Shown here piece by piece: positions 1 through 64,000 of a DNA stretch of 64,000 bases (positions within the stretch are counted from its first letter, which is position 1; the number at the start of each line of letters is the position of its first letter). A model generated the notes under the pieces. The model searched no databases and was not told where the DNA came from. It saw nothing but the letters and a program-made list of their open reading frames with translations. Both the position numbers and the translations under genes were made by a program. The stretch comes from Victivallales bacterium (GTDB lineage Bacteria; Verrucomicrobiota; Lentisphaeria; Oligosphaerales; Oligosphaeraceae), in NCBI GenBank assembly GCA_017554445.1, contig JAFZIJ010000179.1:1-64000 (forward strand). Direction: 5' to 3'.

Positions 1-119
1 AGAGAGACGGTCTTGCCGCCGGTGTTCGGGCCGGTCACGATGAGCGTGTCAAATGTGTCCCCGAGCCGCACGTCGATGGGAACGGCGGTCTTCGGATCCA
101 GAAGAGGATGGCGCGCGTC
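1..119 (-). pseudogene. mutS2: mutS2 fragment (MutS-like ATPase Walker A region), cut by the window edge
   Basis: Read on the minus strand, about 119 to 1 encodes ARHPLLDP followed shortly by the P-loop [11 protein letters not shown]. Both motifs are hallmarks of MutS2, a MutS-family ATPase that suppresses recombination or rescues ribosomes. Only about 39 codons are present and there is no start. They run in a different frame from the membrane-protein ORF that enters from higher coordinates. The two reading frames meet inside roughly 19 bases (98-116) that encode plausible family sequence in both frames. The identity of the motif is secure. Whether the junction exists in the cell is doubtful, because it lies at the extreme end of the window. 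Confidence 0.75.
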
Positions 120-970
120 CAGACAACCCACGGGATGTCCTTCGTGAGGGAAATCGTGTTGTCGCCTTCTCCGATGCCGTTGATGAAACCATCGAGAGCG
201 GTGGAGTTCAGTCGTGGTTCGGCGAGCATGATGGGCGGGACAAGCGGGACGGCTCCGGGATTACGGAGGCGGATGGATTCCGGGAAGGCGACATCGATGA
301 CGGCGCGGGTGACGCCTTGCTTTTCTTCATCGGTCATCAAATCATCCGGCCTGGAGAGCCAATGTTCGGCATATGTCGGCAACGGAATGGGATGCTGCCG
401 TATGATGGGCGTGAGGACGCCATCGCCGATGAGATTGTTAAGTTCTTCCAGCAGTTTGTTTTGGAATGTTACGGAAGCCTGTTCGTCTCCTTTCGGGAGG
501 AGGGCGAGCGTCTCCTGTGAAAGATGCGATTTAACGAGCGAAACGGCATCGTCCGGATTGGACACATCCGCTTTTTCAAGGCGTTCCGTCAACCGATGCC
601 ATTCGATGATGCGTCCGAAGGGGATTTTGGGTACTTCGCCCTTCCAGGCAGTGTTCGTGCGGCTGTAGTGGTGGGGGAACATGAGATTGTTCGTGAAATG
701 GTGCATGAAGCCGCGGCCCGGAATGAAGCAGACGAAGAGGATCATGCCAATGATGACGGCGAGTTCGCGACCCGTCAACGGAGCCTTCTGGCCGAAGAGC
801 CGCAGCAATGGGTTGCCGATGAGCACGAACAGGATGACCATTCCCAAAATACTGATGGGCAGGAAGTTACCGACTAGAAATGTCCCGCGGATGACCATGT
901 CATTGAAGAATGTGAATCCGCAGAGGGCGATGACGCCAAGAAAACCGATGATGACCGAACGTATGGACAT
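35..970 (-). CDS. DUF6785-like multipass membrane protein, C-terminus replaced at a junction
   Basis: The protein opens with two or three strongly hydrophobic segments (about residues 5-75), then a soluble stretch. It ends at [13 protein letters not shown], where family members continue into more membrane helices. The last ~21 residues are out-of-frame mutS2 sequence, so the natural protein should be considerably longer and only about 98-970 is genuine. From memory it resembles the DUF6785/DUF6784 membrane proteins common in Planctomycetes and Lentisphaerae, whose function is unknown. It diverges from the gene at 1166 across a 195-base gap. No clear Shine-Dalgarno precedes the ATG. Confidence 0.6.
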
Positions 971-1165
971 GACAAAATAAGGCCGTTTTGAGTAATTTGA
1001 TTCCTTTTAAATAAGGTAATATAATGGCGGCTTGTTATTTTTCCTGTCATGGATTGTTTTAAATCATGGGAATAGCGTTATATTTTATAGAGTAAGATGA
1101 GATTTGTCGGGAGTTCGGGCAATAAACTGGCCCGAGTGGCGTTTATTAGAGAAAAGGTGAGAAAA

Positions 1166-1600
1166 ATGAACAATTCAGAACTAGTCATGGGCCTGGCGTT
1201 GATTCTTTGTGACACGATCATAGAGGATAGCAACACAGGCAAGAAATCATTGATCGGGCTGTTCAGCCAGATACACACCCCGAAGCTGCCATGCATTCAT
1301 CAGTCGATGAACATTCTGGTATCGGTGACGGGCGGGCAAGGGACGTATCCCTGCCGGATCGTGTGCGAGCATCCGGCATTGGAGCGTCCAGTGTTCAGTC
1401 TTGACTGCATGCTCAAGTTCGAGAATCCGTTCCAGGTGGTGGACATGGTGTTCCAGTTGAAGGCCGTCCGTTTCCAGTTGCCGGGCAAGTATGAGATTAA
1501 AGTTCTCATCGACGGCGTTCCGGAGCTGATTCGTCCGTTGATCGTATCGGTACGGAAGACCATGGAACAGCAGACGCCCGAGCAGAAGAAAGACAATTAG
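1166..1600 (+). CDS. DUF6941-like small cytosolic protein
   Basis: This is a 144-residue soluble protein with an alternating beta-rich pattern and no signal peptide or membrane segment. The N-terminal run LILCDTIIEDSNTGKKSL and the later FSQIHTPKLP resemble the DUF6941 family, which has no assigned function. An in-frame upstream ATG exists at 1097. I chose 1166 because AAGGTG lies at a normal distance before it and the extra residues look non-conserved. It sits 16 bases before the gspF-like gene, so co-transcription with the pseudopilin genes is likely, but nothing links it mechanistically to them. Confidence 0.6.
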   Translation: MNNSELVMGLALILCDTIIEDSNTGKKSLIGLFSQIHTPKLPCIHQSMNILVSVTGGQGTYPCRIVCEHPALERPVFSLDCMLKFENPFQVVDMVFQLKAVRFQLPGKYEIKVLIDGVPELIRPLIVSVRKTMEQQTPEQKKDN

Positions 1601-1615
1601 CGTTTTGGGTGAGAT

Positions 1616-2818
1616 ATGCCTTTATTCAAGTTCAAAGTAAGTGACGCCTCCGGATCGATCAGTGAGTTGCTGATAGAAGGCGATTCGCAGACGGATGCAA
1701 CGCGGCGCGTACAGCGCCGCGGCCTGATGCCGCTGGCATTTTTAGGTGAAGGTGCGAAGACGGCGCAGGACAGCGGCAAGCTCTTCGGCCCGAAGCTGGA
1801 TGTCGTTGAATTCACGGATCGATTGGTTCCGCTGTTGGAGGCGAACATCCCGCTGGAAAAGGCGTTGGGCATCGTCGGTGAAGCGCAGGAGAATCCTGTG
1901 CTGCAGCAGACGGTGACGGATCTGCGCCGCGGCCTTCATGAAGGCCGCAAGCTTTCGGATTTGATCCGTGAACGCGGCCGTGCGTTTCCGCAACTGTATG
2001 CGGGTATCGTGGAGGCCGGCGAAGAGGCGGGTGCGTTGCCGCAGGTCATGGGCGAATTGCGCAACTTCCTGCTGGAAAGCCGCGAACTGAAAGGCTTTAT
2101 CATTTCATCTTCCATCTATCCCGCGTTCATTTGCGCGACAGGCGTCATCTTGTTGAGCATCGTCATGGGCGTGATCGTGCCGAAATTCGCGACGGCTCTG
2201 GCGGGTGCGGGCATCAAGTCGTCCTCAACGGAACTGCTGATGAGCATGTCGAACATCCTGCGCTCCTATTGGTGGACGGTGTTCGTGGTGTTGGGTGTGC
2301 TCGGCTACTGCATCTACGCGTTGCGGGATGAAAACGGCAAGATTCGCCAGTTCTATGACAGGATGGTGCTGCGGATCCCGATGGCGAAAAATTTGGTTTT
2401 ATATTCGAATATCTCCCGTCTTTGCAGGACGATGGCGATTCTGATGCGGAGCGGCGTGCATCTTCTGAACACTGTGGCGATCGCAAACCGCGTCGTACAG
2501 AATCAGGCGATCAGCAAGTCGATCATCGGTCTGTCCGGCGAATTGCGGCAAGGCCAGAAGCTTTCGACGGCGTTGAGCAAGAGTCCATACATTCCGCAGC
2601 TGATGTTGCGAATGATTTCCGTCGGCGAAGAGACGGGCTCTGTCGAAATGATGTTGGAGCGTGTGGCGGACCGTTACGAAGCGGACATGCGGGCGCTCAT
2701 CAAGCGGTTGCTGTCGCTGTTCGAGCCGCTGATCATCGTGCTTTTGGGCTTGGGCGTCGGTTCCGTCGTGACGATCATGTTCATGGCGATCATGGACATG
2801 CAAGGGGCCGCAGGCTGA
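1616..2818 (+). CDS. gspF: Type II secretion / type IV pilus inner-membrane protein GspF (PilC)
   Basis: The 400-residue length and layout fit GspF/PilC. There is a short N-terminal domain with QRRGLMPL, two tandem cytosolic helical domains (about 70-170 and 275-370), each containing the GEETGSVE / GEEAGALPQ type motif, and three hydrophobic segments (about 170-190, 220-235, 370-390). GspF organises the inner-membrane platform that assembles a pseudopilus. It is followed by two pseudopilin genes, but no GspE ATPase, secretin or prepilin peptidase is in the window. The machine must therefore be completed elsewhere. Confidence 0.9.
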   Translation: MPLFKFKVSDASGSISELLIEGDSQTDATRRVQRRGLMPLAFLGEGAKTAQDSGKLFGPKLDVVEFTDRLVPLLEANIPLEKALGIVGEAQENPVLQQTVTDLRRGLHEGRKLSDLIRERGRAFPQLYAGIVEAGEEAGALPQVMGELRNFLLESRELKGFIISSSIYPAFICATGVILLSIVMGVIVPKFATALAGAGIKSSSTELLMSMSNILRSYWWTVFVVLGVLGYCIYALRDENGKIRQFYDRMVLRIPMAKNLVLYSNISRLCRTMAILMRSGVHLLNTVAIANRVVQNQAISKSIIGLSGELRQGQKLSTALSKSPYIPQLMLRMISVGEETGSVEMMLERVADRYEADMRALIKRLLSLFEPLIIVLLGLGVGSVVTIMFMAIMDMQGAAG

Positions 2819-2883
2819 ACGTCCGTTCGCCTCAAAGAAAAGGATATTATTCTAACCATTTAAACCATAAGGATTTGAGAAAG

Positions 2884-3309
2884 ATGAAAACCATGCAGCG
2901 CAACCGCAGACAGAACTTCACGTTGATTGAAATCATGATCGTGGTCGTGATCATCGGCATGATCGCGGCGTTGGCCGTTCCGAAACTGATGGGCAACTTG
3001 GAGAAGGCGAAGGTCGAGACGACGAAATCGAATCTCGCGACGCTGAAGACCGCCGTGCGCAACTTCAAGATGGACACGGGCGACTATCCGAATCGTCTGG
3101 AAGAACTTCTGACGACGAACGGCAGCGAAAAATGGGACGGCCCGTATCTGGACATGAAATCCCTCCCGAAAGACGGTTGGGACATGGATTTCGTCTATAC
3201 GCTGACGGGCGATACGTTCGGTTTTGACATCCAGAGCTACGGCGCGGACAAGACGTCCGGCGGCGACGGCGTCAACAAAGACCTCTCTTGCTGGGGCGAA
3301 GAGCAGTAA
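2884..3309 (+). CDS. gspG: Major pseudopilin GspG
   Basis: A 141-residue prepilin-like protein. A short basic leader is followed by the class III prepilin site NFTLIEIMIVVVIIGMIAAL, with Glu at +5 and a hydrophobic alpha1 helix. The C-terminal part has KMDTGDYPN, LLTTNG, WDGPYL and DIQSYGADK, matching the calcium-binding GspG fold. It would polymerise into the pseudopilus that drives type II secretion. The start at 2884 follows a run containing AAGGA. A tandem 42-bp repeat begins at the stop codon and separates it from the next pseudopilin. Confidence 0.92.
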   Translation: MKTMQRNRRQNFTLIEIMIVVVIIGMIAALAVPKLMGNLEKAKVETTKSNLATLKTAVRNFKMDTGDYPNRLEELLTTNGSEKWDGPYLDMKSLPKDGWDMDFVYTLTGDTFGFDIQSYGADKTSGGDGVNKDLSCWGEEQ

Positions 3310-3392
3310 TATTTTCGTGGTAACGACGGCGTCCCCGCCGTCGGACGAAGATATTTTCGTGGTAACGACGGCGTCCCCGCCGTCGGACGAAG
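3309..3392. repeat. Two tandem 42-bp units, each carrying a GACGGC/GCCGTC palindrome
   Basis: Two identical 42-base copies start at 3309 and 3351, the first overlapping the gspG stop codon. Each holds GGTAACGACGGCGTCCCC followed by GCCGTCGG, which folds into a 7-bp hairpin. It belongs to the dispersed palindrome family also seen at 25129, 31465, 47525 and 63340. Confidence 0.9.
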
Positions 3393-3444
3393 ATGGGATG
3401 TCTTCGCGTATTACTGAAAAATTGCTATATTTATCAAGGTAAAG

Positions 3445-3978
3445 ATGAATCGACACGGATTCACGATGATAGAACTCATCGTGCTGCTGGTGGTCGTCGG
3501 ACTTGTGGCGACCATCGCGGTGCCGCGCATCAACCGCGAATCCAAGCGGATGACGGTGGAGAATGCGCTGACATCCATTCGCGGCGCGGTGACGGAGACG
3601 GGCATGCGCGCACGTTCGACGGGCAAGGCGCTTTCATTGAAGCTAATGCCCGGCGATAACCAATTCCTTGTGGAGGAATCGGAGCAAAACCTTGCGCAGA
3701 CGTGGGTTCCGCCTGCGAACAGCGTGTTGTCCAAAGCGGAGGACGACGGCGTTGAACCGTTTTACATCTCCGCCAAGCCTTCCTATGATCTATCCAAAAG
3801 CATTGATTGGCAGCCGGAAGACGACAACTACGATGATGAAGACAACATCATGTATTATTTCTATCCGGACGGCCAGGCTTCAGGCCGCCCGATCCGCTTC
3901 GATGTGGCCGGACGCCATTTTCAGTTCGACGTCGATCGCGTGACAGGCGCCCCGCTGATCATGGAAATAACGGATTGA
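3445..3978 (+). CDS. gspH: Minor pseudopilin, GspH-like
   Basis: A 177-residue protein starting MNRHGFTMIELIVLLVVVG, a prepilin cleavage site after Gly5 with Glu at +5 and one hydrophobic helix. The following VENALTSIRGAVTETGMRAR segment and beta-rich C-terminus are typical of GspH minor pseudopilins, which sit at the pseudopilus tip. It is the last gene of the gspF-gspG-gspH set. Its TGA touches the stop codon of the convergent cysteate-synthase-like gene. Confidence 0.8.
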   Translation: MNRHGFTMIELIVLLVVVGLVATIAVPRINRESKRMTVENALTSIRGAVTETGMRARSTGKALSLKLMPGDNQFLVEESEQNLAQTWVPPANSVLSKAEDDGVEPFYISAKPSYDLSKSIDWQPEDDNYDDEDNIMYYFYPDGQASGRPIRFDVAGRHFQFDVDRVTGAPLIMEITD

Positions 3979-5253
3979 TCACAATCCGAGTACGTTACGG
4001 ATATCGTTCAGATTGTCTTGCGCTTTTGTGAAGACATAGTCGGGCGTGGCAGGAATGGCGAGACCGTCTGCATGGGCGCGTTCCGCGCCTCCGCCTGTGA
4101 GATTCACGAGAATGGCATGATCGTCGCCAAGAACGCCATTTTCCTTCGCGATGAAGAGCGAGGCGAGGCAGACTTGCGCGGCTTTGTCCAAATCAATGCC
4201 TTCGAGTTTTTGGAAAAGCTCTCCCGCATTTTTAGCTTGTTCATCCGTAGGAACATAGAATGTTCCAGCCGTTTCACACATCGCATCGAAGAGGCCACCT
4301 GCCAGGCTGTATGGCGGTTTGCGGTTGCTGAGGACGGGGGAATACGCCTTGAGAGCGGCGGCGCGGGCTTCGTCTTCCGGAATGTCCGGAAGGTCACGCG
4401 ACTGGGCGTTCCATGCGTCTGCCATGATGCTAAAAGCCTCCGATTGAGAGAGATGGAAACGCGGAAGCCATTGTCCGTAAATGCCATCCGCCATGAGCCG
4501 CCAGGCCATTTCCCATGTGGCGATGGCGCCAGTGCCCGAACCGACGGCCTGGAAATAGTGGTGGGGCATGGTTTTCATGGCTTCCGCGGCGGCGAGAATG
4601 ACCGTTCCCATGCCGTCGCGTCTTGCAACGTTTTTGGCGCCGCCTTCGGCGAAGAACGGTTCCAGTTCGCAGATATGGTTGGCAAGCTGGATGGCGTCAA
4701 AATAATCAGCATCCTTCAAAACGACGAGTTTGGCGCAATCGGCCTTGGGGACGGTCGTCCACATCTGCGGGAGGGCGAATTCGGGCACGACGACCATCGT
4801 GTTGATTTTGAACAGCGAACCGTATTCGAGAAACGCGCGGCCCGTGTTGCCGGCGGAGGAGACGACGATTGTCCGCTCTTCACCTTTCGGAATTCGCGCG
4901 AGGACGGAAGCGGCTTCCAATTCTTTGAAAGAGCAGGTGGGCATGCTGCCTTCGCGTTCTGGCCAGTAGCCGTTGAAGGCGAAATAGAGATTTTCCAGCC
5001 CGAGCTTGTCGCAGAACGCATCGCTCTGGAAGACAACAGTTTGAGGTGCGCGGGCGAACGTCCGGCGAATCGGCAGCCAATGCTGGTAACGATAGAAGCC
5101 TTTTGCTGTTTCGACGGGCTCGAAGCCGTTCACGGAGTAGTCGGCCTGAAGCATGGAAGGGCCGTGATCCTCCGGACAGTCGAGAAGGAAGCCTTTATCG
5201 GAATCATCATAGATTTGGCCGCATTCGACGCAGCGCAGCGCATAGTGAGCCAT
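3979..5253 (-). CDS. Cysteate synthase-like PLP enzyme (threonine synthase family)
   Basis: A 424-residue fold-type II PLP enzyme. The N-terminus has LRCVECG and LDCPEDHG, a zinc-ribbon-like start seen in archaeal-type threonine synthase and cysteate synthase. SFKELEA contains the probable PLP lysine, SSAGNTGRA the phosphate/substrate loop and VGSGTGA the cofactor phosphate loop. SFKELEA rather than SFKDRG favours the cysteate synthase subgroup, which makes L-cysteate from phosphoserine and sulfite. Threonine synthase remains the alternative. It is the last gene of a four-gene operon with exopolysaccharide-type genes, 21 bases after its neighbour, which is an unexpected setting. Confidence 0.72.
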   Translation of the reverse strand: MAHYALRCVECGQIYDDSDKGFLLDCPEDHGPSMLQADYSVNGFEPVETAKGFYRYQHWLPIRRTFARAPQTVVFQSDAFCDKLGLENLYFAFNGYWPEREGSMPTCSFKELEAASVLARIPKGEERTIVVSSAGNTGRAFLEYGSLFKINTMVVVPEFALPQMWTTVPKADCAKLVVLKDADYFDAIQLANHICELEPFFAEGGAKNVARRDGMGTVILAAAEAMKTMPHHYFQAVGSGTGAIATWEMAWRLMADGIYGQWLPRFHLSQSEAFSIMADAWNAQSRDLPDIPEDEARAAALKAYSPVLSNRKPPYSLAGGLFDAMCETAGTFYVPTDEQAKNAGELFQKLEGIDLDKAAQVCLASLFIAKENGVLGDDHAILVNLTGGGAERAHADGLAIPATPDYVFTKAQDNLNDIRNVLGL

Positions 5254-5274
5254 GGTTTGCCTAAAGTTTTGATA

Positions 5275-6810
5275 TTATGGGTTATCTGTCTTTTCGCGGA
5301 GGAGTTTTGATTCACCTGTCGGCGGGATGGTGGAACGCCACAACTGCCAGTCGTTAGGGAAGACCTTTTCAAGGAAGAGCCAATCGCGTCCATTCTTATG
5401 AATATCCGCAAGAATCGAATTCTGAATGGGATAGAACCGGCCATCCGGCGGCGGGACGAGAAGGTGGAGCTGTTCTGCCTTCGCTTGCGCGAGGAAGTCC
5501 TTTTCATTGAAATTGATTTTGGAAACGAAGCGTTTGGCTTCTGGATCCGGATATATGGCGGGAAGTCGTGAACCGACCAGAATGATTCTGGAATCCGGCC
5601 AGTAACGGTCGATGAAATCAAGCAGTTCTTGTGCGGGTGGCGCGTCTGCAGCTTCCATAGGAAGATAGGCTTCTTCTTCTTGCTTTTCAGGATCTTTGGT
5701 GATTTCGACCGTTTGGTTGATGTCGCTGAAAAAGCATGCGACGACGATGGTGCAGACGGCCGCCGCATAGGTGGCGTAGCGTATGTTCTTGGAAGGGATG
5801 TATGCGAAGAAAGCGATGGAAATGGTCGAAAGGAAGAGCCCGAACGTCAATGGGCCGAGACTGGCCGGCCCGATACCGTAACGCGCTGAGATAAAGGCGA
5901 CAACTGGTATGACGATGCAAGCAGGAAGGAGGCATCTGGTGGTCCATTTGTGGCTGCTATTGATGGACAGAATGGCGAGCGTCACGGCCATGGGAAGGAA
6001 GATCAGGCAGTTGAACGGCATGGTGGGATGGAGGATTTTGACGGTCATGCGGTGGGCGGCATCCCGCAGTCCAAATAGGACATCGTTGAAAATCAACGAG
6101 TTCCATAGCAACCAGATGGCGATGCAATAGAGCAGCGGCCCCCAGAGGATCGTGCGGATGCCGCGATGGTCTTGCCATGTGCCTCCCATTTTTAGACGGT
6201 ATTGCTCCGCCATGACGGCGATGAAGCAGAAAGCAATCAAAATGGCGCCAGGTCCTGCGAAGGCGAGAAGACCGATGGAAATCGCCACGATCAGCAGGTC
6301 ACGGAGGTTTTTAAGTTCCTGCCATCGAATGAGATAATAGACAGCTGCAATGGCGGGGACGGCGGAAAACCAGTTGGGGTCTAAAATAAACAGCAGATTT
6401 CGGAGAAATGGAACGGCGATGGCCAGAATGATTGAGACGAAGGCCAGATGCCATTTGCCGCGGGAGAATGTCAGCCGCAGGATGAAAGCCATGATGATGG
6501 CCTGCGAAATGGAGCACAGGAGAAGGCCCGGATCTCCGCCGAATATGCGGCAGACGACATTGACGGCCAGCAGGGCGACGGTCGGCAGGAACGGATTGTC
6601 CAGATTGCCGATGAGGGCCTGCCGCCCCCAGTCGTTGCCTGCAAGAATGGAATCGACAATGCTTTGATGGATGGATAGTTGGAGGCACGGGATGCCGCCG
6701 AGCTGGATTCTGGCGATGGCGAGTATGAGAAAACACGCGTACCACGCCAATATGGGGGTATTGACGATGGGTTTCGGTTTGCTATTGTTGTCAGGAATGG
6801 CTGGTTGCAT
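5275..6810 (-). CDS. Polytopic membrane protein, glycosyltransferase-39-like in shape
   Basis: About 511 residues with ten or eleven predicted membrane helices up to about residue 375, then a soluble domain of ~130 residues (AQELLDFIDRYWPDSRIILVG onwards). That layout resembles GT-C lipid-sugar glycosyltransferases (GT39/PMT style), but I do not see a clear acidic catalytic motif in the first loop, so this is a shape match only. It lies 33 bases after the family-2 glycosyltransferase gene. A GTG at 6822 in frame is an alternative start; neither has a good Shine-Dalgarno. Confidence 0.55.
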   Translation of the reverse strand: MQPAIPDNNSKPKPIVNTPILAWYACFLILAIARIQLGGIPCLQLSIHQSIVDSILAGNDWGRQALIGNLDNPFLPTVALLAVNVVCRIFGGDPGLLLCSISQAIIMAFILRLTFSRGKWHLAFVSIILAIAVPFLRNLLFILDPNWFSAVPAIAAVYYLIRWQELKNLRDLLIVAISIGLLAFAGPGAILIAFCFIAVMAEQYRLKMGGTWQDHRGIRTILWGPLLYCIAIWLLWNSLIFNDVLFGLRDAAHRMTVKILHPTMPFNCLIFLPMAVTLAILSINSSHKWTTRCLLPACIVIPVVAFISARYGIGPASLGPLTFGLFLSTISIAFFAYIPSKNIRYATYAAAVCTIVVACFFSDINQTVEITKDPEKQEEEAYLPMEAADAPPAQELLDFIDRYWPDSRIILVGSRLPAIYPDPEAKRFVSKINFNEKDFLAQAKAEQLHLLVPPPDGRFYPIQNSILADIHKNGRDWLFLEKVFPNDWQLWRSTIPPTGESKLLREKTDNP

Positions 6811-6843
6811 GGTATATGGCACGGCACTGTGCGAAGAATATGG

Positions 6844-8259
6844 TTATTTGGTCGCGAAATGCTTTGTCTTTTCCCAATGGTGCGGATTGGTGAAGAGTTG
6901 GAGGAAGCCTTTCCAGGCGGCGATGCTGATCATCAGCCAGTAGAACGGCATGAGAATGCCGATTTTGGCAAGATGGCCTGCGCCGCGTCTGACGCAAGCG
7001 ATAGCCGCTGTATAGGCGAAGACGAAATTGCCGATGAACAGGCAGAAGGAACCCATGACGAAGATGGGCGCGGGGAAGAAGGCATCGACGCCGCTGGGGC
7101 GGAAGACGAGCCAGATCAATGTCATCAGCCAGTAGAACGGATTGATGAGTTGGCTGAAGAATGAGCCGCCGATGAGCAGATGGAACTGCAGGCTGTTCCA
7201 GAAGCCGAAACGTTTGTGGAGACCGATAAAGTCGCGTGTATGAATGAGATAGGTCTGGATGTAGCCTTTCACCCAACGGGAGCGCTGTTTGATCCAGAAG
7301 AGGAGGTTCGGACAGGCCTGCTCCCATGTGGAGGATTCGAGAACACGTGTCCGCCAACCGCCTGCGAAGAGCCGCAGGCCGAGATCGCAGTCTTCCGTGA
7401 CATTGTATTCGTCCCATCCGCCGACTTTGCGGAGGACGTTCAGACGGAAGTGGTTGGATGTGCCGCCGAGCGGTATGGGAGCCTGCAAACAGTCGAGGCC
7501 TGGCAGGCAGAGGCCGAACCATGTAGCGTAGTCCGCCGTGAAGCATTTCGTCAGGAGGTTCTGATCTGGATTGTAGAAGCCAAGCTTGGCTTGAATGCAA
7601 GCGACTTCCTTCGGGCATCTTGCGAATGCATGGGCGGCTTTTTTCAATTGGTCTGGTTCGGGTTTGTCCTCCGCATCGTAAATGACGAGATACTCCGCGT
7701 CGCCGTCTTCGATGGCGACGTTGCAAGCCTTCGGCTTCGTGCGCGGATAGGATTTCGGTATGGGTGTGATGACAAATGGCGGCTTGAGATTAAGGGATTT
7801 GGCGACACCCATGGTCTCGTCGTCGTCCTCTTCGATGAGCAGGCGGATTTCGAGACGATTTTTCGGATAGTCGAGCTTGGAAAGGCCATCGACGAGATGC
7901 GGGAGGATGTCGCCTTCATGGTACATGGGGAGGATGACCATGTATCGCGGCCATTCGCGGCCGTTTGGTGGCGTGGCGAGCTCTTCTGGTTTCAGCTGAA
8001 TTTCGCGCGGCTTCTGGAGAGCAAGCTCGATAATAAGCATGCGGTAGAGCGTTGAAAGTAGATAGAAGATCGTCAATACAAGATTGATGATGAAGATTTC
8101 GGAACGCCAGTCCGCGATGGCCCAGATGACAAGCCCGATCACGAGCAGCCAGAGGGCCGTCTTCTGCCATTTGCAGACGGTCAGCGTGGCTTGCGGGAAG
8201 CCGCGCGGCTCGTAGGGATTGTCTGCGTTGTGGGTTGTCAGATCGATGATTTTTGGCAT
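6844..8259 (-). CDS. Processive family-2 glycosyltransferase (cellulose synthase-like)
   Basis: A 471-residue integral membrane GT2 enzyme. Two helices (about 33-75) precede the catalytic domain, which shows YMVILPMYHEG, the DxD-type VIYDAEDKPEP, the acceptor-base motif NVTEDCDLGLR and QRSRWVKG of the Q(Q/R)xRW class. Four more helices follow (about 340-450). This is the arrangement of BcsA-like synthases that polymerise and extrude a beta-glycan, but there is no PilZ domain. Flanking operon genes encode a secreted SGNH-like protein and a membrane protein, so it probably makes or modifies an exopolysaccharide. The sugar cannot be read from the sequence. Confidence 0.85.
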   Translation of the reverse strand: MPKIIDLTTHNADNPYEPRGFPQATLTVCKWQKTALWLLVIGLVIWAIADWRSEIFIINLVLTIFYLLSTLYRMLIIELALQKPREIQLKPEELATPPNGREWPRYMVILPMYHEGDILPHLVDGLSKLDYPKNRLEIRLLIEEDDDETMGVAKSLNLKPPFVITPIPKSYPRTKPKACNVAIEDGDAEYLVIYDAEDKPEPDQLKKAAHAFARCPKEVACIQAKLGFYNPDQNLLTKCFTADYATWFGLCLPGLDCLQAPIPLGGTSNHFRLNVLRKVGGWDEYNVTEDCDLGLRLFAGGWRTRVLESSTWEQACPNLLFWIKQRSRWVKGYIQTYLIHTRDFIGLHKRFGFWNSLQFHLLIGGSFFSQLINPFYWLMTLIWLVFRPSGVDAFFPAPIFVMGSFCLFIGNFVFAYTAAIACVRRGAGHLAKIGILMPFYWLMISIAAWKGFLQLFTNPHHWEKTKHFATK

Positions 8260-8292
8260 GATATTTAAATAATGTAAGGAATTGGATGCGTG

Positions 8293-10494
8293 TTACTTGA
8301 AAAGCTTCATGAGACGCGAGGTGATCTTCTGGATCACCCAGATGCGGCCTGTGTTGTTCAAGGTCGGTATGGCGATGGTATCCGCGAGACGCCATTCGCC
8401 TGTATTGACATGATCCATCATGGCCTGTGCATAGAGGTCGATGATCGGCGTGTTCGTCCGGAGGGCTGATTCTTTAAGGTAAAGGGCCGTAAGACGCGAT
8501 GTTTCTGGATCGATTTCCGGTAGTGGCGGTAGCGTCACGAAAACAGGCTGGATGCCGTTTACACGGCAGGCTTGCGCGGCGAAGAGGATCTGTTGCGTTG
8601 CGTCCAATGGGCTGAGACCCGCCTTGAGCGGTTCGTAGCCGATGGCCAATACCGCGATTTTCGGTTTGAGGCCGGTCAACGTCGAAAGATTGGCGGGAAT
8701 GGCGATGAAATCGTCCGTTCCAGGCGGGCAATGGACGGCGGCGTGGGTGATCTGCGTCAGCGGTGTATGCTGAAAGTACTCCGCCATAAGCGTTTCGGGG
8801 AGGAGATTGGCCTGCGGGGCATTGGCGGTGGCGATGAAATCGTCCAGAATAAAAAGGGATTCCGGATAGGCGGTTTCCATTGGTTCGGGCGGCGCGTCCG
8901 GCAGCGGATCCATGATGAATGCCACGCGGCAGGCGTCCGAATTTCCGTTTTCATAAAGTGCCGTGCCTTGGGCGGTTATGTTGAGAGACGCATCTTTAGA
9001 ACGGTGGATTTTGGCTTTTACGGGTGGGAAGGGCATGATGCCCGCGAAATCCGGCGTGAAGACAATGGCGGCCGTATCGTCTTCAATCGCGAGACTGAAG
9101 GCGAACATATCCGCCGTGCCATCTGCCTGAATGGTGGACGGTGCTGCGAGGCTGCCGTCCGCTTTTTCTTGCTGTATGTTGAATTTCAGAAGATTGCGAA
9201 TATTTGGCGGGATGGATTCGGGCCATTGGACGCGAATATCGCCTTTCAACGGATCGCCATGGCGGACAAGCGGCGTCAAATCACCGACATGCGCATGGAA
9301 GTTGGCGGCTATGCCTTGCATCCATCGTGCGAAGCCTGGAAATGTGTAGGTTGCCGAAGCGGCTTTCAGCTGAACCGTTGGATAATCCGCATGGGCGCAG
9401 ACGGCAAGATTCTGATTGACAGGAGTTTGGATGGACATCCCATATGGGAGGAGGGTGGTCTTTCCGTCTGGTGGCGTGCGATATGTCACAGCGGTCTGAT
9501 TTGTCTGCTGGAAATAATAGGCTTGGTCTTGATAGATGCTGCCGATGACGGAGGCCTCTGGATGACCGTTGATCTCCACGCCGAAGAGGAAGGGGCGTTG
9601 CATCGGGAAGAGATTGGTGGGTGGCTGTCCTGCGCCTTCCTTGTCCTGTGCGTCTTTTACAAGTAGTTTGGGAATAGGCTGTTGCAGGCATTGAACGGCA
9701 AGAAACTGGAGGGCGTGGAGCCCGGGGGCGACATCGACGGCGGCACCGAAGTTGCCACCGTCCTTGCGGATTTCCACGCCTTCTGTGGCATGCCAGTTGG
9801 CGACAGGCCGGCCATCCAGAAGAACTGTCCATGCGACATGCGTCTGGTCGCCGCCGAAGCGGACTGCCTGTTGCTTTTCGACGTTCCACAACGCCTCCCA
9901 GATGAACACGGAGACGCCGTATGTCATTTCAGGCGGTGACTGCCATCTTGGATTGCTGTCTGGAATGGCGCCATAAGTTGTTACGACGGAGGGAGGAAGG
10001 AAGTTCCGACGCGGCTTGAGGTTGGCGTAGAGGCGCAACATTTCCTCCGCCGTGAAGGCGCGCGTCGTCAATGACTGCCCATGACGGGAGACGCGGACGG
10101 ACGGAGCCGACCAAGCGGCTTTCTCTTTCGGCGGTTCCAGCAGAAGATAGAGGGAGGCGTTCAGGCGGAGGTTTGGCGGCTGGCCGCTAGGAGCTGCCAG
10201 CTTGGCGGCGTTTACAGCCGCGCCAAGAAGTTTGCCGTCTTTGAAGAACGGGAAGGCTTCCAAATGCGTGCCGCGATCATCGATTGCGACGACATTTTTC
10301 GCGCTGTCGGCCAGTTCGGTCGGAACAGGTACGAAAATGACAGGCGACCGTCTGGAAAAGGCGGTGAAGCGGATGCGGGCGGTGGCGGTTTTTTCCTGCC
10401 ATGGCGCGACGGTTGGCTTGGCAGGCTTGTCCTGCGCATGCAACGTCATCGCACCGAGCAGCAGGAAAAGAAGAATATTTTTAAGACGTCTCAT
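8293..10494 (-). CDS. Secreted protein with C-terminal SGNH-like domain, first gene of exopolysaccharide-type operon
   Basis: A 733-residue protein with a signal peptide (basic start, LLLFLLLGAMTLHAQ) and a long beta-rich region. The C-terminal ~200 residues (VAFIMDPLPD, PKIAVLAIGYEPLKAG, GIQPVFVTLPPLPEID, NTPIIDLYAQ) follow the SGNH/GDSL hydrolase fold. The canonical GDS serine motif is not visible, so activity is uncertain. The residues around 190-260 resemble a PA14-like or ligand-binding domain. It begins the minus-strand operon, 33 bases before the glycosyltransferase. A role in acylation or binding of the exported glycan is an inference from that context. Confidence 0.5.
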   Translation of the reverse strand: MRRLKNILLFLLLGAMTLHAQDKPAKPTVAPWQEKTATARIRFTAFSRRSPVIFVPVPTELADSAKNVVAIDDRGTHLEAFPFFKDGKLLGAAVNAAKLAAPSGQPPNLRLNASLYLLLEPPKEKAAWSAPSVRVSRHGQSLTTRAFTAEEMLRLYANLKPRRNFLPPSVVTTYGAIPDSNPRWQSPPEMTYGVSVFIWEALWNVEKQQAVRFGGDQTHVAWTVLLDGRPVANWHATEGVEIRKDGGNFGAAVDVAPGLHALQFLAVQCLQQPIPKLLVKDAQDKEGAGQPPTNLFPMQRPFLFGVEINGHPEASVIGSIYQDQAYYFQQTNQTAVTYRTPPDGKTTLLPYGMSIQTPVNQNLAVCAHADYPTVQLKAASATYTFPGFARWMQGIAANFHAHVGDLTPLVRHGDPLKGDIRVQWPESIPPNIRNLLKFNIQQEKADGSLAAPSTIQADGTADMFAFSLAIEDDTAAIVFTPDFAGIMPFPPVKAKIHRSKDASLNITAQGTALYENGNSDACRVAFIMDPLPDAPPEPMETAYPESLFILDDFIATANAPQANLLPETLMAEYFQHTPLTQITHAAVHCPPGTDDFIAIPANLSTLTGLKPKIAVLAIGYEPLKAGLSPLDATQQILFAAQACRVNGIQPVFVTLPPLPEIDPETSRLTALYLKESALRTNTPIIDLYAQAMMDHVNTGEWRLADTIAIPTLNNTGRIWVIQKITSRLMKLFK

Positions 10495-10599
10495 GGTCGT
10501 TGAACGGCTTGTTGCTTTGCCAATATGGAAAATCGGTTTACATTAGTGCGTTGATTCATGAATCGTGTTTAAACTTATTAACATAAGGACTAGATTGCA

Positions 10600-11898
10600 A
10601 TGTTCCAATTTTTTCGTGATTTATTCGTGGTGATTGGCCTGATGTCGGTGCTTTTTGGTTGCAAAAAAGCTCCGTCTGAAAAGGCCGAAGCGGATGTGAA
10701 GACGTTGACGTTCTGGCATATCATGAATTATTCCGGCCCGAAGGAAGTGCTGGAAGGCGCTGTGAAACGCTTCGAAGCGGCCCATCCGGGCGTGAAAGTC
10801 GTCGTGCAGACGTTCGAAAACGATGCGTACAAAGTCAAATTGGCGAACGAAATGGCGAGCGGCAACTCGCCGGATGTCTTTTTCACTTGGGGTGCAGGCG
10901 GACAGACATCCGAATACATCCGACAGGGAAAAGTGCTTTGCTTAAACGAGTACGCCAAAAGTAACGATTGGGAAGGGCGGTTTATTGATTCTGCGCTGTC
11001 AATCTGCCGCAATGGCGGTGATTTGTATTCCGTCCCGCTGGATTTGAGCGCCGTGACGCTGTGGTGCAATAAGAAATTGTTCGACGCAAACGGTCTTGCT
11101 TATCCAAAGACGTTTGAAGAACTGCTGGCCGTCTCCGCCGCCTTCCGTGCGAAAAAAGTCACGCCGCTGGCGTTGGGCAATATGAAAAAATGGCCTGGTG
11201 CCTTCTATTTCTGTTATCTGGCGAACCGTTGCGGCGGCACACAGCTGTTTTTGGACGCCGCCGCCGGTAAGGACGGCGCGGCTTTCGATGACGCGGCGTT
11301 TGTGACGGCTGGCAAAATGCTCCGCCAGTTGATCGACGCCAATGCGTTCTCAATCGGCTTCAACGGTTTGGAGGACGATGTGGCGCGGACGTCGTTCATC
11401 AATGGAAAGGCCGCCATGTATCTGACGGGCAGTTGGATCGTCGCTCGCGTGAAGGAGGAGAATCCGGACTTCATGGCGGACATGATTCCTGTTCCGTTCC
11501 CTGCCGTCGCGGGCGGAAAAGGCGATTTGCGGACGGTGTTGGGCGGCGTCAACTGCGGTTTTGCCATATCGAGCGCGTGCAAGGAGCCGCAACTGGCGGT
11601 GGAACTCCTTGAGGCCCTGACGGATGCGCAAGTCGTCGGCGATTGGTGCAAAATAGGCCGCATTCCCGCCGTGAAGACGACGGCGGAGCAGAACGAGTTA
11701 CTTCCTGCACCGACGCGCCTCGCGTTGGAGCTTCTGGACAAGGCGGATACGCTGCAGCCGTATTATGACCAATTCCTGCCCGCCCGTTTGGGCGTCGAAC
11801 ATTCGAATACGACGCAGAATCTGTTTGCTGGCACGATGACGCCGGAGGAAGCCGCGAAGAAGATGGCAGAGACCGCCCGTTCGTTGAAGGGGAACTGA
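10600..11898 (+). CDS. Extracellular solute-binding lipoprotein, family 1 (sugar ABC transporter)
   Basis: A 432-residue lipoprotein with a lipobox ending FGC (about residue 21). The mature part starts LTFWHIMNYSGPKEVLEGAVKRFEAAHPGVKV, then GNSPDVFFTW, YSVPLDLSAVTLWCNKKLFD, FINGKAAMYLTGSW and a C-terminal ELL region. These are the hallmarks of MalE/UgpB-type binding proteins. Permease and ATPase genes are absent on both sides, so it works with components encoded elsewhere. It is transcribed divergently from the operon at 10494 and is followed by a tRNA gene. Confidence 0.9.
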   Translation: MFQFFRDLFVVIGLMSVLFGCKKAPSEKAEADVKTLTFWHIMNYSGPKEVLEGAVKRFEAAHPGVKVVVQTFENDAYKVKLANEMASGNSPDVFFTWGAGGQTSEYIRQGKVLCLNEYAKSNDWEGRFIDSALSICRNGGDLYSVPLDLSAVTLWCNKKLFDANGLAYPKTFEELLAVSAAFRAKKVTPLALGNMKKWPGAFYFCYLANRCGGTQLFLDAAAGKDGAAFDDAAFVTAGKMLRQLIDANAFSIGFNGLEDDVARTSFINGKAAMYLTGSWIVARVKEENPDFMADMIPVPFPAVAGGKGDLRTVLGGVNCGFAISSACKEPQLAVELLEALTDAQVVGDWCKIGRIPAVKTTAEQNELLPAPTRLALELLDKADTLQPYYDQFLPARLGVEHSNTTQNLFAGTMTPEEAAKKMAETARSLKGN

Positions 11899-11964
11899 CA
11901 AAATCAGCCGGCCGATTTGCAAAATGCGAAAACCGGTGTAAATTATTGCATCAGTTTTAATCTT

Positions 11965-12040
11965 GTCTCCATCGTCTAGTGGCCTAGGACAACGGGTTCT
12001 CATCCCGTCAACACCAGTTCGACTCTGGTTGGAGATGCCA
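11965..12040 (+). tRNA. tRNA-Glu (anticodon CTC)
   Basis: A 76-base cloverleaf including an encoded CCA. The acceptor stem pairs GTCTCCA with TGGAGAT (first pair G-U). The D arm contains CTAGTGGCCTAGGAC. The anticodon stem is ACGGG/CCCGT with loop TTCTCAT, giving anticodon CTC. The T arm is ACCAG-TTCGACT-CTGGT. The sequence closely follows the bacterial tRNA-Glu consensus. Confidence 0.95.
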
Positions 12041-12046
12041 TTCTCC

Positions 12047-12079
12047 AGCCCTTCCAAGCATACTTGGAGGGGCTTTTTT
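12047..12079 (+). terminator. Rho-independent terminator of tRNA-Glu
   Basis: A 12-bp stem (12047-12058 with 12063-12074, one G-U pair), a four-base loop and six T residues, directly after the tRNA. Confidence 0.9.
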
Positions 12080-12300
12080 AGTACTTTGTTATTAAAATAT
12101 CGTCACTTCTCGTCGCTGGCAAATGATGTCAAAATTGGTCACGTTTTGGTCACGCTTGTACCCGCGTGACCAATTTTAGCCTCTTCGGTTCTCTGGAGAG
12201 GCTTTTTTGATACAAGAATCAAAATACCATCACTTTCACCACTGTCAAATCATCGCAAAAGTTACCATTAAATTACCACAAAAATTGCTGTGGTAGAAAA
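12080..12300. repeat. Degenerate direct repeats with inverted GGTCACG elements downstream of tRNA-Glu
   Basis: After the tRNA terminator, a ~50-base stretch (about 12093-12142, AAAATATCGTCACTTCTCG...) is imperfectly repeated at about 12221-12270 (AAAATACCATCACTTTCAC...). Each copy follows a terminator-like hairpin (12047-12079 and 12179-12208). Between them, AAAATTGGTCACG (12131-12143) and CGTGACCAATTTT (12165-12177) form a perfect 13-bp inverted repeat. An internal TTGGTCACGC (12146-12155) can pair instead with GCGTGACCAA (12164-12173). This could be an attachment-site remnant of an integrated element. No integrase is present. Confidence 0.55.
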
Positions 12301-12415
12301 GCTCCATTATTATCTATCAACTGCTTGAAAAAATAGGATTTGGTTTCATGTTAAATCTTGGATTGGTCGTGAATTGAAATCAAAATAGAGAAAACAAGAC
12401 AACAAAGGACAACGT

Positions 12416-13585
12416 ATGAAAAAGAATGACATTAGGAACCTGTTTTTACTCCTGTCTTTGGTATTTGTGGCGACAGGATGCTGCTGCATCAAGTCCCCCA
12501 TCACGCTGGTGGCTCCTGCGAATGACGCGATGATTGTCCAGCATCCGAAGGAAATGCATGAATTCCTGCAGCTGGCCAGCGCGCCGCGGCGGGAGTATTT
12601 CAACGACAAAGATAAACGCGCCGTCCTGTATCAGCGCCATCAGTCCGTCCCGCAGACGTTCAGCTGGAAATCGGACATTAAATTGAAAGATGTCGCTCTC
12701 GAATTCGCGTTGGATGAGAATTTCACGACGAATGCGCAGGAGTTGATTTTGAGCATGGACGCTGACGCAAAAACGGCGCAAGTCTGCAATTTCCAGGCAG
12801 GTAAGACGGTTTACTGGCGTGTGACGGGAAAAGCCCCTTGCGGGAAGACTGTGAAATCGGCGGTTGGCTCCTTCAAGACGGAGGATTTGCAGCCCCGCCA
12901 GATCACGCTGCCGGGCGTGGACAATGTCCGCGATCTCGGTGGTTGGAAGACTGTTGACGGCAAACGCATGCGCCAAGGCTTGATCTTCCGCTCCGCTGGC
13001 CTCAATCTCGACAGCCCCGACTGGGTGTGGGATGAAGCGAAACGCATTGATCCGAAAAAGAGCCGCATCGGCGAGACGGTCATCAAAAAGGAAGGCATCG
13101 ACTATTTCGTGAACAAGGTCGGTATCAAGACGGAGCTTGATCTGCGTTGGGACGGCGAAGTCGCGACGATGTCGGAATCGCCGATGGGCAAAGCCGTGAA
13201 ATGGATTCACATCCCCTCCTATGACTACTATGGCCCCATTTTCCAGGAAAAAGGCATGAAAGCCGTGCGGGATGATTTCAAACTCTTCGCCGACAAGAAC
13301 AACTATCCCATCGTCTTCCATTGCATCGCGGGTGCTGACCGTACGGGTACGCTTTCATACATCCTCTGCGGACTTCTCGGCGTTGCGGAAGACAATCTGC
13401 GCAAGGATTGGGAAGTGACTGCCCGTGATTATTTCAAATATGAAAACTACGATACGATTAGCCTCGGCTTCGACAAATATGGCGAGCCCGGCGATCCGCT
13501 CTCCGTCAAAATCCAGAAGTTCCTGCTGACCTGCGGCGTGACGCAGGCGGAGATTGACGCATTCAAGGCAATCATTCTTGAATAA
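12416..13585 (+). CDS. Lipoprotein tyrosine/serine phosphatase (Y_phosphatase3 type)
   Basis: A 389-residue lipoprotein (lipobox ...VFVATGC at about 17-22). An N-terminal fibronectin-III-like domain (about 30-155) ends SFKTED. The catalytic domain that follows contains LPGVDNVRDLGGW, LIFRSAGL, TELDLRW and the CX5R loop HCIAGADRTG (Cys about 302, Arg about 308). This is the signature of the tyrosine phosphatase family 3 (IphP/LipA-like). It would dephosphorylate protein or lipid phosphates at the cell envelope. The start follows AAAGGACAACGT. It stands alone between the tRNA region and a tandem-repeat region. Confidence 0.88.
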   Translation: MKKNDIRNLFLLLSLVFVATGCCCIKSPITLVAPANDAMIVQHPKEMHEFLQLASAPRREYFNDKDKRAVLYQRHQSVPQTFSWKSDIKLKDVALEFALDENFTTNAQELILSMDADAKTAQVCNFQAGKTVYWRVTGKAPCGKTVKSAVGSFKTEDLQPRQITLPGVDNVRDLGGWKTVDGKRMRQGLIFRSAGLNLDSPDWVWDEAKRIDPKKSRIGETVIKKEGIDYFVNKVGIKTELDLRWDGEVATMSESPMGKAVKWIHIPSYDYYGPIFQEKGMKAVRDDFKLFADKNNYPIVFHCIAGADRTGTLSYILCGLLGVAEDNLRKDWEVTARDYFKYENYDTISLGFDKYGEPGDPLSVKIQKFLLTCGVTQAEIDAFKAIILE

Positions 13586-13744
13586 CTTTCTTAGAACCAC
13601 GAATGGACACGAATTCACACGAATTTGGGCAGTCCACTGAATACACTGAAGAAACAGATGCCTTCCCGCAGGCGCCGACAAAATCAGAAGAATTTTGATG
13701 CATATAGGAAATCTAAAGAGAAGAGAATTCCAACGGCTGCCTGC
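13586..13744. other. Non-coding stretch with CACGAAT-type repeats
   Basis: No convincing gene. ACCACGAATGGACACGAATTC near 13596 repeats the words CACGAAT and ACACGAA. The same style of short intergenic repeat recurs at 34305-34335 and, inverted, at 34495-34530. Confidence 0.5.
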
Positions 13745-13910
13745 GGCTCGGCGGTTCGTCACGCTTCGCGGAAGTGCTAACAACGTCATGCGGAAGCTCG
13801 AAGTTCATAGTCTGTTGGCTCGGCGGTTCGTCACGCTTCGCTCAAGCGGAAACAACGTCATGCGGAAGCTTGAAGTCCATCGTCTGTTGGCTCGGCGGTT
13901 CGAATGTCGT
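13745..13910. repeat. 72-bp tandem repeat, about 2.3 copies
   Basis: Copies begin at 13745, 13817 and 13889 with GGCTCGGCGGTTCG; the period is exactly 72. The two full copies differ at a handful of positions and the third is cut short after ~20 bases. The period is a multiple of three, so frames stay open, but there is no ribosome-binding site or recognisable protein. Confidence 0.9.
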
Positions 13911-13964
13911 TTCGCGTGAGAACATCATTTTGCGAAAAAGTAATATAATCATAGGTGGATCACC

Positions 13965-14798
13965 ATGAAATTTTGGAAAATGAATGGCGCGGGCAATGAT
14001 TTCATCATCATTGACAACCGCGTGGAGAAAATTCCGCACGAAAAACTGCCGTCGGTGGCCAAGACGTTGTGCGAACGGCATTTGTCCATCGGAGCGGATG
14101 GTTTCATGGTCGTGGTGGCGTCGGATAAAGCGGACTATCGGATGATATTCTTCAATTCCGACGGCTCCATCGGCGAAATGTGCGGCAATGGCGCGCGTTG
14201 CATTGCACGATATGGCTATGAAAACGGCCTTGCGGGCGATGTGCAGCGGATTGAAACGGATTCCGGAATCGTGGTCGGGCATCGCATGGACCAACGTCTC
14301 TACAAAGTGCGGCTTAATGACGTGACGTTGTTGGAACGACGTGACTTAGACGTTGATGGCAAGACGTATGAATGCACCTATGTCGAGCTTGGCACGCCTG
14401 GTCTTCCGCATGCCGTCGTGCCAATCAATGGATTGGTGGACTATCCGCATGACCAATTGTTCGAACTGGGCCGTAAGATGCGCTATCACAAGGCGTTCCC
14501 GAAGGGGGCGAACGTCAATTTCTATGAAATCATCGAAAAAGACCATGTGACGGTGCGGACATGGGAGCGCGGCGTGGAGGATTTCACCTATGCATGCGGG
14601 ACGGGCTCTGGTTCTGTGGCGACCGTTTTGACGCTTGCAGGAAAGGCCAGCGGTCGTCATGTGCAGATTGACATGCCTGGCGGACGGCTTTTTATCGATG
14701 TCGAACGAACCAGCGAACATGTTGACAATCTGTATCTTACAGGTCCAACGAACATCGTCTGCAAAGGCGATGTGACGGATGAGGAACTACCGCGATGA
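13965..14798 (+). CDS. dapF: Diaminopimelate epimerase
   Basis: A 277-residue cytosolic enzyme that interconverts LL- and meso-diaminopimelate for lysine and peptidoglycan synthesis. It starts MKFWKMNGAGNDFIIIDNR. The two catalytic cysteines lie in EMCGNGARC (about 71) and YACGTGSGS (about 211), and FNSDGS precedes the first. AGGTGG lies before the ATG. The stop overlaps the ATG of the next gene (ATGA), indicating translational coupling. Length and both half-sites are complete, so it should be active. Confidence 0.97.
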   Translation: MKFWKMNGAGNDFIIIDNRVEKIPHEKLPSVAKTLCERHLSIGADGFMVVVASDKADYRMIFFNSDGSIGEMCGNGARCIARYGYENGLAGDVQRIETDSGIVVGHRMDQRLYKVRLNDVTLLERRDLDVDGKTYECTYVELGTPGLPHAVVPINGLVDYPHDQLFELGRKMRYHKAFPKGANVNFYEIIEKDHVTVRTWERGVEDFTYACGTGSGSVATVLTLAGKASGRHVQIDMPGGRLFIDVERTSEHVDNLYLTGPTNIVCKGDVTDEELPR

Positions 14799-16177
14799 GG
14801 CGGTTTGAAGCAATAAAAATCAGCGGCTTGCGGATGCTTTGCGCATGTCTGCTGTTGTTTATGACAGGGAATAGGACGATGGCGGAAGAACGAATGGACG
14901 ATTTGAAGAAACGGACGCCGATGGATTTGTCGTTCAAGCAGTTATGGAAACGGCGCTTTGTGTTTGACGCGGAGCTTCCGTTTCCGAAGGATGTAACCTT
15001 CTTGCCATGCGGCCATTATGCGGCGGATGTGACTTCGCTTCCGGCGGAAATGCAACTGGTGACGAAGGATGGCGATGTGAAAATGCGCGTTGAAGCGCCG
15101 TCCGATGTGACACCGCCCTATACGTTCCATGTGGCGTTCTGCGGCAAGTCGCGTTGCGGTGTCTATGTGACAAAAGACGGCGTGACAAAACTTTACAAAC
15201 TGGCTCCGCTTCCAAACGGTTTTGATCCGCGGGATAAGAACTGGACAACGGAGCTTGTCATGCGCAGCCATGGCGGCATGGGTGATGTGAAAAAAACGCT
15301 GACAGCTGGCATGGGGCAGGCGGATGTCCGTTTTGTGACGCGTGGCCGCCAAAATGCTCTCTATTGGGAGGATGGACGGCTTTTCTTTACATTCTCCGTG
15401 CGGATTTTCGGCGGCTTCCAAGGCGTGGCAAGTTTCGATCCGGCCAAATTGGACGTCCGTTTGGAAGGAACCATTCTATTCGATTATGGCGACGGCAAGT
15501 TGCGCAACGATGTCGCCTCCCATCTCTTCTACGACGAAGAGTCGTGCGAATGGCGTGCGTTCGTCAGTAATTTTTCAACTGGCGGCGACGGCCTGAACGG
15601 CCGTGCGGAAGGCGGCCTGAATGCCGCATGGTGCAAGGAAAATCCGTTGCACGGATTGAGTGTCATGAAAGCCAAGTCGTTGGGGCTGAAAGGATTGATG
15701 CATGAAGATCCGTCGGGCATCTGGGATCCGGAGGCAAAGAAATGGCGGTTGTTCCTTTGCACGTTTGTGAAAGGAATCAAAGCACAAATGTTGGAAAGCG
15801 ACAACTGGGACGGCCCGTATGAACCGTTGACGGAGATTGTTCCAGAAGATTCCACTGGCACGACCATTCAATGGATGAACGGCGTCCGCTACTGCTTTTC
15901 TGGCAGTGCGGAACATGCGTTGTATGTTTATTCCTATCCACTTCTGAAAAAACTCGGCAAGCTGAAACTAGATGTGGAGCCATGGGGCGACACACCGCTG
16001 GAGACGCCGTGGGGCGTCATGAAAACGACCAATTCCCGCGTCTGGCCATGCTTTGCGGAACTGCCCGACGGCTATCCATATAAATATATTCTGCTGACGA
16101 TGGACCGCATCAATATTCCAGGCATGCCCAATCCGAATTGGACATACGGCGGCTTGTACATTTATGGAGCGAATTAA
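14795..16177 (+). CDS. Secreted beta-propeller protein, GH43/GH117-like shape
   Basis: A 460-residue protein with an N-terminal signal (LRMLCACLLLFMTGNRTMA). Repeating beta-rich blocks include TFHVAFCGK, ALYWEDGRLFFTFSVR, SHLFYDEESCEWRAFVSNF, HEDPSGIWDPEAKKWRLFLCTF and TYGGLYIYG, which fits a five-bladed propeller like GH43, GH62 or GH117 enzymes. The HEDPSGIWDPEAKKW segment could carry acidic active-site residues, but I cannot assign a substrate. It overlaps dapF by four bases, so the two are probably co-translated by accident of packing. Confidence 0.55.
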   Translation: MRRFEAIKISGLRMLCACLLLFMTGNRTMAEERMDDLKKRTPMDLSFKQLWKRRFVFDAELPFPKDVTFLPCGHYAADVTSLPAEMQLVTKDGDVKMRVEAPSDVTPPYTFHVAFCGKSRCGVYVTKDGVTKLYKLAPLPNGFDPRDKNWTTELVMRSHGGMGDVKKTLTAGMGQADVRFVTRGRQNALYWEDGRLFFTFSVRIFGGFQGVASFDPAKLDVRLEGTILFDYGDGKLRNDVASHLFYDEESCEWRAFVSNFSTGGDGLNGRAEGGLNAAWCKENPLHGLSVMKAKSLGLKGLMHEDPSGIWDPEAKKWRLFLCTFVKGIKAQMLESDNWDGPYEPLTEIVPEDSTGTTIQWMNGVRYCFSGSAEHALYVYSYPLLKKLGKLKLDVEPWGDTPLETPWGVMKTTNSRVWPCFAELPDGYPYKYILLTMDRINIPGMPNPNWTYGGLYIYGAN

Positions 16178-16190
16178 TTCGCACCATGCT

Positions 16191-16267
16191 TATGGCCTAT
16201 GGCCTATGGCTTATGGCTTATGGCTTATGGCTTATGGCTCATGGCCTATGGCTTATGGTTTATAGCT
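16191..16267. repeat. Heptanucleotide repeat, 11 units of TATGGCT
   Basis: Eleven consecutive 7-base units, mostly TATGGCT or TATGGCC with four variants, fill the space between two genes. Similar heptads (CTTAAAG, TTTTAGC) occur near 17110, 20293 and 20448. Confidence 0.95.
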
Positions 16268-16308
16268 AAAGGATTTAGATAAAATATCAACAGTAACAGG
16301 AAACAATC

Positions 16309-16932
16309 ATGAAGACCATTCTTTTCCAAGGCGATTCCATTACCGATGCAGGGCGTGACAAGACGAATGAAATCCTGCCGCCAGGAGCAGGGCTTGGCGC
16401 GGGTTATCCCATGCTTGTCGCAGCGCGTCTGCTTTGCGACTATCCAGGCGAATATACGATCATCAACAAAGCCATCAGCGGCAATCGTGTCGTCGATTTG
16501 TACGCCCGTTGGAAAATTGATGCATTGCATATTCGGCCGGACATCCTGTCCATCATGATCGGTGTCAACGACACATGGCATGAATTTGCGCGTCAGAACG
16601 GTGTGGAAGTGCCACGTTATGAACGCATTTACCATGAACTGCTGGAATGGACGAAAGCGGAATTACCGAATGTGAAACTTGTCCTCATGGAGCCGTATGT
16701 CCATCCGTTCGGCGCTGTCGGCGACGGCTGGAAGGAAGAAATTGATCAACGCCGCGCAATTGTCCGTAAGCTTGCGGACGAATTCAAGGCCATTTTCATT
16801 CCAAGCCAGACGCTGCTGGATGATGCCTTGGCCCGTGCTCCGCAGGAGCATTGGACGAAAGACGGCGTCCATCCACTTCTGGCTGGACATCAGCTGTTTG
16901 CGGATGCCTGGATTAAGGCGGTAATTGGCTAG
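16309..16932 (+). CDS. SGNH/GDSL hydrolase (esterase)
   Basis: A compact 207-residue cytosolic SGNH enzyme. Block I is FQGDSITDAG with the nucleophilic Ser. The block II Gly lies in NKAISGNRV, block III is MIGVNDTW with Asn, and block V is KDGVHPLLAGH with the Asp-His pair. All four catalytic blocks are intact, so it should hydrolyse an ester, probably deacetylating sugars as in the acetylxylan-esterase-like subgroup. There is no signal peptide. It ends in a 9-base repeat region and a strong terminator. A second, lipoprotein SGNH enzyme is convergent at 17154. Confidence 0.9.
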   Translation: MKTILFQGDSITDAGRDKTNEILPPGAGLGAGYPMLVAARLLCDYPGEYTIINKAISGNRVVDLYARWKIDALHIRPDILSIMIGVNDTWHEFARQNGVEVPRYERIYHELLEWTKAELPNVKLVLMEPYVHPFGAVGDGWKEEIDQRRAIVRKLADEFKAIFIPSQTLLDDALARAPQEHWTKDGVHPLLAGHQLFADAWIKAVIG

Positions 16933-16933
16933 A

Positions 16934-17062
16934 GACTGGAGTTACTGGATATTCTGGATATTCTGGATATTCTGGAGAGACTGGAAAGACTGGATTAACT
17001 TCCAGAACTTCCAGAACTTCCAGAATCTCCAGAGCTTCCAGAGCTTCCAGAGCTTCCAGAGA
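16934..17062. repeat. Nonanucleotide repeats in two opposing blocks, forming a long imperfect hairpin
   Basis: Six to seven units of the type TCTGGATAT/ACTGGAAAG run to about 16997. Seven units of the type ACTTCCAGA/GCTTCCAGA follow to 17062. The second block is roughly the reverse complement of the first (CTGGA against TCCAG), so the RNA could fold back on itself over ~60 bases per arm just before the terminator. Confidence 0.85.
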
Positions 17063-17068
17063 AACCAC

Positions 17069-17108
17069 AAGGCTTGCGAGCTATCTGTCTCGCAAGCCTT
17101 GTTTTTTT
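17069..17108 (+). terminator. Rho-independent terminator after the SGNH gene
   Basis: A perfect 12-bp stem (AAGGCTTGCGAG with CTCGCAAGCCTT), an eight-base loop and seven T residues. Confidence 0.92.
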
Positions 17109-17153
17109 CGCTTTAAGCTTTAAACCTTAAGCTTTTAGCTCCGCCGAAGGCGG

Positions 17154-17834
17154 TTATTTCGTAATCGCTTCTACGACTTGGTCGGCAAAGGCTTTCATGC
17201 CTTTGATGGACGGATGGCCGCTTTGCTTTTCAATGTCCTTCAAGTCGATGCAGGGCACATTGTAATGCGTGCAGATTTCATGGACAGAATCATTGATTTC
17301 AGGCTTCAGTTCGGAATTGAGAATGAAATACACTTTTGCGTTGGGATAGAACGCCTTAAGATCAAAGAGCAGTTTGGCCATGGCGGGGCGGAAGGAGTAC
17401 AGTTCCTCCTTTGTCCAGTCGTTCCATTTGTATTCACCGATAGGGGCGTTGGCCCAGCTGTCATTGGTGCCGCCGCAGACGAGAATCAGCGACGGATTGC
17501 CGAGGCGGTTGGCGCGCGTCACAAAGCTGAAGCTGCTGAAGTCTTTTGCGTTATAGCCTGTATAGCAGATGGTTGAGCCGCTCCATGATTCGTTCTTTTC
17601 CAGTTCGCCGCCAATGGCCGCCGTGACGAGATGCCACCAGCATTCTTCGGCGTTTTTCACATCGTTATTGCCTTTGGTCTGCGGGTAATAGATGGCGTTG
17701 CCTTCTGGAATCCAGCCTCTGAACGTCGAATAACTGTCGCCGAGAATGGAAACGCGTGGCGGCGTGGTGCGGCAACCTGTGAGAATCATCAAGCCGAACA
17801 GAACGAAAACAAGGGAGGAAAGACATTTTTTCAT
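17154..17834 (-). CDS. SGNH/GDSL-type lipoprotein hydrolase
   Basis: A 226-residue lipoprotein (lipobox LMILTGC at about 15-21). SGNH blocks are visible as ILGDSYSTF (Ser), GGTNDSW (Asn) and SGHPSIKGM near the C-terminus (His with the preceding acidic residue), so it should be catalytic. The family includes carbohydrate deacetylases. It is convergent with the cytosolic SGNH gene and diverges from the TIM-barrel lipoprotein at 17995. Three consecutive genes here look like parts of a polysaccharide-use locus. Confidence 0.85.
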   Translation of the reverse strand: MKKCLSSLVFVLFGLMILTGCRTTPPRVSILGDSYSTFRGWIPEGNAIYYPQTKGNNDVKNAEECWWHLVTAAIGGELEKNESWSGSTICYTGYNAKDFSSFSFVTRANRLGNPSLILVCGGTNDSWANAPIGEYKWNDWTKEELYSFRPAMAKLLFDLKAFYPNAKVYFILNSELKPEINDSVHEICTHYNVPCIDLKDIEKQSGHPSIKGMKAFADQVVEAITK

Positions 17835-17994
17835 GATTGCGAGTCCTTTTTGATATGGATTTATAGAGGTTCATTAATTTAATGTACATGGTTGAGTTTG
17901 CCAAAATCTTTTCTGTCGATAAGTTATAATTGTGTTGTTTTCGACCCGTGCCGAAAGGCGTGGAAGTCCATTTGCAAATCAATCAGGAGAAAAG

Positions 17995-19215
17995 ATGAAA
18001 AGTCGTATGTTGTTAGGTGTCTTGGCTGTCTGCGCCTTGCTGGGCGAAGGCTGCACCACGGTTGGAAAAAAGTTTGTGAAATGCGCCGCGGATCCGACGG
18101 ATTTGTTCCCCGGGCAGGACATCCTGCCGATTCTGTCATGGTACAGCATTCCGCCGGCGGATTTGAGCCTGGAACGCTTTCTTGAGATGAAAGAGGCCGG
18201 TTTCAACATCAATTTCTCCCATATCGGCAGTTATGAAGACGCCCTCAAGGCATTGGATCTCGCGCATCAGGCCGGCATCTACAGCATGTTCACATGCAGC
18301 AAGTTGCATGACGAACCTGAAGAGACGGTCAAAGCTGTCATGAACCATCCGGGCCTCGGCGGCTATTTTCTGGTCGATGAGCCTGGTATTCCGTCGTTCA
18401 AGGGCTTGTGGGATTGGGCGAAACGCATCATCGACACGGATCCGACGCATACATGTTATCTGAATTTGCTCCCGACGTATGGCTTCAAGTCTCTGGATGA
18501 ATACCGCAACTACGTCCATCGCTTTGTGGAGGATGTGCCGATTCAGTTGATTTCCTATGACCATTATCCCGTTGTGAACGACACGTTGCGTGGTGACTGG
18601 TATCCCAATCTGGAGATTGTCGCCGAGGAGGCGAAGCGTGTGAACCGTCCCTTCTGGGCGTTCGCGTTGGCGACGGCTCATGGCCCGTATCCAGTTGCGA
18701 CGGTTGCCAGCCTGAAATTGCAGATGTACAGCAATCTGGCCTACGGCGCACAGGGTCTGCAGTATTTCACCTACTGGAATCCCGGAACCGAAACGTGGAA
18801 TTTCCACGAAGCTCCCATCACGTTGGAGAAAAAGCGCAATTCTGTCTATGACCGCGTTCGCGAAGTCAATCAGGAATTGCAGGCGAGGGCGTATGTTTTT
18901 GTTCGTTCCAAGGTCTTGTCCGTGAATCATTTGGGAAAGGATATTCCGGAACTGACGAAGCGTCTGGAAACGCTTCCGCCGAAAGTCACGAAGCTCGACA
19001 CGCATGACAAAGGCGCCATCGTCTCCCTGCTGGAAAAGAACGGCAAGCAGTATCTGGTCATCGTCAACCGCAGCCTGCACGACCAGATGGATTTGACCAT
19101 TACGTTCGAACCAGGTGTGCTTCGCATCCGGAAGGACGGCACGAAAGTCGCAGCGGACAAATATGTCGATACGCTGATGGTCGGCCCTGGCGAATGCGAA
19201 ATTTTTGAACTGTAA
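17995..19215 (+). CDS. Lipoprotein with TIM-barrel glycoside-hydrolase-like domain
   Basis: A 406-residue lipoprotein (signal LLGVLAVCALLGEGC). The barrel-like core has MKEAGFNINFSHIGSYED, HPGLGGYFLVDEPGIPSF, ISYDHYPV, FWAFALATAHG and GAQGLQYFTYW, followed by a beta-sandwich-like C-terminus. The Glu of LVDEP is a good candidate catalytic acid and the pattern resembles GH42/GH5-like clan-A proteins in gut bacteria. The specificity is not readable. The start at 17995 follows AGGAGAAA; upstream in-frame codons lack this. A terminator follows at 19229. Confidence 0.7.
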   Translation: MKSRMLLGVLAVCALLGEGCTTVGKKFVKCAADPTDLFPGQDILPILSWYSIPPADLSLERFLEMKEAGFNINFSHIGSYEDALKALDLAHQAGIYSMFTCSKLHDEPEETVKAVMNHPGLGGYFLVDEPGIPSFKGLWDWAKRIIDTDPTHTCYLNLLPTYGFKSLDEYRNYVHRFVEDVPIQLISYDHYPVVNDTLRGDWYPNLEIVAEEAKRVNRPFWAFALATAHGPYPVATVASLKLQMYSNLAYGAQGLQYFTYWNPGTETWNFHEAPITLEKKRNSVYDRVREVNQELQARAYVFVRSKVLSVNHLGKDIPELTKRLETLPPKVTKLDTHDKGAIVSLLEKNGKQYLVIVNRSLHDQMDLTITFEPGVLRIRKDGTKVAADKYVDTLMVGPGECEIFEL

Positions 19216-19228
19216 TCAGTTGTAATCA

Positions 19229-19262
19229 GCCCCTTTCCAAAAACGGAAAGGGGCTTTTTTTT
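19229..19262 (+). terminator. Rho-independent terminator
   Basis: GCCCCTTTCC and GGAAAGGGGC form a perfect 10-bp stem with a six-base loop, followed by eight T residues. Confidence 0.92.
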
Positions 19263-19286
19263 CAAAAGCTTGGTAGGTAAAAAATC

Positions 19287-20297
19287 ATGAGTCTGACTGT
19301 TTCCAATATGGCTGCTGTTCCGTCGCCATTGATCGTACAGGATGCGAAAGGCTACAATTCATGGCCGTTCGTCCAGACGCTTGGTGGCGGTTTGGTCTGC
19401 GCATACAGCCGTGGGGAACGTCATTCCATCGATGAACGGACGCGCGGCGTCTATGCACGCTTGTCCATGGACGGCGGTAAGACGTGGGCGGCGGAATCGA
19501 CGGTCGTCAACACACCAGATTACGGCGAAAGCGCCATCGGTAAAGGTCTTGACGAAAACGGCGCGATGCTTCTTTGGGTGCGTTGCGTCGGCGCAGATTG
19601 GAAGCATGATTTGTATCGTTCCACTGATGGCGTCAACTTTGAAATAATCGCCTCCTTGCAGTTGAATCCGATGCCGATGCAGATCACGGATGTCATTCAT
19701 GTTCCGTCAGTTGGACTAATGTGTTTCTGGTTTGCAGGACGTTATCGCGACCTCCCTGAAAACTCATGGGGAACGCTTGTCAGCGCGGATAACGGCAAGA
19801 CATGGAAGCAAAACGTCGTCGAGGCCAATCTGCCGAAGGCCGATTGGCCGACAGAGCAGTGCGGCATCTATCTTGGCGACGGACGGATTATCGCCATCAC
19901 CCGTTGTGAAGTTTGTGACGACTGCCCGCAACGCCGTCAGTTCCAATTACAATCCACGGACTTCGGCAAGACATGGACAAAGATGCGAACGAATATCGGC
20001 GACGTGAAGATTTCCACGCCCAGCCTAATTTACGATGCTTCCACTGGATTGCTATACAATTACTATTATCATCGTGGCAAAGGCTTCCTGAAGCGCCGTG
20101 TGGCGCTGTTGAAAAAGATATGGGATCATCCATTGGATTGGCCTGATTTCGAACTGGTTGCGACGGGAAGCGCCAACGACCACCATGCGGGCAATGTGAA
20201 CGTCATCGCCGATGGCGGCATCCATTATTGTGCCTATTATTCCGGCGACGAGAACAATACCGCCATAGTGATGTATCCATCCGTTGGACGGAGCTAA
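19287..20297 (+). CDS. Sialidase/BNR-repeat beta-propeller protein
   Basis: A 336-residue protein with three Asp-boxes (SMDGGKTWAAE, SADNGKTWKQN, STDFGKTWTKM) spaced as in six-bladed sialidase propellers. There is no signal peptide, so it appears cytosolic, unlike most bacterial sialidases. The classic FRIP arginine motif is not evident; VQTLGGGLVCAYSRGERHS takes its place. It may act on unsialylated sugars. The start follows a weak GGTAGGT. It is downstream of the lipoprotein TIM-barrel gene beyond a strong terminator. Confidence 0.7.
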   Translation: MSLTVSNMAAVPSPLIVQDAKGYNSWPFVQTLGGGLVCAYSRGERHSIDERTRGVYARLSMDGGKTWAAESTVVNTPDYGESAIGKGLDENGAMLLWVRCVGADWKHDLYRSTDGVNFEIIASLQLNPMPMQITDVIHVPSVGLMCFWFAGRYRDLPENSWGTLVSADNGKTWKQNVVEANLPKADWPTEQCGIYLGDGRIIAITRCEVCDDCPQRRQFQLQSTDFGKTWTKMRTNIGDVKISTPSLIYDASTGLLYNYYYHRGKGFLKRRVALLKKIWDHPLDWPDFELVATGSANDHHAGNVNVIADGGIHYCAYYSGDENNTAIVMYPSVGRS

Positions 20298-20478
20298 AAG
20301 CCTAAAGCTTAAAGCTTAAAGCAAATGCAGACCTTTTTGTGGAGTGAAATCGCAACGATGGCTTGTGCGAAGAACAACTGTTGATAAAATGATAAAAACA
20401 ATATAAGTAAAAAATTTTATAATATATTATTGATTATTGACTTTAGAATTAGCTTTTAGCTTTTAGCTTTTAGCTTTA
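20293..20478. repeat. Intergenic heptad repeats (CTTAAAG and TTTTAGC)
   Basis: About four CTTAAAG-like units (20293-20322) lie after the sialidase-like gene. Their near reverse complement, four TTTTAGC units (about 20448-20474), lies before the convergent AraC-type gene. The AT-rich sequence between holds nothing I recognise. Confidence 0.75.
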
Positions 20479-21375
20479 TGCTTTAAATTCCGTTGGCGTG
20501 CAATGGAAGACGCGTCGGAAGGCGTTGCATAGTCCGGCCGCGTCGCAGAAGCCGTGTCGTTGCGCAATTTCCTTCAGAAGCAACCGTCCGTTTTTCAAAT
20601 CTGCGGCGCAATGGCCGAGCTTGGCGCGGAGTGCAAAATGGCCATAGCTTGTGCCAAGAGCCTTGCGGAACAATTCCGAAAAACGGCTGACGGAGAGGTG
20701 GCAGGCCGTCGCCGCCGTTTGCAAATCCGGCGTGACAGGCGATGTCCGAACCAATTCCAACGCCGGGCGTAGACGTTCCAGATAAACGCGGATGTCAGAC
20801 GCATTCTCCTGCATGCCAGTCGTTTCCGGCAGACGTTCGATGACGTGGAGAAGCATTCTGTGGAAATCCAGCCAGCATTGCGGGAGCCAGTTGGCAGGAC
20901 GTCTGCGATAGACATGCGTCATGCGATCCGCCCATTGTTGGATGACATCGCGTTCACCGTCAGTCTGCGGGCAATATCGTTTGTCTGGAGTAGCTAAAAA
21001 TGGGGCCAGCCAGTTGACGGAGGAGCCGAGAAGACCGATTTCGCCTAAATCGTCCAGATTGACATTGGTGGTCATGATGAGATTCCGCTTGTCCAGACAG
21101 CGGAAGGCGTGCGGTTCCCAGCAGAATGTCCACCAAAGATCGCCTGCACGGCATGTCCGCCGATAATTTTCGTAGGCGATTTCAATCTGGCCATGCCTGA
21201 CGATGGACAACTGCAGCACGTAATGGACGTCGCCATGGTAGTACGTTTCAGGCCCCGTATGGTAGTCCCAAAGCACTTCGAGCGGATGGTCCGGCGTGAG
21301 CTGCGGATGGCGGCTGGTCACGACTTCCAGTTCCGACAGGTTGTCGCCGTTTGATTGTTTGTCGAGAAGATTCAT
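20476..21375 (-). CDS. AraC-family transcriptional regulator
   Basis: A 299-residue regulator. The N-terminal cupin-like sensing domain (about 30-190) contains HYVLQLSIVRHGQIEIAYEN. The C-terminal double HTH (about 215-299) reads CHLSVSRFSELFRKALG and IAQRHGFCDAAGLCNAFRRVF, ending with HCTPTEF. Such proteins usually sense a sugar or its breakdown product. It sits between the carbohydrate locus and the DegT aminotransferase and diverges from the latter, so either is a plausible target. The last HTH signature is complete. Confidence 0.9.
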   Translation of the reverse strand: MNLLDKQSNGDNLSELEVVTSRHPQLTPDHPLEVLWDYHTGPETYYHGDVHYVLQLSIVRHGQIEIAYENYRRTCRAGDLWWTFCWEPHAFRCLDKRNLIMTTNVNLDDLGEIGLLGSSVNWLAPFLATPDKRYCPQTDGERDVIQQWADRMTHVYRRRPANWLPQCWLDFHRMLLHVIERLPETTGMQENASDIRVYLERLRPALELVRTSPVTPDLQTAATACHLSVSRFSELFRKALGTSYGHFALRAKLGHCAADLKNGRLLLKEIAQRHGFCDAAGLCNAFRRVFHCTPTEFKA

Positions 21376-21525
21376 TTGTTTTTATTGTAAGAAATCGCAA
21401 TTTTTCAAGAGAAATGCGCAATCAAGTATATTTGTCTTATCATGTTTAGGCTGTTAATTTATTCCATGTTTTTCAAATGACAATGAACGAATGAGTTTTC
21501 GTCAATTTTAACAAGGAGCGACAAC

Positions 21526-22842
21526 ATGGTAGCCAAAGCAACTACAAAAAAGACAACTGCCAAAAATGCAGCCATTTGTGAAAAACTCGCCATCGACGGC
21601 GGCAAACCCGTCAACACGAAGCCGTTCCCCGGCTGGCCGTGCTATGAGAAATCCACGGCGGACAAAGTAGCCGAAGTGCTTCTTTCCGGCAAAATCAACT
21701 ACTGGACTGGCAAAGTCGGCATGCAGTTTGAAGCGGAATGGGCCAAGTGGCTGGGCGTGAAGAACGCCGTCAGTGTCACGAACGGCACGGCGGCTCTCCA
21801 TGTCGCGTTAGGTGGTCTGAACATCGGCCCTGGCGACGAAGTCATCTGCACAAGCTACAGCTTCATCGCGTCGAGTTTCTGCGCATGCCAGGCGGGTGCG
21901 TTGCCGGTCTTCTGCGATTGCGGCGATGACCACTGCCTTGATCCGTCCAAGCTGGAAGCGCTTATCAATGAACGTACAAAGGCCATCGTCGTCGTTCATC
22001 TGTACGGCATCGTGGCCGATATGGATCCGATTATGAAAATCGCTCGCAAGCATGACCTGAAGGTCATTGAAGACTGCGCACAGTGCTTCGGCGGTATTTA
22101 TAAAGGAAAGAAGGCGGGAACCATCGGCGACGTCGGCTGCTTCTCCTTCTGCCAGAGCAAACATTTCTCCACGGGCGGTGAAGGCGGCATGGTCGTGACG
22201 AACGACGACGATCTGGCGTGGGAATTCCGCTCCTTCCGCGACCACGGCTATGACGTGCAGGCCAAGATGAATCTTCTGGAAATGGAAGGCAAGCAGCTGT
22301 ACATCCATCGCCGTGTCGGTTTCAACTTCCGCATGACAGAAATGCAGAGCATGATCGGTCTATGCGAACTGAAACGCTTTGATTCGTGGAACTTGCCGAA
22401 CCGCATCAAGAACGGCGAATATCTTATCAAAGAGCTGAAAGACCATCCGTTGGTCTATGCCGCGCCGTTGCACACGAAGGAACGCCGCTCCGCCTTCTGG
22501 TGGGCTCCGTTTGTCCTGAACATCGAAAAGTTCAAAAATGGCATCACGATGAAGGAATTCTTGGCGGCGATGGGCAAGGAAGGCGTGCCCGTCTATAGCG
22601 TCCTGTGGCCGGAAATGTATAAGGAAGAGGCATTTGCGAGCCGTCGTGGCTTCGGTTCCGCCAACTATCCGTTCTACGATCCGCGTGCGCGCGTCATCGA
22701 TTACACGAAGTTCAATTGCGAACATGCCAATTGGCTGACCGACCGCACCATGTGCTTCTTCGTCCATCCCGTCTATGGTGACGAACAGATGAAGGCATAT
22801 GTCGCCGCGTTTAAGAAAGTCGCCGCAGCGTATATGAAATAA
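21526..22842 (+). CDS. DegT/DnrJ/EryC1/StrS-type PLP aminotransferase
   Basis: A 438-residue fold-type I aminotransferase. Seen are WTGKVGMQFEAEWAKWLGVKNAVSVTNGTAALHVAL (substrate and PLP phosphate contacts), VVHLYGIVADMDPI, VIEDCAQCFGG (PLP ring Asp) and the Schiff-base lysine in FCQSKHFSTGGEGGMV. The family transfers an amino group to a keto sugar or to scyllo-inosose. The N-terminal ~15 residues are Ala/Lys/Thr rich. AAGGAG precedes the start. A perfect 14-bp terminator follows. The neighbouring genes do not identify the sugar. Confidence 0.9.
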   Translation: MVAKATTKKTTAKNAAICEKLAIDGGKPVNTKPFPGWPCYEKSTADKVAEVLLSGKINYWTGKVGMQFEAEWAKWLGVKNAVSVTNGTAALHVALGGLNIGPGDEVICTSYSFIASSFCACQAGALPVFCDCGDDHCLDPSKLEALINERTKAIVVVHLYGIVADMDPIMKIARKHDLKVIEDCAQCFGGIYKGKKAGTIGDVGCFSFCQSKHFSTGGEGGMVVTNDDDLAWEFRSFRDHGYDVQAKMNLLEMEGKQLYIHRRVGFNFRMTEMQSMIGLCELKRFDSWNLPNRIKNGEYLIKELKDHPLVYAAPLHTKERRSAFWWAPFVLNIEKFKNGITMKEFLAAMGKEGVPVYSVLWPEMYKEEAFASRRGFGSANYPFYDPRARVIDYTKFNCEHANWLTDRTMCFFVHPVYGDEQMKAYVAAFKKVAAAYMK

Positions 22843-22874
22843 GTGCTTTTGAAATAGTGCTTTATTAAATCTGG

Positions 22875-22913
22875 CAGACGGCCTGAAGGATGACTTCAGG
22901 CCGTCTGTTGTTT
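22875..22913 (+). terminator. Rho-independent terminator
   Basis: CAGACGGCCTGAAG and CTTCAGGCCGTCTG form a perfect 14-bp stem with a five-base loop, then TTGTTTT. Confidence 0.9.
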
Positions 22914-22978
22914 TAATGGACGAAAGGGACGAAAAGGACGGATTTTGTTGCGGGAATGATATGTCCATGTAAATTTTC

Positions 22979-25006
22979 ATGGATGTCAAATATAAAATGG
23001 CCATATCAAAAGATGGAGCAACATTCGTGGAAAATCGTATTGTCAAAATCAAACTGTCGGATTTTCAGCCTTACCAGAAGGATACGGAAAACGCCCAAAT
23101 CGTGTCGCTTGATTTCGAAAAAGGGCTGCCGCCAGGCATGACGTTGCCGAAAGGCTACCAATGCGGCTGGGGCTTCGGTGAAAACGGCAACGGCGGGTTG
23201 ATTTTGCAACGGAAGCCCGGCGAAGACTATGTGTTCAGTTCAATGCCTGTGGACGGTTTGAAGCAGGGAGGCGTCTATCGTTTCAAGGCATCTGTCAACC
23301 TCTCCGGCATCCGTTCGAAAGATGGAAAGTTATTGGAAAACAATGATGTACAGACCATCGGCTTCGATTTTCATGACGCGCAAAACAAATACCTTTGTTC
23401 CAAATATTTCACAGTGCATGTCAAAAATGGCAAATGTGATTGGACGCACATCGAAGGGACGTTCACCATGGATGGCGCGAACGCTTTATTGGTGTTCTTC
23501 CTGAAGGAATACAGTTGCGAAGCCTGCCAGTGGGACAATATCTCCATCAAATTAGCGAGCAAAGCCGATGTTGTCATCTATCCTGTTCTGCCCAAGATGC
23601 TTCGGGTTGATGATGACGGTGCCGTCAAGATGCGCACAGCCCTGTTGGACTGCGATCAAAGCGAAGAGGATTTCGTCCTGTTCGCATGTCTGCCGGACAG
23701 AAGGGAATTCGCTTCGCCGTTGTCCGACAGTTTTTCCTATTTCACGTTTGGACGGCTTCCCGAAGGTGTGACAAACGTCAAATTCTTGCTGGGCGACAAG
23801 GCGACGATGAAAATCGTCGCCGAAGCCGAATATCCGTTCCAATACACGACCGCGACGCCGCCCGAAGGCGCCGTGTCGTTGGACGAATCCGGCAGAGTTT
23901 CAATCGATGGCAAGCCGTTCTTCCCATTGGGGATGTTCTGGGAAGACGTCAGCATGATGCAGCCCGACATCGACCGCATGAAATCCATGGGCGTCAACTG
24001 CGTCCTGCCGTATCTCTCTTTCCGTTTCCGCCTGCCGCAGGAGACCGCTCCGGACAATACGTCCATCGCGGAAATCCGCCGCAGTATGGACATCCTCCAC
24101 GAAAACGGCATCAAGTTGATTTTCTGCATGTTGGACGTCTATGGCCATCACGGCGATGTAAAGCGTTTTGAAGGCGTCGAAGGAATGGACAACATCATCC
24201 GCGTGGTCGTCAACGGCCTGAAAGACCATCCTGCCTTGCTTGGATGGTATATTTCGGACGAAAATCCACTGGACGAACTGCCGATGCTTCTTAAGATGCG
24301 ACTGCTCATCAGCGAACTGGATCCGTTCCATCCCGTCTTCACGCTGACCTATATTCCGCTGCATTTCGTCTTCTACGCGCCGACGGGCGATCTGTTCATG
24401 TCGGACAAATATCCGATTCGCGATGAAACGACGCAGTCCATGAAGGACATTCGCATCTGTCTGGAAACAGCGAATCAAGACGCGCGAATCGGCCTGTGGT
24501 GGCTACCGCAGATTTTCAATTGGGGCATCTATCAATGTCCGCACACAGGCCAACCTTACAGCGATACGCGTTATCCGACCGAAGAGGAGATGCGTTCCCA
24601 TAACTTGTTGGCATTGAACCATCGCGCACGTGCCGTCATCCCCTACGCCTACAATTCCATCGCGACACAGGAAAAATACGATCCGGGCTCGAGTAAAATC
24701 CGCTGGCCTATCATTTCCAATGTCTTAAGACTGACCAGAGAGTTAGAGCCATTCTATGTCGCAACGGCGGAATCTGTCGAACTCTTCAAGGAGATGATCG
24801 GCGAATCATTGGTCGAAGCGCGTCTGCATACGGCGGACGATTCGAAACAGATTGTCGTCATCACATCGGACGGCCCGGGCGATGTCAAAGCGATCATCCG
24901 TATCGGCAAGACCGGCCTGAAATCGCGTTTCGGCCATACAAGAGATTTGGGCGACGGCACATACGAATTCACCGCCATGAACACGGCATCGGATATTTTG
25001 GAGTAA
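22979..25006 (+). CDS. Large glycoside-hydrolase-like protein (beta-sandwich plus TIM-barrel)
   Basis: A 675-residue protein. Residues ~40-190 look like a carbohydrate-binding jelly roll (LDFEKGLPPGMTLPKGY, VKNGKCDWTHIEGTF). From about 300 a GH-like barrel begins with SIDGKPFFPLGMFWEDV, then DRMKSMGVNCVLPYLSFRF, HPALLGWYISDENPLDELP and IGLWWLPQIFNWG. The Glu of YISDENP is a candidate acid. No signal peptide is apparent and the start has no clear Shine-Dalgarno, so an upstream or downstream start is possible. Family and substrate are not assignable. Confidence 0.6.
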   Translation: MDVKYKMAISKDGATFVENRIVKIKLSDFQPYQKDTENAQIVSLDFEKGLPPGMTLPKGYQCGWGFGENGNGGLILQRKPGEDYVFSSMPVDGLKQGGVYRFKASVNLSGIRSKDGKLLENNDVQTIGFDFHDAQNKYLCSKYFTVHVKNGKCDWTHIEGTFTMDGANALLVFFLKEYSCEACQWDNISIKLASKADVVIYPVLPKMLRVDDDGAVKMRTALLDCDQSEEDFVLFACLPDRREFASPLSDSFSYFTFGRLPEGVTNVKFLLGDKATMKIVAEAEYPFQYTTATPPEGAVSLDESGRVSIDGKPFFPLGMFWEDVSMMQPDIDRMKSMGVNCVLPYLSFRFRLPQETAPDNTSIAEIRRSMDILHENGIKLIFCMLDVYGHHGDVKRFEGVEGMDNIIRVVVNGLKDHPALLGWYISDENPLDELPMLLKMRLLISELDPFHPVFTLTYIPLHFVFYAPTGDLFMSDKYPIRDETTQSMKDIRICLETANQDARIGLWWLPQIFNWGIYQCPHTGQPYSDTRYPTEEEMRSHNLLALNHRARAVIPYAYNSIATQEKYDPGSSKIRWPIISNVLRLTRELEPFYVATAESVELFKEMIGESLVEARLHTADDSKQIVVITSDGPGDVKAIIRIGKTGLKSRFGHTRDLGDGTYEFTAMNTASDILE

Positions 25007-25023
25007 CTTGGAGCATGGTCATT

Positions 25024-25055
25024 GAAGATTTTTGCCGCTTGCGTCAAAAATCTTC
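25024..25055. terminator. Hairpin terminator candidate
   Basis: GAAGATTTTTG and CAAAAATCTTC form a perfect 11-bp stem between convergent genes. It has no strong T run on either strand beyond the stem itself. Confidence 0.55.
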
Positions 25056-25090
25056 AGTCTGGCCAATTGGGAAAGAGTGAAATGCGAAAG

Positions 25091-25121
25091 AAGGGGCGTG
25101 GACAGTTTGCCCACGCCCCTT
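25091..25121. terminator. Bidirectional hairpin terminator candidate
   Basis: AAGGGGCGTGG and CCACGCCCCTT form a perfect 11-bp GC-rich stem with a nine-base loop between convergent genes 22979-25006 and 25150-27540. Confidence 0.65.
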
Positions 25122-25128
25122 GAATTCC

Positions 25129-25153
25129 TCCGACGGCGGGACGCCGTCGTTAC
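25129..25153 (-). repeat. GTCCC-loop palindrome at a stop codon
   Basis: Read on the minus strand: GTAACGACGGCGTCCC then GCCGTCGG. The TAA is the stop codon of the gene above it. The GACGGC/GCCGTC arms flank a GTCCC loop, as at 3309 and 47525. Confidence 0.85.
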
Positions 25154-27540
25154 TGAATTTCCAGCAGCAGCACGTCTTCTGGATCAAGCGTGATATTCAA
25201 TGCGTTGTTTTCCGCCGTGTAGGTCTTGCCGGTGACGCGATCGATGGCGGATTTGCATGGGATTTCGATGGTTACGGAAGACGTAATCGGTTTGTCCGTC
25301 GCGTTGAAAATGGTGAAGTAGCGGTCGCCGAACTGTTCAAGCCAGAGGTTGGTGTCGGCGGCATGGGCCATCGTTTCGGGACGCCAGCCGGCTTCGCCGA
25401 CGAGTTTGCAGAGCGGGACATATTTCTTGAAGAGGTCGCGATCGCGGTTGTAGAGGGCGGGATTCTTGAAGTAATGCTTCGTGGAGGCGTCCGCGCTGAA
25501 GAAGCTCGGGTAGAAGCCGTAGAACATCGTGCGTTTCATGTAACGTTCGACCATGTCGTGGGTGAAATACTCGAAATTCGTGTTCTGGAGGAAGCAATAC
25601 GGCTTGCCGCCGCAGAGGGCGCGGCGTGAAAGCAGGTCGGTATCCGCTGGTGGCCGCCATTTCCGACCGTAGTTCCAGTTGTTCTCCGTACCAAGATAGT
25701 CGAGCAGGGGGGCGAGATACCAGATGTTATGCGGCGTGGAGTTGGCCATCATCAGCCTGCCCATGCCATGCATGTCGCGTTCGATGGCGCGGACATATTC
25801 ATAGGAGATAAGGCCGCGGAAGACGCAGGGCTTCAACGTGCGCGAATCGTAGGTCAGCGGCGTCTGCGCGGCGGCGAAATGCTCGCGGTTGAAGTCCATG
25901 ATATCCGTGACATAGCCTTCGCTGGAATCGATGTATTCACCGTCCAGAACGAATTTCGCCTCTGGCCCGTAGAGGCGTTTCTTGATGTCGTCGTTCCATT
26001 TGACGTTGAAGTCCGTGAATTCGCCTTTGATGCCGGGCATGGAGTTCATGCTCCAGACGGCGCCGTTGCACCATGGCTCATTGCGGATGCGGGCGACAGG
26101 CTTGCCGTATTTGTCGTGATAAATGCTACTTGCGAATGCTTTCGCTTCGAGTGGCTTGCCGACTTCCGCAAGACGTGCGGCTTCCGCAGTGGCGTTTTCG
26201 AACGTCTTGTCCATTTCCTTCGGCATGTGCATCCACCATGTCATCGGCTCCGTGTAGCGGAACGTCAGAATGTCGTGGTCATCGTCCCATTTTGTTTCCG
26301 TCGTGCCTTCTTTCACGGCGAAACCGAAATCTTCAAAGCCTTCGACTTCGCTGATGTTGGCGAACGCCATCCAGAGGCCCTGTTTTTTAATGCGGACTTT
26401 AAATGCATCAGGATAAACGGAATAGAGCTTTGCATACGCGCTGCGAAGCCCCTTCTTGTTGTTGAAGTTGAATTGGAACACCTTGACTTTTGCCGTATTT
26501 TTTTCCGGCGTGAGGGCGATGTCAAAGGCGACGAACAGTTCATCCGTTTCGGCGTTGAAGACGGCACGGCCATGGGCAGGCGTGTCTAGATCCATGCCGA
26601 TAGCATGGCCTGTAATACCGTCGCCAACGGCGGCGATGGGTTGGGTGCCGTTATGGCCCATGCCGCAGCCTGTGTTGCTGGCGAACATGTATTCGCCGGA
26701 AGTCGATGGTTTCGGCTGGCGGGCAAAGGATAGCCACTGCCAGGTACCTGCCGGGAGTCTAAAGACATACGCCAGATGCAGAATCCGATCTTCTTTCAAA
26801 TTGGGAACGGTAAGTTCGGCGGTTTTGAATCGGGCAAAGTTGTCGTAGGATGTTTCCAGCTTGAAATCAATTCCCAAGACATTGCTAGTGGCAAAGGCAT
26901 TGCCGCCTTCGTAAACTGTTACAAAAGGTGTGTTCTGCTTGACATCGCGGATAATCCAACCATCCATATTTAAATAAGGTTTTTGGTTGATGACAGCTGT
27001 GCCGTCAAAACTGGCGCCGTTGGCATTGAAAGGCGCCTGGTAGAATTTCAGATTGCGGAACCACACCTTTCCCGTGTGATTGCGGAAGAGCAACCAGCAA
27101 TGGATGGATTCGATGGGCTTGGCCGGCATGAAGATGACTTCCTTTTCCTCCCAGTCATGCGTCCCTTGCGTGAAGGCAGATTTGACGCCCCATTCGTTCG
27201 TACCGTCCGCATAGCTGATGTCCAGATAAAGGGAGTAATTGGATTCATCCCCTCTCGAAGCGTTTTCCGCCTTGCTTTCGGCAGTGACGCGGATGGCCAG
27301 AGGGCGCTTCTGGTTGAGGACGATGATCTTGCCGAGGCCGCGGCGGAGCTTGGCATCATTGCCGTTGTCACAGACAAAGCCTTCATTGGTCGCGACATAG
27401 CCATCCTCCCACGCGCGCCATTCGATGTTCTCAATTGGCACAGGTTTGAGGTCGTCCTGTGAGTTGAGCACCTTTTTGACAACGACCGCATGGAGTGATG
27501 GCAGCATGAGCAAGGCAATGATCGGTAGAATGTGTTTCAT
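25150..27540 (-). CDS. Large secreted hydrolase-like protein of unknown family
   Basis: A 796-residue protein with a signal peptide (MKHILPIIALLMLPSLHA). The first ~400 residues are beta-rich with sandwich-like blocks (YSLYLDISYADGTNEWG, GKVWFRNLKFYQAPF). The second half looks like an alpha/beta barrel (FVLDGEYIDSSEGYVTDIMDFNREHF, DTNLWLEQFGDRYFTIFNATDKPI) and a short C-terminal sandwich ends it. Acidic pairs DGEYIDSSEG would suit a glycosidase active site. I do not recognise a named family. The start at 27540 follows AAGGAG; an in-frame upstream codon at 27588 lies within the preceding gene. It forms an operon with the glycyl radical enzyme 44 bases upstream. Confidence 0.6.
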   Translation of the reverse strand: MKHILPIIALLMLPSLHAVVVKKVLNSQDDLKPVPIENIEWRAWEDGYVATNEGFVCDNGNDAKLRRGLGKIIVLNQKRPLAIRVTAESKAENASRGDESNYSLYLDISYADGTNEWGVKSAFTQGTHDWEEKEVIFMPAKPIESIHCWLLFRNHTGKVWFRNLKFYQAPFNANGASFDGTAVINQKPYLNMDGWIIRDVKQNTPFVTVYEGGNAFATSNVLGIDFKLETSYDNFARFKTAELTVPNLKEDRILHLAYVFRLPAGTWQWLSFARQPKPSTSGEYMFASNTGCGMGHNGTQPIAAVGDGITGHAIGMDLDTPAHGRAVFNAETDELFVAFDIALTPEKNTAKVKVFQFNFNNKKGLRSAYAKLYSVYPDAFKVRIKKQGLWMAFANISEVEGFEDFGFAVKEGTTETKWDDDHDILTFRYTEPMTWWMHMPKEMDKTFENATAEAARLAEVGKPLEAKAFASSIYHDKYGKPVARIRNEPWCNGAVWSMNSMPGIKGEFTDFNVKWNDDIKKRLYGPEAKFVLDGEYIDSSEGYVTDIMDFNREHFAAAQTPLTYDSRTLKPCVFRGLISYEYVRAIERDMHGMGRLMMANSTPHNIWYLAPLLDYLGTENNWNYGRKWRPPADTDLLSRRALCGGKPYCFLQNTNFEYFTHDMVERYMKRTMFYGFYPSFFSADASTKHYFKNPALYNRDRDLFKKYVPLCKLVGEAGWRPETMAHAADTNLWLEQFGDRYFTIFNATDKPITSSVTIEIPCKSAIDRVTGKTYTAENNALNITLDPEDVLLLEIQ

Positions 27541-27584
27541 CTTTCTTAACTCCTTGATTTTTAATATCTTGAAAAAATGAGTTG

Positions 27585-29453
27585 TCAACAGCAGTGTTCG
27601 GTTCGCTTCAGGATTTCCGCTTGGAGCGTGCGGTCGAGCCGTGTGTAGTATTCGCTGAAGCCGCCGATTCTCACCATGAGATTCGGATAGTCTTCAGGCT
27701 TTTCATACGCCTTTTGGAGCGTCTCCTGATCGGCAATGGTCACTTGGATCTGCATGCCGCCGCGTTTGAAGAAGGTGGTAATCAACGACTTGACGATAGC
27801 GCGTTTTTCTGGCGTCTTCAACATGTCAACATTCAGCCGCAGATTGAAGATCAACGTACCGAGGCCGCATTTCGGCGGGATGGACAGAACGGAATTGATG
27901 AGCGATGTCGGCCCTTTCATGTCGGTGCCCTGATAGGCTCCGGACGAATCGGCCAACGGTGCGCCGTCTGTCGGTCGTCCAGCCGTGGCTGGAACGTATC
28001 GGCCGAAGGCCGCGTAGGTCGTCAGCAGGATGACGCTCGGAAGGCACCATCCATATGTGCGTTGTGATGTAATTTCTTTGAAGACAAAGTCATACAGCTC
28101 ATGGGCGATGGCGTTGACTTCTGGATTGTCGTTGCCGAACATCCCCTTGATGCCGCGATCCGCCGCGATGGCGTTGATGGTGTCCGTCGCTCCCGCCAAA
28201 TTGATGACGGAGCCGTTGTAACGTGCGCCGCAGTCGCGGAAATCGCGGCCGTTGTCGATGCAGTCATCGACGAACAATGTGCGGATGATGGCGGGATTGT
28301 ATTTCGCCGCGAACTGATGGTTGATGACGACCGCCTCGCAGGCCGTTTTGACGTGGTGTTTCAGCGCCTTCAGGAAGGATTCGTAACTATCTGAATTCCT
28401 GTATATTTCCAGCAGATTCAGACCTGCGTCGATGGAGCCGACCAGCGACCGTCCTTCGAACATCGTCTCCGTGCAGCCGCCCATCGCGTAGTGCTCCAAA
28501 TCGTCTGGTCTGACATCCGTGAGCTGTGGCAGCATTTCCTTGTAAATAGCGTCGTTGTAAAGAGATGGTGTGGGATTATGGGCCTCCCATGCGTCAAAAA
28601 TGGTCTGCCATGTCTCGTCGCTGGTGTTTTCGTCGATGCGGATGCCTGTATTCGGCCGGCGGATGCCGTTCTGCGCCTTGATGCAAAGCATCGTGAAATC
28701 ATGATGTTCGGGCTTGTCCGCCAGATACATATGCCAGGCGGTGTTGATGTCGGTCAGCGTCCAGAATTCCCGCAGGGCATCGTAGGCTTCTGGTTCGCCG
28801 TGGTAGTATTTGCCGAGGACGTTGTCGAGACGGCCAAGGGAATCGCAACCATCGAGATACCAAATGGCTACGATGGAAACCAACGCTTCCTGGAACGTCT
28901 TGGCGGGATGGTTGGGAACACGCCCCAACAGGCCTGGACAGCGATTGAAAAAGGCGATCAACGCATCCATGACCTGCTTCAATGGACGGTGGAAGTCGTT
29001 GTCTGGCTTGGCGTCCAATCTTTTTTTGTAACCTAGCAGGCCTTCTTCCAAAACACGTTCATAGTTTGGAACGCAATGAATCCAGCCGTTGCCGCCGATG
29101 GCGTAACGTGGCGGCACAAGACGCATGACGGTGAAGAAGATTTCATTGACGGCGCGTTCCAGGAGCGTTCTGTCAAACGGTGTCATGTCCTGTACAGCTT
29201 TGTTCAATTCTGCACGATTGACGGAAAAACCGCAATTGTAGTCGTAATTGACGATTTTATAACGGTTTAATCGCCATAGTGCCTGATACCCCTGCAAACC
29301 GCAGTAGCCTTTGAATTCAGGCGTCGGGGCATGTTCGAAATGCCGCACGATAGCCGTCGCGACACGCGCGTTATACGGGGCGTTTTCGTCTTCGAAAAAG
29401 CCTGCGGCGTAGTATTCGCCCAAATTGTGGAACAGTTCTGCTGTGCGGTTCAT
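27585..29453 (-). CDS. Short glycyl radical enzyme (PFL/glycerol-dehydratase superfamily)
   Basis: A 622-residue protein with both hallmarks of glycyl radical enzymes. The active-site cysteine loop is MGGCTE (Cys327). The C-terminal radical loop is VRIGGFSEYYTRL (Gly598), followed by the usual LQAEILKRTEH tail. GRPTDGAPLADSSG and GTDMKGPTSLINS match the conserved pre-radical region. At 622 residues it is well below the usual 750-850, mostly through a short N-terminal part. No radical-SAM activase is next to it, so activation must come from elsewhere. It is flanked in one operon by a thioesterase and a secreted hydrolase. The substrate is unknown. Confidence 0.85.
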   Translation of the reverse strand: MNRTAELFHNLGEYYAAGFFEDENAPYNARVATAIVRHFEHAPTPEFKGYCGLQGYQALWRLNRYKIVNYDYNCGFSVNRAELNKAVQDMTPFDRTLLERAVNEIFFTVMRLVPPRYAIGGNGWIHCVPNYERVLEEGLLGYKKRLDAKPDNDFHRPLKQVMDALIAFFNRCPGLLGRVPNHPAKTFQEALVSIVAIWYLDGCDSLGRLDNVLGKYYHGEPEAYDALREFWTLTDINTAWHMYLADKPEHHDFTMLCIKAQNGIRRPNTGIRIDENTSDETWQTIFDAWEAHNPTPSLYNDAIYKEMLPQLTDVRPDDLEHYAMGGCTETMFEGRSLVGSIDAGLNLLEIYRNSDSYESFLKALKHHVKTACEAVVINHQFAAKYNPAIIRTLFVDDCIDNGRDFRDCGARYNGSVINLAGATDTINAIAADRGIKGMFGNDNPEVNAIAHELYDFVFKEITSQRTYGWCLPSVILLTTYAAFGRYVPATAGRPTDGAPLADSSGAYQGTDMKGPTSLINSVLSIPPKCGLGTLIFNLRLNVDMLKTPEKRAIVKSLITTFFKRGGMQIQVTIADQETLQKAYEKPEDYPNLMVRIGGFSEYYTRLDRTLQAEILKRTEHCC

Positions 29454-29462
29454 GGGTGGAAT

Positions 29463-29834
29463 TTATGACTGTTGTTTCAAAGCAGGAAGCAACGCCTTGT
29501 TGCCGTTCCCGTCTGTGTTGCAGAAAGTTACGTTTGTGTGGAAAACATCGCGGCGGATGCCCGTCGGCACGCCAAGAGCGGTGACATCGACGGAATAGGT
29601 GACGGATGTGTGACCCATTTTCAGGCGGTTGATGTCGAATGTGATGACGTCGCCGTTCGAGACGCTTTCCGTGAAGGAGACGGAATCCATGGCGCGGGTG
29701 ACGAATCGCGCATCTGGAAATTCCTCCAATGCAGTGATATAGGCATATTCGTCAACCCACAGCAGCATATATCCGCCGAACAGATGGCCGTTGTGGTTCA
29801 GATGTTCCGGGCGTATCAGTGTCTTGAATTGCAT
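29463..29834 (-). CDS. Acyl-CoA thioesterase, hotdog fold (YciA/BACH type)
   Basis: A 123-residue hotdog-fold enzyme. The N-terminal LIRPEHLNHNGHLFGGYMLLWVDEYAY holds the Asn-His and the active-site acidic residue of the acyl-CoA hydrolase family, and VSFTESVSNGDVITF follows. It hydrolyses acyl-CoA thioesters in the cytosol. The start at 29834 follows GAGGAGG at ideal spacing; a longer version from 29858 lacks this. It ends 10 bases before the glycyl radical enzyme gene and probably starts that operon. Confidence 0.85.
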   Translation of the reverse strand: MQFKTLIRPEHLNHNGHLFGGYMLLWVDEYAYITALEEFPDARFVTRAMDSVSFTESVSNGDVITFDINRLKMGHTSVTYSVDVTALGVPTGIRRDVFHTNVTFCNTDGNGNKALLPALKQQS

Positions 29835-29995
29835 CGTGCCTCCTCGGGGGATTTTCAAACTATACCAATATTATGTTATAATTAAGGTTAGCGTCATTTT
29901 CCGAATATGCAAATGGCGCGATGTATTTCAGGAGATTTCCATGTGTATCTTTTGAATTGTTCCCTTTTTGCAATATATTAATAACGCATTGAATG

Positions 29996-30085
29996 AATGC
30001 CGGGGTGCTTCGGACGGATGTCCGCGGCTGAGATCAAACCCGTGAACCTGATCTGAGTAATGTCAGCGTAGGGAGACATGCGCAT
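29996..30085 (+). promoter_or_regulatory. TPP riboswitch (THI element) upstream of thiC
   Basis: The conserved core is clear: CGGGGTGC, GGCTGAGATCAAACCCGTGA, ACCTGATCTGAGTAATGTCA and GCGTAGGGA. It lies ~60 bases before thiC and should bind thiamine pyrophosphate to shut thiC expression. The stretch between it and the start could hide the ribosome-binding site AGGAG. Confidence 0.95.
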
Positions 30086-30145
30086 GCCAAGTGAACGATA
30101 TTCCGACATCCTGGCTCCCGTCTTTTTCGTAGGAGCATGTGGAAA

Positions 30146-31456
30146 ATGGAAAAACTGAACCAGATGGAAGCCGCGAAGCGCGGTATCGTCACGGATGAAA
30201 TGATCGCCGTGGCAAAGTTTGAACGCCGTGAAGGCGAATGGATTCGTGAACGTGTCGCCAACGGTCGTATCGTTGTTCCCGCCAACAAGTTGCACACAAG
30301 CCTGAAGCCTATGGGCATCGGCCGTGAACTGAAGACGAAAATCAATGCAAACATCGGAACGTCGCCGACATCCAGTTGCATCGCGCAGGAATTGACGAAG
30401 CTGGACGCCGCTATCTCCTACGGCGCGGACACCGTCATGGATCTTTCGACCGGCGACAATCTGGATCAGACGCGCCGCACGATCATCGCCCATTCCGTCA
30501 TTCCCGTCGGAACCGTGCCGATTTATGAACTGGCTTGCCGTGGTGGCAGCGACGACGCCATCGATTTCTCAAAGGAATCTATTCTGTCCGTCATCCGCGA
30601 CCAAGCAGAGCAGGGCGTGGATTACATGACGATGCATTGCGGCATCCGTCCGTCCATGCTTCCCGCCGCCCGTGCGCGCAAGTTGCGCATCGTTTCGCGC
30701 GGCGGAGCGCTCATCGCACGGTATATGGCAAAGACCGGAAACGACAATCCGTTCTTTGAATATTTCGACGATATTCTGGAAATCTGCCGTCAGTACGATG
30801 TGACGATTTCGCTTGGCGACGGCCTCCGTCCGGGCTGTCTGGCGGATGCGTCTGACCGTGCGCAATTCGCTGAATTAGCGCAACTTGGTGAACTGGCCCG
30901 TCGTTGCCGTGACGCCAATGTGCAGGTCATGATCGAAGGCCCTGGCCATATTCCGCTGGATGAAGTCGAGATGAATATGAAGCTTGAACAGTTGTGGTGC
31001 GACGATGCGCCGTTCTACGTTCTCGGCCCTGTGACGATGGACTGCGCTCCGGGCTACGACCATATCACGAGCGCCATCGGCGCGGCCGTCGGAGCATGGC
31101 ATGGCGCCGCCATGTTATGCTATGTCACGCCGAAGGAACATATTGGCCTGCCGAACGCCGAAGACGTCCATCAAGGCGTCATTGCCTACAAGATTGCAGC
31201 GCATGTGGCGGATATCGCAAAGCATATTCCGGGCGCCATGGAGCAGGACAATGCGATTTCGGATGCCCGCGCGGATTTCGACTGGGAACGTCAGTTCGAT
31301 TTGGCGTTGGATCCCGAAAAGGCGCGTGCGATGCGTCAGGAAGCCATCAATGAACGGAATTCGCCCACGCCGTTGCAGGGCAGCCGCAACGGCGAGCATT
31401 TTTGCTCCATGTGCGGAGCAAAATTCTGCTCCATCCGCGTCAGCAAGGAGATTTGA
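30146..31456 (+). CDS. thiC: Phosphomethylpyrimidine synthase ThiC
   Basis: A ~436-residue radical-SAM enzyme that turns aminoimidazole ribotide into HMP-phosphate for thiamine synthesis. The C-terminal iron-sulfur motif CSMCGAKFC (CX2CX4C) is intact. [40 protein letters not shown] and [14 protein letters not shown] are classic ThiC blocks. It is the short form lacking the long N-terminal domain of enterobacterial ThiC. The ATG at 30146 lies 10 bases after AGGAG; the one at 30137 is too close. It is governed by the TPP riboswitch. Confidence 0.97.
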
Positions 31457-31464
31457 TTCGGTAA

Positions 31465-31525
31465 CGAGTGCGTCCCGCCCTTGGCGTGACTGGGGTAGCA
31501 AGGGCGTCCCGCCCTTGGCCACGCA
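31465..31525. repeat. Palindromes with GTCCC loop after thiC
   Basis: GGTAACGAGTGCGTCCCGCC and then CAAGGGCGTCCCGCCCTTG occur after the thiC stop. The second is a perfect palindrome with the GTCCC loop but a different stem (AAGGGC/GCCCTT) from the copies at 3309 or 25129. Confidence 0.8.
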
Positions 31526-31557
31526 ATGCACGAAACATCGCCCAATTTCGTAGGGGA

Positions 31558-31974
31558 TTATAGAAGCAGAACGAACGTTCCCGCGACGATGAGCAGACCG
31601 CCTGCGACGGTCTGCCACGTCAGCGTCTCATGGAGAATGACCGCTGACAGGATAATCGTCAACGGGACGCTCAATTTGTCCAACGGCGCGACTTTGGATG
31701 CTTCTCCAAGTTGCAACGCTCTGAAATAGAAGAGCCAAGACAGTCCCGTGGCGATGCCGGACAACGTGAGATAGATCCATGTCCGGCCATGCAGCCGTTG
31801 CATCTGCCCCGCGACGCCAGTGCCGATGGCGATCCCCCACGCGAAAATCAATATGACCGTTACACGGATGGCTGTCGCGAGATTTGAATTGACATCCTTC
31901 ACGCCGAGCTTCCCGAAAATTGCCGTCAGCGCCGCGAAAACAGCGGACATGATTGCGCAGATTTTCCAGTTCAT
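31558..31974 (-). CDS. EamA-family transporter, single-domain (half-size DMT)
   Basis: A 138-residue membrane protein with five predicted helices, starting MNWKICAIMSAVFAALTAIFGKLG and containing FYFRALQLGEASKVAPLDKLSVPLTIILS, the EamA signature. Most DMT transporters have two such domains; this single-domain type probably works as a dimer to move a small metabolite. The start at 31974 follows GGAGG. Confidence 0.88.
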   Translation of the reverse strand: MNWKICAIMSAVFAALTAIFGKLGVKDVNSNLATAIRVTVILIFAWGIAIGTGVAGQMQRLHGRTWIYLTLSGIATGLSWLFYFRALQLGEASKVAPLDKLSVPLTIILSAVILHETLTWQTVAGGLLIVAGTFVLLL

Positions 31975-32041
31975 ATTATCCTCCAAGAGTAAGACTACGA
32001 ACGGATGCCGATTAGTCGCCAATTTGATTGCAAATTGGTGG

Positions 32042-32257
32042 TCATTGCTCTTTCATTTCCATTTCTTCAAGATATTGCCCGAATATGAACAGTGCCGACT
32101 GACCGTAAAGTCCATTTTCTTCGTCGGCGAGATTTTGAGCCGTAGCGGATTTGTAAAAGTCGGCAAGAGCCTCATCCTCAGATATTTTGAATCGTTTGGC
32201 GATAAGTCGCACGATTTCGGGTATGATGGTGGCGCGAATCAGATGATGTTCACACAT
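32042..32257 (-). CDS. Small DUF3791-like protein, possible antitoxin partner
   Basis: 71 residues starting MCEHHLIRATIIPEIVRLIA. FKISEDEALADFYKSATAQNLADEENGLYGQSALFIFGQYLEE has the FYxSxT...GLYxxSxxyi pattern of DUF3791. The ATG overlaps the stop of the DUF3990-like gene by eight bases, so translation is coupled. A second DUF3791-like gene precedes the DUF3990 gene. The toxin-antitoxin idea comes from this packing and from the ADP-ribosyltransferase-like fold suspected for DUF3990. Confidence 0.65.
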   Translation of the reverse strand: MCEHHLIRATIIPEIVRLIAKRFKISEDEALADFYKSATAQNLADEENGLYGQSALFIFGQYLEEMEMKEQ

Positions 32258-32753
32258 TGGATACCTCATAGCTTCGGATATAGCGGAGTTTCGCGATTGC
32301 CTTGTTTGTGCAAAATGCAAGCTGATTGTTGATGTGCTGAAAGCGCAACCGCTCCAAGGCGTCCTCACGGCGCATGACGCCTTGCACGACATAGGAAATC
32401 GTTTCGCCTACACGGTCATTGGCAATCTTTCCGATTACAAGATCAAAACCATGCCGAAAGTTCGGATTGCTTCTGTTGGCTACAACGAAATCAATCCATT
32501 CGAGTGAAGGTTCAGGGAATCGCCGGACAGATAAATCTTCGCAAGCGGCTTCGTCAAATTCGTATTCACAGACTATTCCCGGGATGTCATGTCCGGCGAT
32601 CCTGCTTCTAAACCGCGCACGTCGTCGCGCCCAGCGTTCCGCCTGGTCACGTATGTCTGTCGTGTAGAAAGCAAAGCCGAAGTCACGTCCCTGGTCGCTT
32701 GTGATAACGACAGGGTGCTCTATGGCCAGTGTGCCGCCATGAAACAGGATCAT
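32250..32753 (-). CDS. DUF3990 protein, ADP-ribosyltransferase-like, possible toxin
   Basis: 167 residues starting MILFHGGTLAIEHPVV. LFHGG, then DFGFAFYTTDIRDQAERWARRRA, VCEYEFDE, SLEWIDFVVANR and DLVIGKIANDRVGETISYV are the DUF3990 signature. The LFHGG, FYTT and late acidic arrangement recalls ADP-ribosyltransferase R/H-S-E elements. It sits between two DUF3791-like genes with ATGA-type overlaps on both sides, a packing typical of toxin-antitoxin units. Enzymatic activity is inferred, not shown. Confidence 0.78.
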   Translation of the reverse strand: MILFHGGTLAIEHPVVITSDQGRDFGFAFYTTDIRDQAERWARRRARFRSRIAGHDIPGIVCEYEFDEAACEDLSVRRFPEPSLEWIDFVVANRSNPNFRHGFDLVIGKIANDRVGETISYVVQGVMRREDALERLRFQHINNQLAFCTNKAIAKLRYIRSYEVSNV

Positions 32754-32953
32754 GATGCGGACTCCTTTCCAAGATATTCGTCAATCATCTGCATCAATGC
32801 CTCCATCCCCATGCCGTGAAGGTCTTCGTAGTCTTCGTCAAGTTCTCGGAGAAGTCCGGACTTTTCGAATTCCGCGTAGACTTCAGGCCCTGTCTTGCCG
32901 GTATGGTTTGCGTAGAACTCTATGCAAAAGATTTTGAATGATGTTTTGCTCAT
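32750..32953 (-). CDS. DUF3791 protein, possible antitoxin
   Basis: 67 residues: MSKTSFKIFCIEFYANHTGK then TGPEVYAEFEKSGLLRELDEDYEDLHGMG, a DUF3791 pattern. It starts after AAGGAAG, overlaps the DUF3990 start by four bases (ATGA) and is the first gene of the three-gene set. Its acid-rich C-terminus would suit an antitoxin that covers a basic toxin. Confidence 0.75.
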   Translation of the reverse strand: MSKTSFKIFCIEFYANHTGKTGPEVYAEFEKSGLLRELDEDYEDLHGMGMEALMQMIDEYLGKESAS

Positions 32954-33079
32954 GGCTTTGCTTCCTTTATATATTATTGTAATATACTCTTGTTTGGGGA
33001 TATTTTCATTTCCAGTGCATGTGTTTTCATGGTTTTTACCCCATCTCCTTTCAATCGTCATTTTTTTTGCGGAAAGCGT

Positions 33080-33130
33080 TTGACACATGGAATTTTTTGA
33101 TTATAGTTAATAGTTGAACATTCATTCAAC
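33080..33130 (+). promoter_or_regulatory. arsR promoter with ArsR-type operator 1
   Basis: A -35 TTGACA (33080-33085) and a -10 TATAGT (33102-33107) are 16 bases apart. Immediately after, GTTGAA-N6-TTCAAC (33113-33130) forms a perfect 6-bp inverted repeat overlapping the expected start site, as in autoregulated ArsR/SmtB genes. Confidence 0.85.
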
Positions 33131-33148
33131 CATTGAGCGAACAACCCC

Positions 33149-33502
33149 ATGGCTACAAGAGCACAACACGACAACGAGACAGTCCACAAGGAGATTGTGG
33201 AAGAAGTCCGCGCCAAGATGTCTCCCAAAGAGGAGTACATCCAGATGGCCGTACTTTTCAAACTGTGCGGTGACGGGACACGCGCGCAGTTGCTCCACGC
33301 TCTGCTGTTTCGTGAATTGTGCGTGTGCGATCTGGCGGAACTGCTCGGCGTGACAAAGTCGGCGGTCTCCCACCAGCTGAAGGCGCTCCGCCTCGCGAAT
33401 CTGATCAAGTTCAGACGGGACGGGCAGAACGTCTATTATTCGCTGGCGGACGACCATGTCCGTGCCATCATCCATACAGGTTTCGACCACATAAAAGACT
33501 AG
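33149..33502 (+). CDS. ArsR/SmtB-family metal-responsive repressor, next to feo operon
   Basis: A 117-residue winged-helix repressor. The HTH is LAELLGVTKSAVSHQLKALRLANLI; the sensor-type ELCVCDLAELLG motif (two Cys in the alpha3/alphaR helix) is the metal site of ArsR/CadC-type proteins. The wing is FRRDGQNVYYSL, and HVRAIIHTGFDHI is near the C-terminus where alpha5 sites occur. It would leave DNA when metal binds. Four copies of the same palindrome lie in front of it and between it and the feo genes, so it probably controls iron uptake. Confidence 0.9.
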   Translation: MATRAQHDNETVHKEIVEEVRAKMSPKEEYIQMAVLFKLCGDGTRAQLLHALLFRELCVCDLAELLGVTKSAVSHQLKALRLANLIKFRRDGQNVYYSLADDHVRAIIHTGFDHIKD

Positions 33503-33520
33503 GAGTGTTATCTTTACAAA

Positions 33521-33550
33521 AGGCGGGCTGCGGCCCGCCTGATGATTTTT
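33521..33550 (+). terminator. Terminator T1 after arsR
   Basis: AGGCGGGC-TGCG-GCCCGCCT, an 8-bp stem, then GATGATTTTT. Similar hairpins T2 and T3 follow, each just before a further operator. Confidence 0.85.
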
Positions 33551-33559
33551 GCCAAATGA

Positions 33560-33590
33560 TTGAATAGTTGTTCAACTAAACATATTCATG
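33560..33590 (+). promoter_or_regulatory. ArsR-type operator 2 with weak promoter
   Basis: TTGAA-TAGTTG-TTCAA(C) at 33560-33576, the same palindrome and six-base spacer as operator 1. TTGAAT can serve as -35 with TATTCA 17 bases later. Confidence 0.75.
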
Positions 33591-33686
33591 GCGGTTAATG
33601 CCATGGAAAAACGTCTGGTTGGACGACTGACACGACATCTGAATCACACCATCATCAACCAACCATTCATGGAGGATTGCTGAACA

Positions 33687-33713
33687 TGCGGGCTTCGGCC
33701 CGCAGAATTTCTT
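33687..33713 (+). terminator. Terminator T2 between operators 2 and 3
   Basis: TGCGGGC-TTCG-GCCCGCA, a 7-bp stem with a UUCG tetraloop, followed by GAATTTCTTT. It closes a ~110-base transcript starting near operator 2. An unconvincing 31-codon frame (33588-33683) lies inside. Confidence 0.8.
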
Positions 33714-33722
33714 TGCCTAAAT

Positions 33723-33740
33723 GTTGAGTATTTGCTCAAC
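33723..33740 (+). promoter_or_regulatory. ArsR-type operator 3
   Basis: GTTGAG-TATTTG-CTCAAC: a perfect 6-bp inverted repeat in which both arms change together (A to G, T to C) compared with the other three copies, keeping the symmetry. A lone half-site GTTGAA follows at about 33752. Confidence 0.85.
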
Positions 33741-33794
33741 TGTGAAATTAGTTGAACCTAAATCATAAATGACGGAGAAATCGTTGACAACGCA

Positions 33795-33823
33795 TGCGGG
33801 TTTCGGCCCGCAAAAATCTTTTT
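33795..33823 (+). terminator. Terminator T3 between operators 3 and 4
   Basis: TGCGGGT-TTCG-GCCCGCA (7 bp with one G-U) followed by AAAATCTTTTT. It closes a second very short transcript, about 60-80 bases, starting near operator 3. Confidence 0.8.
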
Positions 33824-33832
33824 GCCGTATAA

Positions 33833-33861
33833 TTGAACTATTGTTCAAATATTCATATAAA
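33833..33861 (+). promoter_or_regulatory. feo promoter with ArsR-type operator 4
   Basis: TTGAA-CTATTG-TTCAA (33833-33848). Its left arm extends to a -35 TTGAAC, and TATAAA follows exactly 17 bases later, a strong promoter fully covered by the operator. The leader holds the hairpin CCTGTC-GGGT-GACAGG (33868-33883) before the first ORF at 33948. Confidence 0.88.
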
Positions 33862-33947
33862 GATGCCTGTCGGGTGACAGGATAATCCATCAAGCTCCGG
33901 GGGAGTTTGTGATAGCTCCCTCAAAGACCAGAAAGGAACAGGACGAC

Positions 33948-34085
33948 ATGAAAACAAGTCAATGCCCATGTGGAAGTCGCAGGATTTCCGCTAAAACAAA
34001 CATGCGCAGGGTGGTTTGTCCGCCTGTCCGCAAAGTCCCATTACAGGATTTGATTCATGGGATTTCGGGAGGTGGCCGAAAATGA
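33948..34085 (+). CDS. 45-residue Cys-containing protein, first gene of the feo operon
   Basis: MKTSQCPCGSRRISAKTNM and onward, 45 residues with Cys6, Cys8 and Cys24, basic and without a membrane segment. Its start has AGGAACAGGA upstream at good spacing. Its stop overlaps the feoA ATG (ATGATG), so it is translationally coupled to feoA. I do not recognise a family. A CPCG motif could bind iron or another metal. A real gene is favoured by the ribosome-binding site, the overlap and its place right after the operator-controlled promoter. Confidence 0.55.
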   Translation: MKTSQCPCGSRRISAKTNMRRVVCPPVRKVPLQDLIHGISGGGRK

Positions 34086-34294
34086 TGCCGTTGAATTTGG
34101 CGATGCCTGGCGAGGAATTGCTCATCCGCAAGGTAGGTGGCTCGCCAGAAGTGCGTAAGCATTTGGAAGACATGGGGTTCATCGCAGGCGGAACAGCGAT
34201 CGTTGTCTCTGCACTGAACGGAAACTTGATTGTCAAGGTGAAAGAATCCCGCGTCGCGCTCAGTGAAGAATTGGCTCGTAAAATCATGGTGTAA
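34082..34294 (+). CDS. feoA: FeoA-type SH3-like protein (first copy)
   Basis: 70 residues: MMPLNLAMPGEELLIRKVGG, then HLEDMGFIAGGTAIVVSALNGNLIVKVKESRVALSEELARKIMV. The conserved L...MGF...G and VKV...ALS pattern is the FeoA SH3-like fold, which assists FeoB in ferrous iron uptake. GGGAGG lies eight bases before the ATG at 34082. The upstream frame from 34016 is not needed. A second FeoA gene follows before feoB. Confidence 0.88.
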   Translation: MMPLNLAMPGEELLIRKVGGSPEVRKHLEDMGFIAGGTAIVVSALNGNLIVKVKESRVALSEELARKIMV

Positions 34295-34541
34295 GGAAAA
34301 CAAAATGTACCACGAATAAACACCAATGAACATCAATGGCGAATATTTGAGTCATTTAACAACTGCCGTGGCCGCCGGAGGCATTGGGATTCGTTCGCTT
34401 TTGGATTTCATAATCCTCAAAACCAGTCTTCTGGCAGTTTTGCCAGCTCGGTGGCGAGGCATTTGGGGTGTGTTTTGAGTGTTTTGTGGAACAAACATGT
34501 TCATTCGTGTTTATTCGTGTTTCTTAACAAAGGAAACAATT
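34295..34541. other. Gap between two feoA genes with inverted CACGAAT-type repeats
   Basis: Near 34302 the words CACGAATAAACACCAATGAACA appear in part (ACCACGAATAAACACCAATG). Near 34498-34531 the reverse-complement style TTCATTCGTGTTTATTCGTG occurs. The middle (about 34360-34470) carries no open gene; TTCTGGCAGTTTTGCCAG can form a small hairpin. Confidence 0.5.
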
Positions 34542-34769
34542 ATGCGAACTCTGAAAGAAGTAAACATCGGTGAAACGGTAAAAGTCGTCAAAATCACAGG
34601 GGAAGGTCCTATCAAACGTCGTATCATGGACATGGGCATCACGAAAGGCACGGAAATCTACATCCGCAAAGTCGCACCGCTAGGTGATCCGATCGAAGTG
34701 ACAATCCGTGGCTATGAGCTGAGTCTGCGCAAGGCGGACATCGATATCATTCAGGTGGAGGATAAGTAA
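34542..34769 (+). CDS. feoA: FeoA-type SH3-like protein (second copy)
   Basis: 75 residues: MRTLKEVNIGETVKVVKITG, then GPIKRRIMDMGITKGTEIYIRKVAPLGDPIEVTIRGYELSLRKADIDII, the full FeoA pattern (MG...G...APLGDP...RGYxLSLR). AAAGGAAAC precedes the ATG. It ends 27 bases before feoB and is the classical FeoA partner, while the first copy is more divergent. Confidence 0.95.
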   Translation: MRTLKEVNIGETVKVVKITGEGPIKRRIMDMGITKGTEIYIRKVAPLGDPIEVTIRGYELSLRKADIDIIQVEDK

Positions 34770-34796
34770 GGTAACCGCACATTAGGAGACGCTAAC

Positions 34797-37292
34797 ATGA
34801 AAGATAATAAGACGATACGCATCGCCCTCGCGGGTAATCCGAACAGCGGCAAAACGACTCTTTTCAATGCGTTGACAGGCTCCAATCAGTTCGTTGGCAA
34901 CTGGCCTGGCGTGACGGTCGAAAAGAAGGAAGGCAAACTGAAGAAGCATGACAATGTCATCATCACGGACCTGCCCGGTATTTATTCGCTGTCACCCTAC
35001 ACGCTAGAAGAGGTCGTTGCACGTAACTATCTGCTGGAAGAGGCCCCAGAAGCCATTCTGAACATCATCGATGGCACAAATTTGGAGCGCAACCTCTATC
35101 TGACAACGCAGCTGGCGGAACTCGGCATCCCAATGGTCATTGCCGTGAATATGATGGACATTGTCCGCAAGAACGGCGACAAAATCAATTTCGAAGAGCT
35201 TGCTCGCGAACTCGGTTGCAAAGTGTTGGAAGTTTCTGCGTTGAACAACGATGGTGTTATGGAAGCCGCCGAAGCGGCCATTGCAGCCGCTGAAAAGTCG
35301 CATCCGCTGCCGATGCACACGTTTTCGGGGCCTGTCGAACATGCCATCGCCCATATTGAAGAGGCTGAATTGCATGACATGCCGTCGGAACGCCAGCGGT
35401 GGTACGCCATCAAGATTTTTGAACGTGATGAAAAAGTTCTGGCCAAGCTGAACATTCCCGCTGAAAAGCTTCAACATATCGAACAGGATATTGCCGCGGC
35501 GGAGAAAGAGCTCGACGACGATGCGGAATCCATCATCACAAGCGAACGCTATGTCTATATCGCCGAACTGCTTAAGGGGAGCTACCGCAAAGCGAACCAA
35601 GGCGGCATGACAACATCGGACAAGATTGACAAAATCGTCACGAACCGTTGGCTTGGCCTCCCGATTCTGGCTGTTGTCATGTTCTTGGTCTATTACATCG
35701 CGATGGTTACCATTGGCGCACAGGCAACGGATTGGGCCAATGATGGACTCTTTGGCGACGGCTTCCATCTCTTCGGCATTGGTTCTGCGGCGTCAGAGGA
35801 GAAGGCGGAGGAATTCACGGATGCGAAGAATGCTGTCGATGCCTTCGTGACGGAGGAGAAGGCCGCTGACGTTCTTGCCAAGCTTGATCCCGAAGCAGAG
35901 GATTTCGACGCGGAGGCCGCCAAAGCGGCTTTGACTGCCTACGCCGCGACCGTCCCGAAGGATGCCAAGGCGACCTTGGAGATTGAAAATGAAGAGGATC
36001 TGTCCGTCGAAGAAGTAGAATTCACGGGCGATGATCTGGCGAACGCCATTCCTGTCATGGAGAAATATGGTTTTGCAGAGCCTGATCCGGCGGACGATGG
36101 TTTATGGGTTCCAGGCGTTCCCACTGTCATTGAAAGCATTCTGGACAAGATGAACTGTGCGGAATGGCTGAAGGGATTGATTCTCGACGGTATCGTGGCT
36201 GGCGTCGGCGCGGTCTTGGGCTTTGTGCCGCAGATGCTTGTGTTGTTCTTCCTTCTGGCCTTCCTGGAGGCGTGCGGCTACATGGCGCGTATCGCCTTCG
36301 TGCTCGACCGTGTGTTCCGCAGGTTCGGCCTCTCCGGCAAGAGCTTCATTCCGATTCTCGTCGGTATGGGTTGTGGCGTCCCCGGCATCATGGCCTCCCG
36401 TACGATTGAAAACGAACGCGACCGTCGTATGACAATCATCACGACGACGTTCATCCCCTGCGGCGCAAAGACGCCGTTCATCGCCTTGATCGCAGGTGCG
36501 ATTTTCGGCGGCTCCCCGTGGATTGCGACGAGTGCCTACTTCCTCGGCATGGCCGCCATCATCGTCTCCGGTATCATCCTGAAGAAGACGAAGATGTTCG
36601 CAGGCGATCCTGCGCCGTTCGTCATGGAACTGCCCGCCTACCACATGCCGACGCTCGGCAACGTGCTGCGCTCCATGTGGGAACGTGGCTGGAGCTTCAT
36701 CAAGAAGGCCGGAACGATCATCCTGCTTTCCACGATTTTCGTTTGGTTCACGACGTATTTCGGTTTTGCCGAAGACGGCTTCCGCATGCTTGAAGAAGAG
36801 GAAATCGACCAATCATTGCTGGCCAAAATCGGTGGCGCCATCGCATGGATTTTCGCACCGCTCGGCTGGGGCAACTGGCAGGCGGCCGTGGCCTCCATCA
36901 CGGGGCTTGTCGCGAAAGAGAACATCGTCGGCACGCTCGGCATCCTTTATCGCAACGGCGCCTCCGAAAGTGTCTATGGCAACCTGCATGCGGCTTTTAC
37001 GAATCTGGCCGGATATTCCTTCCTTGCATTCAATCTGCTCTGCGCTCCGTGCTTTGCAGCCATGGGTGCTATCAAGCGTGAGATGAACAACGCCCGCTGG
37101 ACGACGTTCGCCATTGCCTATCAATGCGTGTTCGCCTATCTTGTCGGGTTGGTCGTCTATCAGATTGGATCCACGTTGAATGGACAGATCCATGTCATCG
37201 GCCTGCTGGTCGCGGTGGCCATCGTCGCCGGAACTCTCTACATGTTGTTCCGCCCATACCATGAAGCAACAAAACTGACAACAATGGATTGA
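34797..37292 (+). CDS. feoB: Ferrous iron transporter FeoB with an acidic insert
   Basis: An 831-residue inner-membrane Fe(II) transporter. The cytosolic G domain has GNPNSGKTT (about 13-21), the switch region PGVTVEKKEG, DLPGIYSLS and NMMD. The membrane core contains two Gate motifs with CGVPGIMASRT and CGAKTPF, and APCFAAMG near the C-terminus. It is longer than the usual 650-770 because of an acidic, Ala/Glu/Asp-rich stretch of about 110 residues (about nt 35780-36110) after the first membrane helix, presumably periplasmic. It is followed by a Cys-rich FeoB-associated peptide. Confidence 0.97.
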   Translation: MKDNKTIRIALAGNPNSGKTTLFNALTGSNQFVGNWPGVTVEKKEGKLKKHDNVIITDLPGIYSLSPYTLEEVVARNYLLEEAPEAILNIIDGTNLERNLYLTTQLAELGIPMVIAVNMMDIVRKNGDKINFEELARELGCKVLEVSALNNDGVMEAAEAAIAAAEKSHPLPMHTFSGPVEHAIAHIEEAELHDMPSERQRWYAIKIFERDEKVLAKLNIPAEKLQHIEQDIAAAEKELDDDAESIITSERYVYIAELLKGSYRKANQGGMTTSDKIDKIVTNRWLGLPILAVVMFLVYYIAMVTIGAQATDWANDGLFGDGFHLFGIGSAASEEKAEEFTDAKNAVDAFVTEEKAADVLAKLDPEAEDFDAEAAKAALTAYAATVPKDAKATLEIENEEDLSVEEVEFTGDDLANAIPVMEKYGFAEPDPADDGLWVPGVPTVIESILDKMNCAEWLKGLILDGIVAGVGAVLGFVPQMLVLFFLLAFLEACGYMARIAFVLDRVFRRFGLSGKSFIPILVGMGCGVPGIMASRTIENERDRRMTIITTTFIPCGAKTPFIALIAGAIFGGSPWIATSAYFLGMAAIIVSGIILKKTKMFAGDPAPFVMELPAYHMPTLGNVLRSMWERGWSFIKKAGTIILLSTIFVWFTTYFGFAEDGFRMLEEEEIDQSLLAKIGGAIAWIFAPLGWGNWQAAVASITGLVAKENIVGTLGILYRNGASESVYGNLHAAFTNLAGYSFLAFNLLCAPCFAAMGAIKREMNNARWTTFAIAYQCVFAYLVGLVVYQIGSTLNGQIHVIGLLVAVAIVAGTLYMLFRPYHEATKLTTMD

Positions 37293-37308
37293 AAAGGAGG
37301 TACTTGCA

Positions 37309-37470
37309 ATGGAATGGCTGAATGCAAACTGGGGCAATCTGCTCGTCGGCGCCGTTATCGTGGCGATTGTCGTCGGCATTGTCGTCAATCTGATTCGGAA
37401 GAAGCGGAACGGCGGCAGTTGCGGCTGCGGTTGCGGCTGCTGTGGCGGCACCTGCCCGCATAAGAATTAG
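37309..37470 (+). CDS. FeoB-associated Cys-rich membrane peptide
   Basis: 53 residues: MEWLNANWGNLLVGAVIVAI, one hydrophobic helix (about 11-28), basic RKKR, then SCGCGCGCCGGTC. This is the FeoB-associated Cys-rich protein pattern (pfam12669-like), thought to assist Fe(II) uptake at the membrane. GAAAAGGAGG lies before the ATG. It is 16 bases after feoB and ends the operon. Confidence 0.92.
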   Translation: MEWLNANWGNLLVGAVIVAIVVGIVVNLIRKKRNGGSCGCGCGCCGGTCPHKN

Positions 37471-37598
37471 TCATCTCAGTCCATTGGCGGCGTGGCTTTC
37501 GGTCTTCCTCCTCCATTGGGGCCGCCCGCCAATTGGGCTGTTTTACCCTGTTGTTTTTAGTGGAAATGTGTAACCAAACAAACAAAAAGGAAAAAGTC

Positions 37599-38429
37599 AT
37601 GAAAAAGTTATTTGCATTGATGATGGTGTTGACGAGCGTCTGCTTGTTCGCGCAGGAAGCGGCGCCTGCGGAAGATTCACGTCCTGCCTGGCTGCCGACT
37701 TTGGAACTGAGCCTCGACCGTAGCTCTCGCTATATGTCCGAAGGGAACGTCGGCAATCCAGATGCCATCGACACATTGAGTCTGACACTGGGATGGGACA
37801 TCACGGACAACCTGTCTTTCCACATCGGCGGCGTCGGCATCTATGACGAGACGGACGCCTGCAACAACAGACACAACATCGAAGAGTGGAACTGGCTGGC
37901 CGGTCTCACATACACCACCCCTGAATTCGATGCCATTGGCAAGATCGAGATCAAGTTGGACTATATCTACTACAATTACCCGCGTAACAAGGCCGATGCG
38001 TTGACGGGCAAGACCCTTCATAACCACACCGTCGACACGAAGGAATACGAAATCGACATCACGGCGGTGGATCTTTTCCTTAGCCCCGGAATCGTCTTCG
38101 TCCATGACTTTGAGAACGACGTCATCAAGGCGAATGTGAACGTCACGTTCGAGCAGAAGCTGGAAAAAATCAGTGAGAATCTCACCTTCGAATGCCCTGT
38201 CGAACTCTGGTTCGGCAACCACCAGTACAGCGGCACTGACAATACCACGGTGTACAGCCTCTGTGTCCAGCCGTCACTGAACTATGAAATCACCGAAAAC
38301 GTCTCCGTCGGCACATATGTCCTGATGGGCTGGGCTTTGGACAGCGATGTCCGCCGTGATTGGAAAGACGACGAGAACAACAACGCCTTCAACGTCTGCT
38401 GGGGATTGAATCTCACCCTCAGCTTCTAA
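37599..38429 (+). CDS. Outer-membrane beta-barrel protein, putative
   Basis: 276 residues with signal peptide (KKLFALMMVLTSVCLFAQ). The mature part alternates short beta strands rich in aromatics (LELSLDRSSRYMSEGN, LSLTLGWDITDNLSFHIGG, KIEIKLDYIYYNY) and ends GLNLTLSF with a C-terminal Phe, the outer-membrane assembly signature. Its role is unknown. Its place after feo suggests, without proof, an outer-membrane role in metal uptake. The ATG at 37599 follows AAAAGGAAAAA. Confidence 0.75.
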   Translation: MKKLFALMMVLTSVCLFAQEAAPAEDSRPAWLPTLELSLDRSSRYMSEGNVGNPDAIDTLSLTLGWDITDNLSFHIGGVGIYDETDACNNRHNIEEWNWLAGLTYTTPEFDAIGKIEIKLDYIYYNYPRNKADALTGKTLHNHTVDTKEYEIDITAVDLFLSPGIVFVHDFENDVIKANVNVTFEQKLEKISENLTFECPVELWFGNHQYSGTDNTTVYSLCVQPSLNYEITENVSVGTYVLMGWALDSDVRRDWKDDENNNAFNVCWGLNLTLSF

Positions 38430-38517
38430 GCATTGTGTTCTAATTGTATGATAGCAACAGGATTAACAGGAAAAAACAAATAAAGCCAAATTAGACGACA
38501 ACTTAGTGTTTCCAGCC

Positions 38518-38584
38518 GGTGTAGTGTCCGGTAAATCCTTTCATGCGACTTTTTGCATGGGATGGATTGACCGGACACTACACC
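38518..38584. repeat. 67-base palindromic element, 15-bp perfect arms
   Basis: GGTGTAGTGTCCGGT (38518-38532) and ACCGGACACTACACC (38570-38584) are perfect reverse complements. The inner parts AATCC/GGATT and CATGC/GCATG continue the stem around a short T-rich loop. The hairpin lies ~90 bases upstream of a pseudopilin gene. It could be a transcription attenuator, a miniature element or a recombination site. Confidence 0.88.
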
Positions 38585-38676
38585 AGACCCAGAGCATTTC
38601 AGAAAGTCCGATAATTGTGTTATTGAAAGAGTTACCGGACTTCAAAGCAGTCTATCAAAGCCTTGGAGCAGCAGAA

Positions 38677-39471
38677 ATGAACAACCAGAAATCCATCGTT
38701 TCAGACATCAATTCCCAAAACGCTTCAGCGGAAAATCATGGCCTTCGCGGACGGCGCACGTTCACCCTTATCGAACTGCTTGTCGTCATCGCCATCATCG
38801 CCATTTTGGTGGCCATGCTTCTTCCCGCCCTCGGCAAGGCGCGAGGCAAGGCCCGGCAGGTCTCCTGCACGAGCAACCTGCGGCAGTTTGCGCTCGGCAA
38901 TATCATGTACGCCAATGACTATAAATATCTCTGCCCGATTTCCTACAACAACCAATGGTTCTACGGAGCCAGAACAGGAAGCCACGGCAGTTTCGCATAT
39001 GATCTTACATCCGGCGGTTTCATCCACGCATACATCAGCGACGTCGCCCTTTTGTGCCCCCTGTGGGAACCCTACATCGGCAGCAGCAAGACTGCAGCTA
39101 CTGGCCCCGGCGGAATCGGCTACAACAGACTGACCTACAGTTCCGCTATCAGTGAAACCGATTTGAGCATCAGCAACGGCAGAACGGCTCCTGAAGCCAT
39201 CACACAACCGTCGTCCATCGTCATGTTCGGCGACTGCGCCATGTCTGTCAACACTGCCACGCCTAGTGGAACGGCGATGCTCGCGCCCAATGGCGTTGGC
39301 ATGATGCGGAAGGACGGCACTGTCCATTTCCGTCATGACGACAAGGCAAATCTCGCCTGGTCGGATGGACATTGCGAAGCACGTAATTTCGTCGGCGGCG
39401 ACAGTAATCTTCGGATCGGCCATTTCGACAAGACGACGAAGAATTTCGATCCGAAGTATAAGGAACAGTAG
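38677..39471 (+). CDS. Pseudopilin-like protein with H-x9-DG domain (DUF1559 type)
   Basis: 264 residues. A ~25-residue leader ends RGRR, then the prepilin segment [20 protein letters not shown] with Glu at +5. [20 protein letters not shown] follows and the C-terminus has [19 protein letters not shown], the H-x9-DG motif. Such proteins are hugely expanded in Lentisphaerae and Planctomycetes and probably act in a type-II-secretion-like pseudopilus. GGAGCAGCAGAA precedes the ATG at 38677. It is not next to secretion genes. Confidence 0.9.
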
Positions 39472-39488
39472 TCACTGCAGCATAGCGT

Positions 39489-40382
39489 ATGCAATTATTC
39501 ATCGCTATCATTCTTGCTGCCGCGGCCTTCCAGAGCGTGGCCAGAATGGCGCTCCTTCCACGGAAATGGACGTTGTTTCTGGCCTTGCTTGTGGTGACGG
39601 TTCCGCCGCTTTCGCAGCGGCATTTGACAGAACTCAGCATGGCGGACATGAAGGCCGCGTTTGAATCTGTGGAATACCTGCAGAACCGTTGCGTCCTTGT
39701 TGTCATCCAAGAGCTTTTGGCTATCCTGTCCGGCTTTTCGCTTTTGGAGGCCCACATGGACGGAACACGTTCAGCTCCATGGAAATACGTGGCTTTTCTA
39801 CCGTCCGCCTTGCAGTCGTTCGCGGCGGTTTTCGAGAATTCTTTCGGTTGGGAGACGATGAAGCCGGATGCCGTCAAAGACCATCTGTGGGACAAGTATA
39901 AAGAGGTCTATGTGGATGATTCCCTGAAACTTGGGGTGCCGCAGGCATTTGAACAGAAGAACCCCTACGCCATGCAGCAGATGACGGCCGTCATGCTGGA
40001 GGCCATCCGTAAAGGCATGTGGTCGGCCGACGAAGCGACCGCAACACAGCTTGCTGAATATCATGCCAAACTGGTTGACGAGCATGGCGCTGGATGCAGT
40101 AATTTCGTCTGTGACAACCAGAAATTGAAGGATATGATCGCCAAATTGCAATCGGATCCGCAGAAGGCCGAACGCTATCTGGAGAGCATCCGCAAGATCC
40201 GCGAAATACCGACGAAACAACAAACAGCTGAAGAGGTCAAAGGGCAAGTTTTGAGGGAGGAAAAACTTGTCGATAAGCCTGAAAGCATCGTCCGCAACCG
40301 TCTGGGCATGGCGATTCTTGGAATCGTCATTCTCTGTGGTGTCAGTCTTTTCTTTTTTGGTTCCAGAAAGAAATTGGCATAA
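39489..40382 (+). CDS. Fusion of a small membrane protein with a CobN/HmuS-like C-terminal tail
   Basis: 297 residues. The first ~105 have three hydrophobic segments (MQLFIAIILAAAAFQSVARM, FLALLVVTVPPL, CVLVVIQELLAILSGF) like the small membrane protein beside CobN-like genes in heme-use operons (HmuT-like, low certainty). From about residue 115 the sequence (FGWETMKPDAVKDHLWDKY, NPYAMQQMTAVMLEAIRKGMW) matches the extreme C-terminus of CobN/HmuS chelatases, followed by a linker and a final membrane helix (GMAILGIVILCGVSLFFF). A full CobN is ~1200 residues, so the catalytic body is missing. No good ribosome-binding site is seen. Probably a deletion relic or assembly fusion. Confidence 0.6.
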   Translation: MQLFIAIILAAAAFQSVARMALLPRKWTLFLALLVVTVPPLSQRHLTELSMADMKAAFESVEYLQNRCVLVVIQELLAILSGFSLLEAHMDGTRSAPWKYVAFLPSALQSFAAVFENSFGWETMKPDAVKDHLWDKYKEVYVDDSLKLGVPQAFEQKNPYAMQQMTAVMLEAIRKGMWSADEATATQLAEYHAKLVDEHGAGCSNFVCDNQKLKDMIAKLQSDPQKAERYLESIRKIREIPTKQQTAEEVKGQVLREEKLVDKPESIVRNRLGMAILGIVILCGVSLFFFGSRKKLA

Positions 40383-40436
40383 TGCTGTATGGGAAGGTCG
40401 CTTTATGGCGTGATTGATTGACTTGAATCACAATCA

Positions 40437-40472
40437 TCGCCGGATTTTCAGAAGAATGTCCGGCGACTTTTT
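40437..40472 (+). terminator. Rho-independent terminator
   Basis: TCGCCGGA and TCCGGCGA form an 8-bp stem with a 14-base loop, followed by CTTTTT. Confidence 0.8.
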
Positions 40473-40590
40473 CCCGTACGGGTAAATAAAACGCAACAAA
40501 CAATCTGACCCATGTCGGAAACAAAACTGTTTTCCGTTCAGTCATTTTGAAACATGATGATTGCATAATCACAATTGAAGGGTATATTAT

Positions 40591-40610
40591 AAACAAATGC
40601 TTATATGTTT
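40591..40610 (+). promoter_or_regulatory. ArsR-type operator of the CDF module (first copy)
   Basis: AAACAAATGCTTATATGTTT, with AAACA and TGTTT as inverted ends. TTGCAT and TATATT (40561 and 40583) make a plausible promoter just upstream. A near-identical site precedes the transporter at 41042. Confidence 0.75.
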
Positions 40611-40625
40611 TGCTGGAGATTCGCC

Positions 40626-40997
40626 ATGCAGGAAATGCCGGAATGTACCGTTTTCCATAAGAAGAATGTCGAGAAAGTCCTTCAGGAAATGTCAGATGAT
40701 CTGACGTTGGCCAGAATGGCGGAAATATTCCAATGTTTCGCTGATCCGACGCGATTGAAAATCATCAATGCGCTATTGCTTTCCGATCTGTGTGTCTGCG
40801 ATCTCACCAAAATCATGAATATGACACAACCAGCAGTTTCGCATCATCTTAAGCATCTCAGACAGATTCATCTTGTCAAAGCCAGCCGTTCTGGAAAATC
40901 CATCTTATATTCGCTGGATGATTATCATGTGCAGCTGCTGTTTGATGTCTGCAGATCGCATTTGAACGAGACCATCGATAAAACCGAAGAGGAGTAA
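40626..40997 (+). CDS. ArsR/SmtB-family repressor of a metal-efflux module
   Basis: 123 residues with IFQCFADPTRLKIINALLLSDLCVCDLTKIMNMTQPAVSHHLKHLR (HTH plus the ELCVCDL-type Cys motif), wing RSGKSILYSLDD, and a C-terminal HVQLLFDVCRSH with His and Cys that could form an alpha5 metal site. CTGGAG lies eight bases before the ATG at 40626. It shares an operator type with the CDF transporter that follows, so it most likely represses metal efflux until Zn, Cd or Co binds. Confidence 0.9.
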   Translation: MQEMPECTVFHKKNVEKVLQEMSDDLTLARMAEIFQCFADPTRLKIINALLLSDLCVCDLTKIMNMTQPAVSHHLKHLRQIHLVKASRSGKSILYSLDDYHVQLLFDVCRSHLNETIDKTEEE

Positions 40998-41041
40998 AAC
41001 CATCTGGATTCATGGAAGGAAGGGGGAATGTTTTCATTTGA

Positions 41042-41061
41042 AAACACATAAATATATGTTT
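41042..41061 (+). promoter_or_regulatory. ArsR-type operator of the CDF module (second copy)
   Basis: AAACACATAAATATATGTTT shares AAACA-N10-TGTTT and the inner TATATG with the site at 40591, 27 bases before the CDF start codon. Confidence 0.75.
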
Positions 41062-41088
41062 ATATAATTATGGTAAAGGAAAAGTAAC

Positions 41089-42036
41089 ATGGCTTCCCAC
41101 TTCTACGAAGAACGGCATTCCCATGAACATGGACATACACATTCCCACGATCATGATCACATGCATCATCACGAATTCGATCCTGCTGTCGGTAAACGGT
41201 TTATTGTGGCTATCGTGATCAATCTTGTCTATGTCGCGGCGGAATTCTTTCTCGGATACCGATGGGATTCCGTCGGACTGGTGGCGGATGCCAGCCACAA
41301 TCTGGGCGATGTTGGAAGCCTGGTTATTTCGTTGACGGCTTTTCTGCTATTGAAACGGCGTGCTGACATGACGTTCACCTATGGTTTCAGAAAAGCGACT
41401 GTCCTCGCGGCGTTTGTCAATTCGACCATTTTGCTAGGCGCGGTTGCGTTGATTATCTATGAAAGTATCGGTAAATTCATCCATGGTTCCGCTGCATCCG
41501 GCGGCGCGATGATGGTGACGGCCGGAATCGGCATATTGGTCAATGGATTGACGACGGTTCTGTTATCCACTGGGAAAGAAGAGGATCTGAATGTCAAAGG
41601 AGCCTATCTGCACATGCTGTCCGACACGTTGGTGTCCTGTGGTGTTGTGATTTCCGGCGGCTTGATCATGCTGACTGGCCGGACATGGCTTGATCCCGTG
41701 GTCGGATTGGCGATTGCGTTCATCATTCTGTTTGCGTCATGGTCGCTCTTTAAGGAAAGCGTCATTCTGGCTCTTGACGGTGTTCCACATGGAATCGACA
41801 TCCACCATCTTGAAGAGGAAATGCTTGAGATTGAGAATGTAAGAGATGTCCATCATGTCCATGTCTGGGCGATGAGCACGTCGGAGAATTCCCTGACGGC
41901 ACACATCAAAGTGCATGACTTGTCACGCTTTGAAAAGACTCGTGAGGCATTGAAGAAACTTCTTTGCCAACACGAAATCGACCATTGCACGCTCGAATTT
42001 GAATCCGAAGGCTATGACTGTCGAGAGCAGTGCTGA
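41089..42036 (+). CDS. Cation diffusion facilitator (CzcD/ZitB-like) metal-efflux pump
   Basis: 315 residues. A His-rich N-terminus (about 5-30, alternating His with Glu/Asp/Ser) can bind Zn. Six membrane helices follow, with LVADASHNLGD (the HxxxD site in helix 2), and helix 5 with MLSDTLVSCGVVI (second H/D pair, though His is replaced by the local LHMLSD). The C-terminal cytosolic domain has VHHVHVWAMSTSENSLTAHI. It exports Zn(II), Cd(II) or Co(II) against protons. Located right after the ArsR repressor with a shared operator type. Confidence 0.95.
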   Translation: MASHFYEERHSHEHGHTHSHDHDHMHHHEFDPAVGKRFIVAIVINLVYVAAEFFLGYRWDSVGLVADASHNLGDVGSLVISLTAFLLLKRRADMTFTYGFRKATVLAAFVNSTILLGAVALIIYESIGKFIHGSAASGGAMMVTAGIGILVNGLTTVLLSTGKEEDLNVKGAYLHMLSDTLVSCGVVISGGLIMLTGRTWLDPVVGLAIAFIILFASWSLFKESVILALDGVPHGIDIHHLEEEMLEIENVRDVHHVHVWAMSTSENSLTAHIKVHDLSRFEKTREALKKLLCQHEIDHCTLEFESEGYDCREQC

Positions 42037-42202
42037 AAGCAAAAAGTAGTTGCAAAACTTGAGGAGGCAAAGCCGAGACGCCTTGCCACTTTTAGACGCT
42101 ATCTTGTGATTTTATCAGCAGATATTACATTAATATCGAAGGTAAATAAACCAAGACAAGCAGCCATGGTGAAGGTATGGATGATCAACGGAATGCAGAA
42201 GC

Positions 42203-42724
42203 ATGAAACTTGTTGAACCGACAATGGAATATGAACGGCAGATACAGGCGTATCGGCGGGAATTCATTGCCTGTGGCGATTCAATGTGCGGATGCGGTTC
42301 GCTTAAGAAGATGGAGAGAATACAGGACTGGATCGACGAAGTGGAATTTCTGAAAAAGCCAGTTACGACGCCTTCGAAATGGGTTCCCGGTACGCAATAT
42401 ATTTATATGCGCGAAACGGATGACAAGATTGTCGGCATGATTCAGATTAGGCATTATTTCAACGATTTTCTGGAAAAATTCGGCGGGCATATCGGCTATT
42501 CCGTGGCTCCAAGCGAACGACGAAAGGGGTATGCAACACAGATGTTGCAGTTGATATTGCCGAAATGCAAAGAGTTGGGACTGAACAAGATATTGATCAC
42601 ATGCATTCAAGGCAATGAAGGCAGTCGACGGACGATTCTGAAGAATGGCGGCGTGTTTGAATCTACCGTCTATGAGCCGAACGAATCCATCTATTTGGAG
42701 AGATATTGGATTGATATTCCGTGA
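42203..42724 (+). CDS. GNAT-family N-acetyltransferase
   Basis: 173 residues with the GNAT acetyl-CoA motif A: GGHIGYSVAPSERRKGYATQMLQLIL (Q/R-x-x-G-x-A type), then ILITCIQGNEGSRRTILKNGGVFE. It transfers an acetyl group to an unknown amine. The neighbours are another GNAT gene and a flavin-binding protein. The start at 42203 lacks a strong Shine-Dalgarno. Confidence 0.9.
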   Translation: MKLVEPTMEYERQIQAYRREFIACGDSMCGCGSLKKMERIQDWIDEVEFLKKPVTTPSKWVPGTQYIYMRETDDKIVGMIQIRHYFNDFLEKFGGHIGYSVAPSERRKGYATQMLQLILPKCKELGLNKILITCIQGNEGSRRTILKNGGVFESTVYEPNESIYLERYWIDIP

Positions 42725-42754
42725 AGCCAACTCATTCCAAACAAGGAGAAAACG

Positions 42755-43231
42755 ATGTTCCGACCGATGAGACGATTCAAACAGCAACTTGCCGATGAAG
42801 AGGCGATGGAGGTTTTGAAACACGCAAAGCGCGGTGTGCTGTCGGTGACAGGAGACGACGGTTGGCCATACGGCGTTTGGCTGAATCCATATTTCCGCGA
42901 GGCGGATGGACGTATCTATTTCCACGGCGCGAAAGAAGGACACAAGATCGACGCCTTGCGCAAAGACAATCGAGCGTCGTTTACGGTCATCGACGACGGT
43001 GTTCGTGATGAAGGCGGTTGGGCCTACACATTCCGCAGTGTCGTGGTTTTCGGCCGTGTCGAATTCGTGGAAGATCATGCCTTCGCGTTGGAACTGTGCC
43101 GCGAATTGGCACGTCGATTCAATCCAAGTGAAGAGGATATCGAGAAGGAAATCCAGATGGCGGGTGCCCGCTTGCAGATGCTCTGTCTCGTTCCCGAACA
43201 CATTACGGGCAAACGGATCCATGAGGCGTAG
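42755..43231 (+). CDS. Pyridoxamine 5'-phosphate oxidase-like flavoprotein (NimA-type)
   Basis: 158 residues: AKRGVLSVTGDDGWPYGVWLNPYF, IYFHGAKEGHKIDALRKDNRASFTVID and SVVVFGRVEFVED are typical of the split-beta-barrel FMN-binding NimA/PNPOx-like family, which reduces nitro compounds or binds heme. AAGGAG precedes the start. It is 30 bases after the GNAT gene and four bases before the next gene, so the set is an operon. Confidence 0.88.
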   Translation: MFRPMRRFKQQLADEEAMEVLKHAKRGVLSVTGDDGWPYGVWLNPYFREADGRIYFHGAKEGHKIDALRKDNRASFTVIDDGVRDEGGWAYTFRSVVVFGRVEFVEDHAFALELCRELARRFNPSEEDIEKEIQMAGARLQMLCLVPEHITGKRIHEA

Positions 43232-43235
43232 GAAT

Positions 43236-43769
43236 ATGGCGGAAACATCTTCCATCATCATACGGGATGCTGTGTTGGCTGATGCGGAGAACATGCTGGC
43301 TATCTATGCCCCCTACATTGAGAAAACAGCCATCACGTTTGAAGTGGAAGTTCCTTCAGTCGAAGAATTTCAGCAACGCATCCACCATGTGCAGGAGAAG
43401 TATCCGTGGTTGGTGGCGGTCTGTAACGATGAACTGCTTGGCTATGCCTATCTTGGAGAGTTCAAAGGTCGGGCTGCATACGCCCATTCGGCGGAAACTT
43501 CCATTTATGTCCGTATGGATGCGCATGGCAGAGGAATAGGTCGCGCACTCTATATTTCATTGGAGAAAAAGGCCCATGCCATGGGGCTCCTGAATCTGAA
43601 TGCCTGCATCGCCTATACGAATACAGCGGACGACTATCTGACCGATGGCAGCGTCCGTTTTCATGAGCGGATGGGATATGTGCGGTGTGCCCATTTCCAC
43701 CAGTGTGCACGTAAATTCGGGCATTGGTATGACATGATCTGGATGGAGAAACTTTTCGAGAGGAGATGA
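43236..43769 (+). CDS. GNAT N-acetyltransferase, phosphinothricin-acetyltransferase-like
   Basis: 177 residues: IIRDAVLADAENMLAIYAPYIEKTAITFE opens the PAT-like subfamily, AETSIYVRMDAHGRGIGRALYISLEKKA is the acetyl-CoA motif and NLNACIAYTNTADDYLTDGSVRFHERMGYVRC follows. It may acetylate an amino acid analogue. It starts four bases after the flavoprotein stop with AGGA nearby. Confidence 0.9.
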   Translation: MAETSSIIIRDAVLADAENMLAIYAPYIEKTAITFEVEVPSVEEFQQRIHHVQEKYPWLVAVCNDELLGYAYLGEFKGRAAYAHSAETSIYVRMDAHGRGIGRALYISLEKKAHAMGLLNLNACIAYTNTADDYLTDGSVRFHERMGYVRCAHFHQCARKFGHWYDMIWMEKLFERR

Positions 43770-43772
43770 CAG

Positions 43773-44162
43773 ATGGTTGATGTGAAACAACTTAGGATGG
43801 CACCCCTGTGTCAGGAATTCTCCATCTGCAAAGTGACGGACTATTCGCAAATCAATCTTGAATTGCCATTTGTTTTCACGGGAAGCACGGATGAAGAGAA
43901 GTCTCTGGTTTGCCCCATGGAACATGTTCCGCAAAATACCGTGGAACGTGACGATGGTTGGAAGGCCTTGCGTATCAATGGTATGCTTGATTTTTCGCTA
44001 GTGGGCATTCTGGCGTGGATTTCAAATATATTGGCTGAAAGCAGTATCGGCATCTTCGCCGTTTCTACATTCAATACGGATTATATTTTTGTCAAAAAAA
44101 GCAATTTTGACAAAGCCATCAAGGCGTTGGAAGATGCAGGCCTCATCGTTGGAAAGAATTGA
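43773..44162 (+). CDS. ACT-domain protein (CASTOR-type)
   Basis: 129 residues in two ACT-like halves. The second, DFSLVGILAWISNILAESSIGIFAVSTFNTDYIFVKKSNFDKAIKALEDAGL, has the typical bACTb pattern of the CASTOR/DUF-type amino-acid sensors. It probably binds an amino acid to regulate something. It follows the GNAT gene by three bases, and uvrA starts 18 bases later. Confidence 0.8.
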   Translation: MVDVKQLRMAPLCQEFSICKVTDYSQINLELPFVFTGSTDEEKSLVCPMEHVPQNTVERDDGWKALRINGMLDFSLVGILAWISNILAESSIGIFAVSTFNTDYIFVKKSNFDKAIKALEDAGLIVGKN

Positions 44163-44179
44163 ATATAAGGTATTAGGAC

Positions 44180-46654
44180 ATGCACGATAAACCGATAGCC
44201 ATTGAAGTGCGAGGCGCACGGAAAAACAATCTCAAGGATATTGATGTTGATATTCCGTTGGGAAAGATCGTCGGTGTCGCAGGCGTGTCTGGAAGCGGCA
44301 AGTCATCGCTTGCGCTTGGAGTTGTCTATGCGGAAGGATCGCGACGGTATCTCGAATCGCTTTCCACCTATACCCGCCGCCGAATGACACAGGCTACACG
44401 GGCAGAGGTGGATGATGTGCGCTATGTGCCTGCCGCACTCGCCTTGCATCAACGGCCGGGCGTTCCGGGCATCCGTTCCACGTTTGGTACTTCGACGGAA
44501 CTTCTCAATTCACTGCGTCTCATGTTCTCTCGTCTTTCGTCGCACCGTTGCCCGAAGGGACATTATCTTGAACCGACGTTGGATGTGGCGGCGGAACGCG
44601 AACTGGTCTGCCCAAAATGCGGAGAACATTTCTATGCGCCTGGTGCAGAGGAGCTTGCATTCAATTCGCAAGGTGCGTGCAAACGGTGCGACGGAACAGG
44701 TGTCGTGCGTGAAGTTGATATGGCGACGCTTGTTCCAGATGATACATTGACCATCGACGAAGGCGCGGTCGCGCCATGGCAGTCGCTCATGTGGTCTCTC
44801 ATGAAAGATATTGCACGCGAGATGGGCGTGAGAACGGATGTCCCATGGCGGGAATTGACCGAACGTGAACGCGACATTGTCCTCCATGCTCCGCCTGAAA
44901 AGCACCACATGGTTTACCAGATGAAGACTGGTGAATCCGGTGAGATGGATTTCACCTTTTTCAATGCCATCTATACGGTCGAAAATGCGCTTAAGAACGT
45001 CAAAGATGAAAAAGGAATGGCCCGTGTCGCGAAATTCCTGAAGGAGGGCATATGCCCGGAATGTGGTGGTACGCGTCTTTCGGAAAGGGCCCGTGCGCCT
45101 CGTCTGCGTGGCATTTCTCTCGACAAGGCCTGCGAAATGACACTCGCGGAGGCGGATGAGTGGGTACATGGTGTTCCTGCATCGCTTCCGGAGACGTTGC
45201 GTCCCATGGCGGAGCGTATTTGCGAATCCTTCCATGACACATCGCGGCGGCTGATGGAACTCGGTCTTTCCTACCTCACGCTCGACCGTGCCGCTTCGAC
45301 GCTTTCCACGGGCGAACGCCAGCGGATGCAATTGGCTCGCGCCGTCCGAAACAGGACGACAGGCGTTCTTTATGTATTGGATGAACCTTCCATCGGTCTG
45401 CATCCATCGAATCTTGAAGGATTGACAGGCGTGATGGACGATTTGGTAGCCGACGGCAATTCGGTCCTGTTGGTTGACCATGACACGCAGGTTCTTGCCC
45501 ATGCGGACTGGATTGTTGAGCTTGGCCCTGAGGCGGGTGCGAAAGGCGGTCGTCTTATCGCCGAAGGGACAGTCGAAGAAATTGCGAAAAATCCTGCTTC
45601 ACAGATAGGGCCGTTCTTGTGTATTCCTCCTGAAAGTGCTGTAGTGCAAGTAGATGCAGAAAAACACAACGGCAACACGAAGCCATCGGAAATCAGGCTG
45701 GGCACGTCAGCCATCCATACCGTCCAGCCGCTTGAAGTCGCGTTCCCGAAGGGGAGGCTATCCGTCGTGACGGGTGTGTCGGGTTCCGGCAAGACGACGC
45801 TTATTCTCGAAAGTCTTGTGCCTGCGTTGGTTGCGAAAACGGAAGGACGACCGCTTCCTGAACATGTCCGTTTTGTCGAAGCACAGGGGATTTCGCAAGT
45901 AAAACTCATCGATGCCACGCCGATTGGCATCAACATCCGTTCGACGGTGGCGACATATGCGAACGTGCACGATGAATTGCGGAAAATATACGCCCGCACA
46001 GCGGATGCAAAAGGGCGGAATCTCAAGGCGGGTGATTTTTCCTACAATACTGGATCGTTGCGATGCCCGACCTGCGACGGAACAGGCGAAATCAGTCTTG
46101 ATGTGCAGTTTCTGCCAGATGTGGACATTCCATGTCCCGACTGCCACGGTTCGCGCTATGCAAAATCTGCGTTCGCTGTGAAACGCAATGGCGTGTCGCT
46201 TCCACAACTGATGGAGATGAGCGTGGATGAGGCGTTGGAGGCTTGCAACGATCTGTCGTTGGTGAAAAGCCGCCTGAAAGTTCTGCACGATCTTGGCCTC
46301 GGCTATCTAATTCTCGGCGAAGAAACGCCAGGCCTATCTGGTGGCGAAGCGCAACGCCTCAAACTCGCCAGTGAGATGGGACGCGGGCAAGGTGATACTC
46401 TATTCGTTTTCGACGAGCCGACCATTGGTCTGCATCCACTTGACGTCCGCACACTTATGGATGTCTTTCGACATCTCATCGACAAAGGCGCGACGGTCAT
46501 CGTCATCGAACATGATCTTGATGTCATCCGTGCCGCCGACTGGATTGCTGACATGGGGCCTGGCGGCGGCAAAGACGGTGGCCGCATCGTCGCCGTCGGC
46601 ACGCCGGACGAAATCAAAACCAACCCGCAGAGCATTACAGGAAGGTATATTTGA
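44180..46654 (+). CDS. uvrA: UvrA-like ABC ATPase lacking the UvrB-binding domain (class II UvrA)
   Basis: 824 residues with two ABC ATPase modules. Walker A motifs are GVSGSGKSSL (about 32) and GVSGSGKTTL (about 528). Signatures are LSTGERQRMQLARA and LSGGEAQRLKLASE, with VLDEPSIGLHP and VFDEPTIGLHP as Walker B. Zinc-finger cysteine pairs lie at CPKC/CKRC and CPTCDGTG/CPDC. Repair UvrA is ~940 residues; the shortening fits the UvrA2 group without the UvrB-interaction domain, linked to drug tolerance rather than canonical excision repair. It overlaps or abuts a 33-bp repeat at its 3' end. Confidence 0.9.
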   Translation: MHDKPIAIEVRGARKNNLKDIDVDIPLGKIVGVAGVSGSGKSSLALGVVYAEGSRRYLESLSTYTRRRMTQATRAEVDDVRYVPAALALHQRPGVPGIRSTFGTSTELLNSLRLMFSRLSSHRCPKGHYLEPTLDVAAERELVCPKCGEHFYAPGAEELAFNSQGACKRCDGTGVVREVDMATLVPDDTLTIDEGAVAPWQSLMWSLMKDIAREMGVRTDVPWRELTERERDIVLHAPPEKHHMVYQMKTGESGEMDFTFFNAIYTVENALKNVKDEKGMARVAKFLKEGICPECGGTRLSERARAPRLRGISLDKACEMTLAEADEWVHGVPASLPETLRPMAERICESFHDTSRRLMELGLSYLTLDRAASTLSTGERQRMQLARAVRNRTTGVLYVLDEPSIGLHPSNLEGLTGVMDDLVADGNSVLLVDHDTQVLAHADWIVELGPEAGAKGGRLIAEGTVEEIAKNPASQIGPFLCIPPESAVVQVDAEKHNGNTKPSEIRLGTSAIHTVQPLEVAFPKGRLSVVTGVSGSGKTTLILESLVPALVAKTEGRPLPEHVRFVEAQGISQVKLIDATPIGINIRSTVATYANVHDELRKIYARTADAKGRNLKAGDFSYNTGSLRCPTCDGTGEISLDVQFLPDVDIPCPDCHGSRYAKSAFAVKRNGVSLPQLMEMSVDEALEACNDLSLVKSRLKVLHDLGLGYLILGEETPGLSGGEAQRLKLASEMGRGQGDTLFVFDEPTIGLHPLDVRTLMDVFRHLIDKGATVIVIEHDLDVIRAADWIADMGPGGGKDGGRIVAVGTPDEIKTNPQSITGRYI

Positions 46655-46656
46655 TG

Positions 46657-46822
46657 AAGTGGCGCGGTGCGACCCGCCTGCGCCGTGGGAAGTGGCGCGG
46701 TGCGTCCCGCCTGCGCCGTGGGAGGTGGCGCGGTGCGTCCCGCCTGCGCCGTGGGAGGTGGCGCGGTGCGTCCCGCCTGCGCCGTGGGAAGTGGCGCGGT
46801 GCGTCCCGCCTCTTTTTTTTGC
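46657..46822. repeat. 33-bp tandem repeat, five copies, after uvrA
   Basis: Units begin at 46657, 46690, 46723, 46756 and 46789. Each is AAGTGGCGCGGTGCGTCCCG plus CCTGCGCCGTGGG with one or two changes. GGCGC and GCGCC can pair around the central GTCCC. The last unit runs into TCTTTTTTTT, which may terminate uvrA transcripts. Confidence 0.95.
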
Positions 46823-46849
46823 CGCTCATAAAATTATCATCACTGATGA

Positions 46850-46862
46850 AAATTTTACCACT
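46850..46862 (-). promoter_or_regulatory. Candidate enhancer (UAS) for the sigma-54 activator
   Basis: On the minus strand AGTGGTAAAATTTT, about 65 bases upstream of the sigma-54 promoter at 46925. It matches ACTGGTAAAATATT at 57202 and GCTGGTAAAATAAT at 60932. A weaker TGGTAAAA lies at 46907. Confidence 0.6.
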
Positions 46863-46924
46863 ATTTTGTGAAATATTTGGAATTTGGTCATATATTATAC
46901 AGTAAATGGTAAAAAAGTGAAAGT

Positions 46925-46942
46925 TGGCATTGGATTTGCTTA
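46925..46942 (+). promoter_or_regulatory. Sigma-54 promoter of exonuclease-activator operon
   Basis: TTGGCATT-GGAT-TTGCTT: GG at 46927-46928 and GC at 46939-46940 are 12 bases apart, as required for -24/-12 promoters. The start site should be near 46952, ~45 bases before the exonuclease ATG. Confidence 0.82.
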
Positions 46943-46996
46943 TCATACGGCAACAACAAATTGACCAAATGGAAGCAAATAACCAAAGGAATGCCA

Positions 46997-47530
46997 ATGA
47001 AACTTGCAGGACTTGATTTTGAGACGGCGAATGGCAAAAACGGAAGCATCTGCGCGGCAGGCTGCGCCGTTCTTGACAACGGTGTGTTGACAGAACACAA
47101 AGAGTGGCTAGTCTACCCGCACATAGGCTACCGCTGGATGTGCCCTGATTTCACGAAAATCCATGGGATTTCCTATTGGGATGTCTGTGACTGTTCAGAA
47201 TTTGACCACATCTGGCCAGAACTCCAACGGATGCTGCTCTCCGCAGATTGCGTCGTCATCCATTACGCGCCGTTTGACTTGCGACATTTGAGGAGTGTCC
47301 TTTCGCTGTATGAACTGCCGCCCGTGGAGTTCGACTACACCGACAGCGTCGACGTATCCAGAAAGCTCTTTCCTGAAATGCCGTCCCATTCACTGGACGC
47401 CATGGCGGAGCATTTTGGCATTGTCTTCCAACATCACGACGCGTTGGAGGACGCCATGGCCTGCGCATCGATCATCGCACGGACTGGCATCCCGGAAGGA
47501 TATCTAAGACATTTCAGCACAGGGAGGTAA
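46997..47530 (+). CDS. DnaQ-like 3'-5' exonuclease (DEDDh type)
   Basis: 177 residues. Exo I is LDFETANG (Asp, Glu), IHGISYWDV resembles the region after it, Exo II is CVVIHYAPFDLRHL (Asp) and Exo III is FQHHDALEDAMACA with His and Asp four residues apart. It is the core fold of polymerase III epsilon and would degrade single-stranded DNA or RNA. The ATG at 46997 has AAAGGA six bases upstream; 46991 is too close. It heads an operon with the sigma-54 activator. Confidence 0.9.
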   Translation: MKLAGLDFETANGKNGSICAAGCAVLDNGVLTEHKEWLVYPHIGYRWMCPDFTKIHGISYWDVCDCSEFDHIWPELQRMLLSADCVVIHYAPFDLRHLRSVLSLYELPPVEFDYTDSVDVSRKLFPEMPSHSLDAMAEHFGIVFQHHDALEDAMACASIIARTGIPEGYLRHFSTGR

Positions 47531-47628
47531 CGACGGCGTTCCGTCAAGGTAACGACGGCGTCCCGTGAAGGTAACGACGGCGTCCCGCCGTCGGTGGTGT
47601 GGCGTCGGCGTCTCGCCGTCGATAACAC
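47525..47628. repeat. GTAACGACGGCG repeats starting at the exonuclease stop codon
   Basis: Three GGTAACGACGGCGT copies (47526, 47550, 47570), the last completed to the full palindrome with CCCGCCGTCGG, and then a variant GTCGGCGTCTCGCCGTCGA. The TAA of the first copy is the stop codon of the exonuclease. Confidence 0.88.
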
Positions 47629-47672
47629 AATGACTACATGAAACATAGTCATGTTTCATAGGAGATTTACTG

Positions 47673-49151
47673 ATGGGCAACACGTTGATTTTGACTGGAT
47701 GGAAATATATGGACTACGCTGTCGCGGCGGCAATAGCATTGCGGCATTTCGGGACTGCCGATGTTTTAGGCATGAGCAGACGGCGTTTGCCCGAATATCT
47801 TGAGGAAGTTTCCGGCTATGCGGAAATCGTCATTCTGGGCGTGTCATTGACTGGAGACGTGGAACGTCTCGCCAAGGCGCTGAAGAATCTCAAAAATAAA
47901 TATATCAAAGTGACATGGATCAGCGGCATCGACTTCCCTGAATGGATGGGGGACGACATCCGCTCCAATCTGGAAAGCTATGTCAATGATTCAGAGAGTA
48001 TTTCCAATGCGGTGACAGAATACTATAAGCGGAAGGAAGGTGAATTGGCTGCTTATGAAGATGTAAATCTGCCCATCGGCAGGCAGTATATTGAGTTCAA
48101 AGAGGCGGCCGAATACTTCTACCGGAACTATCAGGATGAAGAAGCCTACCCGCGCGTCATTCGTCATATTGCCGTTGAAGATCCGGAAAGCAAATGGTCG
48201 GAAAGCGAACGGCGCATGGTTGAACATTATCGCCGTTATGGCCATCGTGAGTTAGTTGGTAAAAGCGCCGCCATTGAAAAACTACAGGAAAGCATCAATC
48301 TCATTGCACCGCATGAACATGCCAGAGTGCTGATTCTTGGAGAGAGCGGCACGGGCAAGGAGACGGTCGCTACGTTGATTCATTTCAAATCGCAACGTGG
48401 TCAGGAAGGCGAGCCGTTCATCGTCTTCAACTGTGCCAGTGTGAATCCGCAACTGCTTGAAAGCCGGTTTCTTGGGCATGAGAAAGGTGCGTTCACGGGA
48501 GCGACTGAAGACCGCAATGGTCTTTTTGAAGTCGCCAACGGCGGCACGTTGTTTTTGGACGAAATCGGCGAACTTCCATTGGAGGCGCAAGGCCTTCTTT
48601 TGCGTGTTTTGGAAGAAGGCCGTTTCCAACGGCTTGGCAGTAGCGGCAGTGAAATCGAAGTGGATGTACGTGTCATCGCCGCCACCAATCGCGATTTGGC
48701 TTCCATGGTCCGCGATGGCAAATTCCGTCTGGATCTCTATCAACGGCTGAGTGTCATTCAGCTTCGTATCCCCCCGTTGCGTGAACACAAGGAGGACATC
48801 CCGCTGATCGCCTATTCTTATCGCGACCGCAACAAGATGGGCGGCTGGCTGTCGCAGGAACAAGTCGATGCTCTGATGGAATACGATTTTCCAGGCAACG
48901 TCCGCGAACTATACAACTTGCTGGAACGCTCCCACGTTCTCGAAATTACCGACTATAAACAGTTAATCCGTGAACATCGTGAATTGAACGCCGCGCTCCT
49001 GCCGCAGGACAAAGTGGAAGTTCCCGATAATCTTGATGAAGCCATGCGCCTCCATGTCAAACATGTCTGTGAGAAATACAACGGCAACATCACGAAAGCC
49101 GCCGAAGCTCTTGGAACATCAAGAAATACCGTGAGGAAGTATTTGGAATAA
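47673..49151 (+). CDS. Sigma-54-dependent transcriptional activator with DHH-like N-terminal domain
   Basis: 492 residues. The central AAA+ domain has Walker A GESGTGKE (223-230), the sigma-54 contact loop GAFTGA (272-277), Walker [10 protein letters not shown] (292-300) and an arginine-finger region FRLDLYQRL. The C-terminal Fis-type HTH is [21 protein letters not shown]. The N-terminal ~190 residues are not a receiver, PAS or GAF domain. [26 protein letters not shown] and [11 protein letters not shown] line up with DHH-phosphoesterase motifs I, III and IV but lack the acidic residues, so it may be a ligand sensor. The general arrangement recalls RtcR. Confidence 0.92.
49074..49151 (+). repeat. 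3' end of the activator gene, duplicated at 52823
   Basis: The last 78 bases of the activator (HTH codons and stop) recur at 52823-52900 with five differences. The two copies bracket the DUF262 pair. Confidence 0.92.
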
Positions 49152-49177
49152 AAGACTCGCTCTTGAAGAGAAAACAA

Positions 49178-50833
49178 ATGAACACAACAATTACATTGAG
49201 ACAGTATTTTGGGAAAGGCAAGAAGTTCGTCATTCCTAAATATCAGAGAGGGTATATCTGGGGCAAGAAAAGGTTTGGTGATGGGTTGGATTCTGTTTCC
49301 TATATTTTGCAGAAGACTATCGTTCCTGGATTTCAGAAAGACTGCGATATTTTTCTGCAGGGCATAACGGTGCATGAAGCCAATGATGAAATCATCATTA
49401 TTGATGGTCAGCAACGAACCACTTTTTTCTATTTGTTATTCAAATGGCTGGGATATAATGAGCCGTTGGCACTTCATTATGACATTCGAATAGAATCTAA
49501 TGACTTTTTGAAAAGCCCAGGCTTTCTTTCAGATTGTAACGAAAATCTTTACGAAGAATATCAGGACATCTATTTCTTCAAAAAGACCATCCGCCTAATA
49601 TCGCGGATTCTTGCGGACATGGACAAGGAGAAATTGCTTTCCTATCTTTTGGATAAAGTCAAGTTTTTATATGTTAATCTACCCAGACCTGAACAGGCTA
49701 CCAAGGTATTTTCAATGATGAACGGCAACCGTGCCGTCATGCGTCCTGAAGAGGTTATCAAAGCTGAATTACTTCGCCTGGCATCTCGTTCCAATGAGCA
49801 ATACATTACCAGAGATTTCAAAGAGCAGATGGCTCAGGAATGGGATTGCAATCTTTTGAGAAGCCGTTATGCGCACGAATGGGATAAATGGCTTCAATGG
49901 TGGAATAAGGAGGAGGTTAGGTTCATTTTCCGCTGCAAAAATGTCATGGGATACCTCATTTCAACGTTTCAGGATACCAACAACGAGCTCACCTTTGAAA
50001 ACTTCAAGGAGGCATTCTTGAAAACCGCAACTGCAGTAGAAGCCAAAAATGTCTTCGATGGATTAAGGCGTCTTCAAAAGCGTTTCGAAGATGCTTTTAA
50101 TTCTCCTGAAGTTTATAACCGTATTGGAGCCATACTGCGGATTGGCAAGCCAGAGGATTTTATCAAGTGGTTTTTTCGAGGTGAAAAGAAACCCATCGAA
50201 GCGCTTGACTGGTATTATCGATGCGCTTTCCTCAAGCTTACACATAAGGAGATTATGGAGAAAAATGATGAAGCATTTGATAGCAAGTTCACAAACGTAA
50301 AGGAAAAACTCGAAAACGACTTTGCCTATTTCGATGAAAATGCGAAGGAAGAGGTATTCCGACTTCTTCTGCGTCTTAATATTGATGAGGATACCAAGCA
50401 GGGTAGGAAATTCAATTTCCATGTATGGGATAATCGTTCTCTTGAACATATCTACCCTAAATCCATGGTCTTCCATTATGATGAGGAACAGAAAGGATGG
50501 TTTGATGGCAATGAAAATCCATTGTCAGCTGGAGAGACCGAGCTTGATGGCTATATTTCCCGAGACGATTGCAAATGCACAGATTGCTCAACAACTGAAC
50601 ACAGCCTTGGGAATCTTGTGTTGCTTTACGGTAGAAACAATTCTGAATTTGGTAAAAAAACCTTTGAAGAGAAAAAGAAGATGTTTTTCCAACCTTCTGC
50701 AAAAGAAATCTTTGAAAGCAGACATCTCCTTCATACCATCTTCAAATTTGCCCAAAGTCAGTGGGGCGGCAATGAAATTGCAATGAATAAGTACAACACA
50801 CTCAAAGAGTTCGAGGCGTATTATGGCAAATAA
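49178..50833 (+). CDS. DUF262/DUF1524 protein (GmrSD-like, HNH-type), first of a pair
   Basis: 551 residues. The N-terminal DUF262 part has IPKYQRGYIWG (19-29) and IDGQQRTT (75-82), the ParB-like nucleotide-using motif. Late in the protein (about 420) RSLEHIYPKS gives the HNH-type nuclease motif of DUF1524. This is the composition of GmrSD/BrxU-type restriction enzymes, which attack modified phage DNA using NTPs. It overlaps the next gene by 11 bases. The ATG at 49178 is preferred to a TTG at 49163. Confidence 0.88.
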   Translation: MNTTITLRQYFGKGKKFVIPKYQRGYIWGKKRFGDGLDSVSYILQKTIVPGFQKDCDIFLQGITVHEANDEIIIIDGQQRTTFFYLLFKWLGYNEPLALHYDIRIESNDFLKSPGFLSDCNENLYEEYQDIYFFKKTIRLISRILADMDKEKLLSYLLDKVKFLYVNLPRPEQATKVFSMMNGNRAVMRPEEVIKAELLRLASRSNEQYITRDFKEQMAQEWDCNLLRSRYAHEWDKWLQWWNKEEVRFIFRCKNVMGYLISTFQDTNNELTFENFKEAFLKTATAVEAKNVFDGLRRLQKRFEDAFNSPEVYNRIGAILRIGKPEDFIKWFFRGEKKPIEALDWYYRCAFLKLTHKEIMEKNDEAFDSKFTNVKEKLENDFAYFDENAKEEVFRLLLRLNIDEDTKQGRKFNFHVWDNRSLEHIYPKSMVFHYDEEQKGWFDGNENPLSAGETELDGYISRDDCKCTDCSTTEHSLGNLVLLYGRNNSEFGKKTFEEKKKMFFQPSAKEIFESRHLLHTIFKFAQSQWGGNEIAMNKYNTLKEFEAYYGK

Positions 50834-52724
50834 AAATAATTTTATCACTGGGGAAAACTATACACTTGCAGAATTGTTTTCTGAAAACAGGTTTGTCATT
50901 ATTCCAGACCTTCAGCGGGATTATTGCTGGGGGAACGATGGACACGAACTAGTCCATGGATTTGTCAGTTACCTTATGTATCAATATAAGAATCAACCAT
51001 TGGAGGAATTGAACCTTGGATTGTTGTACGGCTATGAAATTCCTGCCAACCATATCCAGCTATGTGATGGTCAACAGCGTATTACGACTCTATTCCTGCT
51101 TTTAGGCATGCTTAACCGCCACATTGGTGTTTTCCAACGGCATCTTATTTCAGACTTTGAATACAAATATGATGACAAGGAACCTTATCTTAGTTATGCG
51201 ATTCGGGAATCTACATTGTATTTTCTAAGAGATCTGGTAAGTAATTTTTTTATTGGTGGTTCCCTGAAAGGAGTCGATTCTATTCGAAAAGCAGACTGGT
51301 ATTTTTCTGACTATGAACTTGACCCTAGTATTCAGAGCATGATTGCAGCGGTGAAAACCATTGAAGATTGTTTGTCAAAATCCGATGAAAAGTTCATCAG
51401 AGGATTCGGCAATTATCTTCTCAATAACCTCACATTCCAGTACTATGATATGGAGACTCGTGCGAACGGGGAGGAAACATTTGTTGTTATTAACACGACT
51501 GGCGAACCTCTTACGGCTTCACAGAATCTAAAACCTCTTGTTATGGAGGCAGAAATTAACAATAATACAGACAGGCTCGCTGAATGCTGGGAGGAAATGG
51601 AACAATGGTTCTGGAAGAAACGCAGAAACGGAAATGATACTGCTGATGCAGGGTTGGAAGAGTTCCTACGCTGGGTGGTTATTATTGAAAAGAAAGAGGA
51701 CAAAAAGCTTACAGAGGAGTTGCTCAAGGAAAATCAGCAATACAGAAAGAAAATCAGATTTCCGTACGAATCAATTTCATTCCAGACCATTTCAGATTAT
51801 TGGCAAGCCCTTCAGCTATTGGTTACTTGGAATGAAATCAACCTAGATTTTTTATCGCCGCAAAGGGGTTCTATATCGCCGATTGATTGTTTTAAGCTTC
51901 TTCCTGAGTTGTATTATGTAAAAAATCATTACTCTGTTTTATTGGAAATGTATGATAGTAGTCAAGGAACTCCGATTGAATATCAACGAATTAGGGAATT
52001 CTTCAAGAACCTGGCACGAACTTCCAAAGTGAAAAATCGTTCAGGTGAATTAGTGTGCGAAGCCATAAAGATGATCGATTTCATTCAGAATGGAGAAATT
52101 CTCTCCTTGCTTGACTGCGATGAAGGGCAACTGTCAAAATCACTTTGGACAAATGAGGAAAAAATGAAACTTTCTATCATAAGTGACCATATAGAGAAAC
52201 GTTATAAAATTGAGCAGGCATTTTGGAATGCTCAAGAACATCCAATTTGGGCAGGGGAAATACTACCGTTGATTGAATGGGCAACGCAGGATGGTCGCTT
52301 TGACTACACTCAATTCGAAAATTATCGCTCGACATTTAATCAAACATTTGAAGGTGACTGTGAGGACAACATAGACAATGTACGGCGTGCATTATTGACC
52401 TTGGAGTTGTACGGCTATCCGCGTGTTTTCCGCGGATATACCAATATCTCCTTTGGTTGGGAATGGGAAGACTGGAATGTTTTGATTCGGGATAACCAAG
52501 ATAAGTTTAGAATGTTCATTGCCCGGCTGGCAAATGGTGAATCTCTTGAGCAGATGATTGATGCATATGATGATGAATCAGAATGGAAACGTTTTATCAT
52601 AGAGCCTGATCTTCTCGCCTATTGCAGACATAAGAATGTCCAACGCTCTGGAAAGGATCTTCTCCTTCTTCGTGGCGAACGCACAAGTGGTGAATACAAA
52701 ACAATCACTGATTTCTTTGCATAG
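50823..52724 (+). CDS. DUF262 protein, second of a pair
   Basis: 633 residues with VIIPDLQRDYCWG (about 26-38) and LCDGQQRITT (about 80), the DUF262 ParB-like motifs. No HNH motif is seen in its C-terminal half, unlike its neighbour. Its ATG overlaps the end of the first DUF262 gene. Together they resemble split two-component DUF262 defence systems. Base use is more AT-rich than in the left part of the window, suggesting transfer. Confidence 0.85.
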   Translation: MANKNNFITGENYTLAELFSENRFVIIPDLQRDYCWGNDGHELVHGFVSYLMYQYKNQPLEELNLGLLYGYEIPANHIQLCDGQQRITTLFLLLGMLNRHIGVFQRHLISDFEYKYDDKEPYLSYAIRESTLYFLRDLVSNFFIGGSLKGVDSIRKADWYFSDYELDPSIQSMIAAVKTIEDCLSKSDEKFIRGFGNYLLNNLTFQYYDMETRANGEETFVVINTTGEPLTASQNLKPLVMEAEINNNTDRLAECWEEMEQWFWKKRRNGNDTADAGLEEFLRWVVIIEKKEDKKLTEELLKENQQYRKKIRFPYESISFQTISDYWQALQLLVTWNEINLDFLSPQRGSISPIDCFKLLPELYYVKNHYSVLLEMYDSSQGTPIEYQRIREFFKNLARTSKVKNRSGELVCEAIKMIDFIQNGEILSLLDCDEGQLSKSLWTNEEKMKLSIISDHIEKRYKIEQAFWNAQEHPIWAGEILPLIEWATQDGRFDYTQFENYRSTFNQTFEGDCEDNIDNVRRALLTLELYGYPRVFRGYTNISFGWEWEDWNVLIRDNQDKFRMFIARLANGESLEQMIDAYDDESEWKRFIIEPDLLAYCRHKNVQRSGKDLLLLRGERTSGEYKTITDFFA

Positions 52725-52822
52725 TCCAAACTACGACCAATGCTTATGCCGAACAATGTGCAGCAAATACGAATCAGTTTCTTGAGGGGAGTAGCACGTT
52801 TCTCATTAAACGGGAAATATAG

Positions 52823-52900
52823 AAATATAACGGCAACATCACCAAAGCCGGCGAAGCTCTTGGAACATCAAGAAATACGGTGAGGAAGTATTTGGAGTAA
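52823..52900 (+). repeat. Second copy of the activator 3' end
   Basis: Matches 49074-49151 in 73 of 78 positions including the stop codon. No frame leads into it, so it is a remnant, not a gene. The rest of 52725-53027 is AT-rich without a recognisable gene. Confidence 0.92.
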
Positions 52901-53027
52901 TGATAATGAATGACATTTATAAATCATGTTCATTCCCAGTCAAATACATAAACTAAAATGGATATTTGACTGGGATATTTGACAAATATATAATCTGATA
53001 AGATTGTATATTGTTAATAACATAGTT

Positions 53028-54596
53028 TTAAATTTGGGTTGGAAGATTCAATGCTTGACGAATATTCAATAACTGGTCAAGTATCTTTTTACCGTCCTCC
53101 ATGCTAGAAAACACGAAATGATAAGGATAACGGCCAGCGTTCCAGTAATCACAAATATAATCCAATGATATCTTGTTCTTTAGTAATTCATCACGTATGG
53201 CATTTTGATTCTCGTATTTTCTGTGACACCAGAAATCAATTACACGTGATTCTCCGTCACGGAATTGAAGGCCGAAATCCCCTAGCCAATCGTATCGAAC
53301 ACCGAGATACAAGCCTGTACTTGAAATTAACCATGACTCCTGTTGTAAATTCTGTGTCAGGTTCCATTGTGAACGCATGACTGTCAGGGCTGCAAACTCA
53401 TCATCGTCATACAAGCATTCCGTTGTTTTCCGCCAATTACCTATAACCAACGTTACCCAATTCTGTAAATCATCTCTGGTGTCTGGTATATCGTCAACGG
53501 ATAACAATCCATTGACAAATATTGCTATATCATCAGGTTTGAAAATTTCATAATAATATACAGTTGTTTCATTTATATTTTCTGGAATGGGAATGGATAG
53601 TTTATTGCAAAGTTGCTCTGATATCATTTGATATTCAGAGACAATACCGCCTTCAAAAGAGAACTGGATACAATAGGGAGACGTCCGCAAGTAGCGACCA
53701 ACATTGATAGTGAGGCCTGTCTTCTCGTCATGGAACAACTGATGCCAACAGTCATTTTCGTCAGCTTCATTATATGTTATATGGAAGATGTCACATAGTT
53801 GTCGGCAGAAGAAAGCTCTTTTTATCGAGTCGCTTGCATTATTGTGCCATATATCCAGCCTGTCTCTTATAGCCTTGCACCATTCGATTTCGATCTTTCT
53901 TTTGTCTTCGACTGTGAATTGATGTTCCAGTAAATAATTGCGTACAAGTTGCGGTCCGTCTGGAATCTCCCGTTGTGACAACCGTCCTTCAAGATAATGG
54001 ATGTATTGCGTCGCACCTGAAATGAGATAGGGCTGAGATACGTTAAAGGGAGCTTTTTCCTTCAGCCATGGCAGAATATGGTCTTTGTAGTTCATTTCCC
54101 GAAAACGCCCTGTGGAATTATCGGAAAAACCAAGCAAGCGTCTGGCTTCATCGGTAAGACTACCATCACTGGGTGAACCACCAGTCATGGTAAGATAAAC
54201 GACATAGATGGGTTCGCTATTCTGATAACTACGCATTTCAGCCTGGACATAGCGTGCAATTTGTGTTGACTGGTTCATGGCCCCATTGATTTTATTCTCA
54301 ATGATGATGGAATAATTAGAACTGTGGATGCATAAGTCTATGTTGTTTTCAGACAGGCATGAAAGCTCTACATTGCAATCCGTAGGAAATGACTGTTTAA
54401 ATATGGGAGCCAGACAATGTTTCAAGAAACTGTCAAGAAGAGGTTTATTCTGAAGAAGGCGATAAAGAATTCGTGTATGAGCATTTTCATTAGCCCATAA
54501 CTCATCAAGAATATTGAAATTCTCCAGCTCCTTTTCTTTCGTATTATTGAGTATTTTGACAACATCATTCAAACATTGTGATAATGGAATATCCAT
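53028..54596 (-). CDS. PD-(D/E)XK nuclease-family protein
   Basis: 522 residues. FNILDELWANENAHTRILYRLL opens a PD-(D/E)XK-like domain. NNIDLCIHSSNYSIIIENKI carries the D-x(n)-ExK core (Asp, then IENK), and GAMNQSTQIARYVQ is the following Gln-containing helix. The remaining ~300 residues include a DUF4268-like C-terminal part. It is likely a DNA endonuclease or nuclease-like defence protein. The ATG at 54596 has AAAGGAT upstream; the frame extends further to 54641 but lacks a signal. It is convergent with the DUF262 pair. Confidence 0.75.
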   Translation of the reverse strand: MDIPLSQCLNDVVKILNNTKEKELENFNILDELWANENAHTRILYRLLQNKPLLDSFLKHCLAPIFKQSFPTDCNVELSCLSENNIDLCIHSSNYSIIIENKINGAMNQSTQIARYVQAEMRSYQNSEPIYVVYLTMTGGSPSDGSLTDEARRLLGFSDNSTGRFREMNYKDHILPWLKEKAPFNVSQPYLISGATQYIHYLEGRLSQREIPDGPQLVRNYLLEHQFTVEDKRKIEIEWCKAIRDRLDIWHNNASDSIKRAFFCRQLCDIFHITYNEADENDCWHQLFHDEKTGLTINVGRYLRTSPYCIQFSFEGGIVSEYQMISEQLCNKLSIPIPENINETTVYYYEIFKPDDIAIFVNGLLSVDDIPDTRDDLQNWVTLVIGNWRKTTECLYDDDEFAALTVMRSQWNLTQNLQQESWLISSTGLYLGVRYDWLGDFGLQFRDGESRVIDFWCHRKYENQNAIRDELLKNKISLDYICDYWNAGRYPYHFVFSSMEDGKKILDQLLNIRQALNLPTQI

Positions 54597-54671
54597 TGAT
54601 TTTATCCTTTCAATTGAAAAAAACTCTCCAACCAAGGCCAATAACCATGGTTTTCTAAAATTTCAATGAAC

Positions 54672-54859
54672 GCTCTATTCCCTATATGGGGAGGTAATAG
54701 TGTCCATATAAGCGGTGCCCTTCAGACGCGATGGAACAGAGGGATTCTTGCTGCTAGATGCACTCACTGCGTTCGTTTGCGAACGGTTACGAATGCCTCG
54801 CCCTCCGCGTGGATGGTTGCCTTGCGCCTTCCATAAGTTACCCTTTTGGGGAATAGAGC
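54672..54859. mobile_element. 188-bp element with 11-bp terminal inverted repeats
   Basis: GCTCTATTCCC (54672-54682) and GGGAATAGAGC (54849-54859) are perfect inverted ends around a non-coding, comparatively GC-rich sequence. Inner ends continue imperfectly (GGTAAT against GTTACC). A palindrome GTTCGTTTGCGAACG sits in the middle. It may be a miniature transposable element or a long RNA hairpin; no coding sequence is inside. Confidence 0.5.
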
Positions 54860-54886
54860 ATCAAAAAACATGCAAGTTATAGAAAA

Positions 54887-56740
54887 TCAAAAATCCAATT
54901 GTTGCTTTTTGCGTTGGTTCTTGTGTTGTGTTTCCTTATCCTTTTCTGCATTTTTCTCATGAAGATACAGTTGATGGTATGCCTCAAATTGCTTGACATC
55001 TGTCACGGTTATCTTTTTTGCTTGAGTATCAATCTTATTGTCTATTGCCTGCTTGAATTGCAGAACCAAGACGTTCCGGTCTTCTTCATTCATTAATTTC
55101 TTTGCTTTTTCATTGAATTTCACATCGAAAACATGCTCCATAATTGTAATTTTTAGACCATTCGATTCTAGAATGCACATTTTCTCAGTTACTTGATAAT
55201 AGCCTAATTCCATTCCGATGTCATTATTCAACTTATTATTTACTACAACTCTTGGGGTAATTTTAGGAGAATCCATGCCCAATTGCTTGGAATATTTACT
55301 GACAATATCATTGAACTCAACATCAGGAGAACGAAGATATACGCAGACTTGCACAAGTACACCTATGGAGTCATTTACGTTTTTATGGGCAAAGATGAAG
55401 TCCACCTCGGGAGTATCTGTATGGGACATGCTTCTTGAATTTCCATAATTATTTGCTTGAGAGAAAAACAATCCATTTTTAACATCTTCTAGAATGGATG
55501 ATGATTTTGTCATTTTGTCATTCATAACACACATTTTATTCATTCCAGATTTTAAATTCTTATAAAGAAGTATTTCTGAATTACATACATCCCTATGTGG
55601 ATACATGAAAGCAGGATCATTCTTTATTTTGTCTTGGATTGTTTTGCGGGCAAAGTCAAATGCCTTTGAGACCATTCCATCAGATGGATGCTTTTGATAT
55701 TCCGCTTCAAGACTGTCAAGATATTTCAAGGCATCCATGCCTTGTTTTGTTTCCAGAAGAAGGGGAAGTTGCTTTCCAGCTTCTTCATCCCCGTTTTTCA
55801 GTGACAATGACAATCCCATTTTATAGAGCTTAACGAATGGACTGTTACTCTCTATTGCTTTTATGAGAACATAATTAGCTTGTTGCTGCGTAAGAATGCT
55901 ATTCATTTTCGCTTTGTATTTGGCAAAATCTTCTCTATAGCCTTTCCCGATTTTCTTCATTGTTTCAGGATTTGCTTTTGTTTCTTTGTTAAAATCATTT
56001 ACGTGCCAATTTGCAAATTTGATGTAATCATTTATTGTTTTCTCCTTTTCTCCTTGTACCATTTTTTGTATGATAGAAGAATATTCCAATAAATTATCAA
56101 ATAGTTTTTCTGTTTCCACAACATCAATCTTATCCTTAAATGCCTTTAACCTTACTTCCATCTCTGTCATTACTTCTTCTGCAGAGGCAAGATATAATTT
56201 ATCTATTCTATCATTTTCCTCTTGTTCCTGTTTTTCCTGCTCTTTTTTCCATTCTTTTTCCTTGACTATTTTTTCGTTTTCTCTGATCTTTTTTTGTAGT
56301 TTACTAAAATCATCAATGCATTTTTTGCATTTTTCTTTTAAATCATCCATGGAAAGATTATGGCAAGCTCCATGTAGATATCGAATCTGGTCAACAAGTT
56401 CATACAATTGTGTCTCTGTTTGTGCATCATAATATTCTTTGGACAACCTATTATAGGCAGTTTCTATATATTTATGAGAAAGCTCAATATTTTTATCTTT
56501 GTTCTTATAAGCATTACTAATCAATGTATCAATATCCATTTTCACCAAAGGATCATCATCAGGTTTCAATTCATCCTTTTGAACTTCTTCCTTTTCAGCT
56601 TCTTCTCGTGGGACTCTTTTTATTTCAATCGCTTTATTGACATCATTAATCTTCTTCGTCACGGAATCCAAAAATCCAGCCATCCCTTTAAATGAAATCA
56701 TCAACATTACCATCATTGTTAAAACAAACAGTCTCTTCAT
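54887..56740 (-). CDS. Secreted coiled-coil protein of unknown function
   Basis: 617 residues with a signal peptide (MKRLFVLTMMVMLMISFKGMA). Charged, Lys/Glu-rich helical stretches (about 35-60, 150-180 with EKEWKKEQEKQEQEENDRI) suggest coiled coil. The C-terminal half is more globular (DTPEVDFIFAHKNVNDSIGVLVQVCVYL). No family is recognised. AAGGAGGAAAA precedes the ATG. Its transcript may begin at the sigma-54 promoter at 57122, giving a ~370-base structured leader. Confidence 0.75.
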   Translation of the reverse strand: MKRLFVLTMMVMLMISFKGMAGFLDSVTKKINDVNKAIEIKRVPREEAEKEEVQKDELKPDDDPLVKMDIDTLISNAYKNKDKNIELSHKYIETAYNRLSKEYYDAQTETQLYELVDQIRYLHGACHNLSMDDLKEKCKKCIDDFSKLQKKIRENEKIVKEKEWKKEQEKQEQEENDRIDKLYLASAEEVMTEMEVRLKAFKDKIDVVETEKLFDNLLEYSSIIQKMVQGEKEKTINDYIKFANWHVNDFNKETKANPETMKKIGKGYREDFAKYKAKMNSILTQQQANYVLIKAIESNSPFVKLYKMGLSLSLKNGDEEAGKQLPLLLETKQGMDALKYLDSLEAEYQKHPSDGMVSKAFDFARKTIQDKIKNDPAFMYPHRDVCNSEILLYKNLKSGMNKMCVMNDKMTKSSSILEDVKNGLFFSQANNYGNSRSMSHTDTPEVDFIFAHKNVNDSIGVLVQVCVYLRSPDVEFNDIVSKYSKQLGMDSPKITPRVVVNNKLNNDIGMELGYYQVTEKMCILESNGLKITIMEHVFDVKFNEKAKKLMNEEDRNVLVLQFKQAIDNKIDTQAKKITVTDVKQFEAYHQLYLHEKNAEKDKETQHKNQRKKQQLDF

Positions 56741-56770
56741 CTTGTTTTCCTCCTTTTGTTGTTATTTTTT

Positions 56771-56965
56771 GCCTTCTCAAGCCAAAAAAGAAGGCACGTG
56801 ACATCTTTGGCCCGTCGAAGGTACTTGCAAAACCTGGAAGAAACACAAAGAGCACGTGCCCAAACACAAGGGCATGTGTTGCAGTGCGCCGCTTCTCCCA
56901 AGAAAAGGTTGCAAGTTTTTCGACGGGACGGCTACTAGGTTGTCATGAAGCCTTTTACGGCTTCA
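56771..56965 (-). ncRNA. Structured leader or small RNA candidate upstream of the coiled-coil gene
   Basis: Nested inverted repeats: CCCGTCGAA/TTCGACGGG (56811/56919), ACTTGCAA/TTGCAAGT (56823/56909) and CACGTGCCC/GGGCATGTG (56853/56870) stack into one long arm. It is flanked by hairpins GCCTTCT/AGAAGGC (56771/56789) and TGAAGCC/GGCTTCA (56946/56959). It lies between a minus-strand sigma-54 promoter and the gene at 56740. Confidence 0.5.
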
Positions 56966-57121
56966 ATAGAAATGGATTCATCGCTTTTTTGTGTGGTTTT
57001 CTCCTGTATGGGTAAAACAATCTTTTCCCTTACATTACACCGATAAAACGAATAATCCACCTGACAATTCACATTTTCTTCCTTTTTTACAAGTTTTTGA
57101 CGAGCCAAAGACAAACATCTG

Positions 57122-57139
57122 TAGCAAAACACGTGCCAA
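57122..57139 (-). promoter_or_regulatory. Sigma-54 promoter, minus strand
   Basis: Minus strand TTGGCACG-TGTT-TTGCTA: full -24 GG and -12 GC elements 12 bases apart. The start site should be near 57111, facing the structured leader and the coiled-coil gene. Confidence 0.82.
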
Positions 57140-57202
57140 TGGATTATCCATGCTTAAGCACATGTCCATGATATGACTGCCTATGATCAAATTTGGCCAT
57201 AA

Positions 57203-57220
57203 CTGGTAAAATATTCACCA
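57203..57220. promoter_or_regulatory. Candidate enhancer shared by two divergent sigma-54 promoters
   Basis: CTGGTAAAATATTCACCA, a quasi-palindrome (TGGT...ACCA), lies 64 bases from the promoter at 57122-57139 and 43 bases from the one at 57263-57280. The CTGGTAAAATA word recurs at 60933. Confidence 0.6.
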
Positions 57221-57262
57221 TACGGCACCCAGAGAAACATCTTGTCTTACCATCATCTCCAC

Positions 57263-57280
57263 TTGGCATGGACTTTGCTG
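57263..57280 (+). promoter_or_regulatory. Sigma-54 promoter of the first GyrB-like gene
   Basis: TTGGCATG-GACT-TTGCTG with GG at 57265-57266 and GC at 57277-57278. The start site should be near 57290, ~43 bases before the ATG. Confidence 0.82.
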
Positions 57281-57332
57281 TTCAAACTCAATTTCATTCT
57301 TCTTTTGTATGGTTGAATAAAAGGAATAAATC

Positions 57333-58448
57333 ATGTCAGAACAGGAAAACAATTATTCACTGCTATCTATATTGGAATTTCCGCGTGTTCATCAATCCAT
57401 GTTTTTGCATTGCGGTCTGGAATTTGCATTTTGGGAATTGATGCATGGTTGGAATATGCTCATGGACTATGCATGCGATGGAATTTCATGGGATCATCCA
57501 GCTAAAATTGAAATCGATGAGAAGAACGGAAAATGTACCTTCCATGTTTTTGGGGGATTTTCTTCTGAAAAAGTTTACCAGTTGTTGAACAAAATCTCCC
57601 CTCTTGTTGACAAGAAGAAGTGGTCAGTGGAAGATCTTTCCGTTATTTGTACAGAAAAGCAAGGTCATGTCGGTTGTTCTCTTGATAGAGTCAGCGATGA
57701 AATTCCATGGTGTCAAAATTTAGCCATCATGTTGATCATCGCTTATTCTCAAAATGTAAGACTATTTGCTATTTGTGATAAAACACAGATTGAAATGCTT
57801 GTTTGTGACAATGACGTTGCAAGCCTTTCATGTAAAAACGTCAAAGAAGAAAATCAATGGTATTTAGAGTTCACTCCCAATCCGAAATACATTTCTGAAA
57901 TGCCGTTGGGAAGTGCTTTCAAAGCGGAATGTTTAAGACGCGTCTGTGCTTATTCTCAGGCTTTGACGATTTGTGTCCAAGGGGGTGAAATGCACGAGTT
58001 CAATGGCACACAAGCTTGGAAGCATATAATTGCACCATATCCTTGTTGGAAAAAATCTGTCGGTATGAGATTATATGTTCCAGGACAATTTGATTTGGTC
58101 TATTCATTTCGTTCTGAGACTGAACGCAAATGCGAAGTATTTGCCGGAGGGCATAAATCTGGTGGCCAGCCAGAAAAGATATTCGAGACTGTCTTTGAGT
58201 TGTTTATCTCAGAACACTATGGGAAGGAAGCAGTTGCCCAAACAAAGAAACTAGGTTTTGTTGTGGTTCTTTCTCTTCTCAATCTGAATGATATTTGGCG
58301 TCCGACCATGGCATCTGAGGACTGTTATATTAATGAAGACTCGACGTTATACAAAGAAATCAATACACAAATCATGCGTTCATTTCAAGAATATGAACCT
58401 CTACACAAATTATTGGAAGATGAATATGGATTAACAGTCATAAAGTGA
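57333..58448 (+). CDS. Degenerate GyrB-ATPase-domain-like protein, paralogue A
   Basis: 371 residues. Compared with the GyrB/ParE 43-kDa region, VHQSMFLHC (about 19-27) corresponds to RKRPGMYIG, the next helix GWNMLMDYACDG to the ATP-binding VVDNAIDEALAG, IEIDEKNGKCTFHVFGG to the strand before DxGxGIP, WYLEFTPNPKYIS to GTTVxFxPDxxIF, and LGFVVVLSLL to GLxAVxSVK. The acidic catalytic Glu, the GxHGVG lid glycine motif and the QTK loop lysine are missing. So it may mimic or bind gyrase rather than burn ATP. It has a sigma-54 promoter and a paralogue at 61070. This homology is my reading by eye. Confidence 0.6.
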   Translation: MSEQENNYSLLSILEFPRVHQSMFLHCGLEFAFWELMHGWNMLMDYACDGISWDHPAKIEIDEKNGKCTFHVFGGFSSEKVYQLLNKISPLVDKKKWSVEDLSVICTEKQGHVGCSLDRVSDEIPWCQNLAIMLIIAYSQNVRLFAICDKTQIEMLVCDNDVASLSCKNVKEENQWYLEFTPNPKYISEMPLGSAFKAECLRRVCAYSQALTICVQGGEMHEFNGTQAWKHIIAPYPCWKKSVGMRLYVPGQFDLVYSFRSETERKCEVFAGGHKSGGQPEKIFETVFELFISEHYGKEAVAQTKKLGFVVVLSLLNLNDIWRPTMASEDCYINEDSTLYKEINTQIMRSFQEYEPLHKLLEDEYGLTVIK

Positions 58449-58482
58449 ACTATTTAATATAGTATTACCTTGCTTTGGGCTA

Positions 58483-58956
58483 TCATGAAACTTGATTGAG
58501 GTTTGTATCATTTCCCTGGTGAATCTGTCGTTTGTCTGTGTTGTGAACTTTTTGTTCAAGAGCCAACAGCAACGGTCTGCAGCGTTCCGCCATATCAGGT
58601 GCGAATGTTTCGAAGAACTCTTTCAGTCGCATCAAATCATCCTCTGATTCCGCCAGAGCCACAGCCTTGCGGAAGCAACGTTCTGCAAGGCTTACTGTGC
58701 CGAAATACTTGAGATGTGCGGTGGCGAGACATAGATACATATAGCAATCATTGGCACGGCATTCCGCTTCCAGTAGGCAGCGGATGGCGTTGTCGTGGTC
58801 ATGAAGATCATATTCCCATCCGCGTGCACAAAGTATAAAATGCTTTGGAATGACTTGCAACGCATGACTTACCGCTTCACGCAGAAGCGATGCCGCCAAT
58901 TGTGGATTCGTGTCAGCGACTTCTGAAGCCTTCTCAAAATAATCAATATATATCAT
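58483..58956 (-). CDS. Small helical-repeat (TPR/Sel1-like) protein
   Basis: 157 residues of amphipathic helices: YFEKASEVADTNPQLAASLLREAVSHAL, DHDNAIRCLLEAECRANDCYMYLCLATAHLKYF and LAERCFRKAVALAESEDDLMRLKEFF suggest three or four TPR-like hairpins, which bind proteins. AAAGGAAA lies before the ATG. It is the last gene of a minus-strand set starting at 60737. No named family. Confidence 0.6.
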   Translation of the reverse strand: MIYIDYFEKASEVADTNPQLAASLLREAVSHALQVIPKHFILCARGWEYDLHDHDNAIRCLLEAECRANDCYMYLCLATAHLKYFGTVSLAERCFRKAVALAESEDDLMRLKEFFETFAPDMAERCRPLLLALEQKVHNTDKRQIHQGNDTNLNQVS

Positions 58957-58971
58957 GGATGTTTCCTTTCA

Positions 58972-59328
58972 TCAAAAATCGTCTTCGTTAAATTCATCTT
59001 CATCGAAATCCATTTCTTCCTCTTCTTCAAATTCGCAATTATCTAAATCAGCAAATCTGTTCTCAGAAGCGTTTGCAAGATATTTACGCAAGTCTTTCAA
59101 GGCCTGATTAATATCCTCAAAGCATGGAAGCCCATCTTCATCAACCAAATTTGCATTCTGCAAATCCCATTCAATTCTTCTGAAAGTTGACATATCGGGA
59201 AGCATAGGTTTGATGCGGATTCTTTCTGAAAATTCATCATGTTCTCCAATTATGCCAATGGCAATGCAGTAGAATTCAAATGGAATTGATGAGCTTTTTG
59301 TTGTTTTGTCATTTTTCTTCTTGTTCAT
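58972..59328 (-). CDS. Small acidic protein of unknown function
   Basis: 118 residues: Lys-rich N-terminus, a middle with FEFYCIAIGIIGEHDEFSERIRIKPMLP, and an extremely acidic tail (EEEEEMDFDEDEFNEDDF). DNA-mimic proteins and some inhibitors look like this, but that is only a resemblance. It is 15 bases before the next gene of the set. No family recognised. Confidence 0.55.
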   Translation of the reverse strand: MNKKKNDKTTKSSSIPFEFYCIAIGIIGEHDEFSERIRIKPMLPDMSTFRRIEWDLQNANLVDEDGLPCFEDINQALKDLRKYLANASENRFADLDNCEFEEEEEMDFDEDEFNEDDF

Positions 59329-59392
59329 GTTTTAGACCCCTTTTTTTAAAACTCAATCTTTATTTTCTTGTATTTGCTATTTGTTCATCTAA

Positions 59393-59800
59393 CTATTTAT
59401 TCTTCTGTTGACATCTTTCTCGTTCTAAAGCAATTAGAGCTTCGTCAAGTCCAGTGAATACATTCCCGACGACGAGTTCATTTTCCCATTCAAAATCACT
59501 GCTGAAGTAACCGTTTTCATCCAGACAACTGAAAGAACCACCGCTGAACACGACCGCTCCAATCCAGTGGCCTTCATCCGTCAGCATCAGATAATCCCCT
59601 TCGAAAATCTCATGGCCTTCCCTGTCCAGGCAACCTGTCCATATCTGTATTTTGGCATCCTTTTGGGGATTCCCATCTGGCCCAATGACTTCAATCCCTT
59701 CCTTTCCCATGATGAAGCTGCAATCATGCTCGAATGAATGACCATCCCATACCCGCAACTTCAATGGCTGTTTTCTTTCATACCATATTTTGTTTTCCAT
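59393..59800 (-). CDS. YopX-family protein (phage-type)
   Basis: 135 residues: RKQPLKLRVWDGHSFEHDCSFIMG, IGPDGNPQKDAKIQIWTGCLDREGHEIFEGDYLMLTDEGHWIGAVVFSGGSF are the YopX layout (WTGxxDxxGxEIxEGDxV). YopX proteins are common in prophages and plasmids; no function is established. This one hints that the segment has mobile ancestry. The ATG at 59800 is taken. Confidence 0.85.
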   Translation of the reverse strand: MENKIWYERKQPLKLRVWDGHSFEHDCSFIMGKEGIEVIGPDGNPQKDAKIQIWTGCLDREGHEIFEGDYLMLTDEGHWIGAVVFSGGSFSCLDENGYFSSDFEWENELVVGNVFTGLDEALIALERERCQQKNK

Positions 59801-59936
59801 CTTTCTTTTCTCATTTGGTTGACTTGTTAGCAAAATCTGATTTTCCTCTTGCTGTAGATGATAAAGTTTTTAATCATGTAAATAAAACCTCAAAAGTCCT
59901 GGGGATTTTGTCATATATTCCTCTGTTCAATGGTTA

Positions 59937-60737
59937 TTATTCCCAGGAATTCCCCTTCATGAAGTTGACAATTTCTTCAGCTGTAACATCTGTTGCAATA
60001 CGACCGGCCTTTATGGCTGGAATAAATACATGGCCTTCGATATATTCCAGAGTTTCACGAGTAGGTGTAAGATCGTCACAGAGAATGCCGCATGCAATAA
60101 GTTTTGCATCATTGCGGACAAGCGGCAGGATATCATCGATACGACAACCAATATAGGAGGAAGCCTCTTCAAGACGGATGTAGAAGTTTCTACGATTATA
60201 GTCCCCCAGTTCATATTCAAGAATATTATGTTCTACACAAAGTCCAACAAGAAGCAAATCACATTCCCGTGCTGTCAAACGGTAATGTCGGGCCAGTAAT
60301 TTGAAACGGTCGGCTACTCCACCATCCTTCGAAGGTGCAAAGCCTGAGACGGCTTTCGCCAGATGCGAGATGGCTGTACAGACACATGCACGAATTTCTG
60401 GTATCTGACTATCCCAAAGAGTGTTGAAAAAGATGCATGGATTGTCATCAAAATCGACAGTAAATCTGTTTCCACGGCAGAAATTGAAAGTTGAATCATT
60501 CAAACATTCAAGGGAGTTCCGTCTCCACTTGAACTCATATGTGCCGATGTTTCCAGTAAGAGTGGCAAAATCATCCTTGAGATCACGCCCAGTTGCAAAG
60601 ATTGGGATAGCGCCAAAGAGATCAGAACTGCTATATATCACAGATGTAGAAGAGTGCAACAGATTGTCGAGAAAACGTAATGCATGCTTTGCCTCGAATT
60701 GGATCATTGGATGGATGGGGTGGATGATGGTGTCCAT
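59937..60737 (-). CDS. Protein resembling the N-terminal part of an SpoVK-type AAA ATPase, without the ATPase
   Basis: 266 residues. FKLLARHYRLTARECDLLLVGLCVEHNILEYELGDYN and RIDDILPLVRNDAKLIACGIL resemble the helical N-terminal region of AAA+ proteins in which (L/G)LS/TxxExDLLLLALxxE is followed by LxxxGLL. The Walker domain that should follow is absent; the protein ends EIVNFMKGNSWE. So it is a truncated or stand-alone adaptor. AAGGAAT precedes the ATG. A perfect sigma-54 promoter points at it 105 bases upstream, making it the first gene of the minus-strand set. Confidence 0.5.
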   Translation of the reverse strand: MDTIIHPIHPMIQFEAKHALRFLDNLLHSSTSVIYSSSDLFGAIPIFATGRDLKDDFATLTGNIGTYEFKWRRNSLECLNDSTFNFCRGNRFTVDFDDNPCIFFNTLWDSQIPEIRACVCTAISHLAKAVSGFAPSKDGGVADRFKLLARHYRLTARECDLLLVGLCVEHNILEYELGDYNRRNFYIRLEEASSYIGCRIDDILPLVRNDAKLIACGILCDDLTPTRETLEYIEGHVFIPAIKAGRIATDVTAEEIVNFMKGNSWE

Positions 60738-60841
60738 AGTTGTTTATTCCTTGTTAGTTAAGACCGTTGCTCTCTCTTTCAATTAATACCAAGCAAGGCA
60801 CTCGCCTAAACTGGTTGAAAAAGTTTCAACAACTGGTCATA

Positions 60842-60859
60842 AAGCAAGCAGCGTGCCAA
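60842..60859 (-). promoter_or_regulatory. Sigma-54 promoter, minus strand, of the 60737-58483 gene set
   Basis: Minus strand TTGGCACG-CTGC-TTGCTT: exact -24/-12 consensus with the 12-base GG-GC distance. Start site near 60832. A weaker look-alike (TAGGCGAG-TGCC-TTGCTT) lies closer to the gene at about 60790-60808. Within the 60738-61060 gap, CCAATTATCA (60856) and TGATAATTGG (60899) also form a 10-bp inverted repeat. Confidence 0.85.
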
Positions 60860-60932
60860 TTATCATTCCATCGTTTGTTTCTGTTTGTTTTTGCATTGTG
60901 ATAATTGGTATCTGCGCAAATTTTGAAGAGTG

Positions 60933-60943
60933 CTGGTAAAATA
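60933..60943. promoter_or_regulatory. Candidate enhancer shared by two divergent sigma-54 promoters
   Basis: CTGGTAAAATA, identical to 57203-57213, lies between the minus-strand promoter at 60842-60859 and the plus-strand one at 61004-61021, about 60-75 bases from each. Confidence 0.6.
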
Positions 60944-61003
60944 ATGACAGAGTTTGCCATTGGCCTATTTCAATTATGTGCATCTTCCTGCTTGCGTCCG
61001 TAT

Positions 61004-61021
61004 TTGGCACGACATTTGCTT
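61004..61021 (+). promoter_or_regulatory. Sigma-54 promoter of the second GyrB-like gene
   Basis: TTGGCACG-ACAT-TTGCTT with GG at 61006-61007 and GC at 61018-61019, an exact match to the -24/-12 consensus. Start site near 61031, ~39 bases before the ATG at 61070. Confidence 0.88.
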
Positions 61022-61069
61022 CTATTCAAGGCGTAGTCAATATCACTAATCAAAGGGAGAATGCAATCT

Positions 61070-62176
61070 ATGGAAGAAAATAACAAGACTCTGACAGTTA
61101 TGGATCACGCACGTTTGCGCCAGAAAATGTATTTGCATTGTGACCCCGAACATGCATTTTGGGAACTGTTCAACGGCTGGACAATGCTTATGGATTTTGT
61201 ATGCGCGGGGATTTCATGGGACCATTCAGCCAACATTAACATTGATGAGCAAGATGGAAAATGCCTTTTCCATGTTACGGGGGATATTTCCTCGAAAAAA
61301 GTCTTTGATTTGCTGGTTGAAATTTCCGCAAGGATGCATGACAAGGCATTGTCTGACAAATTGCCTGGCAGCTTGATTTACAACTGTGGTGGAATGTTCA
61401 CCGAGGAAATGTTGAAAGATTTGCACAGAAAATGGATGCCGTCATTTCTTCCAATCATGCTTGTCATAGCCTATTCCCAAGATATCAGATTATCCGCCAC
61501 ATACGGAAAGCAATCTATCGAAATGTTGCTTCAAGGAGATATGATAAGCAGTTTAGAATGCGGAAAATCAGAGGAGGCGGACCAGTGGCAGCTTGACTTC
61601 ACGCCAAATCCCCAATATATATCCGCGATAGATTTTGGGAAGCATTTCAAGAGGGAATGCTTCAGGCGCGTCTGCGCATATTCCGATGCCCTGACCATAC
61701 GCGTCCGAGGACATGAGATGCATGAGTGCAGTGGAACCTATGCATGGCTGCATCTTGTGGCTCCATATCCTTATTGGAAGCAATCCGCAAACATCAGAAC
61801 ACTTGTACATAAGCAATTCGACATTGCCTTCTCGTTTCGCCCTGGAACAGAACGCAGATACGAGATATTCTGCGCAGGACATCTTTCAGGTGGCCAGCCG
61901 CAACAGTTGCTTGAACATGCCTTCGAGAGCTACATTGCTGAATCTTATGGGGAAGCGGCTCTCCCAAAAATCAGGAGCCTTGGATTTGTCGCCGTGCTTT
62001 CTATCCTTGGATTTGACAGTATCCTTCGTCAATCCATGGGTTCCGATGACTGCCAGATTGACGAGGATTCGGAATTGCATGCGGAAATCAAGGCCACGCT
62101 AAGGCGCACTTTCCGAGATTTGAATTCTCTCCACGACCTGCTCAAAGAGAAATACGGACTTGTCCCCATAGAGTGA
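61070..62176 (+). CDS. Degenerate GyrB-ATPase-domain-like protein, paralogue B
   Basis: 368 residues, clearly paralogous to the protein at 57333 over its whole length: shared AFWEL, GW-MLMD, GISWDH, FTPNP-YIS, RRVCAYS-ALTI, APYP-WK and GHLSGGQP. The GyrB-like order (R(L/K)RQKMYLHC, GWTMLMDFVCAG, INIDEQDGKCLFHV, LPIMLVIAYSQDIRLSA, WQLDFTPNP, GFVAVLSI) is kept, while the Glu general base, lid glycines and transducer lysine are lost in both copies. The same loss in two conserved paralogues suggests a real non-ATPase function. The ATG at 61070 suits the GGGAG spacing better than 61061. It is followed after 23 bases by a second gene. Confidence 0.6.
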   Translation: MEENNKTLTVMDHARLRQKMYLHCDPEHAFWELFNGWTMLMDFVCAGISWDHSANINIDEQDGKCLFHVTGDISSKKVFDLLVEISARMHDKALSDKLPGSLIYNCGGMFTEEMLKDLHRKWMPSFLPIMLVIAYSQDIRLSATYGKQSIEMLLQGDMISSLECGKSEEADQWQLDFTPNPQYISAIDFGKHFKRECFRRVCAYSDALTIRVRGHEMHECSGTYAWLHLVAPYPYWKQSANIRTLVHKQFDIAFSFRPGTERRYEIFCAGHLSGGQPQQLLEHAFESYIAESYGEAALPKIRSLGFVAVLSILGFDSILRQSMGSDDCQIDEDSELHAEIKATLRRTFRDLNSLHDLLKEKYGLVPIE

Positions 62177-62199
62177 CAAAAACACAGGAGGAGCCAAGA

Positions 62200-62790
62200 A
62201 TGGAACGCCAAATGATATTGGAACTGCTTTTGAAAGACAAATCCCATGATGCACTCATTGAGCGTCCAGAACTCTATTCCATTGAGGAGGACATCTATCA
62301 ATGGATGTTCGAGACACGGGACTACTGGAATGAACGGATTCCGAGACTGACGGATTATTATCGGAAAGAGGGAGAAGAACTCAAAAAGGAAGATCCAGAA
62401 TACTATTGGCGATATGGAGCTCAATATTATACAGAAGAGAATATTCGGAGAAGAGCATATAAGCGCTATCGTCGTGAGTGTGGATATGCACGGAGCCATT
62501 TTTATGGCCGATTGGCCAAATTCTGGCGAGTCCTGTTGACGAAGCGTCCGGAATTCACAGACCGTTGCCCATGGCATGCCTTTCGTGGGGACATGATCTG
62601 GATGTCATTACAGGATGATGAGTTCTGCAATGCAATTGGCATTCCGAAGAAGGAACTTGCATTGAAAATGCCATTGAAGATCATGTCGTCCTGTGATTGG
62701 GATGAACTGTTGAAAATCGTGCCTGAACTGAAGGCTGAAAAAGACAAGTTGATTGCCAGCGGATATAAGTTCGAGGCTTATTGTTTGTAA
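62200..62790 (+). CDS. Unknown charged helical protein downstream of GyrB-like paralogue B
   Basis: 196 residues rich in Glu, Lys, Arg and Tyr: MERQMILELLLKDKSHDALIERPELY, then YYRKEGEELKKEDPEYYWRYGAQYY and RRRAYKRYRRECGYARSHFYGRLAKFW. No signal peptide or family recognised. AGGAGGAG is well placed before the ATG at 62200. It almost certainly belongs to the sigma-54 transcript of the gene before it. Confidence 0.65.
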   Translation: MERQMILELLLKDKSHDALIERPELYSIEEDIYQWMFETRDYWNERIPRLTDYYRKEGEELKKEDPEYYWRYGAQYYTEENIRRRAYKRYRRECGYARSHFYGRLAKFWRVLLTKRPEFTDRCPWHAFRGDMIWMSLQDDEFCNAIGIPKKELALKMPLKIMSSCDWDELLKIVPELKAEKDKLIASGYKFEAYCL

Positions 62791-62817
62791 TAATGGACAA
62801 ATCAAAATGGATGTGGC

Positions 62818-63156
62818 ATGATGGAAATCTTGATGCAAGTACAACTTTTGGAACAGGCTTTTGAACGCGATGAGCCGGGAATAATCACTGAAAACTCCTA
62901 TATGGAAGGGCCTAATAAATTTCTTTTCTATCATTCGACACGCAACCGTGGATGTTGTTGTCTTCTATGCAAACATTGGACGGCATCCCGCGACCTTCGC
63001 CAAAAGAAAAGATTTTTGGTTGTCCTGTCGAATGGTCATTGCAATCTTGGAGAGAGAACTTGTGTGGAAGGGCACTCTCTGAAAAATCTCCAAAATGATC
63101 CGCATGCCTGCAACCATGTATGCCCTAAGTTTGAGAAGATTTCAGAGCTCATGTGA
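62818..63156 (+). CDS. Small Cys-rich protein of unknown function
   Basis: 112 residues with nine Cys: RGCCCLLCKHW (about 45), HCNLGERTC and ACNHVCPKF, which could form one or two zinc knuckles. It starts 28 bases after the previous gene, so it may share its transcript. Short and without a strong ribosome-binding site; moderate certainty that it is real. Confidence 0.5.
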   Translation: MMEILMQVQLLEQAFERDEPGIITENSYMEGPNKFLFYHSTRNRGCCCLLCKHWTASRDLRQKKRFLVVLSNGHCNLGERTCVEGHSLKNLQNDPHACNHVCPKFEKISELM

Positions 63157-63214
63157 AATTGTGATTGAGAAGGGCGCTGTAGAATTTTATGAGGTTTGCG
63201 CGTTGAGCATGAAT

Positions 63215-63356
63215 GCGAGGCGGGAGGGGCGCACTCCAGTGCGCCCCTCCCGCGCCGCCGCAATATCGATGATTGTTTGCGCGTTGCGCAAATGGTCGCA
63301 CTGGAGTGCGCCCCTCCCTCGCCGCCGCTACTTCCGACGGCGGGACGCACGCGGGA
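63215..63356. repeat. GC-rich palindromes between convergent genes
   Basis: GGGAGGGGCGCACT-CC-AGTGCGCCCCTCCC (about 63229-63258) is a perfect 14-bp-arm palindrome. Its right arm returns at about 63297-63316 (GCACTGGAGTGCGCCCCTCC), followed by CCGACGGCGGGACGC, a partial member of the GACGGC/GTCCC family, ending next to the stop codon of the CobN-like gene. Confidence 0.88.
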
Positions 63357-63362
63357 TCTCCC

Positions 63363-64000
63363 CTATTTTGATCGGATGGCGCCGATGGCGATGACGGCGA
63401 TGATCGCTATGATTGCGAGGAGGATCTTCCATTCCAGACCGGATGCGGGAATTTGCGCATCATCTTGCGACTGAGTCTGTTGGGTGAGCTTGAAGCCTTT
63501 GACGGGAACGGCGTCTGCATCCAGTGATTTCGCTTGTTCGGAACGCGTTTCCTTCGCTTCTGCTTCCTGCTGAGCAGATGGTTGCGGTTTGCTGGAAAAG
63601 CCTTGCGCAAGTTGCTGTTTGACTTCACGTTGGATCTTTTCAGCGTCGTCAAGCGTACGGCCGATTGCCTTCTCGACGGTCAGGCGGAACTGCTGGACGA
63701 CATCGCTGGGCAAACCGCCCGGTATGGACACCAGTTGGACAACCATCTGGTTTAGCATCGAATTGTTGCAAGTGTGGTCGCAACAAGCCATTCCGGCCCG
63801 CAACACGCTTTGCAGATAACCGGCGGCGAGTTCCTTGCGGATGTCCTCTCCGGGCGTCCAGAAGCCTTTTCGCGTGGCTTCCAGCAGGCGGGCCGCGATG
63901 GACTGGTAGGCCCATTCGCGCTCCTGTGTGAGAAATTCCCGCATGCCGAGACCATGGCTGTCCTCCATGAGGACTTGATGTGTTTTGCTCCAAAGCTGTG
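63363..64000 (-). CDS. CobN/HmuS-like chelatase, C-terminal part only (cut by window end)
   Basis: About 212 residues of the C-terminus: LWSKTHQVLMEDSHGLGMREFL, WAYQSIAARLLEATRKGFW, CCDHTCNN and LVSIPGG are the terminal blocks of the cobaltochelatase CobN family, as in heme-releasing HmuS of anaerobes. A Gln/Glu-rich linker and a final membrane helix (WKILLAIIAIIAVIAIGAI) anchor it. The frame is open to the window edge, so the ~1000-residue body lies beyond. The shared tail layout with the fusion gene at 39489 is notable. HmuS would strip iron from heme; cobalt insertion is the alternative. Confidence 0.82.
   Translation of the reverse strand, partial: QLWSKTHQVLMEDSHGLGMREFLTQEREWAYQSIAARLLEATRKGFWTPGEDIRKELAAGYLQSVLRAGMACCDHTCNNSMLNQMVVQLVSIPGGLPSDVVQQFRLTVEKAIGRTLDDAEKIQREVKQQLAQGFSSKPQPSAQQEAEAKETRSEQAKSLDADAVPVKGFKLTQQTQSQDDAQIPASGLEWKILLAIIAIIAVIAIGAIRSK

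Follow-up and report, generated by a model that had tools for sequence, protein, structure and literature searches.

A compact clade of glycyl radical enzymes with a GGC[T/S]E cysteine loop, apparently activated in trans

The stretch of DNA analysed here (the window; 64,000 nucleotides from a Victivallales bacterium) encodes a compact glycyl radical enzyme (GRE) that belongs to a real family. Judged from sequence, the enzyme belongs to a compact, eliminase-type clade that is uncharacterised as far as tested and carries the motifs GGC[T/S]E, DGxD, and RIGG[Y/F]. It probably removes water from sugar-like molecules and appears to be activated in trans by a distantly encoded activase. With about even confidence, we infer for the window GRE the chemistry (dehydration), the substrate (polyol- or sugar-derived vicinal diols), and the serving activase (one that acts in trans). 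The features of the locus are collected in Table 1.

Table 1. Positions of the GRE, its predicted active-site elements, and its two flanking genes in the window
Feature	Position	Strand	Remarks
Compact GRE of the GGC[T/S]E clade	27585..29453	minus	622 aa; Pfam, fold model, tree, selection
Cys loop GGCTE, residues 325-329	28467..28481	minus	Predicted Cys327 thiyl radical; Glu329 of the CXE motif; aligns to GCVE of glycerol dehydratase
Radical loop RIGGF, residues 595-599	27657..27671	minus	Gly598, predicted glycyl radical site
His126	29076..29078	minus	Aligns to the GVGH-motif His of glycerol dehydratase (position 164)
DGCD motif (Asp201, Asp204), shortened active-site loop	28842..28853	minus	Asp204 aligns with HypD Asp278
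4HBT hotdog thioesterase	29463..29834	minus	Upstream of the GRE with a 9 nt gap; 123 aa (ATG at 29834)
Protein of no named family	25150..27540	minus	796 aa from the ATG; signal-peptide-like start; 44 nt downstream of the GRE

The GRE reading frame is intact, with an ATG start and one terminal stop, and its product exceeds the Pfam cut-offs for the PFL-like domain (112.9 bits; cut-off 24.3) and the Gly_radical domain (76.4 bits; cut-off 22.2). The dN/dS ratio was 0.045 against the orthologue in G002 (97% identical) and 0.080 against that in G003 (91% identical), so the frame does not occur by chance; the gene is under strong purifying selection. An earlier note, made from the letters alone, had described a short GRE with Cys327 in a GGCTE loop, and the length of 622 residues, the domain scores, and the position of the cysteine all confirm this description. 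The note had also set the loop apart from the GCVE form; its reading of the loop stands, but the sole change is Val to Thr, and the Cys-x-Glu motif is intact.

Members of the family alignment are usually 650–730 residues long, and the solved GRE eliminases, among the PDB entries listed, have 776–1150 residues. The shortness of the window GRE has two causes: loops that are missing clade-wide, and an additional 32-residue stretch that is absent in 10 of 19 aligned members. These ten make up the subclade of the window GRE, the shortest of its family; glycerol dehydratase retains the stretch. Such losses could be expected of a decaying pseudo-enzyme that was retained by chance, a reading whose probability we regard as close to negligible given the low dN/dS ratios, the presence of all catalytic residues, the confident fold described below, and the sharing of the short form by more than half of the aligned members.

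An AlphaFold2 model, built with 52 family sequences, displayed the full GRE fold (pLDDT 94.5, pTM 0.93). The family scan took 80 of 565 relatives, and the structure alignment drew on 51 of these 80, with fragments and outliers left out. The top Foldseek match of the model was glycerol dehydratase 1r8w (E 1.7e-34). In the VIA comparison, approximately 585–599 residues were aligned with most GRE eliminases and with arylacetate decarboxylase at Z values of ~31–37, the top rows being near ties; the highest Z was 37.0 (rmsd 2.9, 587 aligned), and the comparison with 1r8w gave Z 33.4 (rmsd 2.9, 587 of 622 residues). Because the fold spans nearly the whole length of the protein in these alignments, it represents a complete GRE with trimmed loops and not a fragment.

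Glycerol dehydratase also ranked first in the profile search (382.8 bits). The profile alignment pairs Cys327, Glu329, His126, Gly598, and Arg617 of the window GRE with Cys433, Glu435, His164, Gly763, and Arg782 of glycerol dehydratase, where the latter numbering was counted on the printed chain and the correspondences rest on the alignment. All 52 aligned family sequences keep His126, Asp201, Asp204, Cys327, Thr328, Glu329, Ser340, Gly597, Gly598, and Arg617. A catalytic cysteine in the middle of a GRE-folded protein is therefore constant among them, as is the CXE motif of GRE eliminases, formed by Cys327, Thr328, and Glu329. One report describes this motif as conserved among GRE eliminases, with its Glu proposed as the base, and lists His160, Asp278, Asp339, and Glu436 as required in HypD (PMC7077986). 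At the C terminus, the GRE fingerprint is given as RVxG[FWY] in another (PMC11528403), and the window GRE matches it as RIGGF, with Ile replacing Val. The presence of Gly598 rules out a non-glycyl (Ala, Ser, or Thr) aminoacyl radical enzyme.

The surroundings of the predicted pocket are remodelled. Among the active-site residues His164, His281, Ser282, Asp447, and Arg782 of glycerol dehydratase, His281 and Ser282 are ligands; the loop that carries them is shorter in the window GRE and reads DGCD. Asp447, which binds substrate, aligns with Ile341, which is not an acid, though Asp342 adjoins it. The segment with Phe333 of glycerol dehydratase and Ser334 and Asp339 of HypD is deleted, and on the alignment the loss of the Phe333 segment would suggest a wider pocket.

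The CXE glutamate is present in GRE decarboxylases as well, so the motif is not proof of elimination. Another GRE reaction class that keeps the motif, such as decarboxylation, C–C cleavage, or ring-opening elimination, would be compatible with the strong remodelling of the substrate loops and with arylacetate decarboxylase 7e7l, which VIA placed in its top rows (Z 36.3, rmsd 3.3, 591 aligned). However, diol dehydratases come first in sequence profiles, His126 and Asp204 match dehydratase residues, and the operons of relatives encode an alcohol dehydrogenase, with sugar genes present in a single instance, which makes a different reaction class unlikely.

In a tree of 55 rows, all 22 GGC[TS]E rows formed a single clade (support 100/98), whereas the five characterised references grouped together outside it. 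GGCTE is therefore a clade signature and neither a single-gene oddity nor a corrupted GCVE. The references in this tree are five sequences, with CutC, IslA, HPAD, BSS, and PFL compared by profile score or structure only; the loci in the tree and in the counts were retrieved with motif patterns derived from family members, and the breadth of the clade is seen through those patterns. Among the matches listed, eight phylum labels, mostly from MAG names, are represented in the clade: Lentisphaerota, Planctomycetota, Bacillota, Spirochaetota, Omnitrophota, Poribacteria, Latescibacterota, and Armatimonadota. The sister of the clade (95/91) is another GRE from the same genome as the window (L074), with the Cys loop GCNQ and a DGTD motif.

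The profile scores point in the same direction. Among the 12 NCBIfam models listed for the window GRE, none reached its cut-off, the best being TIGR01774 with 146.3 of 678.2 bits, and the subgroup equivalogs (CutC, HypD, HPAD, IAD, HpsG, HpfG, PFL, and PRK09983) scored 51.6–124.8 bits against cut-offs of 994–1150. Likewise, four further clade members reached no NCBIfam cut-off. The window GRE is 14–24% identical to solved GREs in the listed rows. These distances, together with the separation in the tree, make it very improbable that the protein is a shortened member of a known subgroup (glycerol/propanediol dehydratase, HypD, CutC, or PflD/YbiW), although the glycerol and propanediol dehydratases do come top in both the profile search and Foldseek. 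Grouping with the glycerol/propanediol dehydratases 1r8w, 5i2a, and 9rco was rejected on their separate tree groups (100/98), and a pyruvate formate-lyase identity was rejected on the GGCTE loop, which has no adjacent Cys-Cys pair. The view of the earlier note that the enzyme falls into no characterised subgroup was thus borne out by the NCBIfam cut-offs and by the tree, in which it did not cluster tightly with any of the five references. A search of open-licence PMC articles found no paper on the GGC[T/S]E clade and none on tandem or orphan GREs.

Two genes flank the GRE on the same strand. The upstream product matches Pfam 4HBT (35.7 bits), and its PDB matches are acyl-CoA hydrolases. The downstream protein has a start that, judged by eye, resembles a signal peptide; it has no Pfam or NCBIfam match, a sequence search of the PDB gave a single match (E 0.029), and its fold predicted from two sequences was unusable (pLDDT 37.3), so that the label of hydrolase given to it earlier was not confirmed. 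Homologues of both proteins lie beside a GRE in 3 of the 76 listed loci, dereplicated by hand from known duplicates, and these are the window, G002, and G003 only. Neither neighbour is found at the GRE locus of G001 or G004, which are of the same genus and have 60%-identical GRE orthologues. Homologues of the secreted protein occur in 26 of 59 related genomes, and in G001 and G004 they are on contigs other than that of the GRE. The two are lineage-specific neighbours; as they are common only to the window and two near relatives, they tell little about GRE function. The functional tie proposed in the earlier note was not supported, and coupling to the two proteins as a family trait was rejected.

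The spacing of the thioesterase and GRE genes differs as well, being 9 nt in the window and ~107 nt in G002 and G003. Compared with these two genomes, ~90 nt were lost at 29453-29500 of the window, which alters the C terminus of the thioesterase and closes the gap. A hotdog acyl-CoA thioesterase directly upstream at such a distance could imply that both proteins act on an acyl-thioester by a variant of pyruvate formate-lyase chemistry. This is quite improbable: the GRE has a single Cys followed by x-Glu where PFL has a Cys-Cys pair, only close relatives show the linkage, and the short gap is not shared by G002 and G003. Divergent from the thioesterase and GRE genes is an ordinary TPP riboswitch (RF00059, 55.8 bits; 29991-30092, plus strand), ahead of thiC at 30137.

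The multi-GRE clusters of relatives are more telling on function than the two flanking genes. As the earlier note had remarked, the context of the window GRE does not match choline, glycerol, isethionate, or hydroxyproline clusters. Clustering of the neighbourhoods of 77 listed loci, in which the focal gene was possibly mis-set for the window, L052, and L090, and example families were verified by Pfam, recovered an activase at 15 loci, an IclR regulator at 13, an Fe-type alcohol dehydrogenase at 11, and an AraC-type regulator at nine. Of the 76 listed loci, 14 have another GRE no more than 3 kb away, which is of the TCVE type in ten of these 14. In clusters of relatives, the GGCTE-type GRE is accompanied by one to four further GREs, in most cases by a single activase, and by an IclR regulator and an Fe-type alcohol dehydrogenase. 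L069 and L138 share the order Fe-type alcohol dehydrogenase, IclR, GGCTE-GRE, TCVE-GRE, GCYE-GRE, and activase, and L059 has five GREs and one activase in one cluster. In L068, two GREs are preceded by genes for class II aldolase, PHP protein, DeoC (deoxyribose-phosphate aldolase; 152.5 bits for TIGR00126, cut-off 117.3), FGGY kinase, and IclR, and glycosidase or BNR-repeat neighbours are present at some other loci. The sugar context has its limits: DeoC and the kinase are found at this single locus, and the Fe-type alcohol dehydrogenase at the 11 loci counted above.

Taken with the active-site alignment, these neighbourhoods are consistent with the following mechanism. A radical-SAM activase encoded elsewhere would set the radical on Gly598, from which it would pass to Cys327. 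Cys327 would then abstract a hydrogen from a substrate carbon bearing a hydroxyl, Glu329 would deprotonate that neighbouring hydroxyl, and the adjacent hydroxyl would depart as water, aided by His126 and/or Asp204. The most likely substrate would be a vicinal diol derived from a polyol or a sugar, which would yield an aldehyde or a deoxysugar. In the case of the terminal 1,2-diol of a polyol, a 2-deoxy aldehyde would be formed; in relatives it might be reduced by the Fe-type alcohol dehydrogenase of the operon, and in L068 it might be cut by deoxyribose-phosphate aldolase. A product of this kind would fit the dehydrogenase and, in L068, the kinase and DeoC.

An activase is usually encoded near a GRE, a trait that is typical and not defining, and the window GRE does not show it: as the earlier note had it, there is no neighbouring activase, and none was found on the whole contig (C164). 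The search of the genome for a lone activase, which that note had advised, returned three genes over the TIGR02494 cut-off, on contigs C124, C98, and C171, compared with 15 GRE loci. These three contigs have no GRE, and each activase is at least 13 kb from the contig ends. A canonical PflA was rejected, as TIGR02493 had no match over its cut-off in the genome. A GRE-associated microcompartment was also rejected, because PF00936 was absent from the genome, with positive controls in E. coli and Synechococcus. The other 14 GRE loci (L072-L085) are on contigs C42, C231, C133, C91, C41, C218, C229, C217, C72, C37, C16, C46, C167, and C172; their Cys loops are varied, with GCVE, GCYE, GCWE, ACWE, TCVE, ACNR, GCNQ, GCNE, GCWD, and ACNW among them, the radical Gly is kept in all 14, and several form long branches in the tree.

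Distance between GRE and activase is common elsewhere in the family. Among the matches listed are 37 clade loci whose contigs extend 3 kb to either side; eight of these have an activase within that distance, whereas 29 lack one. L138 was counted with the latter, as the tandem GREs displace its activase. In Oligosphaera ethanolica DSM 24202, a single-contig genome, an activase gene is found within 3 kb of 4 of the 12 GREs, a count that includes one PflA-like gene under the TIGR02494 cut-off, and 8 of 12 have none so close. In this genome, 514 kb separate the clade member at 2,308,804 from the nearest TIGR02494 activase over cut-off, and there is no GRE near the activases at 2,824,935 and 4,406,607.

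The window genome is a 234-contig MAG of 90.5% completeness, and a fourth activase may therefore be missing from it. Such fragmentation could also mean that the cognate activase adjoins the gene in the real genome and was lost to an assembly gap. We consider this extremely improbable, since the GRE is ~28 kb inside a 71.6 kb contig, the three activases are well within contigs that have no GRE, and O. ethanolica and most of the listed family loci show a similar separation. An assembly artefact is thus refuted as the cause of the missing activase for the immediate neighbourhood, and an unassembled activase elsewhere is possible.

In a tree of 23 activases, all 10 GGCTE-operon activases included formed one group (97/97) with two lone genes, C124 and that of O. 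ethanolica at 2,825 kb, and the other two activases of the window genome were outside this group. We infer that the lone gene G000:C124:21369-22178 is the most likely activase of the window GRE. Its orthologue in G001 is ~2.4 kb from a canonical PFL-like gene, and for this reason the C124 activase may serve a canonical PFL-like enzyme. Tentatively, the clusters of relatives may also represent a multi-GRE sugar or polyol pathway with one shared activase, in which several GREs, the compact clade among them, would carry out successive or parallel dehydrations. In the lineage of the window the operon would be dispersed, and a free-standing activase would charge many scattered GREs in trans, a departure from the usual pattern of one enzyme with one neighbouring activase.

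Two further features of the window were noted. At 49163-54641, after a sigma-54 activator-type gene (47673), two adjoining genes with a GmrSD_N domain and a PDDEXK_4 nuclease-like gene possibly form a defence cluster. The genes at 57333-58445 and 61061-62173 encode paralogues of 371 aa each, which share 48% identity and have no Pfam match.

The clade is a coherent, unassigned group of radical enzymes from anaerobes of the gut, rumen, and sediment; it includes a compact subclade and has an altered active site. If its members are indeed polyol or sugar dehydratases, they would add a B12-free route of sugar deoxygenation in Lentisphaerota and ruminant Clostridia. The presence of 15 GRE loci and three lone activases in one genome makes activase specificity, and the question of whether one activase serves many GREs, testable.

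Comparing the window GRE with known systems, the best Foldseek matches are the B12-independent glycerol dehydratase of C. butyricum (1r8w) and the 1,2-propanediol dehydratases (5i2a and 9rco), with which it shares the barrel fold, the CXE loop, the His, the radical Gly, and the C-terminal Arg. However, it is 18–24% identical to them, has 622 residues compared with their 787–843, and differs in the short DGCD loop, the lack of the Phe333 segment, the Thr in place of Val, and its separate clade. Similarly, the CXE motif is common to the window GRE and the trans-4-hydroxy-L-proline dehydratase HypD (6vxc), and Asp204 aligns with the essential Asp278 of that enzyme, whereas Asp339 has no counterpart, the NCBIfam HypD score is 124.8 against a cut-off of 1100, and no proline-pathway genes were noticed in the GRE neighbourhoods read. 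PflD/YbiW (8id0 and 8id7), whose PDB titles name sugar-type (anhydrosugar-phosphate) ligands, has the same fold (Z 33.8 and 32.0); however, PflD groups with the other references outside the clade, and PRK09983 gives 105 of 1109 bits. Tandem threonyl radical enzymes, two beside one activase, are described in PMC11528403, where the arrangement is called atypical. In contrast to these, the GRE clade has Gly as its radical residue, the GREs that stand in tandem belong to distinct deep clades, and a single cluster (L059) contains up to five GREs.
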